Origin: Vigna angularis
Taxonomy: Eukaryota > Streptophyta > Magnoliopsida > Fabales > Fabaceae
Direction of reading: 5' to 3'
Length of the DNA stretch: 64,000 nucleotides
NCBI RefSeq assembly: GCF_016808095.1
Contig: NC_068976.1
Location: 558,001 to 622,000 of the forward strand
Positions 1 through 64,000 of this stretch are shown in pieces; within the stretch, counting starts at the first letter, position 1; each line of letters opens with the position of its first letter. The position numbers were made by a program, and so were the translations under genes. Under the pieces are notes generated by a model that saw only the letters and a list, made by a program, of their open reading frames with translations, had not been told where the DNA came from and made no database searches.

Positions 1-3000
1 TTATAGTAGTAATTAACACATGTGGTAATGAGTGGATAGACCAAAGGTCTATGTGTGAGATGTTAGTGATGACATCAAGGATTAGAGATCAAGGATCAAG
101 GATTGAAGTTTAAGGATCGGTGATCGAGGATCGAGTAATTCATTATGATTGAATTGTTTATGTTAGAGGATTAGGAATCTTATTGTTATTATTTCTGTGT
201 ATGGGGTGTTTGATTATGGTTGATATAATCAGAAGGTATGTATTTTGTTGTGTGTGTATAATCAGAAGGTATGTATCTTATTGTGTGTTTGATTATAGTT
301 GATATAATCAATATGTATGTATCTTATTGTTATGACTATTTTATCGGTATCTTACCCCACATAGTTTTGTGTGTGTGCATGTGAATGCGATGATCGTATA
401 ATGTCTGATGTTTTACATGAGCAAATGATATTGCAAATGGTGCTGAGGCATGATAGATTCGAGAGATGACGGGGGACAAACTTGGGATTTTATTTACAGT
501 TATTACTTTTGAACTTTGAGACAATGTAATTGAAGTCGTTTTATTTCTTTCGTTATTTTCATTTGACAAATATTTTGGAACTATTATGTTTTATGCAGGT
601 TTGAATGTTTAGGTTTTTGAAAATACGTTTTCGCGAAATGTTAAAGTTTTAAAATTTACCAGTTGTTGTAAACCCGTGACATCCCATAATTTGGGGCGTC
701 ACACCCTGTGCTTGAAGCAATTTGTGGTGCATTCTTAGAGCTTGGTAGTTCTCTTTGTTGTAAGGGAAGCTAGTTCTTTTTTTATGTTGATTTAAAAATT
801 GATTGTATTATGGTGTGATTGATAGATGTTGAATGTTTCTGATAGCGATCTTAATTTATGTAAATTATTGTGTTGAGATTGTGCTTGATCACTTGATGTT
901 TATGGACTTTGTATGATTTTGTACTAAACTTCCATTTATGATGGTTTGTGTTGTTGAGATGTTCTTGGTTGTGTTGAAATTGGTTAAAAGTATAGGAGAA
1001 TTGAACTAGGATGAGTAATAAATGTTTTTGGTCAAAAACAATATGAAGTTCAATTTTAAAGTTTATTTAGAGGTGATTTAAGACTTGTTAGAGTTGTGAA
1101 TGTGTTGAAATCTGGTCTGGAAAGAGGTAGTAGTAAGTTGGTGGTTTTTTGGTTGGTTTTTAAGTTCATCTTAGGGGTTTGGACTAGTAAGATTTTGATT
1201 TATATGTTATGTGTAAAAATGGAAGGTTTTCAATGTGTTGTTAAGTCACTTTAGACTTGTTAAAGTTCTTAAGTTACTCAAAAATGAGCTAGAACTTATA
1301 AAATTCAATTTTGGTCTCTAAGGTGAGGTTTTAGTTGTTTTAAGTTGAAATCTTGTTGTAAAACAGTAGAAAACTAGTTTAAGTTGGATTATGCACATTT
1401 GTTTAGGTCCATAGTAGTTTAGAATCCAATCTAGGAGTGTTAGAAATGGATAAAAGTGGTTAGAATAAGCAGTGAATGGTTTAGGAGTTTTAATTTTGTA
1501 ATTTTGGAGATGTAGAATTTTGTAGCGAGGCTAGGCGAGCAAAAGGAGCTCATTGGGAGAGTTTAGGGAAGTTCTGGCATGAATTATAGAGGTTAGGCGA
1601 GCCAACTTGTTGAGCTTGGGGAGCTTGCTATTTTGGCTCTCGATGGCGAGTGTAGGCTGCTTGTTGGGCGAGTTTTCAAGATTTTTGGTAGAAAGTTTCA
1701 GGGGCTGGGCAAGCTCCCTCGTTGGGCTAAAGAAGCTCTCTATTTGGGAACTCGTTGGGCGAGAAGTTTGTGCTCGTTGGGCGAGTAAGTTCGAGTTGTT
1801 TGGAGTATTTTGTTTTCTCTTCTGTTTTATGATTGGTTTTTTATGATGGAATTTTATGTCAAATGCTCTGTAATATGATTTTAAAAGATATGATGCTATG
1901 AACAGTCTGATTGAACTCATAATTGTTTCTAAAGATTTTCTAGGGTAAAATTATTAGTGTTGGTTTCGAGTAAGTGATGTATTAATGTAGGGACTCAGTC
2001 TTTGAAGTTATCCTAACACTTTAATAATCGTGTCATCTTAGATAGAGAAAGGGGTTATGTAGTGAGGAGTAGTATGAGATTCTAGTCTATGTTCTGGTGT
2101 TCTCTGTTTATAGGTGGTCGATGGATTAACCTTATGTGATAGCTTAGGAGGGACAATTGTTTCACCACTACTAGTGTTAAACTTGCCATAGTTTGACATC
2201 AATACATCTATCATGATAGTTCTATTTAGGTCAATGACATGATTAGGATGATTGGTTTGTTTTGAATAGAATGAAATATACAATGAAATCTTTTTGTGCA
2301 ATAATATTTTATTTTGTTGTCATTAGTTTGCCCTTCTTTAGTATTTTGTTGTTTGTTTGTATGCGTTGTTTTTGTGATAATCATCTGGTGGTGTGAGTAG
2401 AGAGAGATGATATTTTACTCAAGCAAGCACTCGACGAAGATAGTGTAGATGTAGATATATTATAGTTTATGCTTTCCTTTTTACTTTATTAGAGCATCAT
2501 TTTGTAGATAGCTTTTGGGACTAGTACTTGTATATGAAATTTTAATTTATGGTTATGATAGATAACTATAATTAAACTTTATTTTTCTTGTCTTTTTAAC
2601 TGTTTTATTTTCTTGAATATGTGAAAGCTCCTTTATAGTATATGAATGGGATGTTATAGTACAAGTCTTTAATGGATTTATATTATAGTTGATTAATTGT
2701 TAGAGTGTTACAAAATTTGATAAATAATAATAACCAGATGTTTAAATGTATAACTAAGTTTCCTTTTTTTTTTCTAATTCAAACTAAATCGATTTAATTG
2801 ATAATGAATTCGAAACCAATCTTATCTCTTATTTAATAAATGTGAAATTTTATAAAAATTAAAAACATATATTCATTTACCTAAGATATCATCATATAAA
2901 ATAGTTTATATATATTTTTCTAATAGTTTATATATTTTTTTAAAAAAAGAGAATTTTAAATCAACACTGAAACACGTATATATAATTACACTTTCAAAAA

Positions 3001-3452
3001 GAAATATTTGATTAAAAAAAGTTATGGACGAATTAAATAAAATAAATAAATTAATAACAGGAAAAAGATAATTAAGTTTTTTTTCATATTTCAAAATGAA
3101 TAGTTTATATTATGGGACAAATTTACTAACCGCCAGTAGTCTAAAGCTGCCCCTACTCGAGCATGGCATGGCACTATACTCTCTCTTTCACTATGTCCAA
3201 ATTTGAAAGCTTCTGTTCCTTTGAGTTATTAGCTTTCCGTTTCTAAAACGGTGTTCGGTTGCCACTCACGAACATAGCCTGGCCTTGTTCAATTCCTAGT
3301 CAAAAGTTACCCATTACTTTTATCATTAATTTGTTAATTATTTATTTCAAAATATTACTTTTAAATCCTTAGTCATTGTCTTAAAAAAATACTCTCTCTT
3401 TTTGTGTAAAATTTACATGTCTCTAATATGAATTGAAATAAAAAGTTTATAT
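1..3452. other. AT-rich intergenic/degenerate repeat region, no gene seen
   Basis: No open reading frame here looks like a real protein; those present come from repeats or AT-rich sequence. The stretch from 1 to about 700 ends in a GTGACATCCCATAATTTGGG-type sequence near 680-708, which resembles the termini of plant gypsy LTRs and may be a decayed LTR. The stretch 2700-3120 is very AT-rich. I see no RNA gene or promoter that I can defend. Confidence 0.5.
1528..1800. repeat. degenerate CTCGTTGGGCGAG repeats
   Basis: Several imperfect copies of a GC-richer word of the form CTCGTTGGGCGAG lie about 15 to 60 bp apart in otherwise AT-rich DNA. The word is an imperfect inverted repeat with CTCG/CGAG arms. 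Similar CpG-containing palindrome-like words occur inside LTRs elsewhere in this window, so this is probably part of a decayed LTR. Open frames on both strands over this stretch are repeat artefacts. Confidence 0.5.
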
Positions 3453-3719
3453 TGTAACACCCAATATTTATCAATATATTTATTACCTATGCATAGTAAT
3501 TTCAATATTTTTATATACATTTAAAACCTATACAGTATCAAAAAATGTATTAAGTTTTTCAAACATAATAATTACTCTAAGATATGCGTTTTAAAATAAG
3601 ATACCCTTATATTTTTAAAGTCAACTTCCAACTTCATTTACTCCCTTACAAGAAAATCATAACAAATGTTACGGAATAAAAATATTACAATACTAATATA
3701 AATTTAAATTTAGTTTATC

Positions 3720-3725
<6 letters not shown>
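3453..3725 (+). mobile_element. possible truncated gypsy LTR start (TGTAACACCC)
   Basis: TGTAACACCC at 3453 is the usual 5' end of many plant Ty3/gypsy LTRs and is followed by AT-rich sequence that runs into the (AT)n tract. No partner LTR or target duplication is visible, so this is a weak call. Confidence 0.2.

Positions 3726-3787
<62 letters not shown>
3726..3787. repeat. (AT)n microsatellite
   Basis: About 30 AT dinucleotides directly abut the left end of the Tat-type element. A second (AT)n tract abuts its right end. Confidence 0.97.
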
Positions 3788-3789
<2 letters not shown>

Positions 3790-3790
<1 letters not shown>

Positions 3791-4820
3791 GTTTAAATAG
3801 GACGAGGATAACCGCCTATTCTCTTTCAGTACCGAACGTTCTTTTAGTTCTGAGTTCCGATAAATCGACTAGCCTTTTAGTCTTGTAATTCTGCGTGCTA
3901 AGCGTCCTTGTTCCTTCCTTCAGGATATTAAACACCGGATAGGGGAAAGATCTACAGAAGAAACTCTGACGTTCAAGTCAATTTTTTTTTCTATAGATCT
4001 ATTATGAGTAATCAAAAGTCTAAAGTCAATTTATCTCGAAAGTAAACCCCTGTTTATAGAGTTTAAAGGAATCTGACCCATTAATTTACCTCTTAATGGT
4101 CATTAATGCAAACCTTAAACGCTTAACAGTAGTCATTATGACCTTAATTACGTCTTAACTATGCTCAACAGTTGTCGGGATCGAGCGGCTCCAATACATT
4201 TTCGAGCGTCTACCACTCGATTTTACTTAGAGCTCTCAAAATAGGTCACAACCTGCGAGCCAAGCCGGCCCACCACGGGTTCGGACCGGGTTGGGTTTGA
4301 AAAAATTGTATTTTTTTTATGTTGGTCAGATTTCAACCCGGCTAATTTAAACCCGGCTCATGCGAGTTGAACCCATGGTGGGCTGGGTTGGCCCACCAAC
4401 CCACTTACCTAATATTATTTTATTAAATTTTAATTTTATAAAAAAATATTTATTATTTTTTTTTGCTTGAAAAACTTATTTAAGTTCCCTATTTTCAAAA
4501 TTAATTAAACACCCATGTTTAGACTGAAATTTGGGAGTGAAATTTGTTTAGATTTAAATTATAGAAAGTTTGTAAATTTTTTTATTTAAAAAAATTGTAA
4601 TTAAGTGAGCCAGTGTGGCAACCCGTTTACCCACCAACCTGTGGTGGGTCGGGCCGTGCTCGAATTTTTTTGGCTCGTTAATAAATGAGTCGGGTTGGGT
4701 TGGCTCACTAAGTAACCAACCTGTGGTGGGCCGGGCCGGGTGGCCCGTTTTGACAGCTCTAGTTTTACTCGTGTACTTTGCAATCCTTACTGATCGGTTG
4801 GATTCGAGCCCATAGTAACA
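3790..4820 (-). repeat. Tat 3' LTR (left copy), interrupted by a MITE
   Basis: It matches 20549-21013 over its whole length once the 4228-4761 insertion and one target-site copy are set aside. It begins TGTTTAAATAGG and ends CATAGTAACA on the plus strand. Against the right copy it carries many C-to-T and G-to-A changes, as expected for methylated, decaying element DNA. Confidence 0.88.
4228..4761. mobile_element. hAT-like MITE, 534 bp, with 8-bp target duplication
   Basis: The left end reads TAGAGCTCTCAAAATAGG and the reverse complement of the right end TAGAGCTGTCAAAACGGG, an imperfect terminal inverted repeat continuing into GGCCC-rich sequence. It is flanked by ATTTTACT (4220-4227) and GTTTTACT (4762-4769), an 8-bp duplication with one mismatch. 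The intact right LTR has the single unoccupied site GTTTTACT, which fixes the boundaries. Eight-bp duplications and TAGAGCTG-type ends are usual for plant hAT elements. No transposase is present. Confidence 0.9.
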
Positions 4821-5064
4821 TAAGCCCCTTGCGTAGGGTTTCAAAGTCTTCATTGATCGGTTTAAGGCCTCATGGACCGTGACAAGCACCTTAGTCATCG
4901 TGTCCTTTCAATACCTGCAAAATGGCGGGAAAAGTAGAAGTTATAGAGTCACGATTGTAAAAAAGGGGTGGGAAAAGATGAAGACGTAACGTCACAATGC
5001 CTGAACCGTTAGATCTTTTCTTTTTGGACGCTTTAGATGGTTTTGGCGTACCGCCTTTACCACC

Positions 5065-5072
5065 TATAAATA
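5065..5072 (+). promoter_or_regulatory. TATA box of the antisense ORF
   Basis: TATAAATA lies about 110 bp upstream of the first ATG of the plus-strand ORF, in a locally less AT-rich setting. This suggests that the antisense gene of the Tat element had its own promoter. Position and sequence are seen; use is inferred. Confidence 0.55.
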
Positions 5073-5180
5073 GTGGTAGGGTTACCCTATTTTTTCACTT
5101 TTACCTTCACCTTTTAGCAAAACGAACGTTTTTCCTGCTTTTTTCTTCCCCACTGCTTCCACCTTCTGCTTCAGGTAACT

Positions 5181-6736
5181 ATGTATTCTCACGACTTTTA
5201 TGATTCTGCCGGTGAAGAGGGCAAGGGTATGCTAACAACAGAGTTTCCACATCTTCCTCCTCCACCTTGGGTGCCCTCGACGATAGAAGTGCCTCTTTCA
5301 GAGATCATGTCGGGCCTTCAGACCATGGGGACTCTTCAAACATCCTCGAGGACAGTGATGCTCCTAACGAAGTTGTCATTCATGTGCATTTCGTTCGAGC
5401 CTGGGATGGCAAGCCTAGAACTTGGCCCACCGTCATCGGCTATGATTGGGCTCCATATGAGGTCAGACAAATCTCTTCCTCCTTCTACTCTCGTTGCCCC
5501 TTCAAGGACCTAGCCGGCCATGTTTTCCTAGTGAAGGCGGCCAAAGACGCAAGTCATTTTAAGCTTGCCATCTGCCAAATGACCGAGCGGGTGTGTCATG
5601 GTCGAGAAAACTATGTTTCTGACTTCTTTTACGCCTACGCCACAATGTTTAAGGACTTGAAGGTCCTTCTTCCTTTTTCGGAGTACCATAAGGGTGTTCT
5701 ATGGGAACTTAATGTGGCTTCCACCTAGCTGCACCCATTAACGGATGGGCGTTCATGCAGGCATTTTCCACTGCCTGCACGGCTCTTGGCCTTTATCCCA
5801 GTCTTGGCACCTTCCTATACTTTTTTCGTGTACAGCCTCACCCGAGCAAACCTTGGGTTTCCCTTACCTCCATTCTAGACCAACAGCTTTTTACACTATT
5901 CAACAGTTCCTACAAGGATTTCAAGGGGAACTTTTTTAAGGTTCTTCCTCTAGAGGTCGGTCGTCCCAACTTCTCCTTTTCGGACGGCCAACCTAAATTT
6001 CTATTTTATTGGACTGATTGTCCAAAGAGGGATATTTCGTGGCCTAAACCCCGGATGACGCGCGAGGAGCTGGATTTGATCAGTCAACTAAGTCAGCTAC
6101 CCCGCAAGTCCTCCTCTCACACACTCATCCACTTTCTGAACAACAAAAATCTTCACTCTAACGTTTTTGGTAAGCTTCTTTTGACCACTTTTTTCGAGCA
6201 ATCATTTGTAACTTATCTAAATTTCCTTTGGTCGTGAAGATTACTTGACTTGAATGGATCCGGCGAAAAGCAGCAACTTCGCCCACTGGTTCGCCTAGAG
6301 GGGGGGCGATTTGAAGAAAACAATTAGTGAACAGACTTCCTCCCGTGCGCCTCTTACTGCCATCGCCCCTAAGACAACCACGCCAACTCAACGGACACAT
6401 CCTCCACCGACCGTCCTTGATGTCCCAACTGCTAATTTCGCTCGGTCATTCCCTAGTGCTGCCAAGAAGGTCATGGAAGCTATTCACCTGTCTTCTGATC
6501 CAACTCAGAAGAGAAAGAATAGGAGTAAGCCCGTTCGGGAGCCTTCTACCTTGTCCAAACATAGCAAGCGAGCACTACCGGACGATCCTCCTCTTTTCGG
6601 GCCGCTCGACACCATCTCATGGGTTGCCAAACGTATTCATTTTGACCTTTTTGCTAAAGAAAAGGATCTAGTGAAGGGGATGACTTAAGAAGAGGCCTCA
6701 AACATGGCTTTGGAGCTAGCCCCTCGGTCCGCCATG
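5181..6736 (+). pseudogene. Tat antisense ORF, 'putative gypsy type transposon' family, 5' part, frameshifted
   Basis: This plus-strand reading frame runs opposite to gag and pol of its host element. The first ATG is at 5181. The best conserved stretch starts near 5267 (residues such as VHFVRAWDGKPRTW and YEVRQIS) and continues in another frame from about 5735 with INGWAFMQAFSTACTALG, the signature of the plant 'putative gypsy type transposon' domain (PF04195 as I recall). At least two frameshifts and a TAG at 5726-5728 break it; a third frame holds the Ser/Thr/Lys-rich part from 6311, ending at a TAA near 6686. The frame then continues weakly to 6736, where the Athila-like element is inserted. 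The protein's function is unknown in the family. Tat-lineage elements are known to carry such antisense ORFs near the 3' LTR. Confidence 0.75.
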
Positions 6737-7982
6737 TGTTAAGATATCAGCAAGTCTACCGAATCGTATCACGTAATATAAAATGGTAAGACCAAGTATC
6801 GTATCCCAAAGGACTCACAACACTAAATAGTTGTGTAATTGTTTAACTAATTAAAACTTAAGAACAATTTTTGGGGTTTTGAATGCAAATACAATAAAAA
6901 TAAACATCAATGCAATTTGATCAATTAAGGCTAAACACTAGAATGAATGGGTGAAGTTGATAATATAATAATGTTGTTGGGGTTTAGATTTCAACTAATC
7001 ACTCTCATTCATATATGAATTCTTCTTCTTCATTAAATTGTTAACGTCACTCTCTAAGTTACTTAAAACCTGATCCCTCAGCGAATAAAGTCTATCCTTA
7101 ATTACTAGACCACAATCCCTTGCATCCCTAATAATTAATTCTGCATTACGATTAGGAGCTTAAGACGACCAAAAGTCATACCCTCATCCTTGAGCAATAC
7201 TGTTTTTGGGAGCAATTCTCGAGAACCTAAATTGTAAGATACCTCCCGGTACTCATGCAAATCATACATCATGCCATGAATGAGTTAAATATAACAAGCA
7301 TTGAGCGAAGAAGAATTACCCTAACAATTAATGAAAGAAGCATATGTAATTAAAACATATTCAAATACATGAGAGTTTAGAGGTTACATCTTCCCCAACA
7401 ACAAATAAGGTTTAGTTCCCCATTAACATGGAGAAACTAGATGAACAATGGAATGGAAGAGATAGAAAATCCTAGAAAGAGAATAGGAGAGTTGTCACAT
7501 CCCCAAATCTACCCCCACAGGGGTGAAATGTGTGTTTCTGTGCTTATGTCATCAAAAGATACAATCCCTAGGACGTCCAAGTCCTTAAATATATCAAAAT
7601 AATAAAAAAAACAGGTATAAGTCCACGTCGTTGGTGCTCAGCACCCTAAGTGGGGCGCCCAGGTGGTGTGCGGGAAAAAAGCTTGAATGGCTGTAGCTTA
7701 GGGCCCCTGAGGGGGCCCTCAATTTCATCTTGACTTTTCTACACTACGTTTTTTTTTCTCTTTTTCTGCATTTCAACTCCTTGGTACTTTAACTCCTCTT
7801 TCAAATCATTCCAATAACCTACAAAATCAAGGGAATGTAGTGATAAAATCATTAAGTATACCCTCTACTCACTTATTCACAAAACTAAACTAAAAACATA
7901 GTTCAAGCAAGCTTCTAAGTCAAAAAGGGTTCTTTTAATATCAAAATTGAATCACAAATAACGGTATACTCAACCGTTATCA
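6737..7982 (-). repeat. Athila-like 3' LTR
   Basis: It runs from TGTTAAGATATC to CAACCGTTATCA on the plus strand and matches 10724-11830. It retains about 140 bp (near 7575-7720) that the right copy lacks. This part includes the perfect inverted repeat GGTGCTCAGCACC at 7633-7645 and a GGGCCCCTGAGGGGGCCC palindrome. Confidence 0.88.
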
Positions 7983-9348
7983 CAACCCCAAACTTGAAAC
8001 TTTGCTTGTCCTCAAGAAAAATGTAACTTGGCTTAAACAAAATAATCATACTACAATGGTCAAGCATATCAAAAAGCATTTTCCTCTAAGTAAATCACTC
8101 GTGTGTGCTCATCATAGAAAGATTAGTAAAGATATAATGATGCTTTAGCCAATAAAGCTTCAACTGTGGTGCTCACATGATCAAGACATACCACAACAGA
8201 TGCAAACCTCATGAATAATCAACAACCAAGCAAGAATGTTATCATACAGTGCATGGAACAATTCCTCACCAAAGATAGTGTTTTACTCAAGCACTCAAAA
8301 GTGTTTCACTCAAGCACTCAAAAGTATTTCACTCAACTCAAAGGTGTATAATGAGGTGACACTCTTACACTCTACCATCACAATGTCACATGAGTCAACT
8401 TTGTCTTTCATTTAAATACCATCAAACATACTCACAAGCAAGTTAACATCACAAGGGTTTTTCAAGGCTTGTAGCATGGTCGAGCTAAGAAGAAAATTGA
8501 TTTTTCTAGACAACAAAATCCTTGAGTTAAGAGAGTACACAATTCATTTATTCTCATTAATAATCAACTCTCTTTCTTATTTTATGTGAGAAACCAATTT
8601 TGAACTTATTCCCAACTTTACTTGCATTGAACTTAACATTTTCTTTCCTTTATTTTCTTTTCTTTTGCTTTTTGCTTTTGCTCTTTCTTTTCCCCAATGC
8701 TCTTTAATGAATTTCACAAAGTTCTTTTCGGTTTCTCACCACCCCAAACTCGAACCATTCTCCATTACCACAAAAACATACTCTACTTAACTCAAGGTAA
8801 GGATTTTAAAATGGGTTTTTGCCATTCAACTTTAAGCTCAAGGTTCAAAGGGTAAAGAGAAACATTGTTCTTTGTTGGGTTCACCTATGGGCATTGGCGC
8901 TAAGGGAGAAGAAAACATGGCCTTGATCATATGTAACAAGCAAGCAAGTGGTTCAATCATAGAAAATTAGGCAAAATCAATCATTCTTCCAAAGCAATAG
9001 CATTCAATCAATCAAAGACTCTGGAATCTAACCTCTCACGGGTTAAATCAAGTTCCACAATTTGATAAACATCCTGCCTAGCATATTAATCACAATTGAA
9101 ACCATGCATCTGTTTTAAACACAATTATGAGCAACCACCATCTATGCTTAAAAGCTTCACCAATCATTAACTCAACATGCATCATTAAACAATAGAGCAA
9201 ACACAAGAATATTACTCATCACAAACAACAATTTATCACCTCATACCAAACCATTGCATCACAATTCATTAAACCAAGTACATAAGCAAGCTAAAATAAT
9301 AACAAAACAAACAAAATTAAAATAAGCATATAAAAATCCTGATCCAGC
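7983..9348 (-). other. non-coding 3' internal region of the Athila-like element
   Basis: No gene is seen. The minus strand reads like the 3' untranslated region of the intact relative at about 46.3-47.2 kb: phrases equivalent to CTTGAGGACAAGCAAAG and GTTTGGGGTTGT next to the LTR occur in both. This end therefore contains the polypurine tract. Confidence 0.7.
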
Positions 9349-9349
9349 A

Positions 9350-9805
9350 GCATCCATTAGTAGATGCTTTCATCTAAATCTTTCAACATCCATCAGTAGA
9401 TGTGAATCCTTCCCATCAGCATCCATCAGTAGATGCTGAGCTTTATCATCTTCATCGACATCCATCAATAGATGCTTTCATCCTCATCAGCATCCATCGG
9501 TAGACGCTTAATGACATAGCATCTATCAGTAGATGCTTAATCTAGTAGCATCCATCAGTAGATGCTCTCATCTAAATCATCCTAGCATCTATTATTAGAT
9601 GCTTTAATCTGGTAGCATCCATCAGTAGATGCTCTCATCTAAATCATCCTAGCATCTACTAGTAGATGCTTTAATCTAGTAGCATCCATCAGTAGATGCT
9701 CTCATCTAAATCATCCTAGCATCCATCAGTAGATGCTATCATCTGAGTCCTCCTAGCATCCCTCAATAGATGTTGTCCAGCATCCATCAGTAGATGCTTT
9801 CATTA
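9350..9805 (-). repeat. array of 14 stem-loop repeats, AGCATC-TACTGATG-GATGCT type
   Basis: Read on the element's sense (minus) strand the 20-nt unit is AGCATCTACTGATGGATGCT: 6-nt arms around an 8-nt loop. I count 14 copies at spacings of about 11-30 nt, embedded in partly repeated spacers. Variants keep pairing in places: the copy near 9390 reads ACATC/GATGT on the plus strand, so the G-C pair has become A-T on both sides. No ORF runs through the array. The related element at 39403-48526 has the same loop with other stems. Confidence 0.9.
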
Positions 9806-9869
9806 CTGCAAAAAAAAAAATCAAATCCAAACCACATAAATAATCAATTAAAAAGAAAAAGTCAGAAAT

Positions 9870-9914
9870 TGGGTTGCCTCCCAATAAGCGCTTATTTAAC
9901 TTCACGAGCCTGAC
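9870..9914 (-). repeat. conserved GGGAGGCAACCC module of Athila-like elements
   Basis: On the minus strand this reads GTCAGGCTCGTGAAGTTAAA followed by TAAGCGCTTATTGGGAGGC and AACCCAAT. It matches two copies at 43551-43596 and 43799-43844 in the intact element. It ends in a hairpin, ATTGGG-AGGCAA-CCCAAT, whose outer pairs are C-G in the other copies and T-A here. Confidence 0.85.
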
Positions 9915-10141
9915 ACCATTAAGCACAATCCAGATTTTTGATATTGGTGCTTTTCTCTCTTTCATCACACCAACATAACTTCAACAACTTCCTAGTCATC
10001 ATCTTTACTCTCCTTGAATAAGGAGCCTCAATCTCAATAACTCCAATATCTTTAATATCTTTAATCACCCATAACATGTTCTTGAATTTCACTGGTTTGC
10101 CAAGGTAGGGTTCATTACTTCCAGACCTAAAAAGAAAAATT

Positions 10142-10256
10142 CTAATTGTACTTGAAGTCTAGCGCTCAGCGCCCTAAATGGGGCGACCAAGCGTTGATGT
10201 GTGACATCCTACGCTGAGGGCCCTTTGAGGTTCAACCAGGCGCGCCCTGCGACCTT
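10142..10256 (-). other. GC-rich inverted-repeat words in the Athila-like internal region
   Basis: AGCGCTCAGCGCC near 10161-10173 and nearby GGGGCG words resemble the LTR hairpin words GGTGCTCAGCACC and CCGCTGAGCGG. The central GCT(C/G)AGC is constant and the outer bases vary in complementary fashion. Confidence 0.5.
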
Positions 10257-10365
10257 CTTCAACCTTCTTCTCTTTTTTATGATCTTGTGCTCCTAGTACA
10301 GAATTTTGGATGTAATCCTGCAGACACTAAAGAACACTGCACTAGAGCACCCAATTAGCACAAAC

Positions 10366-10640
10366 AGATAAAAAGATAAAAAGGTAAAAAGATAAAAAGA
10401 TAAAAAGATAAAAAGATAAAAAGATAAAAAGATAAAAAGATAAAAAGATAAAAAGATAAAAAGATAAAAAGATAAAAAGATAAAAAGATAAAAAGATAAA
10501 AAGATAAAAAGATAAAAAGATAAAAAGATAAAAAGATAAAAAGATAAAAAGATAAAAAGATAAAAAGATAAAAAGATAAAAAGATAAAAAGATAAAAAGA
10601 TAAACAGATAAAAAGATAAAAAGATAAAAAAGATAAAAAA
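10366..10640. repeat. (GATAAAAA)n octamer microsatellite
   Basis: About 34 near-perfect copies of an 8-bp unit lie just downstream (element sense) of the primer binding site. The relative at 39403-48526 has a TTTTA-rich simple repeat at the same position (40.79-41.0 kb). Long frames rich in FLSFYLFI on the minus strand are artefacts of this repeat. Confidence 0.97.
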
Positions 10641-10702
10641 AACAAAAGATTAAGTCTAATCGGTTAAGAATCACACAAAAGTATAGTTTAAACCACAAGT
10701 TC

Positions 10703-10720
10703 CTGGCACCGGCGCCAAAA
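10703..10720 (-). other. primer binding site of the Athila-like element
   Basis: The minus strand reads TTTTGGCGCCGGTGCCAG directly 3' of the LTR (3 nt apart). It is one or two bases from the TGGCGCCGTTGCCGGGG site of the intact relative, which is complementary to the 3' end of plant tRNA-Asp as I recall it. Confidence 0.75.
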
Positions 10721-10723
10721 ACT

Positions 10724-11830
10724 TGTTACGATATCGGTAAGTGTACCGAATCGTATCAAGTAATATAAAATGGAAAAACCAAGTATCGTATCCCAAAGGA
10801 CTCACGGCACTAAATAGTTGTGTAATTGCTTAACTAATTAAGACTTGTGAACAATTTTTCGGGTTTTGAATGCAAATACAATAAAAATAAACATGAATGC
10901 AATTTGATCAATTGAGGTTAAAAACTAGAATGAATGGATGAATTTGATAATATGATAATGTTGTTGGGTTTAGATTTCACCTAATCACTCTCATGCATAT
11001 ATGAATTCTTCTTCTTCATTAAATTGTTAACGTCACTCTCTAAATTACTTAAAACTCAATCCCTCGGCGAAGAAAGCCTATCCTTAATTACTATACGACA
11101 ATCCCTTGCATCCCTAATAATTAATTCTGCATTACGATTAGGAGCTTAAGACGACCAAAAGTCATACCCCCATCCCTGAGCAATACTTCTTTTGGGAGAA
11201 ATTCTCCAGAACCTGAACTGTAAGATACCTCCCAATACTCAGGCAAATCATCCATGATGCCATGAATGAGTTAAACATAACAAGCATTGAGCGAAGAAGA
11301 ATTACCCTAACAATTAATGAAAGAAGCATATGTAATTAAAACCAATTCAAATACATGATAGTTTAGAGGCTACATCTTCCCCCAACAACAAATAAGGTTT
11401 AGTTCCCCATTAACATGGAGAAACTAGATGAACAATGGAATGGAAGAGATAGAAAAACCGTAGAAAGAGAAGAGGAGAGATGTCACATCCTTAAATCTAC
11501 CCCCGCAGGGGTGAAACGCGTGTTTTTGTGCTTATGCCATCAAAAGATACAATCCTTGAGGGGGCCCTTAGCTTCAGCTTGACTTTCTGCACTGCTTTTT
11601 TTTTCTGTTTTTCTGCATTCCAACTCCTTGGTACTTTAACTCCTCTTTCTAATCATTCCAATAACCTACAAAATCAAGGGAATTTAGTGTAAAAATTATT
11701 AAGTATACCCTCTACTCACTTATTCTCAAAACTAAATTAAAAACATGAGTCCAAGCAAGCTTCTAAGTCAAAAAGGGTTGATTTAATATCAAAATTGAAT
11801 CACAGATAACACTATATTCAACCGTTATCA
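10724..11830 (-). repeat. Athila-like 5' LTR with internal deletion
   Basis: It runs from TGTTACGATATCGG to CAACCGTTATCA and matches the left LTR except for a deletion of about 140 bp around 11555, exactly where the left copy carries its GC-rich palindromes. Confidence 0.87.
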
Positions 11831-12010
11831 CCATTTGCTTGGCCTATTCCATTGAGAGGAAAGTTGTTGTTTCGACCGAGCTTCAAGCGCTTCAAGAAAT
11901 ATATAATGAAGTTGTGAAGTCTAACCAAGAGTTGACCCTTCGGTTGGCATAAGTGGAAAGGATGGTGGAGTGATGGAGCTGTCGCGGCCCATACAAATTT
12001 GATGTGCATT
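11831..12010 (+). pseudogene. Tat antisense ORF, 3' part after the Athila insertion
   Basis: After one target-site copy the plus-strand frame resumes with AYSIERKVVVSTELQALQ and EIYNEVVKSNQELTLRLA, a likely coiled coil, then a TAA. It fits as the C-terminal continuation of the frame ending at 6736. Its junction with the Athila-like ends shows that the insertion hit the antisense ORF. Confidence 0.6.
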
Positions 12011-12015
12011 AAAAA

Positions 12016-13845
12016 TGCAGTATAGTGCTAGGAAGTGACTCCTAGGTCGTCTCTCATGGACCAAATGTGATTAAGGTAATAGGTCGAACACATAGTGGGG
12101 GAGGGGGGTTTGAAAGTGTTTTTGCAAGGAAAAGTTAAATTAAATTAAACTGAAAATTAAACATAACTAAACAGAACCGAAAGTATTGAAATAAATGTGC
12201 CAAACTGTAAAGCCAAACGGTGTTCTTCACGAGGTTGAACGGTCCTCCTAACAAGACCGAACGGCTCCAACAATAAGCAGGTTAGAGACCGAATGGTTCT
12301 AACGAAGAGACCGATCGGTGTTAAAGTAGTAAGCGAATGGAAATGCAAATGGAAAACTAAGTGCAGCCGAACGGTTTTAAGTTAACAAGTTAAGAATCGA
12401 TCGGTCTAAATGCAGTGACCAATCGGTATCAACACAGTAGTAGCGAGATGCAGAAACCAAAAAACGCAGAATGCACGCAGAATTGATGGCAGAAACGAAA
12501 CTTAAATAGCAAAATATGAAATTTGAAATGAGAAATGCACCAGAAAGAGAAACGTAATTAACGAAGGCATCCAAAATGTAAATTCACAAACGAGAAGAAC
12601 TTAGAGAACGCAATTGAACAGTGAAAACTGAATGGCAGAAGCAAACAACTAGATAAAAGGGGATGAAGATGAAAAATGCATTGCAGAAAACGTAAATGAA
12701 GAAGAAACTTGAGTGCATCAACAAATTCAACCATGGAATTGTAAAGAGAATGAGTTCAATACATAAAAAGTAAATAAAGCAACACATAAACCTCCCCCAA
12801 GGGGGAGGAAGAAGAAGAAGCTCCCCCAAAAAGCTAAAATCCTAGCAGAGAACGTAAAGTGGCGGAGGAGAGTTTGAAAGTGAAAGTGATTTTGGGGTAT
12901 ATAGACCCCAAAAGATCAAACTACCCTTCTAATGGGCTTGTCCTACAAAATGACCTAAAATTGGACCCAAAGTCCTAAGGTTTGACCCAATAACAATCAA
13001 AAATGAAACTATACTCTAACACTAACGTGACCACACCCTTGAAGTCATAGAATATGCTTCCAACACTACTGTTGTTCACTACATCTGACCGTTCGGCCAT
13101 GAGTACTATCCAGATCATGCATCAGATAAGGGCTCTCAGACCGTTCGGTTCAGCTATGCACTGCAATAGTTACTTGTCGCTCGGTTCTGGAGTGTTTGTC
13201 CATTATGTTCAATAGTGCTCAGCTTGTAGCTGACCGTCCGGTAGAGGTTTCAAGCGAGACTTTCTCAGACCGTCTAATCACTTCCATTCTGTACAGTAGG
13301 GCTTGGTTATTATTGCAGGCTCATTCTTTCAAGTCTTCAACAAACCGTTCGATTCTATAGTTTTTCTCAACCAAAGTTCACGATTCAGCAGACTGTTTGG
13401 TTCTGTAGTGCTCGACTATTACGCTTTGTCGTTCGGTATAACCAGTACTCAGCATCTCAGTTCGCTGGTGATTGGTGAAGGCACAACTGCTCGTTCGGCC
13501 AAGACTTCGTCAAACCGTTCGGTAAAGACTTTGTTAGACCGTTCGGTCAAGACTGTGTCAGATCGTTCGGTCCAACAAACTCTTATCATTTGGTTTTAGC
13601 CGTATCCGACCGTACGGTTCTGTGGAGTATGTTCAAACCCTCTCTCAACCTTTCAAACAATGATTGTCCTGCACATAATGATTGAAATAATTAAGCCCAA
13701 ATAATTCAAATTAATTAAAATAAGAATTAGCCTTGAAATTAAGCCCAAATAGTGAAAATGAGATAAAAATGGAGAATTAAACACACTTCACTAACAAAAT
13801 ATGGTGCGGAAAGCTAAGTGTATAATGAAGAATGGTGACTCATCA
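12016..13845 (-). mobile_element. LTR-like unit (solo or truncated element), family shared with 22574-23724
   Basis: The unit begins TGCAGTATAGTGCTAGGAAG and ends GTGACTCATCA, so it has TG/CA ends. It aligns at both ends, and in part internally, with 22574-23724. Flanks AAAAA (12011-12015) and AAATA (13846-13850) are a possible 5-bp duplication with one mismatch. From about 13080 to 13620 it is studded with GACCGTTCGGT words. Orientation is inferred from TGATGAGTCACC as LTR start on the minus strand. No coding frame is convincing. Confidence 0.65.
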
Positions 13846-14590
13846 AAATAGACCACACTTAATCTTTTGCACTCCTAGGAAAAATCAAGACGTAGAACAA
13901 GGAACCATTCTAAATACATCAAGAGTGTTACACAATCTTTAGGAAACAAAAAGAAAAAGTCACCAAAGACACAAAGTAGATTTACACAATCCTCAATGAT
14001 TCTGAAAAAAGAAAAGGAGTAAACAACATCCAACACACAGATAATTAGAGGAAACAGATACTCATGGTAGTCATCCAAGCAATTCCAAAACATGGTAACA
14101 TAATCAATCAGCTTAAGAGGTGAATCCAAAAACAACAAAACCTCATAGATGCATTATCGTGTTTCTCTCAAGTGTCTAAGGTAAGCAATGTCAACTCAAT
14201 GCACCCAAGAAAGCAAACACAAACAGACTTGGCAAGCCTCTAATATCAACACTCAAAACATATGCATGTTCAAATCAAAAGGTCTTTTATGAATGTAATG
14301 GGGCCAAAGACAAGGGAGGATATAATATGTATGAGAAGTTATAAACCAAAAGAAATAGAGGAGCAATGGGGAACAAGTGTAAACACAGTCAAATCACACC
14401 TAAAACCTCTAATTCAATCATCTTCTTGACTCCATTATTCACAAAATTTTTTATTTTTCTCACTTTTCTCTATCTATTTTTTTTTCTTTTCTTTTCTCAT
14501 CTTGTCTCTTTTTCTTTTCCCTCACTTTAAGACACAACTGTAAGAGACAACATACACAACATATTTACAAAAACAAAACAACAAGAGGAA
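13846..14590. other. retroelement-derived non-coding sequence, no gene
   Basis: The region has no supported frame. It is A/T- and pyrimidine-rich (14440-14530) and may be the 3' internal remnant of the unit to its left, before Tat pol resumes near 14592. Confidence 0.4.
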
Positions 14591-14591
14591 C

Positions 14592-15545
14592 CAACTAGCC
14601 AATTCCTCTCCTATAAAGGCTGCCTCCTATGAACAAAAAATGAGCGATCCTCTTAGATTCTGCAGCTCGCACAGTTAAGCCCTCCTCTTGTCTTTTGATC
14701 AATTCTCTGATCTCCCTCCTCCAATCAGGTCGATCGATTACCTTAAAAACCGACAAGCACTCTACCGAAGGCATTTTCATAACTTATCTTATGAATGATG
14801 ATAATTGAGCTTGCTCCTTACCTCTAGCCAGCTTTGACAAGACATCAGCCTTAGCATTCTACTCTCTAGGCACATGCTTAAACTCCACTACCTGGAATTG
14901 TTTAACCAGTTCCTTTATTTATGGTAGTAATAGAGCAACTTATCGTCTTTATTTTGGAAACTTTCATGCAGTTGTCCAACTACCAATTGTGAATCCATTC
15001 GGCATTCGACGGAGGTCATCCCTAGGTCCTTAGCCAATTCAAGACCAGCAAATATCCCTTCATACTCGGCTTGATTGTTGCTTATCTTGAACCGGAAGAT
15101 AATATATTGTTCGACTAGTAGACCGTTCGAGCCTTCTAAGACGACCCCTACTCCTCCTCATGTCCGGTCGGACGAATCGTCTACAAAGAGTTTCCATGGC
15201 TGTGAAGGTTCCTCTTTTAAAGGTAACTCAGCCGCAAAATCGGTCAAGTGTTGTCCACGTACTGATCCGCGCGACTCGAAACGCAATCCAAACTCAAACA
15301 ACTCCACTGACCAACCTATTATTCTCCCTGCCAAGTCCAGCTTGCGCAGAATTTTAGCAATCGGATGGTCAATTCTCACCACTACCTGATGGCCCTGAAA
15401 GTAAGGCCTCAAACGTTGTAGGCTATTACAAGAGCCAAAGTAATCTTTACAACTTCCTTATATCTTATCTATGTATCTTGCAATGTTTTGCTAATGAAGT
15501 ATATGATGAATAAGGCACTATCAAGTCTTCCGACAGATCCACTTG
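14592..15545 (-). pseudogene. Tat RNase H region (dual RNase H), broken
   Basis: On the minus strand the sequence opens with YFISKTLQDT (about 15510-15480) and goes on with LRPYFQGHQVVVRIDHP and SVELFEFGLRFE, then FVDDSSDRT, NNQAEYEGIFAGLELAKDLG, and lastly RPDWRREIRELIKRQEEGL near 14700. This is the RNase H and second (archaeal-type) RNase H region of Tat/Ogre pol. Several frameshifts and stops are present. Upstream, protease residues run directly into this region near 15518, so the whole reverse transcriptase has been deleted. Integrase does not follow. Confidence 0.8.
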
Positions 15546-16886
15546 TTGAAACCTCTTCCAATACAGTATACTGACCGAACTTCCCTGATCAATAAGAACC
15601 TTTCCAATTTTGTACCGAGCGATAACAACAGTAATTACCATAGGGTCGTCTTGCTCGGGATCGGGAGCATGGAAATCTTCATTGGTAAACATAATTGGTG
15701 GCACTAAGCACTTCTTCACACCCACCCTATGAACGTTTTTCAACTCCCTCAAACTTTTCTTCCTCGCCAAGGCCGATGGTCCTCCTCCAGCAAATCCTCT
15801 AGAAATAGTGTTAATAACTCCATGTTGTGGCCGGTCATGACTCCGACTTCTGCTACGTCGATGGTCCAAATGGCGATCATCTCTACGATAAGTTGGTTGA
15901 GATTTTCCCCTCCTTGGTGGACTTCTCTCCACCCGATCACTTTTCACAAATCTCCTCAAATGTCCTGCTCGCACCAACTCCTCAACCTTGTCCCTTAAAA
16001 TCGTGCATTCTTCAATGGTGTGCCCTATATTCAAATGATAGGTGCAATGTTTAGTTCCATCCGCATTCTTGGAGGGCCGAATAGGCTTCAAGGGTGGAAG
16101 AAGATCCGCACTCAAGGCTTCCTCTAAAATTCTTGCCCTTGGTGCGTTTAGCTGGGTATATCGTTCAAATCGAGGCCCTTTCGGACAATCTTTGAACTTT
16201 CTGCCTTTTTCTGTTCGTTTGGGATGAACGTCTTCTTTCTTTTCTTGGCTTAGGACCGAAGTATTATGCTTATGCTGCCTTTTTTTGACAGCTCGCATCT
16301 CCTCGATTCTGATGAATTTGGTCGCCCTATCTTGCAATTCATCCACAGTCATAGGGGGTTCTGCGAATAGGTTGTCTGCAAAAAAGCTAGGCCTCAGGGC
16401 AGTAGCTAAAGTACTAATTATGAACTTTTTGCCTACGTCCCTTACCTGCCGGGCAGTCCGATTATATTAGTCCATAAAATCTCTGAGGTTTTCTCCCTTC
16501 TCTTGCTTTATGTTAGTTAACTCCAAGTATGTAAGATTTCGCGTCTTACTAGAAGAAAATTTTCGTTCGAACAGGTTTCTCAATGTCACGAAGCTGTTGA
16601 TGGTTTTGGGCCGAAGCGAATGGAACCATGCTAAAGCCTCTCCCTTTATCGACAGGGAAAAAACCCTACACCACACATTCTCACTAGGGGAGTAGAAGGC
16701 CATAACGTCGGCAAACGACCTCAGATGTTCCTCCGGATCTCCTGACCCGTCGTATTTTTCCAAAGTCGGGAATGCCCTTTCAACCATTTGCTCCTCTATG
16801 ACGGTTGTCATAAAGGGGTGAAGTGCCCTTGCCCGAGCGGCTTGAACCGGGCGGGCCAGACTCCTCCGCGAATTGTTTTCGCCCTG
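15465..16886 (-). pseudogene. Tat Gag and protease N-terminal part, broken
   Basis: The minus strand encodes the capsid-like segment (FPTLEKYDGSGDPEEHLRSF, AWFHSLRPKTINSF, LTNIKQEKGENLRDF), a TAA at 16467-16469, and after it the arginine-rich C-terminal part with a single zinc-knuckle-like CTYHLNIGHTIEEC and then KVLIDQGSSVSILYW, the protease active-site region in its Tat form. The frame is cut at 16886 by the solo LTR at 16892-20267; the N-terminal residues of Gag are at 20273-20474. Frames with a few extra residues beyond 16891 are LTR sequence. Confidence 0.82.
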
Positions 16887-17589
16887 ATCATTGTAAAATC
16901 CCATATTATATAGAAGCATATAATATAGTAAGTCCACATTTTAATAAAAGAGAACAATTAGAGTAGACTGTAAATAAAGTTGTTAAGCTTACAATCATCC
17001 CAAATTGAGTCATAATTTAAAACTTAAACATGCTAGAGTATTTCAAAATAATAAGGACAACTAAGAGTCCTAACGAAACTAAGCAGCAGCATTGTCTTCC
17101 TCCAAAGCCTGCTCTAGAGGCACCTCATATGCCTCTGCTCACATCCAAGTGGATGATCATTGCAAAAGGAAAAGCATACCCAAGAAAAACACAAACACAA
17201 AAGCAAGGGTGAGCTAGATATAAAAATCATGTTATAACTTCCACACACCATATGCAAATAAGGACAAATATATTAGACTATAAAAACATGACTTGTTGCA
17301 CTTAAACTTGACTCGTCCGGACTTAGAATGATTGCCAAGCAATGGCGGGTCATGCACTCGTGGTGGCCTCTACTGCTTTGCAAAGCCATTACCAATGGGT
17401 TTCACCCTACCACACTCACGAGGTTAATCCGTTATCACTCACCTTGGGCCATACTAGAAGCACCCAAGACTAGGACCTCCTACTACTACTCACGACATGA
17501 TTCAATCCTTTTTACTTGAGAATGATTAACCATTGTAGTTTCAGGATAATCCCCAAGACTGAGCTACCATGCAAATCATTCTAAACACT

Positions 17590-18535
17590 AAGGGCACCAC
17601 CATGAATCTTCTCCTTGAAGATCATGGAATTACGTCCAACAATATAGGGCACCACCATGTAACCTCCTGTTAACCCTTGACAAGTGTAACCGAATCGTAT
17701 CAAGTAATAATAAATGGTAAGACCAAGTATCGTTTCCCAAAGGACTCACGCCCTAAACAGTTATGTGATTTGTTGATTAAATAAGACTTGTAAAACAAAT
17801 TCTTATAGGTTTAAATGCAACAACAATGAAGGTTTAGTTCACCATAATCATGGTGAAACTAGATGAAAAATAACGAAAGAATGAAAGATAGAACCCTAGA
17901 ATTTGAAGAATGGAGCTTGAGCATCCAAAATCCTCCTCTAAGGGGTGAAGAAAGTATGATTTTGCTTCGTTTTGCCAAAAGATACTAAACCTAGGTCGAC
18001 TAAAACTTTATATAGACTCTTAAAGATTACAGAAAAGTGGCCCAAGGCCCATCAAAATGCCGCTCAACGGTCATTGCCGCTCAGCGGTAAGTGGGATTCT
18101 TCTATTTGACGCTCAGCTGCAGTTTTGCCCCTCAACGATGATTGCGGGTCTTCAGAGCGCCGCTCAGCGATAATTTCCGCTGAGCGATACTTGTGGCTCT
18201 TATTTTATGCACTTTTTCTTCCTTTTCTGACTCCAACTTATGGCTATTTCACTTCTTCCATTCAATTCATCTTAAAAGCTACAAAAACAAGGGAAACCAA
18301 GCATAAAACTCATCCAACTCTCTTATTTCAAAAACATAAGCAAAAGCATGATTCCAAGCTAGTTTCTAAGTCATAAAGATTGTTTTTTATGTCAAATTTA
18401 AGTATAAAAATAACAGTTTTTCAACTGTTATCACCTCCCTTTGAGATCCATGGAATTATGTCCATAACATAGGGCACCACCATGTAACCTCCTTTGAGAT
18501 CCATGGAATTACGTCCATCAACCATACTTTTAAAA
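17590..18535. repeat. tandem duplication of about 54 bp around the nested LTR
   Basis: A unit containing CATGGAATTACGTCCA and GGGCACCACCATGTAACCTCC occurs three times in a row, at about 17610-17667, 18439-18492 and partly to 18525. The nested LTR inserted at the boundary of the first and second units. Confidence 0.7.
17668..18433 (-). mobile_element. solo Athila-like LTR nested in the solo gypsy LTR
   Basis: It runs from TGTTAACCCTTGACAAG to TTTTTCAACTGTTATCA with perfect CCTCC duplications (17663-17667, 18434-18438). The right end equals the TGATAACAGTTGAAAAACTG start of the LTRs at 39403 and 47222, and it has CCGCTCAGCG words at 18083-18180. This is the third Athila-like insertion in the window. 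Confidence 0.9.
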
Positions 18536-18684
18536 CCACATACTCTTAGTCACCAAACAATGTTTCAAACACTCGCATACTTTCAATATAATCACATTAC
18601 CACATCATACTATGCATTCCAATCATTCCACACACTTGATTCAACCAAAAAGAGAGCAAAAGAGAAGACTGGACTCAGGATCCG

Positions 18685-19125
18685 CAGAGCGCACCCTATT
18701 CGCAAGGCGAGAGAGGATGGTCTCGCACAGCACATCCTCACTTGCAAGGCGAATTAACTCGCTGAGGTGTTGTACCTCATGTCCCTCACATAGTGCACCC
18801 ACTTAATTCGCTATGCGAATTAACTCGTTGAGGCTACAAGCCTTAGGTCTTCTCGCATAGCGAACCCAAGTCACTATGCGAAAGCTCAGACAGAGAGCAC
18901 ACGCCCAAACCCTCTCGCTTTGCGCCCATCTCGCTCTTCGAATTAAAAGGGCAGTGGTTCCAGACCACCACCAGTCTCATAGCGACAGGATTCGCCAAGC
19001 GAATCCAAAAACAGAGAGCAACATCATCTGGTCATTCGCACAGCGCACCAGCTCGCACAACGAATAACTCAGACAGTGAGCACCCTCTACAGGGTCTCGC
19101 TATGCGAGATAGCTCGCATAGTGAG
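18685..19125. repeat. TCGCATAGCGAA-type palindromic words within the solo LTR
   Basis: About 15 imperfect copies of words like TCGCTATGCGA, TCGCATAGCGA and TCGCCAAGCGA are scattered over 440 bp. Arms TCGC/GCGA are kept while the centre varies. Frames on the plus strand here are artefacts. Confidence 0.75.
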
Positions 19126-20272
19126 TCTACATAATCTGCAAAACACAAATTCTGCAGAATTATGACACTCACATACACTTTACCAATTCTAGGCCCTTTT
19201 ATCAACTTTTAACACCCTCAATTCATGTATTAAGCTTAATTAAACTTGCCTAGATGATCCTAACTCTCCCTATTACTAATCTAAAGTGATTAAGATCAAG
19301 ATTTATCTTTTGAAACATCAATTTCCACAACTTAAGGACCCAATTTTGATTCTACTACTTTGCACCTATTTTTGACCAGTTTGATGACCCTAACAAGTCA
19401 CAAATAACCTCCTTGTACTATCCCAACAGACTACAAGAGCCCTAGACTCCTAATTCTCAAATTCACTATCTCACTTCCTCTCAAGTGACCCAAAACCCTT
19501 ACAGAATACCAATTTTTCTATCCATTCACGGTTACAACATAACTCTCAGCCCAAACACATCAACATAGACATTACAGTAATTAAATACATCCCAAAAAGG
19601 TTTACATACATTACAATCCAATTTCACAGTCATTCAACCCAACACATGCAACTAAGTCTTTCCAAATCAAAACACAATATCAACAGTATAGCAGTACAAT
19701 ACTCAACATACAGTTCATGCAACCAATTTAAAAAACATATCCTAGCTCCCCTTACCTTGGAGTAAAACCGCACAGCTCGTTGGAATGCCCTAACGGTACC
19801 TCGAGTTATGAGAAACCTAAACAGCTCCCTACACACCACCACTTAGTGATTAAGAACAACTCTTAGAGCTAGAGTTTGACAGAAACAGGAAGAAGTATGC
19901 TTCTAGTTACATGCAACCAGCAGAGATTGCATGAGCTAGGTTCAAGAATAAAGAAGAGGTTGCATGGAGGGACTTACTAGCTTAGAACCCAAAACTAATC
20001 GGATGGTTCTGAAGCTCTCTACGCTGCGGACGATTTGGCACCACCTAAACCGAAATCCAGTGGCTCAGTGAAAAGAGATTGAACAGAAAAGGAGGAGAGG
20101 TTGTAGAGAGAGGACAGAGAAAAAGAAGAACTGAGTTTTTTTAGAGAGAGAATGGGGCTTGGTTACTGAACCAAGATATCTGAAAATGAGCTTTTAAATG
20201 AAAGAGTTCTGGTTTCATTTAAATTAATCACCCCATTAACTTTCTAATTATTTTTCAGGTTCTTACAATCAT

Positions 20273-20474
20273 CGCTATGGTCCAAATTTTGATCAGCGTC
20301 AGGAGCAGTGTCCTGATCAGTCTCTGGGAATTCTACAATGGGTGGGGTTCGAGTGCGTGCAAACGATTGTTGGTTCGGCTGGGCTTCCCTTGCCGCATCA
20401 CGCTCAGCTCTCAAGGTTTCAATCTCCGCCTGCATGGCCTCCATCCTCCTCTGCATCTCCTGCATAAACGCCAT
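20273..20474 (-). pseudogene. Tat Gag N-terminal fragment
   Basis: The minus-strand frame opens with ATG at 20474 and reads MAFMQEMQRRMEAMQAEIET then a Glu/Arg-rich coiled coil and a Pro/Asp-rich stretch, and it ends at the ATCAT junction with the solo LTR. It is about 55 nt downstream of the primer site. It is the N-terminus of the Gag that resumes at 16886. Confidence 0.75.
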
Positions 20475-20526
20475 TGGGTCCTATGCCATCCTTATGGTCT
20501 TGCTAGGGTGTCTTCGAAAATCTTCG

Positions 20527-20548
20527 GTCCCACGGTGGGCGCCAAAAT
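20527..20548 (-). other. primer binding site of the Tat element
   Basis: The minus strand directly after the 5' LTR reads TTTTGGCGCCCACCGTGGGA. TGGCGCC sites are usual for Tat and Athila lineages. I do not assign the priming tRNA. Confidence 0.7.
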
Positions 20549-22573
<2,025 letters not shown>

Positions 22574-23724
22574 TGCAGTATAGACTAAGAAGTGATTCCT
22601 AGGTCGTCTCTCAATGATCAAATATTGGTTCAGTCATTAGATCAAACACTTGGTGGAGGTTTTTGTGAAGACTTTTGTGACTTGAAATGAACTAAATTAA
22701 TACACGAATTCAACACAGTTTAAAAACGATTAGTCACTAAATCAATTACAATGCTTTCAATCACAGATTAGCATCAAATACTCACTCCTCTAATCCCTAA
22801 TCCAACATGAATTAACCAACTAAGCGAAGACCAATTATGCTTTCATTAAAGTTAATTAAAACAAACGCTTTGTTCATATTCAATCAATTTTGCACCATAC
22901 AGTTTCATCAACTAAGCGAAGATTAAAAATCAATTAGGCAACTAAGCGTATACGTAATCGCAAGTGCAAAATAGATTTTGAGCCAAATCAGAGCAGCAAA
23001 AACACACTTCCAACTCAAAAATCTCATGGAAACAATGCAATTTTACTATGACCAACCAAGCACACTTAAGCAACCATTAAAGCGAGATTAAAATAGCAAA
23101 ACCGAAGTGAAAACATTAGGCAGTGCTAGAAATAAAATTCAAGTCAAATGTGAACTACGAAACTGTAAACGAAATTTAAATTCAAAGCAAAAACAAAATT
23201 GGAGACGAAAATGAAATGGGAAAGGAGATTGCAACATTGAAAGCGTAAATTGAAGTAACAATGTAAAACAAAAATTAAATTCAAATTAAAAAACGAGATT
23301 CATATATTAATTGAAAGGAAAGGGGAACAAAACCTTAAACCCCCAAAAAGGGAAGAAGAAAACGCCCAATGCTGCAAACCTAGAGGGGTTTTAAAACCCC
23401 CAAATTACAATTTTGCCCTTCTAATGGACTTCTACAAAATATGACCTAAAATTGAGCCCAAAGGTGCAAATTTGTCCAAAACTAAAATTATTAAAATTAC
23501 AAACAAAAATAAATGATGTGGCAGCCCTCTTGACGTCCCAATAATAATTCCAAAATTGTCCTGCAAATAATAATTGGAACAATTAAGACCAAATAATTCA
23601 AATTAATTAAAATAAGAATTATTAGTCAAATTAAGTTCAATTAGTGAAAATGAGACAATAATGGAGAATTAAATACAATTCAGTGCGAAAAGTTAAGTGA
23701 ATAGTACAAAATAGTGATTCATCA
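22574..23724 (-). mobile_element. LTR-like unit, second copy of the 12016-13845 family
   Basis: It begins TGCAGTATAGACTAAGAAGTG and ends GTGATTCATCA and shares both ends, CCTAGGTCGTCTCTCA, and a CAATTAAG-rich block with 12016-13845. It is about 0.7 kb shorter and lacks the GACCGTTCGGT cluster. No clear target duplication is present (TAAAG left, AACAC right). Confidence 0.6.
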
Positions 23725-25910
23725 AACACTATGTAAAGGTGAAAGACTCATTAATCCATTACCTTAAAGTTTTGGGTACAGAGTGGTGTCATTCCCTTAT
23801 ATGATTGGGCTCAGATGTTATTGATGTTTTTGTCTCCCCAATGAACCTCCTCCTCGATAAACCTAACAAAAAAGTGATTGTTATTTTTTTGAAAATAATT
23901 AGTTGCAAATACAATTTGTTTCTCAATGAGAATGAGACAAAAGTTTTATATCAATTGAATACAAGAATGGAAATGATAATAATTTTTACTTGTCAAACTT
24001 ATATCTAGACTAACATAGGGAAGACCTTACACTATAATTATTTTAGGATTTACACTACAATTAAAAAATTGTAATTTATTATTCGTGGTCTAAAACAAAT
24101 ATTATAAATTGTAGTTCTAATCATAGTCTAAACATCACCATATACTATAGTTCTTAGTAGAATTTATAGTGTATTTGCATGTTAATGTAATATGGTTTTC
24201 CCAAAAACATAGTTTATTAGCATTCCAATGTTATATAATAACTCAAATAGACTATAGTACTTGGTAGAAATCATAATCTATTTAATATTGATAAACAACA
24301 ATTTGTTTAGAAAACATAGTCTATTAGCATTCAAATAAACTACATATTCAAATAGACTAAGATTCTTCTGCGGACCATAACCCACTATCCCTACTATTAT
24401 GCATAGACTACAATTTTGATATTAAACAGTAGTCTATGTTGATGTATAAACTATAATTTTGCACTTAATCATAGTCTTTTGGGGAGTTTTTTTCTTGTAG
24501 TATTTGTTTTATTTTAGTTTATCTACCCTAATTAAGCAATCTAGACAGAAAAACAATCAGAAATAAAAGTAAAAAGGAATCATAAAGAGTAATTAAATAT
24601 ATATTATTGACTTTATACTTGTCAATAAATAAAATGAAATTACAAGTCATCTATTCTAATGTATTGTACAAATTTATAAAACATGTTATCCAAGTATTCT
24701 TGAGGTAGTTCATTGATTCATAATGTAATAGTTGAGCATTATAAATCAATAAATATATATATATATATATATATATTATGTAATTTAATTAAAAACTAAG
24801 ATATTATGTCTTGATAATGTGTTAAATAATTATTATAAATTGTTGTGATTGAATGCTATGTGAATGTTTGGAATTATAAATATATATTGTTGAGACAAAA
24901 TCATTTAAAAAAACCTATTTTAAAATTTAACATAATATTTAAAATGAAATAGTATTTAATAGTCTAAGATAATATATTAGAAATGTTGAACGTTACTCTT
25001 TAACATTGTTTAAGTTTAAATGATCTAGATTGTTTAATGCATGTCTAATAAGCGTTAAATGATATAGAGTTCATAATAGAGAGTCAATAAAAAACATATG
25101 ATAAAAGAAAGTTAGACTATTTTATATCCTAAACGCTTTATAAGTTACTCAAAACAGATAAACGCTAAACCCTAGTATTTGTATCATGCCTAAATGTTTA
25201 GGTTATCTAATACTTTAATGCATGTACATACAGGTATCTTTTTGTCTGTTGTGTTGTGTTTTTTTATTGCTTATTATCAACTTTATCAAAGCCTGCTCAG
25301 AATCAAAACAACGTTAAGAGATATGAGGATATTCAAGGAATATCTCTTACATGTTTTATGCCTACTCTTTTCGTAAACTCGGCACAATTGCTCTGTTAGG
25401 ACTCAACATAACTTCTAACTCTACCTTAAAGGCTACATCTCTAGAAGAAAGTCAAAAGCTCTAAGTAATGAATCTTTTTTTTACGAAATCTATACAAAGG
25501 AGTTTACATGAAGAGAAGAAGAAAACTTTGTTATCAAGAATATTGCTACGCTCTCTACTCTCTTTCTAAAAGCTCTTAACACTTTTCTTCAAAAGATCTT
25601 TTTACAAGTTTTCAAAAGTTCTTCGTAATATTTTATATCCTCTTTACAAGAGTTATCTTCTATCTTATAAGTTTTCAAAAACACCTTTGATGTGTTTGAT
25701 TCAGAAGTGAATTAAAACACTTGTAAAGTTTAACTTAGTGGAGTTACATGTTCTATAAAGTTGGTGTAGTGTTGATACCAAGAGTGGTGAAACTTGTCTA
25801 ATCAGTTTGGTTAATTTTGTAAACTAGAAGTGGTTAAACTCATTTTTAGTAGAATCCCTAAAAAATTTAAGTGAAAATTGGGCATAGCTCAGTTTGAGTG
25901 AACTAGTATA
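23725..25910. other. AT-rich intergenic DNA with a possible CACTA-like terminus
   Basis: From about 24020 to 24500 the word ATAGTCTATT/ACTATAG and relatives recur in units of roughly 110 bp, and the stretch ends with TTTTTTTCTTGTAGTA at 24487-24502, close to the CACTACAAGAAAA end of CACTA elements. No partner end or 3-bp duplication is clear. An (AT)n tract is at 24752-24776. No gene is supported. Confidence 0.35.
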
Positions 25911-25915
25911 AAATC

Positions 25916-26650
25916 TGATATGATCATAAATGGGGCAACAATGAAGAGCTTTCAAAGTGACAACAAGCATAAAAAAGAGTAGAATAGGTTTCCTTTGGGC
26001 GTGTATTTGCCTTTTGATTTCTTTCTCTTAGTTCTTGTGAATAATTGCTTATAAACTCTTCTTTCTCTTTAAGAGCAAGCAATGTGGGACTATCCATGGC
26101 TTGATCTTAAAAAGAAGATAAGAGAAAGTGAGCATTCTAGGCGTGTAGGAGCTAGTAGCATAGCTAGTTTTCATATTTTGAACTATACGAGAACTAGTTG
26201 CCTTATAAACCCTTTGGAGTGGAGAGAATTGAGCAATGTGGGACTCAAAAGTCCCTATAAGACCTGCAACAGTTGCTGGATGGACTACACCCTCAAAAGT
26301 CCCACATCTCCTAGATCTTGCATCTTAGCTCACTCCAAAGTTTATATAAGAAGGCTTAGGGGTCTCCTATTTGAACACCTTACCTTGATTCAATGAATTT
26401 GAGTTGATTTGCACTTTTGCAATCTTCTTTGAGATAGAATTCTGTCTCTAAAGTCCCAAATTTGGGCAGACCTTATCTTGTTCAAGCAAGTGGCGGTCCT
26501 CCTCTTGATGTTTATCTTGGAAGCTTGTTCAAGTGGCGCATCTTCAATTCCTAAGTTTCCTTTTCTTTAATCTCTTTCCATTTTTAATTTCTTTCCCATT
26601 CTCTTAAATGTCATTTAGTATATTCTCTCTAGGTATGCACTTCCCTATCA
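25916..26650 (+). repeat. LTR, left arm (forward)
   Basis: It starts TGATATGATC and ends TTCCCTATCA. TGGTATCATGAGCC (26653-26666) follows two bases later as primer binding site. Within it ATGTGGGACT words occur at 26083 and 26236. Confidence 0.85.
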
Positions 26651-27858
26651 TGTGGTATCATGAGCCTTAGGTTTTTGATCTCTTAGGAATTGCATGCTAG
26701 AGTAGAATAGCTTAGATATGTTCATTTTCGCTGAGCCATTTTCTGTCTCGCCCAGCCTCTGCGTGAAAATACAGTCAACTTGTATGATTTAGTTTAGCTT
26801 CATTTCTAGTCCGTTTTCCATGAAATTTTTTTTCAAAGTTTCGTCTGGATGTCTAGTTTCATGTACAATTTTTACTTTGTTCAAATTCGTTCTGTGCTGT
26901 TCCCAGTAAAAAACTTTCTCCACTATGTCAGTCCAGTGCTTATTGTTTGAGTGACTTCTAATCTGTTTGCATTGTTTGCTTGCTGTTTGGTACTTGTGGT
27001 GGCTGGATTTGATAATTGGACGGTGCTAAGACCTCCCTACACTCTTAAGCAAGGATTCAACACTTCATATCACAGTTTGGAGGTGAGTCCCGTGGCTGTC
27101 CAGAGCCTTATCCATGCTGACATTTCTTCAAACAGCAACAATGCTATTGGAAGTCTTCAACAAGTAGGTGTCCTTATTCCTTTTGCTTGCTGTTCCAGCT
27201 TTAATTTCTTGTCTTGGCTGGATTATATGTGTCTTTCCTTGCTTGTTAACTTTGAATTGAGTCATATGTGTTTCATCCTTAGGAGTTTTCTAGCAAATAA
27301 TTCTTGAAATTGCAATTCTTAAGAGTCTTGTTGCATCTTGGTTCTTGTATGCTGAATTGAGTTTGATCAACCTAGGATTTAAGTGTGTAGACTTTGCTTG
27401 TATGTTCTGTATTAGTAGAGGCATTACTTACATCCAATTTTAGCTTTAATCAAATACACATACTCAATTAAATCCTCCTTGGCCGAGACTAGTGATATCA
27501 ATTCTGTATGATTAAAATAAAAATCAAACCAACACCAAATTTGGTTGTTGTTTTGTGTTAGTCTGGCTGAGAAGTTTGCCCACTATTTTGGTGTGTTTGA
27601 TAGCTAATTTTGCAGCCTCTTTTGTCATAAAATTACATAATATATAGGTTTGAAGTTTGCCAAATTAATTTCATCCATTGCTAGATCTTTCTCGTCATGT
27701 ATGCATAGAATTTTGGTGTGACTTGTTTCTTAGTTGTGTCAATTTTTCTTTGCTGTCTTGTTCATTTTGTGCCACTGTTTTGCCTCCATTTTTCTTGCTG
27801 TTTTGTCTTCATAAAATCATTAGATTGCTGCCTCCTTATTGTGTGCCAAGATACCACA
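26651..27858. other. middle of the inverted-LTR unit, with a possible captured exon
   Basis: No retroelement protein is found. Around 27005-27166 one plus-strand frame reads FDNWTVLRPPYTLKQGFNTS and, further on, LEVSPVAVQSLIHADISSN. It is followed by CAACAAGTAGGTG, which could be a splice donor, and preceded by a T-rich stretch like an intron end. I do not recognise the protein. It may be a piece of a host gene or chance. Confidence 0.4.
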
Positions 27859-28593
27859 TGATGGGGAAGTGCATACCTAGAGAGAATATACTAAATGGCA
27901 TTTAAGAGAATGGGAAAGAACTTAAAAATGGAAGAGATTAAGGAAGAGGAAACTTATGATTTGAATATGCGCCACTTGAAGGAAGCTCCAAGATAAGCAT
28001 CAAAGGAGGACCGCCACTTGCTTGAGCAAGATAAGGTCTGCCCAAAATAGGGACTTTGGAGATAGAATACTATCTCAAAGAAGATTGCAAAAGTGCAAAT
28101 CAACTCAAAATTCAATTGATTCAAGGTAAGGTGTACAAAAAGGAGACCCCTAAGCCTTCTTATATAACCTTTGGAGTGAGCTAAGATGCAAGATCTAGGA
28201 GATGTGGGACTTTTGAGGGTGTAGTCCGTCCAGCAGCTGCTGCAGGTCTTCTAGGGACTTTTGAGTCCCACATTGCTCAATTCTCTCCACTCCAAAGGGT
28301 TTATAAGGCAATTAGTTCTCCTATACTTCAAAATATGAAAACTAGCTATGCTACTAACTCCTACACGCCTAGTATGCTCACTTTCTCTTCTCTTCTTTTT
28401 AAGATCAAGCCATGGATAGTCCCACATTGCTTTCTCTTAAAGAGAAAGAAGAGTTTATAAGCAATTATTCACAAGAACTAAGAGAAAGAAATCAAAAGGC
28501 AAATACACGCCCAAAGGAAACCTATTCTACTCTTTTTTATACTTGTTGTCACTTTGAAAGCTCTTCATTGTTGCCCCATTTATGATCATATCA
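27859..28593 (-). repeat. LTR, right arm (inverted)
   Basis: The reverse complement matches 25916-26650 end to end at equal length. It is followed on the minus strand by TGTGGTATCTTGGCAC, so only nine bases of the primer-site region are shared with the left arm. Confidence 0.85.
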
Positions 28594-28598
28594 AAATC

Positions 28599-29099
28599 AA
28601 AGTGTGTTTTTCTGCCTTTATGTTTAAATTGTTTTCCATTCAAATTTTTCTTTAAACCTAAGTGTTTAACTACTATTGCAAATCGTTTAACCCCTGCAAA
28701 GTAATATTAAACACTATTTGTGAAAAGTTTTTAAAATATTATTCAAACCCTCTTGAAAAGCAATTGTTAGTAAGTTGCATACGAGAGTTACAGTGGAAAT
28801 GTGGTTCATGATCATATTCTATACGCGAGCATATGTTGGTGCAAATGTTGGTAAGGATATGTGTTGGGGCTTAGAGGGAACAATGTTATTGAAAAATGCT
28901 ATGGATTAATGTAATAAAGTTTGTGATGTCTTATAAATAGTGGATCCATTTTATGGATTAAAGTAATGAAACTCTAATGGATTTTAAGTTTGAGAAATAA
29001 ATAAATTTAAATATTTTAAGTTAAGCAAATTAAGTGATTAATCAAGAGAATAGTGACATCCTAAAAGGAGAGTTAGATACATATATGAGAACATTCAAC
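28599..29099. other. AT-rich spacer, no gene
   Basis: Nothing recognisable is seen between the inverted-LTR unit and the pol fragment. Confidence 0.5.
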
Positions 29100-30020
29100 A
29101 TCATTCTAAAACAATTCTTTAATGAGTTCAAAACTAAGAAATTTACTTTCAAGAGTAGATAGTAAAACATACATGTGTGACAAAACATTAGCAACCACAT
29201 TGGACTTACCTCTGTTATGCTTGATTATATATGGAAATTGTTCAATAAACTTCATCCATTTTGCATATCTCTTGTTCAAGTTATCATGCCCTTTCAATTA
29301 CTTTAAAGCATGATCATTATGAATGACAAATTCTTTAGAAAAAATGTAACGTTGTTATACTTGCAATTCCCTAATTAATACATACAGTTCCTTATCATAT
29401 GTAGGATAGTTAATGACAACCCCTTTTAATTTCTCACTAAAACAAGTTATTGGGTGTCCCTCTTATACAACTTTTATTCTTATCTCAAATGCATCACATT
29501 CAAGTTCAAAAGAGTTAGCGAAGTTAGGAAAAACAAGTATGGATGAATGTGTTAACTTATCATTCAAAACAACAAAAACTTTCTCTTATTTTTCTCCCCA
29601 TTTAAATGGTACATTCTTCTTGACTACTTCATTTAAAGGTGTAGCTATAGTATCGAAATCTTTCACCAACCTCTTATAAAATCTAGCAAGCACATGGAAG
29701 CTTTTTTACCTCACTCTTATTTTTAGGAGTTGGACATTCCTTAATTGCATTTATTTTCTCTTTATCAAAATGCACTCTCTTAGATTTAATAACCACAGAT
29801 CCCAAGAACAAATGATCTTTACAAAATGAGATTTTCCAAATTAGCATATACAATCTTTCTTTTCTTAAATACATACAAAACAAATTTTAATTGGTCTATT
29901 TGCTGATCTAAATTTTTAGTGTACATAAGAATGTTATCAAAATAAAGAATCACAAGTTTTCCTAAGAACTCTCAATAAATGATTCATTAATCTCATGAAA
30001 ATACTCAACACATTTGTCAA
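29100..30020 (-). pseudogene. decayed Ty3/gypsy pol fragment (RT end and RNase H)
   Basis: Minus-strand pieces in order are: YFDNILMYTKNLDQ near 29950 (the RT catalytic box, with its second Asp changed to Asn), SFCKDHLFLGSVV and INAIKECPTPKNKSEVKK near 29850-29700, FELECDAFEIRIKVVLYEGH and [20 protein letters not shown] near 29520-29380, then [20 protein letters not shown] and VVANVLSH near 29270-29170. The order is that of RT then RNase H of a plant chromovirus-like element. Frameshifts and stops are many. No LTRs are visible around it. Confidence 0.82.
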
Positions 30021-31700
30021 AAAAAAAATAGAGTACTTTCCATTCATACATATTTTGTTTTAAAAGTTGTTTCCCATTCATCTCTTTTCTAATTCTAATA
30101 TGATTATATTAACTTTTTAAATTTCTATTTTAGAGAATCAACAAGATTCATACAATTCATCAAGAAAATCATCTATTAAAAAACTAAAAATAATTTTATA
30201 CTTTTTAATATTTTTTAAGAAAAAAATAACATATTGTGTCATATTAAAATTGATTTAGTAAACTCTAATTAGTAACATCACAATTTAACTAAAATTTAAT
30301 TTTATATTATATATGTATTTTTTTCCCTACTACTACTCATAGTCATTGTTCACGAACTTTTCCATATTTAACATTATAGATAGAAATCTTTCGGCAAATA
30401 ATTATACCTAAACCTATTTTACATAAGTATTTTCTTCCGTGGGAAATGTTCATTTACCAAATTCTACATACGATTATGTTTCGTCAAAGTAATTGATTTT
30501 TAAAAAATGATAAACATACACTTTTATGAGGGGTACACTGCACATGTTGATTAAATTAGTATAATATTTTGATTAAATTAGTATATTGTTAGTTAACATA
30601 TATATAAATAAATATGTCAATTATAATAAATCAAACTATACATAACCATTAAATAGTCAAATTAAACCCTCATAATTAATTGTCTTTTGATTATGATGGA
30701 GAAACATGACATTTTATTTTATTTTATTTAAGACCGCCATATTTTAGTTTAACTATTACAATATTTTGATTAAATTAGTATAATTGTTTATTTATGGAAT
30801 TGGTATATGTTATTTTAGTACATGAAGCTTTAATTAGAGATGAAAAAAATAATTGTGTTTTGCAAATAAAATTTGTTACAAATAATTGATAATTACCAAT
30901 ATTTATTATTTGTGGATAATAATAATATTTTAATATCGATTTATAAAAGCTGAAATCTTACTATCTACTCCTTACATCCAAAATAATAAAACTAAAATCT
31001 AATTTATATTTTATTAGGTTGTATTTAATTAAAATTAATTTATATTTTATTAGATTAAATTTAATTAAAATTAAAATTTAATTTATATTTAATTTAATTT
31101 ATTATTTTACATTTTTTAATTTTATTTATATTTTATTTTAAAATTTTATATAATATTTTTTTTAAACATCTGTATGTACGAATATTCAGTCGATAATAGA
31201 TAATTTTTTTTATGCTAAGTAGTGATAAATATTATCCATACATAAACAGATTCAGTTATAAGTTACATTTAGAAATATTCTTCTTTTTTATTGGTCTGGA
31301 AGTGAATCAAGTAAATGAAACATGATTGATAATATAAAGTAAATGTTCATAAAAGTAAATAAAACTTCATTTATGTAAATGTCAACCAAAAATTTGGTGA
31401 GTATGAATGTTGATCATCAAATAAGTAAATTTGGTTTAAAGTAAGGAAAAAATAATCAATTAAGAACACAATGTTATTATAGTAAAAACATAAAGTGTTA
31501 CTTAATGTATTAAATTTTGTATTTATTGTTTTTTTGTTTAATGTAATTTCTTTTTTTAAAGGAAAATTATTTAAGGAATTTTTCAAATGATACGATTTGG
31601 ATATCGCACATTTGTACTATAATTAAAATTTTATTGACACATAAAATTAAAATTTGACCATGATACAATTAAGGACTCTATGATTGGTATTGTCACAATT
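30021..31700. other. very AT-rich intergenic DNA, no gene
   Basis: The region is poly-A/T and TTTAATT-rich and holds short direct repeats (for example around 31010-31090). There is no frame or motif that I can support. Confidence 0.6.
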
Positions 31701-31707
31701 TGACACT

Positions 31708-32160
31708 CGTTAAGGAGTGTTTCTCCATGCATCTCACCAGTCTCGTTTTGTATCTTTCAATTTTTGTATTATTCTAATTGTGTTTCTATCACCTTGTCAG
31801 AACACAAAATATTTTGACTATTTTTGTTTGGAAGAGGGTTGCATAATTGTTCGCACTTGGAAGTGTGGCTGTAATTTGAAATGGTCTAAGCATAATTGGA
31901 GGTGTGGTAAATCATGCGCACAGTTCGAAATATGGTTCTGCACTTGGAAATGTGGTGAAGCTTTTTCATTCTACATTTATTACATTTAATTATTTTTTAA
32001 TTTTATTTTCTTTGAACTTTGAAGTGCGGTGAAAACTTTTTCATTCTACATTTATTACATTTAATTATTTTTTAATTTTATTTTCTTTGAACTTTGAAGT
32101 GCGGTGAAAACTTTTTCATTCTACATTTATTATATTCAATTGTTTTTGAATTTTATTTGC
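31708..32160. mobile_element. left end of an older element with inverted ends
   Basis: ACTCGTTAAGGAGTGTTTCT followed by CCATGCATCTCACCAGTCTC and CTTTCAATTTTTGTATTATT matches the reverse complement of 53860-53950. Farther in, ACTTGGAAGTGTGGCTG-type words repeat, as they do (inverted) at 53466-53600. These look like the two ends of one DNA element, now more than 21 kb apart because the chromovirus and the Pack-MULE are inside. No target duplication was found. Confidence 0.5.
31961..32160. repeat. 75-bp tandem repeat, 2.7 copies
   Basis: The unit CTTTTTCATTCTACATTTAT...GAAGTGCGGTGAAAA is repeated at 31961-32035 and 32036-32110, which are identical or nearly so, and partly at 32111-32160. Confidence 0.92.
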
Positions 32161-32184
32161 TTTTTATATTTTTTTATTAGTTTA

Positions 32185-33573
32185 GGCTTAATATTCTTTT
32201 CTCAAGTTAAGAGCTGAATTTTTGTTTAGTATCCATTTTTAAAAATGTTTCTATTTTATTCCAAAGTATTATAAATTATATCAATTAGATCCTTTTCGTT
32301 AAATTCACATAAACGGAGTTAACTCCAGCTGACGAATCTACACTTTTTTTTCTCTCTCCTCTACATTTTCTACAATGTTCCAGCTTTTTCTTTTTCTTCA
32401 TCCTCAATTTTTCTGTACTTCTCTGCACTCACAACTCTTAATGACCTATTTCTTTGTGGACGGCTTTGAATCTGATTTCAAATATACACAATGTTAATTG
32501 TATTGTAACATTGCAGGAACATTCTATGATGAAGCTGGAACATTGCAGGAACTTAGTCAGTGTTTTTTCTTTTTTTCTATTTCACGCACCAATAGAAAAA
32601 TATTCTCGACTTTCCATTAACATTTAAAAAAATTGTAAAAATATTTTTATTTCCGGTGTTTTTCTCTCATGAAAAATCCATTGTCCTAATTAGTCATCTT
32701 TTTTTAAAGGTCAAATTTAATTATACGCTGAATATGATGTTCTTTTCTTCACACTACATTTCATATTTTTCCTTCTGATATGCAAATGAAAGACAAAGTT
32801 TTATGAAAACTTATACAGAGGGAAGAAAAATATATATCTTTTGTCGTATTATTTAATTTATTACTAGCTTATTTTTCGTTGTCAAGAAACTTAAAAAAAT
32901 GCAAACCTTTTTATTATTATTTTTTTATATATCTCATTGAAAACAAATATGAAGATTTCTTTGTCTATTTTTACTGCAACGGATATTACATATGAAGAGA
33001 AGAAAGTAGCTATGATAAGAATTGTTGTTATGCTATCAGTTGGAGATGGCGATGGGAGGGTTGAGCTTTGGCAGAGTGATGGTGAGAACGCCGTTTTCCA
33101 TGGAGGCCATCATACGATCGGGTTGGGTATGGGGAGGGATCGTGAAACAATTTTTGAACTTCAAGATTCCGCGGTGGAGGCAGCGGCAGGAGTCGCTGTC
33201 TTCTTCTGTTTCCACCACCCTCTCTCCGCTCACCTGAAGCACTCTTTCGTTTTCTATCTCCACCTTCAATTCCTCCCTCCTCAGCCCCGGCACCTCGCCC
33301 TTCAGCACGTGCGCCTCTGCCGTCTCCTCCCACTTGAGAACAAAAAAAGTGAGAAGAAGAGAGAGAGAAAAAGCTCGAACATAGCAGAAAATGCATAGGA
33401 GAAAGAAGAAAAAGTACAAATTCGTTGTAGTTAACTGCGTTTATGTGAATTTAACGGAAGGAATCTAATTGATACAATTTATACTACTTTGGAATAAAAT
33501 ATAAACAATTTTAAAATCGAATACTAAACGAAAATTCAGCTCTTAACTTGGGGACGAAGTAAACTATTAAGTC
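32185..33573. mobile_element. Pack-MULE with captured small heat-shock-protein fragment
   Basis: Terminal inverted repeats of about 150 bp (32185-32335 and 33423-33573) share GTTAAGAGCTGAATTTT, ATTTTATTCCAAAGTA and GTTAAATTCACATAAACG. They are flanked by a perfect 9-bp duplication ATTAGTTTA (32176-32184, 33574-33582), the length typical of Mutator-like elements. There is no transposase. Between the repeats, next to the right one, is an HSP20-like coding fragment on the minus strand. This is the Pack-MULE arrangement. Confidence 0.92.
33036..33332 (-). pseudogene. small heat-shock protein (HSP20 alpha-crystallin domain) fragment captured by the MULE
   Basis: The minus strand reads WEETAEAHVLKGEVPGLRRE, ELKVEIENERVLQVSGER and further MASMENGVLTITLPKLNPP. 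These are the conserved start and the end (MENGVLT, then a Pro/Lys stretch) of the alpha-crystallin domain of plant class I-like HSP20 chaperones, which bind unfolded proteins in the cytosol. The middle, about 25 residues after VVETEEDSDS, fits the family less well and may be frame-shifted. The N-terminal arm of a normal HSP20 is absent: upstream of Trp there is a hydrophobic run from intron-like or element sequence and an ATG at 33417-33419 that is not the family's start. The frame ends at a TGA just after ISN. It could be transcribed but is unlikely to be a working chaperone. Confidence 0.82.
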
Positions 33574-33782
33574 ATTAGTTTATTTAAATATTAAACATTT
33601 TGTGGTTAATATTTTGTAATTTGTATTTTATTTTTGTTTTTCATATTTATTTAAATTTTATTTTTAATATAATTATTTTTTCTGAATTTTGAAAATTTAA
33701 TTTATTTTTTAAAGTTTTTGAATCTATAATTATTTATTAATATTTTATTTTTAATATGAATTATTATTTAGTTATTTGTTGT

Positions 33783-36508
33783 TGTGAAACCCTGATTAAT
33801 TAACGCACCCAAATCCATACTCTGATCACCCTTTTAAGGCACCGTGCCACGTCAAACAGCACTCACACTCACTCTGCATGTATCTGCCATGTGTCACGGC
33901 TGAAACCTTTGAAAAACGTTAGTGGAAGACAAGTGGCGTGTGGAGAATGGGCGTTCGTCCTGCGTGAGAAGGGAAATCACCCTCTGCATGCGCTGACGCC
34001 GTCTGTCACATTAGAAGCTTCTAAAATCTGTAGTGGGAACCAGGTGGCAGTACAGGAGTGCATGTCCGTTTGACGTGGGGGAGAAAAATGATTTCTCTGA
34101 AAACACTTTCCATCATTCCCTGCATTCATCTTCTTCCTCACGAAACCCTTGCTCTTCTTCTTCTCCAACTTCTCTCTAAAACTCCTTCATCTTCTCTCTA
34201 AGATAACTCACCATCATCTCCTCCGATCCCATTTCAGATACCGTAGAAACATTCCCTGCACCGTGAGCATCGTTCTAAACCGAACAGAATTGAGATCTGA
34301 ACTGGTAAGTTCTCGTCTCTGAATATTCGTCCCTTTTGTTTTTGCGAACCAAATTCGGGTTGCATGCGTGGGTTATAGGTCTGAACTGTTTATGATTTTT
34401 GGTGTGTTAGATTAAGTGGAAGTTGTGGAGTGATTCTTTGGGTAGAAAGCTGTGAGAGAACGAGCGAAACCCTTGCATTTGGAAGTGCACTACTGAACCA
34501 GGTAAGGGAAGCTTTAGTAATTTAATTGATACTTGGATGATGTGTGTGAAAGCATGAAGTGTACTGGATGTATGAAATGTATGATGTTTAAGTATGCATG
34601 AACGAGCCCTGTTGTACTGGTTGTGTATGAGTGATATTGTATGAACTGTATGTTGAGGATGAAACGTATGATTTGGAAAATAAATAATTTCTGTATAGTA
34701 TGAGATGATAATATGAATTCTGTAATGTATGAGATTTATGGTGGAGATAAATTATAAGTTATGAATCGTATGAAAACTGTGAAGTTATTGTAGATGAAAA
34801 ATCTGGAAAATATCATAGTCTTTGCTTGATAATGCACGCTCGTCATCAAACGGTCTTATACCGTTCGGTTTCCCCTGAAAATGACTTAGAATAGGAATTC
34901 TTTCATTTGGAAAGGATTCTGTTTAAGAGCGAGCGTCTTCTTGTGAAAGGCTAGGTTTGAGCGTTCGGCTCATCCTAGTGGTGTCCAACGATCGTAATTA
35001 ATTGAAGTTATATTAGTAACGCTCGGTTTTGTAATCCGGCGTTCGTTATAGGAGCGCTTAGTCTTATACTGAGCGTTCGTCCAAATGAGCGCTCGTTCTT
35101 AGATCGAGCGTTCGTTCTATTTAGTGCTCGGTCATTTACCTAGCGTTCGTTCTAAGCAGTGTTCGGTTTTATACTGAACGCTCGTCCTTTTCGTAATATT
35201 TCAACGAGCGATAAATAGCGTTCGTCCATAAAGCTAAATAGCGTTCGTCCATAAAGCTAAATAGCGTTCGTCCATAAAGCTAATTAGCGTTCGTCCAAAC
35301 AGTAAATTTATATCCGCTACCGCGTTCGGTTATTGACTGGCGGGTAGTACCTTTTATAAATTCGTGTCCGTTTTAATATCTAAAAGTCTTATGACGTTTT
35401 ATTCACTTGGATTCGATCTAATGTCCTTGAAAGTAAATTATTCTAAGTATCAGTTAAATCGTTCTAGAGTCAGTCCATGTAGTTGATTCAAGTGATCACA
35501 ACGTTCGTCCTCGGAAAGACGTTCGTTTTTCTTCTGTCAGACACGAGTGTCTCTCGGTATCATGATGACGTTCGTCCTCATTATGAAGGGGTCTGAACGC
35601 TCGTCTTTTTAGGGAAGTGGAACTAAGAATGAAAATGTGATGTTGAGGGAAGTATATAATGTGCGAACCATATATGAGATGAAACTATGAGTTTGGAATT
35701 TGAACGAGCGTTCCAAGGAGGAACGTCTCTCTAATTTGAATATGATGAGTTGTATAGTATGACCATGGTAAAATTACTGATGGCTGTTCATCCTGATATT
35801 CCGTGAGTACCCGTCCTCAAGTAGAGGGGAGTAGGTCATGTGTGGGAATGGCAGGAGGCCCTAGTTCTCTTGAGTACTTTGGACGGATAAGGTTAACCTC
35901 GGGTGGCAGCTGATAAGTGTTTCCAGTTACCACACCACCCGAGTGCACGAACGCCTGTAGTTACATGGATTCATACAGTCCGGACGGTCGGTCTTATGAG
36001 AGTTTGGATGAATTATATTATGCTTTGATGTATTGTTGTATGTCTCGTATGTTAATTGCTTATGTGAAATTGTTATATGAGTTGTATGAATTAAACTACC
36101 TAAGCTTACCCTTGCAATTCCTTGTGTTGTCTACTGGTTATGTACGTCCGTCTTGTCAATGCAATGATCATCCGTGTGGATGTGAGCAGATGGTGAGGCG
36201 CCACTTGAAGAAATGCTGGAAGAAGAAAATTTGGAAGACGCCAACCTTGTTGAAGTAGAGGTTAAAGCCGAGCCCTAGAGCGCTCGTTCAGTAGTAGCTG
36301 TTAGTGTTTCTGGATTGTATTTTGGGACGTTCGGTTATTTAGTTTTGAAAAGTCGTTCGTTCAGAACTTAGTATTTTGTAGATATATTCTGAACCCTGTA
36401 TCTTGTACGTTCGGCTTTTAAGAGCTGTTGTAATTAAGACTGCACTGTTAATTCTGTAAATGTAATTAGTTCTAATTAATGGTAATTACTATTTATTGGG
36501 ATGTTACA
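33783..36508 (+). repeat. Tekay-type 5' LTR
   Basis: It is 2726 bp and has the same length as the 3' copy. It holds a dense cluster of GCGTTCGTCC/GAGCGTTCG words (about 34840-35600), including a 23-bp tandem unit AAATAGCGTTCGTCC... repeated three times at 35213-35290. GAACTGGTAAGTTC near 34297-34310 and AACCAGGTAAGG near 34496 look like splice donors of a leader intron. Short frames at 33891-34073 and 35917-36258 occur in both LTRs and are not genes. Confidence 0.95.
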
Positions 36509-36512
36509 TTAG

Positions 36513-36524
36513 TGGTATCAGAGC
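36513..36524 (+). other. primer binding site, tRNA-iMet type
   Basis: TGGTATCAGAGC lies four bases after the LTR end. It is the standard site complementary to initiator tRNA-Met in chromoviruses. Confidence 0.93.
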
Positions 36525-36658
36525 AGTTTTGTTCTTTTAAGGACGTGTAGGTTATGAGTGCACTATGTTTTGCTGTGTGCCTAATATGTGTTTGAATGAA
36601 TTATTTCTCAACTCTTTGAACATTACTAACGTTCGTTTTCTCTGTGTCCAGAGAATAC

Positions 36659-37957
36659 ATGGCACCTAGACTTCCTCCGCCACCTCAACCCAACGAACCA
36701 GATACGTCCAACAGCGCTAGGTTGTTGGAGACGGTGATCGACAGACTTCAACAGCAGAATACCACCCTTATGGAACAGAATGCTACACTGATGCAACAAA
36801 ATCAGGCAGCTATGCAGAGTCTGGAAGCCTCTCGATCCAACTCTGAGGCGACGCAGCGGCAGTTAATGGAGATATTGGCTGCAACCAGGGGCGCGGCAGG
36901 AGCGTCCTCTTCTAACGATGCCCCGCCTACTGCTGAGTGGAGTTTAGAGAGTTTTCTCCAACACCGTCCGGCCAAGTTTAATGGGAAGGGCCTTCCGGAT
37001 GAAGCGGATCAATGGCTACGGGATTTGGAAAGGATTTATGATGCCAAAAGGTGCCTAGACGACAACCGTTTGGCATTTACAGAGTACTTGTTAACGGGAG
37101 AAGCCAGCCATTGGTGGTCAAGTATGAAGATGTTGTTGGCCGAAGCCCAAAGTCCAATTTCCTGGGAGGTTTTCAAGACTAAGTTTTATGAAGAGTATTT
37201 CCCGGACAGTGTGCGGTTTGCTAAGGAGGTGGAGTTTCTTCAATTGGTACAAGGTGGTATGTCCGTCTCGGAGTACACCAATAAATTCAAGCACCTGATC
37301 CGTTTTAATACCATGGCTATGAGTGGAGAATGGCAATGCAGGAAGTTTGAGAACGGTCTGAGAAGTGACTTGAAAGTGTTAATATCCAGCCTGTGCATTA
37401 GGTCGTTCCCTGCTATGGTGGAGAGGGCAAAGGTACTGGAGAAGAACGTTGCTGAGGCTGAGCAACAAAAGAAGCAGCAAGTGAGTAGGGGGTCGGTCTT
37501 AACAAGAAACACTGCGAACGTGAGAAGACCCCCGTACGTACGTCCAACTCAATCATCTGGCGGATCTCAAGCCTTGGTCACTGTCGGCCAATCTGGACAG
37601 CCAAGGAGCTTGACATGTTATCAGTGTGGGGGACCACACTACCGTTGGGCTTGTCCTCAGCTGACTGGAGGAAAACATTGCAACAAGTGTGGGAGGAACG
37701 AACACTCAGATCATGAGTGCAATATGGGAGGTCGAGCGGCAATGAGGCCGCCGAACGCTGGAAGAACACAACAAGGGAGAGACGGACATGCGCAAGCAGT
37801 AGGAAGGGTTTATGCAATCACGGGTGCTGAAGCCGCTCGTTCAGGTACACTCATCACCAGTACTTGCGTGTTATATGGAAAGCCTTGCTGTGTATTGTAT
37901 GACTCGGGGGCAACTCAATCCTTCATCTCGAAGGAGTGCGTTGAGAAACTGGGCTAG
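36659..37957 (+). CDS. Gag and start of protease of the Tekay-type element
   Basis: The likely start is ATG 36659 ([14 protein letters not shown]); the open frame begins 15 nt earlier without an ATG. Residues about 20-75 form a Gln-rich coiled coil. The retrotransposon capsid domain follows ([51 protein letters not shown]). Two zinc knuckles come next, [13 protein letters not shown] (CX2CX3HX4C) and [14 protein letters not shown] (CX2CX4HX4C), which bind RNA in packaging. The frame reaches the aspartic protease active site [11 protein letters not shown] and stops at TAG 37955-37957, in the middle of protease. The rest of protease is in the overlapping frame. In relatives Gag and Pol are one frame, so a single-base loss near 37953 is the likely cause. 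Confidence 0.93.
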
Positions 37958-39402
37958 TGGAGAGTGAATTACAGTTCGACTTGGTGGTGTCAACCCCAGC
38001 GGCTGATGGGATCAAGACGTCTACAGTTTGTGTAAGATGTCCTATAGAAGTTGAGGGGCGTAGATTTAAGGTTAACCTCATTTGTTTACCCCTACAAGAC
38101 TTAGAAGTAATTTTGGGGATGGATTGGTTGGCCACCAATAGAATTCTCATTGATTGTGGAAAGAAGGAGTTAGTCTTCCCAGGTGAAGAAGAGGAGGAGT
38201 TATCTGTTAATCGCGGTCAGTTGAAGGAGGACATCATGGAAGGAGCGAGCTGTTTTCTGATAATGACGTATGAAGACAGCGAAGTGAGGAACGCTAGAGT
38301 GGAGTGTTCGTCCAATATTGTTAGCAGTGGAGGACGAACGGTAGTGGATGAATTCCCGGATGTCTTTCCGGACGAAGTCCCTGGTCTACCTCCCATTCGT
38401 GAGGTCGAATTCACGATCGATCTCGTGACAACTGTTGCACCCATCTCGGTTCAACCTTATAGAATGGCACCAGCCGAGTTGGCCGAGCTCAAAATGCAGA
38501 TTGAAGAATTGATGGATAAGAAGTTCATCAGGCCGAGCGTTTCACCTTGGGGAGCGCCTGTGTTGTTGGTAAAGAAGAAGGATGGCAGCTCTCGGCTCTG
38601 CATTGATTATAGACAACTCAATAAGCTGACCATTAAGAACAAGTATCCACTGCCAAGGATTGACGACCTACTGGACCAACTGCAAGGTGCGTGCGTATTT
38701 TCAAAGATTGATTTACGTTCGGGCTATCACCAAATTAGAGTGAAGGAGGGAGATATTCAAAAGACTGCATTTCGGTCTCGTTATGGTCATTATGAATACG
38801 TGGTGATGCCCTTTGGAGTGACGAACGCACCTGCAATCTTCATGGACTACATGAACCGGATTTTTAGACCATACTTGGATAAGTTTGTTGTAGTGTTTAT
38901 TGATGATATCCTCATTTATTCCAAAAGTTTTGACGAGCATGAAGACCACTTGAGGATCGTGTTAAGTGTGTTGAGGGAAAAGGAGCTGTATGCCAAGAGG
39001 TCAAAGTGTGAATTCTGGATGAAGGAAATCCAGTTTTTGGGGCACATCGTTTCTGCTGGAGGTATTTCAGTGGATCCAGCCAAGGTGAAAGCAGTCCTGG
39101 ATTGGGAAAGCCCACGTTCGGTCACTGAGGTTAGGAGTTTCGTGGGGCTAGCGGGCTACTATAGACGGTTCATTGAGGGATTCTCTAAGATAGTAGCCCC
39201 TCTGACCTATCTCACCAGGAAAGACCAACCGTTCGCATGGACCGATCGTTGTGAGGAGAGCTTCCAGGAATTAAAGAAAAAATTAACGAGCGCACCAGTG
39301 TTGGTCATTCCAGACACAGCCAAACCGTTTGAAGTGTATTGTGATGCGTCGTATCAAGGTTTGGGCTGTGTATTGATGCAGGAGAGGAAGGTAGTGGCTT
39401 AC
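37957..39402 (+). pseudogene. Pol of the Tekay-type element, 5' part: protease end, RT, start of RNase H
   Basis: The frame starts right at the Gag stop, in the -1 frame relative to Gag, without a natural ATG. It contains the protease tail ([17 protein letters not shown]), the RT domain ([35 protein letters not shown], catalytic [12 protein letters not shown]) and the RNase H start ([20 protein letters not shown]). All RT catalytic Asp residues are present. After VVAY the Athila-like element begins and puts a TGA in frame. The other half is at 48527-50364. Confidence 0.93.
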
Positions 39403-40707
39403 TGATAACAGTTGAAAAACTGTTATTTTCAGGCTTAAAATTGATATTAAAAGCAACCTTTAGACTTAGAAACTAGCTTGAAATCAATGCTTTTATCTAT
39501 ATTTTCAGAAATAAGAGAGCTGGACAGGTTTATGCTTGATTTGAGTGTTTTTGTGCAGGTTTTGAGGTGAATTTAGTGAAAGAAGTAAAGAAGGAGAGAA
39601 GTGGAATCATAAAAGGAAGCAAAGAGTGCAAAAAGAGAAGTCAAAGGCACCGCTCAGCGGCATTTTACCGCTGAGCGGCACTCAGGAGGTCACGGGAGGT
39701 CCGCTGAGGGGCAAACTGGCCGCTGAGGGGAAGAAAAGTGAAGCGAGGTCACCGCTGAGCGGTATTTACCGCTGAGCGGCACTTTTTGGGCTTGGGCTTT
39801 TGTAATCTTTTGTAACTCTAGAATAGTATATAAGGACTTGCACGTCCTAGGGTTAGACATCTTTGGCAGAAACGAGGCAAACACTCTCTCTTCCACCCCT
39901 TTGAAGGAGGATCTTGGATGCTCAGGCTACCTCTTCACCTTTTCAGGGTTTATTCTTTCATACTTTCATTGTAATTCATCTAGGTTCACCATGAATATGG
40001 TGAACTAAACCTTGTATGTTTGTTGGGGAATCAATGTAATCTCTTGAAGCTCTCATATATGGAATTTATGCTTGCATCTTAATCTAAGATTTATGCTTTC
40101 TTTCATCATTAGTTAGGGTTTTTCCTCTTTGCTTAATGCTTGCATTGTTTAACTCATTCTAATGCATGATTATTGGTTTTGTCGATACGGACACGTACGG
40201 GGAAGTCTAGATCTGGGGAATTTCTCCCAATATTATATTGGTTGTCGTTAAGCTCCTGCACTTATGAACTAATCATTAGGAATGCTAGGAATTGTATGAA
40301 CTCGTGATTAGGGAGAAGCCATCTAGAATGGTACTTTAGAGAGTGGCATTAACAATGATGATTTGAATGTTGAATTCCTAAAATGTATGAGAGTGGATGA
40401 GATGAAATTGACCCCCAACAACATATTCATTCATATATTCCATTGAAAGTGTTTATCTTTTGTCTTTGCCATTGATCAAATTTCATGCATACATGTTTAT
40501 TTTCGTCTTTTGCATAATATAATCCAAATATTTCGTTTGTAAGTCTTAGTTAATCAAGAAACCACACAACTAAACTAGGCCGTGAGTCCTTTGGGAAGAA
40601 CGATACTTGGTCTTACCAAGTTTATTACTTGAACGATTCGGTCATACTTGCCGATTGTAAAACAAGTTTGTGACATCATATTTTGGTGCTTACAAATTTG
40701 TCCATCA
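39403..40707 (+). repeat. Athila-like 5' LTR
   Basis: It is 1305 bp. Four CCGCTGAGCGG/CCGCTCAGCGG words (39650-39660, 39668-39678, about 39752-39762, 39769-39779) and two CCGCTGAGGGG variants lie just upstream of TATATAA at 39827-39833, the likely TATA box. A CT-rich leader (CACTCTCTCTTCC) follows about 50 bp on. Confidence 0.95.
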
Positions 40708-40713
40708 AGTTTT

Positions 40714-40730
40714 TGGCGCCGTTGCCGGGG
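40714..40730 (+). other. primer binding site of the Athila-like element
   Basis: TGGCGCCGTTGCCGGGG lies six bases after the LTR. It fits the 3' end of plant tRNA-Asp, the usual primer of Athila elements as I recall. Confidence 0.85.
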
Positions 40731-40739
40731 ACTCGTGGT

Positions 40740-41098
40740 TTAACTGGTTAATTTGTGTGATTATTGATTATCTTTGACTTTACTTTTGAATTTCTGTTTT
40801 TATTTTTTTTCTGTTTTTTATTTTATTTTATTTTTCTGTTTTTTATTTTATTTTATTTGATTAGGTTAGATTAGATTTTATTTTATTTTATTTTATCTTT
40901 TAGATTAGGTTAGATTAGATTTTATTTTATTTTTAGATTAGATTTTATTTTATTTTATTTTTTAGGTTAGGTTAGATTAGATTTTATTTTTAGATTAGGT
41001 TTTATTTGATTCTATCTTCTCAATCTTTTTATCTTCTGAATATATATCTTCTTCTATATCTTTTTGTGCTAACAAATCTTTTCTAGGGTTTTGTTTTC
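40740..41098 (+). repeat. leader with TTTTA/GATTAGGTTA simple repeats
   Basis: The stretch from 40790 to 41000 is made of TTTTATTTTA and TTAGGTTAGATTAGA runs. It corresponds in position to the (GATAAAAA)n tract of the minus-strand relative. No frame is present. Confidence 0.8.
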
Positions 41099-43540
41099 TT
41101 GTGTATGCAGGAAGCAATTCGAACTAGGAGTAAGAAAACAACAGAACCACTTTTTGAAGGTCTAGAAGAGAGTAGAAGGAGGAGAAGAATCAGAACGTCC
41201 AGAGAACTTTTCCCTTCTCCAGAGACTCTCTTACAATCATCACCACAAGGTTCTGTTCATAGCACAAGAAGTATGGAGAACAATAATGCTAGAAGAACTC
41301 TTGCAGATTACACTAATATTGCTGGACCTCAACACTTTAACAGCATAGCTAGACCTAGAGTCAATGCAGCCAACATGGAGGTCAAGCCAGCATTAATTCA
41401 ACTGGTGAAGAGTAATCAATTTAATGGGTTATCTCACGAAAGCCCATATGAGCACCTTACAACTTTTAATGAGATCTGCAACACGGTCAAGATTAATGGG
41501 GTGCCAGACGAAGCTATCAAACTTAGCTTGTTTCCCTTCTCATTGGGGGGCAATGCTAAGCTTTGGTTAAACTCTTTTCCAGAAGAAAGTTTCACAGAGT
41601 GGGAAGCAGTGGTCACAAAATTTTTAAACAAATACTTTCCACAATCTAAGGTGACCAAAGGCAAGCAAGAGATTTCATCATTCAAGCAGGGCATGGAAGA
41701 ATCACTGGGGCATGCATGGGACAGGTATAAAAGCTTGTTACGTAAAACTCCCACGCATGGTTTTGAAGATCAAGAAGTAGTCTTAACTTTCCTTGGAGGG
41801 CTTGGTTCACAAACCAAGATGATGCTGGACGCCTCAGCAGGAGGCAATATTAAATGGAAGACTCCAGAGGAAGCAACTGAAATTATAGAAAACATGGCTA
41901 CTAGTGACAATGAGCTGCACAGTGAGAGAGGAGCTCCTATGCAACAAAAAGGAGTTCTTCAATTACAAACACATGATGCCTTGCTAGCTCAGAACAAAAT
42001 TCTAACTCAACAGCTGGAGACTCTGACTAAAACTTTGGCTCAATTACCTAAAGAGCTGAAATCTGCTGCACAGGTACAAACCCAGTTGTGCGAATTATGT
42101 GGAGGTGATCATGTCAATGGTCAGTGTGCTTTTCCAGTGGAAGCCGTGGAGGATGTTAATTTCATGGCTAATCAATTTCCATACCGTCAAGGGAATTACA
42201 ATCAAGGGTGGAAACCACATCCAAGCATTGGCCAAGGACAAACTGGGCAAGCGAATCAATATAATAAGCAGCAGCAGCAACCAACCTTGTGGCAACAGTT
42301 ATCTATGCTTAATGAAAGACAAACAAGGTTGGAAGAAACTCTTCAGCAGTTCATACAGAAAACAGAATCTTCTCAAAAGAGCACTGAAGCTGCTATAAAG
42401 AATTGGGAGATTCAAATGGGTCAGATTACCAAGCGATTGGAAGAAAGACCAGATAGAAATTTTGGGGCTAATACTGAGGTTAACCCCAGAGAAGAGTGCA
42501 AAGTGGTAAAGAGTGTTAATGAAGAGATAATTGAGTTAGAAGAAGACGAAACAGAAGAAAGAAGAGAAGTAGAAAGAAAGAACATTTTTCCTTTTCCAAC
42601 AAATCAAGAGAAACAAATGGACTTCACAGAGTTATTCAGAATGGTGGACAATGATGCACCTTGGGAACAAATTCTACAGAAAATTTCAGTATACACAAAA
42701 TCAGATGAAGGAACCTCTACAAAGAAGAGACGTAGAGATGTTGAGGAAGAAAAGTGTATACCTGTTAAGCAAGAGTCATTCCCTCCTAAAGCACCAGATC
42801 CAGGTAGTTTTTCTATCCCTTGTACTATAGGGAAGAAAAAGGTAAAGAAAGCTCTCCTTGATTTAGGTTCAAGTGTTAACTTGATACCTTACTCTTTACT
42901 GGAGCAAATTGGCAATGTTAAAGTGAAACCTGTAAAGGTTAATCTAGTAATGGCCGATGGGTCTTCAAAGGAGCCATGTGGGATTGCTGAGGACATTATA
43001 ATTTGTGTTGGCAAACTTCAGTTTTTAGCAGACTTTGTGGTGATGAAAATGGAGACCGAGAAGATACCTATCATACTTGGAAGACCGTTTATGAAAACGG
43101 CCAGGGCCATCATTGATGTACATGAAGGTATAGTAGTGCTTCAGGATAGAGAGGAGAGAGTGGTGGTGGATGTCTTCAAGGATGAAACGCAAGCAAAGGA
43201 GGAAGAGGCTAGTTATAAAGCTGCATTTCGAGATGCACCCATGACTAGACATAAAGATGAAGATCTTGAGGTTTCAGGTAACCATTGTTTGTTGTTTCAG
43301 GTACCCAAGGAAGAGGAGATTGGAAGAGGAGAAGGAATTCCTAGAGACTGGAAGAAAAGAAGACTCCAACTTGGCACACCAGTAAGAATCAAGAACAAGT
43401 TGTGGGTTGTGAAGGGCTTTAAAGAGAAGGAGATGATAGAGATAGAGTCTCCATGTTCTAGAAGAATCAAGACAGTCCAAAGGAAGCAGTTGAGAAGTTG
43501 GTGGAATGGTTACATCAACTATAAAGAAGATGGAACTTGA
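41099..43540 (+). CDS. Gag-protease polyprotein of the Athila-like element, with an integrase-tail-like C terminus
   Basis: The 813-residue frame starts at ATG 41099. After an Arg-rich N-terminus comes LADYTNIAGPQHFNSIARP, then the Athila-type capsid domain (IQLVKSNQFNGL, LFPFSLGGNAKLWLNSFPE, FLNKYFPQSKVTKGKQEISS). A zinc-knuckle-like CELCGGDHVNGQC is near residue 335 and a Glu-rich segment near 480-500. The protease core is KKALLDLGSSVNLIPYSLL with DLG rather than DSG, as is usual in Athila, and IPIILGRPFMKTARAIIDVH. The last 50 residues (LGTPVRIKNKLWVVKGF, IEIESPCSRRIKTV, QLRSWW) resemble the tail of Athila integrase rather than Gag. If so, an in-frame deletion joined protease to the end of pol. 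No RT or integrase core is present. The frame is intact. It should form virus-like particles; function in trans is inferred. Confidence 0.9.
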   Translation: MCMQEAIRTRSKKTTEPLFEGLEESRRRRRIRTSRELFPSPETLLQSSPQGSVHSTRSMENNNARRTLADYTNIAGPQHFNSIARPRVNAANMEVKPALIQLVKSNQFNGLSHESPYEHLTTFNEICNTVKINGVPDEAIKLSLFPFSLGGNAKLWLNSFPEESFTEWEAVVTKFLNKYFPQSKVTKGKQEISSFKQGMEESLGHAWDRYKSLLRKTPTHGFEDQEVVLTFLGGLGSQTKMMLDASAGGNIKWKTPEEATEIIENMATSDNELHSERGAPMQQKGVLQLQTHDALLAQNKILTQQLETLTKTLAQLPKELKSAAQVQTQLCELCGGDHVNGQCAFPVEAVEDVNFMANQFPYRQGNYNQGWKPHPSIGQGQTGQANQYNKQQQQPTLWQQLSMLNERQTRLEETLQQFIQKTESSQKSTEAAIKNWEIQMGQITKRLEERPDRNFGANTEVNPREECKVVKSVNEEIIELEEDETEERREVERKNIFPFPTNQEKQMDFTELFRMVDNDAPWEQILQKISVYTKSDEGTSTKKRRRDVEEEKCIPVKQESFPPKAPDPGSFSIPCTIGKKKVKKALLDLGSSVNLIPYSLLEQIGNVKVKPVKVNLVMADGSSKEPCGIAEDIIICVGKLQFLADFVVMKMETEKIPIILGRPFMKTARAIIDVHEGIVVLQDREERVVVDVFKDETQAKEEEASYKAAFRDAPMTRHKDEDLEVSGNHCLLFQVPKEEEIGRGEGIPRDWKKRRLQLGTPVRIKNKLWVVKGFKEKEMIEIESPCSRRIKTVQRKQLRSWWNGYINYKEDGT

Positions 43541-43550
43541 ACTTTATTGG

Positions 43551-43596
43551 GTCAAGCTAATGACGTTAAAAGAGCGCTTGCTGGGAGGCAACCCAG
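43551..43596 (+). repeat. conserved module A, ending in hairpin CTGGG-AGGCAA-CCCAG
   Basis: GTCAAGCTAATGACGTTAAA is followed by AGAGCGCTTG and the hairpin, 11 nt after the Gag stop. Module B at 43799-43844 and a minus-strand copy at 9870-9914 match it. Confidence 0.88.
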
Positions 43597-43678
43597 TGAT
43601 TGATAAACTTTTGATTTTATTTTGGTTTTGTAATTTTTAAGTTGTGGACTTTATTCTGGACATTATTTTGTTGAATTT

Positions 43679-43786
43679 AGCATCTACTGAAGGATGCTAG
43701 GTGGTTAAGTATCTACTGAAGGATACTAGGTTTGTAACACCTACTGATGGGTGCTGGTAAGTTTGAAACACCTACTGATGGGTGTT
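43679..43786 (+). repeat. four covarying stem-loops between Gag and ORF2
   Basis: The units are AGCATC-TACTGAAG-GATGCT (43679-43698), AGTATC-TACTGAAG-GATACT (43708-43727), AACACC-TACTGATG-GGTGCT (43736-43755) and AACACC-TACTGATG-GGTGTT (43767-43786). Three of four stems are perfect although the stem sequence changes, and the 8-nt loop is constant apart from one base. The same loop is in the 14-copy array at 9350-9805. Confidence 0.92.
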
Positions 43787-43798
43787 GGTGGATTTTGG

Positions 43799-43844
43799 GT
43801 CAGGCTCGTGACGTTAAACAAGCGCTACCTGGGAGGCAACCCAG
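43799..43844 (+). repeat. conserved module B, ending in hairpin CTGGG-AGGCAA-CCCAG
   Basis: GTCAGGCTCGTGACGTTAAA is followed by CAAGCGCTACCTGGGAGGCA and ACCCAG. It is a second copy of module A and closes the stem-loop array. Confidence 0.88.
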
Positions 43845-43974
43845 TTGATTGATTGTTTTTGTTTGTTTATTTTAGTTAGGATTTGCATAAGCATTTTTAA
43901 CATTGAATTGCAGGGAACCCATGAGGGGCATGTAGGGAAGACACGTAGGTTAAGAAAAGAAGGAGAGGAGCACA

Positions 43975-44291
43975 TCACGAAAGTGCCGCTGAGCGGTATT
44001 TTACCGCTGAGCGGTACTCTCGCAGAATGGGCTTTAGTTCCCCTTAGCGGGACCCGAGCCCATTAGGGTATTTTTATACCCCAAGCTGTGTTTTAGGGTT
44101 TATTTTCAGGCTTCTCTCTGCACAAACACTTCCACACATCTTCTCCTAGGTTTTCCACATCTTTTCACTCTTCCCTCTTTAGAAAATCTCTCTTTCACTC
44201 ACTTTTTCACTAGTGTGCCATCAAAGTTTGGGGTTGGAAGAGAGCATTCTAGCTTGGAAGCATTCTCATTGCATCTAGTATCTCCACCCAA
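43975..44291 (+). promoter_or_regulatory. putative internal promoter and 5' exon for the second ORF
   Basis: The order of signals copies that of the LTR: CCGCTGAGCGG words at 43986-44016, then a TATTTTTATACCCC sequence near 44070, TTAGGGTTT, then a CT-rich leader with CTCTCTGCACAAACAC. This suggests that an LTR-like promoter drives the second ORF from inside the element. Similarity of layout is seen; activity is inferred. Confidence 0.45.
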
Positions 44292-44709
44292 GTAAGTAAA
44301 ATGCATTTTGTTTATTCTAGGGTTCTTGAATTTGAATGTGATTGTCAAAGCATGAATATTTAGGGGTTTTGATTTCTATGCATGATTTGATGATATATTT
44401 GATGTTTGAACCGATTAAACTGCATGATTATGAACTGGAACACTGAAAATTGCATTTGGGTGGAGTTAGGACAGCTTTAAAATAGGTTTTTCACAAATCT
44501 GCAGAGTTACCGCTGAGGGGTAAGTTACCGCTGAGCGGTACTCTGCCAGACTTGGTTTTTTCTGGTTTTTGCGTGCTGGAATGTGGCATTGGTGGCGCTG
44601 AGGGGAAATTCTGGCCCTCAGCGGTGGTTTAGCTTCGAAAGGAGTTGTGTTCTGTGTTTTACTAATGATTAACATCATGTTCTGTGGTTTTGTTGTGTTT
44701 TGAATGTAG
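44292..44709 (+). other. putative leader intron of the second ORF
   Basis: A donor GTAAGT at 44292 (after ATCTCCACCCAA) and an acceptor TTTGAATGTAG at 44699-44709 bracket an AT/T-rich stretch, and the ATG of the ORF comes three bases into the next exon. The intron itself carries CCGCTGAGCGG words near 44520. Confidence 0.55.
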
Positions 44710-44711
44710 GA

Positions 44712-45947
44712 ATGGCATCCTCTTCAGGAAAGAGATTGAAAACCATGGCAACCAAGAGGAAGAAAAAGGAACCAGAGCAACCCCACTCTAGCAGGTTCCT
44801 CTCTAGGAAACATGAGAAGCACTTTAGGGTGGTTCAGGACAGAAGACTTCTGATGGAGAGAAAGGTTGGAATGATACCTAACTTTGCTCCTCAATTTGGA
44901 GAGCAAGTGTTAGGGAATGATTGGGGAAAGCTAGCCACTTATCCTGCACCTGCCAACATAGCTGTGGTGAAGGAATTTTACACCAATGCAAAGAAGATTG
45001 GTGATTATCCAGCTGAGAATTATTTGGGCTATGTCAGAGGCCATGCTATCAGGTATGATCCTGATTCGATCAACAACTTCCTGGATACTGTGTGGGCTGG
45101 TGAGCAATGTCAGTTTGCTCTTTGCATGGAGGAAGGTGCTGATTTTGAGGATGTGGAGAGAGTGTTGTGTATACCTGGAGGACACTTCCAAAGGAATAGA
45201 TCTGGCTCAGTGGTTAACATTAGGAGGACAGATTTGACTCCTCTTGCAAAATATTGGATGGCATTTTCTCATGCCAACATTCAGCCATGTTCACATGTGT
45301 CAGATATTACTCTCAGCAGGGCACTATTCATCTACTGTGCTATCAGAAATTTGAATGTTAATATTGGGCAGGTGATAGCTGATGAAATTAGTGTATGTGC
45401 GAACACCTCAAACAACAAAGCACCACTAGGACATCCTTCTTTGATCACTCACCTCTGCAAGCTAGCTGGGGTGGACACTTCTGTTCCACCATTTGAGAGG
45501 CCAAGAAAAGCTATTGATGAGGCTTATTATAGACAGTACTGTGGAGGTGAGGATGTAGCTCAGCCAGTTCCACCACGTCGTGCTCGTAGAGAGAGAGGGC
45601 CAGCACAGAGCCAGACATCTGCTGATACACATGAAGCAGAACCATTCCAGATGAGGGACATGTATATGTCTCTTATAGGTGCTCAGTTGCAGTCTATTCA
45701 CAGAGGGCAGGTGGCTACTGCTGAGATGATAGTGGGGATGTATGATACACCTCCAGCCCACAGGTGGACTATGGATGAATTCCATAATGTAGTAGCTTGG
45801 CCAGAAGAACCAGTACATGGAGGAGGAGCTGGAGCAGCTGAAGCTTCAGCAAGAGATATGGAAGAAGATGAAGCTGAGGAGGAGGATGCATTTGATGATG
45901 ATGAAGATGAGGAGGAAGAGGAAGATACAGAGGACAACTCAGACTGA
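44712..45947 (+). CDS. second ORF of the Athila-like element, plant transposon protein family of unknown function
   Basis: I chose ATG 44712 (MASSSGKRLKTMATKRKKKE) because it follows the likely splice acceptor; an ATG 12 nt upstream is in frame but lies in the intron. The protein has 411 residues. A basic N-terminus resembles a nuclear localisation signal. The middle, with ANIAVVKEFYTNA, YVRGHAIRYDPDSINNFLDT and further LAKYWMAFSHANIQPCSHVS, matches the 'putative plant transposon protein' family known from legume and other plant elements (PF20167 as I recall). The C-terminus is almost all Glu/Asp. No signal peptide or membrane segment is seen, so it is not an obvious envelope protein, though Athila elements often carry an env-like ORF in this place. 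It is intact and in sense orientation. Its role in the element is unknown. Confidence 0.82.
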   Translation: MASSSGKRLKTMATKRKKKEPEQPHSSRFLSRKHEKHFRVVQDRRLLMERKVGMIPNFAPQFGEQVLGNDWGKLATYPAPANIAVVKEFYTNAKKIGDYPAENYLGYVRGHAIRYDPDSINNFLDTVWAGEQCQFALCMEEGADFEDVERVLCIPGGHFQRNRSGSVVNIRRTDLTPLAKYWMAFSHANIQPCSHVSDITLSRALFIYCAIRNLNVNIGQVIADEISVCANTSNNKAPLGHPSLITHLCKLAGVDTSVPPFERPRKAIDEAYYRQYCGGEDVAQPVPPRRARRERGPAQSQTSADTHEAEPFQMRDMYMSLIGAQLQSIHRGQVATAEMIVGMYDTPPAHRWTMDEFHNVVAWPEEPVHGGGAGAAEASARDMEEDEAEEEDAFDDDEDEEEEEDTEDNSD

Positions 45948-47221
45948 TGAGGAGCTGAGATAGCATTTACTGATGAATGCTATCATATGATTATGCTTTT
46001 GCGGTTTAAGTTTTCTGAACTTATTTGTTTTTGTTTTTAGATTAGGGTTTGATGTACTCTATTGAAAACCTGGTTTGTTATGATGGTTTGCTATTAACTG
46101 TGATTGTGTGATAAGTACTGCTTGATGATGCTTATTGATTGATTGATGTTGAGATAGATGTGCACATTAAAATGCTTATACAGGTGGTTCACAAGCTTTG
46201 TGAACAAATGCATGATATCATGATTGTGATTGTGAGATTAAGCAGGATGTGTATGTCAAATGTGAATGAGCTTATATGTGAGGTTTTGAGCTCCAGAGTT
46301 TTTGGTATGATTGAATGCTATTACTTTGAAAGCATGAATGATTTTGCCCAGGTTTTCTATGATTGAATCAATTGCTTGTTTTGCATCATGTGATCAAGGC
46401 CATTTGTTGGAACCCTTTTTATTGGCCAAATTCATAAAGTTAGCTTACTAAAAGAGAACACGTTGTGTTCTATCCTTTGAACCCTTAGCCTTGAACATAC
46501 ACTGAAAACCTTTGATTGAAAATCTTTACCTTGAGTTAAGTAGAAGATCTTGTGTGGTATTGTTGAATGTTCAAGTTTGGGGTTGTTGGGAAAACATGAA
46601 AAGAAAAGCATTGAGCTAAGAAGCTAAAAAGTCAGAATATACAAAGAGAAAAGAAAAAGAAGTAAAGCTCAATGCTAATGTAAAGGTAAAAGAAAGTTGG
46701 GAATGAATAAGATAATTGTGTTGTTATGATTCTCTTAACTCAAGGATTTTGTGATCCAGAAAAACCAATTTTCTTGTTAGCCCAGCCACATTATAAGCCA
46801 TTGAAAAGTCCTTGTGATGATGCATGCTTGTGAATGTTTTTGATTGTGGTAAAATGAAAGGCAAAGTTGATTCGTGTGACATTGTGATAATAGAGTGAAG
46901 GAGTGAAACACCTCACCTCTTATACACTTGTGTGTTGAGTGAAACACTTTACCTAGTGAGGAAATAGTCCATAAGCACATGAACATCCATGCTTAATTGA
47001 TTGATCATTCATGAAAAATAGCATTTGTTGGAATTTAAATGACTTTGTGAACACTAAAGCATGTGCACATCTTGATTGAACTCTTGGTCATAAGTTTGAG
47101 TGAAGTTGTTATTTATCTTGAAAAGAGGATTTTGAATGAGTGAATCATCATATGAATTGGTTGAAGATGGAGTTACATCTTGTTTTGCTTGAGGACAAGC
47201 AAAGTTCTAAGTTTGGGGTTG
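45948..47221 (+). other. 3' untranslated region and polypurine tract of the Athila-like element
   Basis: No gene is present. CTTGAGGACAAGCAAAG at about 47189-47205 and AAGTTTGGGGTTG ending at 47221 are shared with the minus-strand relative (near 7983-8030). The latter is the polypurine tract directly before the 3' LTR. Confidence 0.8.
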
Positions 47222-48526
47222 TGATAACAGTTGAAAAACTGTTATTTTCAGGCTTAAAATTGATATTAAAAGCAACCTTTAGACTTAGAAACTAGCTTGA
47301 AATCAATGCTTTTATCTATATTTTCAGAAATAAGAGAGCTGGACAGGTTTATGCTTGATTTGAGTGTTTTTGTGCAGGTTTTGAGGTGAATTTAGTGAAA
47401 GAAGTAAAGAAGGAGAGAAGTGGAATCATAAAAGGAAGCAAAGAGTGCAAAAAGAGAAGTCGAAGGCACCGCTCAGCGGCATTTTACCGCTGAGCGGCAC
47501 TCAGGAGGTCACGGGAGGTCCGCTGAGGGGCAAACTGGCCGCTGAGGGGAAGAAAAGTGAAGCGAGGTCACCGCTGAGCGGTATTTACCGCTGAGCGGCA
47601 CTTTTTGGGCTTGGGCTTTTGTAATCTTTTGTAACTCTAGAATAGTATATAAGGACTTGCATGTCCTAGGGTTAGACATCTTTGGCAGAAACGAGGCAAA
47701 CACTCTCTCTTCCACCCCTTTGAAGGAGGATCTTGGATGCTCAGGCTACCTCTTCACCTTTTCAGGGTTTATTCTTTCATACTTTCATTGTAATTCATCT
47801 AGGTTCACCATGAATATGGTGAACTAAACCTTGTATGTTTGTTGGGGAATCAATGTAATCTCTTGAAGCTCTCATATATGGAATTTATGCTTGCATCTTA
47901 ATCTAAGATTTATGCTTTCTTTCATCATTAGTTAGGGTTTTTCCTCTTTGCTTAATGCTTGCATTGTTTAACTCATTCTAATGCATGATTATTGGTTTTG
48001 TCGATACGGACACGTACGGGGAAGTCTAGATCCGGGGAATTTCTCCCAATATTATATTGGTTGTCGTTAAGCTCCTGCACTTATGAACTAATCATTAGGA
48101 ATGCTAGGAATTGTATGAACTCGTGATTAGGGAGAAGCCATCTAGAATGGTACTTTAGAGAGTGGCATTAACAATGATGATTTGAATGTTGAATTCCTAA
48201 AATGTATGAGAGTGGATGAGATGAAATTGACCCCCAACAACATATTCATTCATATATTTCATTGAAAGTGTTTATCTTTTGTCTTTGCCATTGATCAAAT
48301 TTCATGCATACATGTTTATTTTCGTCTTTTGCATAATATAATCCAAATATTTCGTTTGTAAGTCTTAGTTAATCAAGAAACCACACAACTAAACTAGGCC
48401 GTGAGTCCTTTGGGAAGAACGATACTTGGTCTTACCAAGTTTATTACTTGAACGATTCGGTCATACTTGCCGATTGTGAAACAAGTTTGTGACATCATAT
48501 TTTGGTGCTTACAAATTTGTCCATCA
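47222..48526 (+). repeat. Athila-like 3' LTR
   Basis: It is 1305 bp and near-identical to 39403-40707. Differences seen by eye are at positions equivalent to CAAAGG/CGAAGG, GCACGTCC/GCATGTCC, ATCTGGG/ATCCGGG, ATTCCATT/ATTTCATT and TGTAAAAC/TGTGAAAC. Confidence 0.95.
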
Positions 48527-50364
48527 CTTACGCTTCTAGGCAGTTGAAGATCCACGAGAAGAATTACCCCACACACGACTTAGAGTTGGCAGCGATCGTG
48601 TTTGCACTAAAAATTTGGAGGCATCATCTGTACGGAGCAACGTTTCAAGTCTTTAGTGATCACAAGAGTCTTAAGTATCTCTTTGATCAAAAGGAGCTGA
48701 ATATGAGGCAAAGGAGGTGGCTTGAATTTTTGAAAGATTATGAGTTTGAGCTGTTGTATCACCTTGGAAAAGCTAATGTGGTGGCTGACGCCTTGAGTAG
48801 GAAAGCTGTAAGGGTCTCGGCAATGATGATGAAAGAGCTGAGCTTGGTGGAAAGTTTTAGAGATCTAAGGTTACAGTTCGACTTAGGAGCAAACGTGATC
48901 AGATGCTGTAACCTTAGACTTTCCAGTGATATGTTCGACCGAATCAGAGTGAAGCAACGTGAGGATGAAGAATTGGCAAAGATATTAAGTACGCTCGGCA
49001 CAGATCAGGCTAAGGAATTCAGTACTGGAGCGGACGGTCTACTGCGTTATATGGGTAGAACGTGCATTCCCAATGATGGTGAGCTGAAGAGGATTATATT
49101 GGAGGAAGGGCATCACAGCCGTCTTAGCATGCATCCTGGCATGACTAAGATGTATCAAGACCTTCGTGTATCTTTCTGGTGGCCGGGAATGAAGAGCGAC
49201 ATTGCACGTTTTGTAGCGTCCTGTCTAACTTGTCAGCGTGCAAAGGCCGAACACCAAAGACCAGGCGGGTTACTGCAGCCACTGGAGATTCCTGAATGGA
49301 AGTGGGACAGCATCTCCATGGATTTCGTGACCCACCTGCCACGCACGGTCAGAAACCATGATTCAGTTTGGGTGATTGTGGATAGATTAACGAAGAGCGC
49401 CCATTTCCTAGCCGTCAACTTGAAGATGTCAATGGCAAACTTGGCCAAGTTGTACATTAAGGAGATCGTTCGGTTGCATGGAGTTCCTTCGAGCATTGTT
49501 TCAGACCGAGACACGAGATTTACTTCTCATTTTTGGCAATCGTTGCAAGAAGAATTGGGGAGCAAGTTGCTGATGAGTTCAGCATATCACCCTCAGACGG
49601 ACGGCCAATCTGAGCGAACCATTCAGACGCTCGAGGATTTATTGAGGACGTGCGTCCTAGATCATATGGGAGTATGGGATGAAGTTCTGCCGCTCGTAGA
49701 ATTCACGTATAACAACAGTTTTCAAGCAAGCATAAGAATGGCACCGTTTGAGGCTCTCTATGGAAGAAAATGTAGGACGCCGCTTTGTTGGTTCCAGGAA
49801 GGAGAGAACGTATTAACTGGACCTGAATTGATCCAGCAAACAACTGAGAAGGTGAAGTTGATCCAAGAACGATTGAAGACGTCTCAAAGCAGGCAGAAAT
49901 CTTATGCTGATAAGAGAAGAAGACCCTTAGAGTTCGCTGCTGGAGATCACGTGTTTCTCAGGCTGAATCCAATCACTGGAGTGGGAAGAGTTCTCCGTCC
50001 AAAGAAGCTTTCACCCAAGTTCGTAGGGCCTTATCAAATTCTGAAGAAGATTGGATCAGTTGCGTATGAGTTAGCTTTACCACCTCAATTGTCCAACCTC
50101 CATCCAGTCTTTCACGTTTCTCAACTCCGGAAGTATATATCTGATCCATCACACGTACTGGAGTTGGAAGACGTCCAGCTTCGCCCAGACCGAACGCTGG
50201 AGCTACAACCAGTTTGCGTGGAAGATAGCCGCACCAGACTCTACAAAGGAAAGGACGTTCGTCTTGTGAAGGTGGTGTGGGACGCAAAGACTGGTGACTC
50301 AACATGGGAAGTTGAAGAAGCTATGAAGAAGTTGTACCCTCACTTGTTTCCTGGTAAGCTTTAG
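48527..50364 (+). pseudogene. Pol of the Tekay-type element, 3' part: RNase H, integrase, chromodomain
   Basis: After the target duplication the frame resumes with [20 protein letters not shown] (RNase H) and DALSRKA. The integrase zinc finger follows ([18 protein letters not shown] and CLTCQRAK) and the DDE core with [22 protein letters not shown] and [16 protein letters not shown], all three acidic residues being present. Then come the GPY/F motif ([18 protein letters not shown]), [10 protein letters not shown] and a chromodomain-like tail ([25 protein letters not shown]), which in this clade binds chromatin marks and guides insertion. The reading frame is intact to TAG 50362. Only the insertion separates it from the 5' half. 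Confidence 0.93.
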
Positions 50365-50390
50365 AATTTTCGAGGACGAAAATTTTTGTA

Positions 50391-50401
50391 GTTAGGGGGA
50401 A
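50391..50401 (+). other. polypurine tract of the Tekay-type element
   Basis: GTTAGGGGGAA directly precedes the 3' LTR. It is the usual site for plus-strand priming. Confidence 0.85.
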
Positions 50402-53127
50402 TGTGAAACCCTGATTAATTAACGCACCCAAATCCACACTCTGATCACCCTTTTAAGGCACCGTGCCACGTCAAACAGCACTCACACTCACTCTGCATGT
50501 ATCTGCCATGTGTCACGGCTGAAACCTTTGAAAAACGTTAGTGGAAGACAAGTGGCGTGTGGAGAATGGGCGTTCGTCCTGCGTGAGAAGGGAAATCACC
50601 CTCTGCATGCGCTGACGCCGTCTGTCACATTAGAAGCTTCTAAAATCTGTAGTGGGAACCAGGTGGCAGTACAGGAGTGCATGTCCGTTTGACGTGGGGG
50701 AGAAAAATGATTTCTCTGAAAACACTTTCCATCATTCCCTGCATTCATCTTCTTCCTCACGAAACCCTTGCTCTTCTTCTTCTCCAACTTCTCTCTAAAA
50801 CTCCTTCATCTTCTCTCTAAGATAACTCACCATCATCTCCTCCGATCCCATTTCAGATACCGTAGAAACATTCCCTGCACCGTGAGCATCGTTCTAAACC
50901 GAACAGAACTGCGATCTGAACTGGTAAGTTCTCGTCTCTGAATATTCGTCCCTTTTGTTTTTGCGAACCAAATTCGGGTTGCATGCGTGGGTTATAGGTC
51001 TGAACTGTTTATGATTTTTGGTGTGTTAGATTAAGTGGAAGTTGTGGAGTGATTCTTTGGGTAGAAAGCTGTGAGAGAACGAGCGAAACCCTTGCATTTG
51101 GAAGTGCACTACTGAACCAGGTAAGGGAAGCTTTAGTAATTTAATTGATACTTGGATGATGTGTGTGAAAGCATGAAGTGTACTGGATGTATGAAATGTA
51201 TGATGTTTAAGTATGCATGAACGAGCCCTGTTGTACTGGTTGTGTATGAGTGATATTGTATGAACTGTATGTTGAGGATGAAACGTATGATTTGGAAAAT
51301 AAATAATTTCTGTATAGTATGAGATGATAATATGAATTCTGTAATGTATGAGATTTATGGTGGAGATAAATTATAAGTTATGAATCGTATGAAAACTGTG
51401 AAGTTATTGTAGATGAAAAATCTGGAAAATATCATAGTCTTTGCTTGATAATGCACGCTCGTCATCAAACGGTCTTATACCGTTCGGTTTCCCCTGAAAA
51501 TGACTTAGAATAGGAATTCTTTCATTTGGAAAGGATTCTGTTTAAGAGCGAGCGTCTTCTTGTGAAAGGCTAGGTTTGAGCGTTCGGCTCATCCTAGTGG
51601 TGTCCAACGATCGTAATTAATTGAAGTTATATTAGTAACGCTCGGTTTTGTAATCCGGCGTTCGTTATAGGAGCGCTTAGTCTTATACTGAGCGTTCGTC
51701 CAAATGAGCGCTCGTTCTTAGATCGAGCGTTCGTTCTATTTAGTGCTCGGTCATTTACCTAGCGTTCGTTCTAAGCAGTGTTCGGTTTTATACTGAACGC
51801 TCGTCCTTTTCGTAATATTTCAACGAGCGATAAATAGCGTTCGTCCATAAAGCTAAATAGCGTTCGTCCATAAAGCTAAATAGCGTTCGTCCATAAAGCT
51901 AATTAGCGTTCGTCCAAACAGTAACTTTATATCCACTACCGCGTTCGGTTATTGACTGGCGGGTAGTACCTTTTATAAATTCGTGTCCGTTTTAATATCT
52001 AAAAGTCTTATGACGTTTTATTCACTTGGATTCGATCTAATGTCCTTGAAAGTAAATTATTCTAAGTATCAGTTAAATCGTTCTAGAGTCAGTCCATGTA
52101 GTTGATTCAAGTGATCACAACATTCGTCCTCGGAAAGACGTTCGTTTTTCTTCTGTCAGACACGAGTGTCTCTCGGTATCATGATGACGTTCGTCCTCAT
52201 TATGAAGGGGTCTGAACGCTCGTCTTTTTAGGGAAGTGGAACTAAGAATGAAAATGTGATGTTGAGGGAAGTATATAATGTGCGAACCATATATGAGATG
52301 AAACTATGAGTTTGGAATTTGAACGAGCGTTCCAAGGAGGAACGTCTCTCTAATTTGAATATGATGAGTTGTATAGTATGACCATGGTAAAATTACTGAT
52401 GGCTGTTCATCCTGATATTCCGTGAGTACCCGTCCTCAAGTAGAGGGGAGTAGGTCATGTGTGGGAATGGCAGGAGGCCCTAGTTCTCTTGAGTACTTTG
52501 GACTGATAGGGTTAACCTCGGGTGGCAGCTGATAAGTGTTTCCAGTTACCACACCACCCGAGTGCACGAACGCCTGTAGTTACATGGATTCATACAGTCC
52601 GGACGGTCGGTCTTATGAGAGTTTGGATGAATTATATTATGCTTTGATGTATTGTTGTATGTCTCGTATGTTAATTGCTTATGTGAAATTGTTATATGAG
52701 TTGTATGAATTAAACTACCTAAGCTTACCCTTGCAATTCCTTGTGTTGTCTACTGGTTATGTACGTCCGTCTTGTCAATGCAATGATCATCCGTGTGGAT
52801 GTGAGCAGATGGTGAGGCGCCACTTGAAGAAATGCTGGAAGAAGAAAATTTGGAAGACGCCAACCTTGTTGAAGTAGAGGTTAAAGCCGAGCCCTAGAGC
52901 GCTCGTTCAGTAGTAGCTGTTAGTGTTTCTGGATTGTATTTTGGGACGTTCGGTTATTTAGTTTTGAAAAGTCGTTCGTTCAGAACTTAGTATTTTGTAG
53001 ATATATTCCGAACCCTGTATCTTGTACGTTCGGCTTTTAAGAGTTGTTGTAATTAAGACTGCACTGTTAATTCTGTAAATGTAATTAGTTCTAATTAATG
53101 GTAATTACTATTTATTGGGATGTTACA
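50402..53127 (+). repeat. Tekay-type 3' LTR
   Basis: It is 2726 bp and near-identical to the 5' copy. The 23-bp tandem unit lies at about 51832-51909. Differences by eye include CCATACTC/CCACACTC, AATTGAGATC/AACTGCGATC and GGACGGATAAGG/GGACTGATAGGG. Confidence 0.95.
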
Positions 53128-53465
53128 GTTGTATACTTTTTGTTTTTATTCATTTATTAATTTAAATTTAATTTGTTGTATTTTTGTGATTTTTTTAAAC
53201 TTTTTATATTGAATTGTTAACATTTTTTTAATTGTTAACTTTTATTATATTTAATATTTATTTAATATTGTTTATAATATAATTAATTTGAAATTTATAT
53301 TTGTTTGTTAATAGATAATGTTTTTTGAAATTATCTATTTATTTAAAAGATATTTATTATGCGCAAATTTTAATTTTAAACTAATAGAAAATAAAAACAA
53401 ATCAAATTCAAAAAATAGTAAATCAAAACAAAAAGAAAAAGAATAAAATATTCATTCACTACATT

Positions 53466-53950
53466 TTCAGTTACGGCCAATTGAGCCGTACTTCCAAGTG
53501 TAGCTACCGCAATTCCAACTACGGTGTCGTATCAACCGTGTTTCCAATTTCGACGTGATGTGAATTGCACTTCCAACTGCGACTACAGTGAACGACAACC
53601 TCTGCAACCGCTCTTTTGCCGGTGTGCTCTCAATCACTACGTCTCGACTCGACCTTCGTCGCATCCAACCCAGAAATACATCTGATCCAAACCTTTGTCC
53701 CATCCAACCCAGCACCGACATCCTCTCAATCACTAAGGTCTCGATCTTCATCCCATCCAATCCAAAAATACATCCAACCCAGAAATACATCCCAGCACAT
53801 ACAAACAACACATAAATACCACATACAAACAACAGTCAAAAGATTCTCTATAATTATGTGGTTCTGACAGGGGCACCGTTGGAATAATAAAAAAATTGAA
53901 AGGTGTAAGAAGAGACTGATGAGGTGCATACAGAAGCACTCATGCTTGAG
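53466..53950. mobile_element. right end of the older element with inverted ends
   Basis: The reverse complement shows GAGTGCTTCTGTATGCACCTC, CAGTCTC and CTTTCAATTTTTTTATTATT and CCTGTCAGAAC, the same order as at 31708-31800. ACTTCCAAGTGTAGCT-type words at 53470-53580 correspond to the ACTTGGAAGTGTGGCT words of the left end. Between them CATCCAACCCAGAAATACATC words repeat (53670-53790). Confidence 0.5.
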
Positions 53951-55150
53951 ATTGAAGATGTTAGCCTTTTGAACCTAACACTCATATGATTGACCTAACT
54001 AATTTGTAACTAAATTACATATAAAAAACATGCTTAAATATATTATTTGGAATCATATTTCATACGCCACACTTAAGTGTTTATAATAAATATATGCTTA
54101 AGTGTTTTTAATAAATATAAAAGAAAATAAATTGTTTTTAATCTCAATCTTTAATAATAAAGTTTAACACACCTGAATTTTACAAAAACAAAAACTAATT
54201 AATTATTACTATTTGTTATAACCACTGAGTAATTTCCTTTATAAAATAGTAATTTAAAATATGCAATGGAATATATGTAGTTAGAGATTGAAGAGGAATA
54301 AAAACCCATAAAAAGAAAACACACCTTTTTATTAATCAGACGCAATTGCAGAGTAAAAGGTATCATTCTTACAATCATGAAAAGAAAAAATACTTTTTTA
54401 TTAATCACACAAAATGTACACTGAAAAATATCTACATCTACACGAAAAGGAATAGTGGTTAGTATTTTAGTGATTGAAAAGGAGAGAAACCATAAAAAGA
54501 AAAATACACCTTTATATTACTCATATTGTACTGAAAAAATATCTAAACATTAGTGACCGAAGAGAGAAAAACTCCTTGTTCAGAATCTTTAAATTCAATC
54601 AACATATTATCCGACTTAAAAATTAAAATTCTATCACAATTTTATTTTTAAAAAACATTAAAAGATAATTTTTATTACTATTTTATCTTTAAAAGAACAT
54701 ATAAAAAATAAAGAGAAATCATAAAGAAAAAAATACACACCTTTTTATTATTCACACAATTGCACACAGAAAAGGATCTACATGAAAAGGTACAATACTT
54801 GGTATAATAGCGATTGAAGACAGAAAACTCACCAAAAAAAATATACTTTTCATTAACCACACGCAATTGGACACACAAAATGTTTACAAATAGAGAGACA
54901 GCTGAGAAAAAAAAAAGGAATAAAATAAACAATCTGATATTGAAAAATACACAGAAAACATTTTAGTTAATATAGTAAGAGTAAAAAGTGAGTAAAACTT
55001 ATATAAATAAGGGAGTAATGGCAATTTAAGTTTGAACAGACTCTAAAGTTGATCATAAATTTGCTCGGACTTCAAAATCGATAATGAAGCCAATTAAATT
55101 TTGGTGTTATGCTGCAGAAGTGAGAGAGAAAAAAAGGTGATAGAGAATTT
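53951..55150. other. AT-rich intergenic DNA with five copies of a degenerate repeat
   Basis: From about 54290 to 54890, five degenerate copies of a unit built on AAACCATAAAAAGAAAAATA, CACCTTTTTATTAATCACAC and GCAATTGCACACTGAAAA occur at uneven spacing. There is no gene. Frames on the minus strand here follow the repeat. Confidence 0.6.
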
Positions 55151-55157
55151 TGAAGAA

Positions 55158-55165
55158 TATAAATA
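55158..55165 (+). promoter_or_regulatory. putative TATA box of the LRR gene
   Basis: TATAAATA is followed after 110 bp by a long CT-rich tract (55278-55312), a usual feature of plant leader sequences. The coding start is 1 kb downstream, so leader introns are likely; ACAAGGTTCGT at 55527 is one possible donor. The call is tentative, and ATATAAATAAGGG at 55000 is an alternative. Confidence 0.35.
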
Positions 55166-56197
55166 CTGAGTTATGCATGGCCTACATGTGTGTGGCATAT
55201 ACACACTAAATTATTAGAATATCACACGTCCCTCTTTCCGTGATTTCACAGGTACAAACTAGAAAGATAGAAAAAACCTCTTTCTCTTTCTCTTTTTTTT
55301 CTTTCTCATTCTTAACGATAAATACTAACTACCTCTCTATGTTTCTCTTCGTCTGGTGTTTTGCATTTGCATTTCTTACACGACATCACGTGACGACACC
55401 ACATAACACAATCTTAACTTTATAACTATTGAGCATCCCAAAGCTTTTGAAGATTCCCGAGCAAAAGCACAGATACTGTTTGAGAGGTTATTGTTGTCTT
55501 TGAGGAGCTGGCTCTGTTCTACTTTACAAGGTTCGTCTTTTCTGCACTAATGCTACCAATTCTCGCCGCAATTTTCGTGTGGTTGTGCCTGCTTTAGAAT
55601 CATGAGCAGAGGAGGCATTAGGGTGTGTATCATCCCTTTTGACTTGTGTTTCAATCATTCAAGTCTTGTATTCATTTAGCCACTTCATTCTTCTTCTTAT
55701 TGTATCTCAGAGGTGTATATAGTTTAGAGTGTTTATGAAGTTATTATCTGATTTTCATTGTTTCATTTGGGATTTCATGAGATGAATGTTTGGCACATTT
55801 ATTTGCTTGTTTTTTTATTATTGTTCTTCAACTGGGTATAGGCCTGTTTGGAGAGGAAGATATTGTGGACTGTGGACACACAGAACTCTGGCCAACTCTC
55901 TAGAGATATCTTCACAAACCGGAATAGGCTTTGGTCTTTTTCTTTCTGGTTTTCTGATTTGCTCAGAGAGAGTGTTTTCTCTTCTCCAGCGCCTTCCCAT
56001 TGATTATGGCTAACATTTGGTTCAATGTGATTGCTGAACTACTAGTGTGTTTTTTTGTATTGTTGTGAAAGGAAGAAAATTGTAGATTTATGTGGAAAGC
56101 TGTCTAGGATTGCTTATAAGAAAGTGCAACCGACTCAAAAGCCATAGAGAAGATAAAATTGAAGGGTTGGAACAAACCTTATCTTTTGGTGGCAATC

Positions 56198-58427
56198 ATG
56201 GCTATGTGCTTCTCTATTTTGACTGTAAGGAAGGAGAAATACAAGGTAAGAAAGTCAATTAGGATTTGTGTCTCTTGTTTTGTTTTATGGAGTTCCTATA
56301 AAACTTGTGAATTGTGATTGAATTTATATTATCTCAATTTTGTTTGTTTATTCAGGGAAGTGGAAGGTCTTCAAAGGAAGATTTTAGCACTCTACTTGCC
56401 AAACTACAATCTTCAAAAATAGCATCAGTGCCAACCACTTTTGATGCCACATTATCCAATGGTATTCCCAAAAATTCAAGTTTCAATTCAGGGGTTATGA
56501 GTCCTGATACTTGTGTGGAGGCTGAAGTACAGGAGGCTTATGAACGGGAAGATGAGGATGAAGATTCACTGAAGATCAAGAGGGAAATCTCTGATTTTGA
56601 TCTCCAAGATCATGAAGCTGTTGCAGACAAAGGATATGGTGCCACTGATAAAGAAATAGAGTATCCTATTTTGTATGAAAATCAAGTCAACGAAGAATCG
56701 GATGACAGAACCGACAAATACAGCCAAAAGAGTGTTGAAACAACCGAAAGTGGACTCGTCAGTGATCCTGGGATTCGCAAAGCTGATTTGTGGACTTCTG
56801 CAAAGTTCAAGAGACACTTCTCTAACCTTGAAAAGTTTGATGAGCATGGTACGAAAACTCGTTTTTTGACAGCTTTAAAGTCAAAGCCTTTTGATAATTT
56901 TAAGGAATTATCAGCAATGGTTAATCTTGAAAGCCCTTGGTCAGTGAAGAGTCACTACAGTGCTGATAGAGTAGTGCTGAAAAGGCATTCTTCAAGTCAG
57001 TTACTTCCTTCTGGAAAGAAAAAATTGTGGTGGAAAATGATCCTGCGGAGCCACAGGAACATACACAGAACTTTCTCTGGCAATTCAACGCTGGTTCCTG
57101 CCAGTGCTGCATTAAATAGTGGGTACTCTTCAGACACCCTTGAACCAAAACAAGGAAAGACAATGAGGCCTGTGAAATCCTCTGGTTCAATTACTGCAGA
57201 ATCCTTTAACAAAAGAAGAACTGGTAAAAGTACAGATAATAAAAAGGGGAGCAGGTTTCAAAGTGACCAATGGCTTGCTTTCTCCAAAGCGTCATCATCC
57301 TCTTTTGCCAGAGTGGATGCATGGGTGAAAGGTCTTGAAATTCAACAACTACTTCCTGAGGATGATTTTGATGTTGACAATGGCAGAAGCATAACCTTCC
57401 CACCTTCCCCTGATACTGGTGGAACAATGATGAGAGCCACATCTCAGTTGACTTATGCAGACGCCAATTTTTCAAAAGAGACTTTAACTGCCATTAGTGT
57501 AGTCCAGTCTCTAAATCCAGCTTCATCTATTGCTCACATATCTGGTATTGGTGTAAAAGCCATCCCTGCTATTTCACACTTATCCAATCTCCGCTCTGTC
57601 AACCTGTCAAACAATTTCATAGGTACAACTTGGAACTAGAATGTAGCACTTGATGCAACATCAATAATTCAATCACTAACTGCATTTACTGATTCATTTC
57701 TTAACGTTGACCATGCAGCTCACATCTCACCGGGATTTCTACCAAAGGGTATTCAAACACTTAACTTGTCAAGAAACAAGATCAGCACTCTTGACGGCCT
57801 CAGAGAATTGACCAAGTTGCGGGTAATTGACCTGAGTTACAACCGCATCTCGAGAATTGGACAAGGTTAGCTTTGATATAAGTTGATGCACAAAGATGTT
57901 AGCATTTCAAATTTGTTTAGCCTTCATTTTCAGTTTTTTCCATTTCATTGTGTGGTTTGTCAGGTTTGTCAAGTTGCACACTTGTCAAAGAACTATATCT
58001 TGTGGGGAACAAGATAAGTGATGCTGAAGGGCTACACAGGCTATTGAAACTAACACTTCTAGATTTGAGCTTCAACAAGATCACAACAACAAAAGCAATA
58101 GGCCAGCTAGTAGCTAACTACAACTCACTTAAGGCTCTTAATCTGCTGGGAAATCCAATTGAAAGAAACATCAGCTATGGCGAGCTAACTAAAGCAGTCT
58201 CTGGTCTTCTTCCAAATTTGGTGTACCTTAACAAACAACCACTCAAGGCTCAAAGGACACGCGAAATATTAAGTGACAGTGTTGCCAGAACTGCCCTTGG
58301 GAACAGCACGCGGAGCTGTGACAAAAGATCAATAAGAAAACCTACTCATGGAGGATCAACTCTTTCCAAAGGGTATAGAAGAAGTGCAAGTGCTTCCCAC
58401 AAAAGCACGAACCGAACAAGGAGGTGA
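56198..58427 (+). CDS. LRR protein, plant 'outer arm dynein light chain 1-like' (At1g78230 type)
   Basis: Four coding exons join in frame: 56198-56245, 56356-57622, 57719-57865 and 57964-58427 (641 residues, all introns GT-AG). The start is the first ATG after an in-frame TAA at 56117 (MAMCFSILTVRKEKYK). The first 350 residues are charged and low in known motifs (acidic YEREDEDEDSLKIKRE; basic KKKLWWKMILRSHRNIHRTF). From about residue 400 there are SDS22-type leucine-rich repeats: LSNLRSVNLSNNFI, GIQTLNLSRNKISTLDGL, LRVIDLSYNRISRI, VKELYLVGNKISDAEGL, LTLLDLSFNKITT, LKALNLLGNPI. The tail is Ser/Arg/Lys-rich. The dynein name comes from LRR similarity only; flowering plants lack axonemal dynein, so a scaffold or binding role is more likely. 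Transcript end is probably near 58700. Confidence 0.88.
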
Positions 58428-59296
58428 AAAATCGGTTTTTAGTGCTTGTAGAAGGAACAACTCAATGGGACATGTTTCATATGGTTCTTTTCTTTGCAAT
58501 GTTACACCAGAGGAAAATGTGTTATAGGTATTGCTGCCTCTTGATTTGTTTTTTTGATAAAATGATCCATAATCATGTAGTGGCATCAAGCCCAAAGGGC
58601 TCTAACATGAGGGAGTGTGTCAGACTTATATGTGAAAGCCATTATTTGCTTTCATCCTACAGTCTGAACTTTTGAAATGTTTTTTGATTGTAACATTGTC
58701 AAGTTTTGAAGTAATGGACTCTTCTTTGTCTCCAACTTTGGTGTGTGGAACTTGATATGATATATGATCATCTGGGTTTCAGAAATTCTATGGAAAATAT
58801 ACAAATTGAATAATTGGGTGGCCCATTGGTATCAATCATCACTCTTAAATTATCTGAAGAACAAGGCATGATGAAAAAATTCAGTTCAGATGCTATAAAG
58901 TATCTGATGTAGGACACCACAAAAATCCACAGCCCTTGTCAGAGAGGGTGTACGAGTTTCATCTAATGCACTGATTAGTCTTTCTTTAATATCAGTCAAT
59001 TAATTTGCTTTTAGAGTATAAATAAATGATTCCAGCACTAGCAGGAGTGTGCGCTCTTTTAAAGAATCATATCAAAGTTGCACATTGAAGATTTAAAGTA
59101 GATTCGTAAATTTTATGGCGACTGATTAGTGGAATTCTTCAGTGGTGCCGAACAATTTCCAAACTCATTAACATTTTTAGTAAGCTTTCTTTCAACAGAA
59201 CAGTGCATAAAGTTTCTGATTAGTTTTAATTAGTTAAAGAGTAAAAAGAAAATTATAATATAAAAGTAAGAGGACAAAAATAAAAAACAAACAAAA
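58428..59296. other. 3' untranslated region of the LRR gene and intergenic spacer
   Basis: No further coding signal is present. AT-rich sequence with TTTTGATTGTAACATTG near 58682 could be the transcript end region. Confidence 0.5.
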
Positions 59297-59390
59297 TCCG
59301 ACCTGCCGGATTCGAACCAGCGACCTAAGGATAACTATCAGGTATAATACCCACTACAGTCCTCCGCTCTACCAACTGAGCTAAGGTCGG
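59297..59390 (-). tRNA. tRNA-Tyr (GUA) with 21-nt intron
   Basis: The minus strand starts CCGACCTTAGCTCAGTTGGT (acceptor and D arm), then GAGGACTGTAG with anticodon GTA, an intron of 21 nt (TGGGTATTATACCTGATAGTT) after position 37, ATCCTT closing the anticodon stem, and GGTTCGAATCC (T arm) and GGTCGGA. The mature length is 73 nt. Nuclear tRNA-Tyr genes of plants regularly carry an intron here. Confidence 0.97.
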
Positions 59391-59464
59391 TTATATTATT
59401 AATTATTAAATTTATATTAAAGACTACACAGAGTTCATTTATAAGGCAAAATTAAAAATGTAAC

Positions 59465-59557
59465 TCCGACCTGCCGGATTCGAACCAGCGACCTAAGGAT
59501 AGCTATCAGGCATTTACCTACTACAGTCCTCCGCTCTACCAACTGAGCTAAGGTCGG
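59465..59557 (-). tRNA. tRNA-Tyr (GUA) with 20-nt intron, tandem copy
   Basis: The mature part is identical to the copy at 59297-59390. The intron is 20 nt and diverged (TAGGTAAATGCCTGATAGCT). The copies are 74 bp apart in the same direction. Confidence 0.97.
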
Positions 59558-61370
59558 TTTTGATGTTTTCCATAGCAATACTTATTTATTTTATAAAACT
59601 TCTTTAAGGTCTTGCGAACAAGAAAATTAAGAAGATTTTGTTCAAAAACTTGGGTTTTATTGATTAAATGCTTATATGTGAAAAGGAAAGAAATGGAAAT
59701 AAGAAATAAAAGTATATACTATTATACTGTGTTAACTTTTTATATATTAAAGAAATCAATGTCAGTTTTATTTAAATTTGAATTAGGAGAAGCTGTCATT
59801 TCATATTCCTGTTAAATAAGATCATAATTCATATGGGTGCAAAGTCCTTCTCATATTTATTCCAACAAAAAATGTCCTTCTCATTATCATCAGATAAGAT
59901 TTGGAATTGTTTAGAAGGAAAAGCCTTCTACATCCAATAAGACGAGCCTATATTTATTACAATAAAAATAGATAGATTCTTTTTAATTTAATTATTAAAG
60001 AAGAAGTAAAATAAATTCATCCAAAAATGGAAATTAAAAAAATAAATTGACAAGATATTATCACTTAATTATGATAAAAACTAACGGGTATCCTATGTTT
60101 GCGCACTTCTGGATGTTTTTTCATTAGTAAAAAGTATTATATTCTGTAATTGTAGTTTAAAGAATTTGAATGAAGAATTGTATTTTAAAATTATGTACTT
60201 GCATGTATTTTAAAATATCAAGAATGGTACCTTTGCTAGAATAATAAAGCGTGTCATCATTCAAAGCTTTTGAATCTTTTTTTTGAAACTAATATATATT
60301 CGAAAATTGTGATATCTTTTACCCATCCTATGTTTACACATCTACCACGATATCTTTTATTTTTCGGAAATTGTGATAATATTAACATTTAAAAGTGCAT
60401 CTGATTAAGACCCTCGTCATAACAACTTATAACACAGTACTTTTCATGCAATTGTGTTATCAAAAATCTTTTGTATTTGGTACAATTTTATAAAACTGTT
60501 TTTGAAAAATGGTTGAAATTTTTTAATATGATATGTTTGAACAAATTTATCAATGAACGTTTCAAGAGAAAAAATTCATCCACATGATTTTTTTAAAAAT
60601 TTTAACTTTTAATTCATATATAGACTATTTTTAACTTTCAATCATACTTTTTTCTCCTAAATTTTTTTCCCTCAAAGTTAGGTTCATTAAGTTTTCATAG
60701 ACATGAAAGTCATTTTTCATAATGATTTATAATCTCCACTTCACTTTTTCACCATTTTACTTTTATTTTAAGAAAATTACTTACACAAATTATAATTTTC
60801 CTTAAATTACTAATGCCAAACAAACATCTATATGCAGATGTCTTGTTACAATCTGTAATGGACTGATCAACAATAGCATTTTGATTTAACATTATAAACA
60901 TTGACAAACTATGAAGTGTAGTTTTGCCAAAGCTTATACAAGAGACATTCAATAACTTATGAAGAGTAGCAGAAAAATATTCTATAAGGGGTAATCAACC
61001 ACAGAGCATTGTACAACAATAACTTATTTTCTCACCATGTTCCCAATCTTAATATTGATTCTGTCACTGTGTAACTCTAATCAGACATCACATGAAAAAG
61101 TAAATTAACCTACCAGTATACTACTTTCTCATCTGCTCTGTGGCTTGTTTGGTAATTACATGGTCCTATGCACACCTTACGGTTACATAGGTGATGTGGT
61201 GGTATCATTGAGGAAGATACAGTTTCCTCTATATGTTGTGTTCTTTTGTCCAAAATTTTGAACCCCCCACTTTGTATTTTGGAGCTTTATGGTCATTATG
61301 GAAATGAATATATATATATATATAGATATATGTATATATATTGATCTAATTTCTTCAGGCCTCCAATTTT
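59558..61370. other. AT-rich intergenic spacer
   Basis: No gene is supported. The part next to 61370 (about 60950-61370) is probably the 3' untranslated region of the methyltransferase gene. It contains an AT-rich tract ATATATATATATAGATATAT at 61308-61340. Confidence 0.5.
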
Positions 61371-64000
61371 TTAGCTTGCCTGTCTCTTAAAGAAAGGTTT
61401 CTGGCAGATCAGGAGTCTCTGATCACTGTCACTTTCAATTTCTACCACTCTTGCATCCCACTTCAGCTGTGCTGTTAGAGCTCTGGCTGATTCTATTAAG
61501 GGAACTGTGTCACGAATTATAACCCAACCCTGCACACATGACCAGTGTCAGCATATCAAAAGTCCTTGAAGGGGATGAAATCATGAAACATTTTTACTTG
61601 TTTAAAAAAGTATTTTATATGAACATACTGATCACACTCAATCAACAATGTACACAATAGAAGGGTTGCCTGATTCAAAGTTCATCCACATTTTACAGAA
61701 CAAACTGCATAAAATATTGATGCAGTACTTTATGAGCTAATCTTATAGCAGTTTTGGTTCAACAGTGCTAAATTGACATACCTCTGGGCGAAGTATTCTG
61801 TCAATTTCAAGGAACATGTCAACCATGGTACACCTGTGCTGCTCAGTTTCAAGGGATAGAAATCCTGCTGCATGCACCAAGTCATAGGTTCTAGGGTATG
61901 TCGGAAAAGCCTCACACCTAGAAGTCATAGAAAATAAAAATTATTAAGGAAACTATAATTACCAACTAACTATTCTTCACAAAATCATATCAAGGCTATA
62001 AGCCAGATGTAATTCGAAAAGTAAATTGTATATGATCATGTTTTAATTTTGCTCTCAACTACGTATTTTAGAAATGTCAGATGGCTGAATCATTACTAAA
62101 ATTAAAAAGCTGTGTTCACAAGGTGTAAATGTTAACATGGTATAAACCTCCATTGAAAATAGTTAGACCTGGATCAAGAAATTAAGGTGAAGGTTTTGAA
62201 AATAACAACGGATCGAGTTTTAAAAGGTGGAAGGAAGAAAGAGTATAGCATGTGACAGAGAATCTATATCAAGGTAACCAAAAAAAAAGTAATTGAACTA
62301 GACAAGCATGTCATTTAAATAAAAGGGCAAAGGAGATTAAAGTACCAATCATGGAGAACGCCAACAAATCCTCTGTCCTGGATCAAGGGAAGATAATTGG
62401 GTCCATTTATTGGGACAACATTCATCACCCACACAGACTTTCTAGCTTGCAGCAATGCAGAATTAAAGCCACCAAAATGGGCATTCATGTCCAACACGTT
62501 TCTGAGCATGTTGTAAGGGGGTGAAGGGTCCTCATCGCCCGGCCTCTTTGGATGATCAGAGAATATCAAAGGTGACAGAAGAGACCAATAATTCTGGACT
62601 GCTGTTTTCCAGCTGTCAGAGTCCTCAGTAAGTTCATCAGGCTGCAACCCTGGTACATTGAAAAATATAGGCCTATTAAGTTAACCAAATGAATAGGAGA
62701 TTTGATTCGGCAAGAGAGTACAATTACAATGCAATCACTTCCACAAAGTGGTCTACAAATCATTAAGAACATAAACATTACCGTATATAGCTAACTCGTT
62801 CTTGTTCAAGTTAGCACGAGAAGGCCATCTTTCCCTTTTCTCAATTGGAATCCAACGAGCGCTCTGCATTCCTCCTATGCAGTTTTGCAGTTCTCGATAA
62901 TGTGGAGTCTCCACGTCAATACCTCTACCACACAAAGAAGGGCCAGAACCTGACTTTCTGGTAGAAAGAAAAGACCAAGCTAAGAGTCAGGTCACATTCA
63001 TTTCAAAATTCTAAACATATTGTATATACATAGTATAGAATCTATTAACTATAATTCTGTTTTACAGGACAAAAAAAATGTCAAATAATTTTTCTCAAGT
63101 ACATGTATGAAAGAATTACCTTGAACCATAGCAACCTTTTTTACTGGTTTTCTTCCATACTACAGTTTCATCTTGTTGCGACAGGAGTTCCCAGCAAAGA
63201 GTTAATGTAAAATCCTGTATAAACTTCCATCTTTTCTGATTCTCTTTGTTACGAGCATTTGTTAGTGGTGATGTCCAAACAAAGTACCCACCCGGTTTTA
63301 AAAGTCTATCTGCTTCAATCAGGAGCATGCCATCTACACCATGTAATATGAGTATTATTAAGTTACAAGGTACTAAAATATTAATAACAATTATACATAA
63401 ATCAAAGTTATGGTTCTGAAGGAAGATACAAATTTTTAGAGTTTATGTTAACACCTTATAACAGATAACAGAATGGAGAGTTTCAAAAGTTAAACCCGGT
63501 TCTGTTGGATACTTCAGGAATGGCAAGTAAACATTAAAAGGTTTCTACTTATTTTAGCACATTTAACTATGGGAAACTTCATTTAACAAAGAACTAAATA
63601 TGGACATTTTTCCTAAAGTATGTACCATATCATTTTTCTTAATTCTGCAGTGCAAAAAATAGCTCTGTTGCATCAGAAATGCTCCCAATGAGTTGTAGGC
63701 ATACCAGTTAGAATCATTTTATTAATATCGGAAAAGTCAATGTAATAAACTTACCAGAAATACATCAAGGCATATACAAAAACAAGGCGTATGGTGAAGA
63801 ACCAAGGAGTTGATCCTATTCTTATTTTATGACAACTAACCTCTTCCTATAACACGTATAATATGTGATGTATCACCTATGTTGTCAAATAAGTAGAGAA
63901 CATGATTGATGCATGTTGATCCAATCCAACAGAAAGTAGCATAGAATGAAAGTTGGAAGATACCTTTCTGGTCCCAATCAATGCCACATCTGGCACAATG
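61371..64000 (-). CDS. QUA2: pectin methyltransferase QUA2/TSD2-like, 3' six exons, cut by the window end
   Basis: Exons on the minus strand are 64000(partial)-63964, 63333-63120, 62957-62782, 62649-62346, 61917-61782 and 61529-61371 (TAA), all with GT-AG junctions, giving 342 codons of the C-terminal half. Residues seen include [111 protein letters not shown] and [18 protein letters not shown]. This is the DUF248 SAM-dependent methyltransferase family (PF03141). The exact phrases match the QUASIMODO2/TUMOROUS SHOOT DEVELOPMENT2 branch, a Golgi type II membrane protein needed for homogalacturonan methylation and cell adhesion. The N-terminal membrane anchor and first methyltransferase motifs lie outside the window. 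No frameshift is seen. Confidence 0.93.

Follow-up and report, generated by a model that had tools for sequence, protein, structure and literature searches.

The window (the whole 64,000-nt stretch of Vigna angularis DNA that was analysed) contains a young, Athila-like LTR retrotransposon, element 1 (39403-48526), which is nested inside another Ty3-type element. It is bounded by LTRs of 1,305 bp each (99.6% identity), with a 5-bp target duplication, CTTAC, at either end. The features of element 1, all on the forward strand, were as follows.

39403..40707 (+), 5' LTR (self-comparison; 99.6% identical to the 3' LTR)
40714..40731 (+), primer binding site TGGCGCCGTTGCCGGGGA, directly 3' of the 5' LTR
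41099..43540 (+), gag-protease ORF of 813 aa, its C-terminal tail common to pol-less relatives (stop 43538-43540)
43547..43597 (+), module copy 1, TGACGTTAAA...AGCGCT...TGGGAGGCAACCCA (repeat comparison; core counted genome-wide)
43679..43698 (+), hairpin unit 1, AGCATC/TACTGAAG/GATGCT (identical pairs in 40/40 copies)
43708..43727 (+), hairpin unit 2, AGTATC/TACTGAAG/GATACT (unit search, folding, copy comparison)
43736..43755 (+), hairpin unit 3, AACACC/TACTGATG/GGTGCT, with an A.C mismatch at pair 2 here (same basis as units 1 and 2)
43767..43786 (+), hairpin unit 4, AACACC/TACTGATG/GGTGTT (unit search, folding, copy comparison)
43795..43845 (+), module copy 2 (86% identical to module copy 1)
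44712..45947 (+), extra ORF, PF20167 ('Transposase_32'); called start TTG 44700, first ATG 44712, after an acceptor-like TAG
45962..45981 (+), hairpin unit 5, AGCATT/TACTGATG/AATGCT, 3' of the extra ORF (in 34/40 copies)
47222..48526 (+), 3' LTR (self-comparison)

The gag-protease ORF carries PF03732 (E 1.2e-16) and PF13650 (23.9 bits, just below the 24.3 cut-off), and the protein relatives of its gag were legume and Arabidopsis gag proteins, which we take to be Athila; the primer binding site is presumably of the tRNA-Asp type. Reverse transcriptase (RT), RNase H and integrase core were absent from element 1 in its ORFs and in domain searches. Among the traits of the Athila lineage, the gag/protease type, the primer site and the 5-bp duplication were thus present and pol was missing, and element 1 is therefore regarded as a non-autonomous Athila relative. 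The same C-terminal tail, again without pol, was seen in recorded proteins of V. angularis, V. unguiculata and V. mungo (P0002, P0004, P0007, P0010, P0012 and P0017); its occurrence in three Vigna species suggests that the pol-less type is probably old.

The array at 43679-43786 consists of four 20-nt units with a shared 8-nt loop and differing stems, as originally predicted from the letters alone. The stems quoted in that prediction were found in units 1, 2 and 4, whereas unit 3 ends in GGTGCT and is mismatched. The array does lie between two module copies, but the ORF before it, described as Gag, encodes gag, protease and an extra tail, and the distance from its stop (43538-43540) to the array is 139 nt rather than 150 nt. 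All sense frames of the array contain stops, and a protein search with the translated array gave no match. Relative to shuffles, single units of the element 1 type folded better by 0.98 to 5.1 standard deviations, the mismatched unit 3 being the weakest (32/200 shuffles equally good), and the stem of unit 5 lengthens to 11 pairs (45959-45984). Part of the loop is itself stem, as T.G and A-T pairs shrink the TACTGATG loop to CTGA. Complements of the loop were not found elsewhere in the two window elements (element 2 is described below), nor was any unit with at least 15 matching letters found in the LTRs of either.

Several minor features lie around the array. A donor-like GGTAAG (43756-43761) is directly 3' of unit 3 in 38/40 copies, and an acceptor-like AG precedes the extra-ORF ATG (44707-44714) in 38/40 copies, two being without a match. 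Boxes of the form CCGCTGAGCGGTA occur at 43986-44052 and 44505-44540, two of which form AGCGGTATTTTACCGCT, similar to the Sirevirus Inga motif AGCGGTASTACCGCT in the part of the source covered (PMC2829016). The module also holds a hairpin, whose loop is AGGCAA or AGGCAC and whose stem differs by family (43557-43602, 43805-43850, 9858-9902 and L079-L105); three of its six pairs were double-changed between families, but 36/500 shuffles equalled that, and its covariation is not significant. A gag-coding hairpin at 42466-42485 with a similar loop was attributed to conserved gag coding. Two weak snoRNA matches (E 0.22 and 0.7) lie near unit 5. At gathering score, Rfam 15 matched two tRNAs only over the whole window and left the array unmatched; two adjacent tRNA genes (59297-59390 and 59465-59557, minus strand) lie in stretches that are 89% identical.

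A second array was found in element 2 (minus strand, ~6737-11831), which is older than element 1 (91-92% identity between LTR pieces), has ~2.7 kb of internal DNA with nearly no coding sequence left, and contains no extra ORF.

9349..9798 (-), array of 14 hairpin units (unit search, self-comparison)
9864..9914 (-), the element 2 module, lying 5' of the array (sequence comparison)
9943..10104 (-), ORF-tail remnant (sequence comparison)

One loop of element 2 reads TACTAGTA, its second half being the reverse complement of its first half. In the leader of element 2, an 8-base unit is repeated 36 times as a microsatellite (10362-10650).

The genome (448 Mb) was searched with positions 43600-43860 as query. 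This gave 1,658 first-look candidates for element 1-type loci, 40 of which were scored, all at least 91% identical bar short second matches; the array was present in all 40 scored copies, the window copy included (39 with four units, one with five). A set of 61 element 1-type loci was then made up of these 40 copies, 20 loci chosen by module spacing, which contribute longer and shorter arrays, and L089, with the window locus included. The corresponding search for the element 2 type gave 1,191 candidates (40 scored, 30 fetched, with 9 to 16 units apiece), and with 61 and 30 loci of the two types the array is thus not confined to the two window elements.

For the main test of pairing, units were picked by loop alone, which removed the pairing filter used for the added loci; earlier unit finding had relied on likeness to paired seeds or on that filter. 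By loop alone, the 61 loci held four units in 43 cases, five in 15, three in 2 and seven in 1, giving 260 units with 20 distinct stems in which 95 of the 100 cells at pairs 2-6 held a standard pair, 88 of them Watson-Crick. Swapping arms between stems gave a mean of 85.9 and a maximum of 93 in 5,000 trials, and the covariation expected of a family alignment in the original prediction was therefore borne out for the element 1 type, above shuffles as well as arm swaps. With unit 5 and the earlier finder, the set rose to 292 units (33 distinct 20-mers, 21 stems) with 100/105 cells paired, against an arm-swap mean of 89.2 and maximum of 97, the extra loci of this set having been selected with the pairing filter; the five unpaired cells were A.C (1), C.A (2), G.A (1) and T.T (1). 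The outermost pair was poorly kept, with T.T in 7/21 stems. Mean folding energy of the distinct units was -6.2 kcal/mol, compared with -3.6 after arm swap.

Among the 33 distinct units, which are of common ancestry and represent some four to six independent events, the covariation score was 0.402 versus 0.237 +/- 0.020 in shuffles (0/500), and 40 cells were double-changed versus 12.3 (0/500), with all slid controls lower. The number of pairs changed on both sides (121/500) and the number of pair types (435/500) were not above shuffles in these units. The 19 window units gave a similar picture: six Watson-Crick double-changed cells were observed versus 0.45 expected (0/50,000 simulations), or versus 1.35 in an all-transition model (P 4e-5), although these simulations assume independent units and the units are in fact related. 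Their covariation score was 0.213 versus 0.140 +/- 0.012 (0/500 shuffles) and four pairs had changed on both sides versus 0.9 (1/500), while the number of pair types was again not above shuffles (324/500). For the two window elements, a Fisher test gave P 0.013 (10:1 vs 2:5), a weak result given the relatedness of the units.

Comparison of the 40 copies, from which one of the five units of L025 was left out, showed where the changes fall. Identity between units of one copy was 0.914 in the loop, 0.662 in the stem and 0.329 in the flanks. Differences between units affected pairs 2, 3, 5 and 6, every one matched on both sides, whereas all six single-copy changes were one-sided (fixed versus private change 4:0 vs 0:6, P 0.0048, with subset-shared states excluded; P = 0.085 when these are added as four one-sided changes). 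The subset-shared states were seen at slot 3 pair 2 (A-T 24, A.C 12, G.T 4, the window copy being A.C) and in slot 4 at pair 1 (A-T 24, T.T 16) and pair 2 (A-T 30, G.T 10). G.U half-steps were present in 20 units at pair 2, in three at pair 5 and in one at pair 3, and the series A-U, G.U, G-C at pair 2, like C-G, U.G, U-A at pairs 3 and 5, is found complete in living copies. One-sided G.U states occurred in 7 distinct stems and A.C in 3, an excess so small that RNA rather than DNA is not proven.

The older, element 2-type lineage behaved differently and overall shows little covariation. Over 359 units, identity was 88.5% in loops, 93% in inner stems, 67% in outer stems and 34-35% in flanks; pairs 3-6 were conserved in sequence, with no covariation. 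At pair 2, G-C was counted 188 times, A.C 75, G.T 44 and A-T 27, where ~21 A-T would be expected if the letters were independent. The outer two pairs are often unpaired and some mismatches are fixed. Of four individual slots, one had a matched G-C at pair 1 (15/23), another C.T (23/25), a third G.U at pair 4 (14/28) and a fourth A.C at pair 2 (19/29), two slots that were too gapped (n 1 and 2) being omitted from these counts. For this lineage the pattern fits preservation of a 16-nt core better than preservation of a stem of six pairs, and it was counted against a strict reading of selection on the stem. The joint change of both stem sides in the original prediction is not supported for the element 2 type, with its unkept outer pairs and with A.C and C.T fixed in some slots. 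The loop, proposed as the recognised part, was the best conserved part in element 1 copies and varies in the element 2-type lineage.

The occurrence of the array was then considered in relation to pol. Exact module cores numbered 2,505 in the genome (reversed control 0). Of the 100 module loci listed, 12 were inspected over a 541-nt piece, in which the array was absent from 10 and present in two (L087 and L089). A search for integrase ends gave 986 candidates, 150 of which were scored; the longest open frame had 1,807 codons. In 15 of these 150, sampled to span families and not all long-framed, no unit was found within ~600 nt downstream (0/15, including the family that shares the LTRs of element 1), and the module was found in 15/15. 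Conversely, RT or integrase core was found in none of 38 array loci within ~1.5 kb upstream, where no similarity to the pol protein P0108 extended beyond its residue 302, and the gag-protease ORF tail was present over about the same distance in 32/38. The array thus appears to mark pol-less lineages. In viral and bacterial collections, the module pattern gave no match, the extra ORF and a gag alignment gave no confirmed relatives, and the hairpin pattern gave one match, of the order expected by chance by our estimate; the module pattern also gave no match in a genome contig collection. Another Athila-like family (L097-L103, at about 180-600) has different palindromes after the module (TCGCAYAGCGCA, with TGCGCT.TGCGA arms), in which arm changes are partly matched.

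Five loci, all from a single pol-bearing family and all with a frame of 1,720 codons, matched the 3' region of element 1 at 94-97%, and three pieces spanning the start of the 3' LTR matched element 1 at 92-98%, compared with 66-76% between elements 2 and 1 over the 3' region. The array is missing in this LTR-sharing pol-bearing family and present in element 2. Most simply, element 1 would have arisen by recombination, with a pol-less lineage supplying the gag-protease and its tail, a module and the array, and the pol-bearing family supplying a module and the 3' end; its two module copies would then be the recombination seam. Recombination among Athila families has been described (PMC2410132, in the passages covered), and the same passages report pol-less Athila families of Arabidopsis whose gag and env are intact and whose mobilisation in trans is presumed; these are of the same pol-less type, with no hairpin array in those passages.

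As judged from the aligned copies of the younger lineage, the arms pair and have changed together, and the loop TACTGAWG is kept while the flanks are not. With arms changed in step around a constant loop, the folded shape itself seems to matter. The reading that we favour, at slightly less than an even chance, is that, in Athila-like elements lacking pol, the array folds into short stem-loops of the sense (genomic) RNA and has been selected as structure; that the folded RNA is what selection acts on is, from the same comparisons, evenly balanced. The repeated loop would serve as a platform to which a protein binds, with Gag or one of its partners the likeliest candidate, and this platform could be used while the pol-less elements are packaged and copied by enzymes from a pol-bearing family. 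A constant loop with varying paired arms and unrelated spacers would fit recognition of the hairpin loop by a protein, the retention of the array in the near-codeless element 2 would suit a cis function in genomic RNA, and its apparent restriction to pol-less loci would suit a role in borrowing enzymes. Packaging as such is perhaps the role of the array, though with low probability. Dimerisation through the loop, also proposed originally, is improbable since the loop is not self-complementary; in Ty1, where RNA hairpins serve dimerisation and packaging, the parts of the source covered (PMC5454406) place the hairpins at the 5' end with kissing loops, while the array is downstream of gag-protease.

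An alternative, which we consider unlikely, is that the units are palindromic boxes acting on double-stranded DNA as binding sites or a chromatin feature, for example at a promoter of the extra ORF. The precedent is the Sirevirus motifs, which in the portions of the source covered (PMC2829016) are palindromic boxes repeated before the envelope gene (77/79 linker copies cluster upstream of ENV), 12 of 13 listed motifs with a CGG-CCG core, that are also found in LTRs and are 66-100% identical between copies. The likeness, numerous short palindromes that cluster in a plant LTR retrotransposon between pol and the envelope gene, limits the statement in the original prediction that no element of this form had been described, and the CCGCTGAGCGG boxes that lie in element 1 after module 2 and before the extra ORF, together with the different palindromes after the module in L097-L103 would fit such a role. 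However, Sireviruses are Ty1/copia and the array elements Ty3/Athila, the array has no CGG-CCG core, and the LTRs of the two window elements lack it (no unit with at least 15 matching letters). Its arms also vary within one element with pairing kept and the loop fixed, which would be ill-suited to a fixed half-site, and whereas the Sirevirus linker copies occur only where an envelope gene is present, the 14 units of element 2 stand in an element lacking the extra ORF. The array itself was not found in the literature on Athila or env-like elements, retrotransposon palindromes and Vigna repeats, a scope outside which most subscription papers fell.

Equally improbable is a neutral palindromic minisatellite, in which slippage spreads the copies and template switching in the hairpin equalises the arms in one step, with no selection. 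Palindrome-perfecting mutations of this kind are described in yeast in the part of the source covered (PMC3820800), unit number ranges from 3 to 16, and the two halves of one element 2 loop, TACTAGTA, are reverse complements. Against this, identity between units is 91% in the loop versus 33% in the flanks, and G.U half-steps stand at three of the four covarying pairs (at one of them in a single unit). In addition, the matched changes at the four pairs are all transitions, where copying of arms should also yield transversions. Tandem repeats are known from expanded non-coding regions of large non-chromovirus elements of plant Ty3/gypsy (PMC6317226, as far as covered), from which the array differs in that its spacers are unrelated and the hairpin alone is repeated. 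A service of the array to extra-ORF expression, through splicing or internal translation, is very unlikely: it does sit between two ORFs, with GGTAAG after unit 3 and AG before the ATG each in 38/40 copies, but these copies are so closely related that conserved splice-like sites say little, and element 2 keeps the array without an extra ORF.

If the favoured reading of RNA stem-loops selected as structure is taken further, the array could be a modular hairpin platform that recombination has carried from one pol-less Athila lineage to another, whose many copies of one loop would tag the RNA for trans-mobilisation, that is, for replication by LTR-sharing pol-bearing families; this extension is rather doubtful. 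For the question of how pol-less plant retrotransposons compete for the enzymes of their partners, an array present in pol-less lineages and absent downstream of the sampled integrase ends provides a concrete and testable object, and it would be a rare case of compensatory evolution between repeated units within a single plant element.
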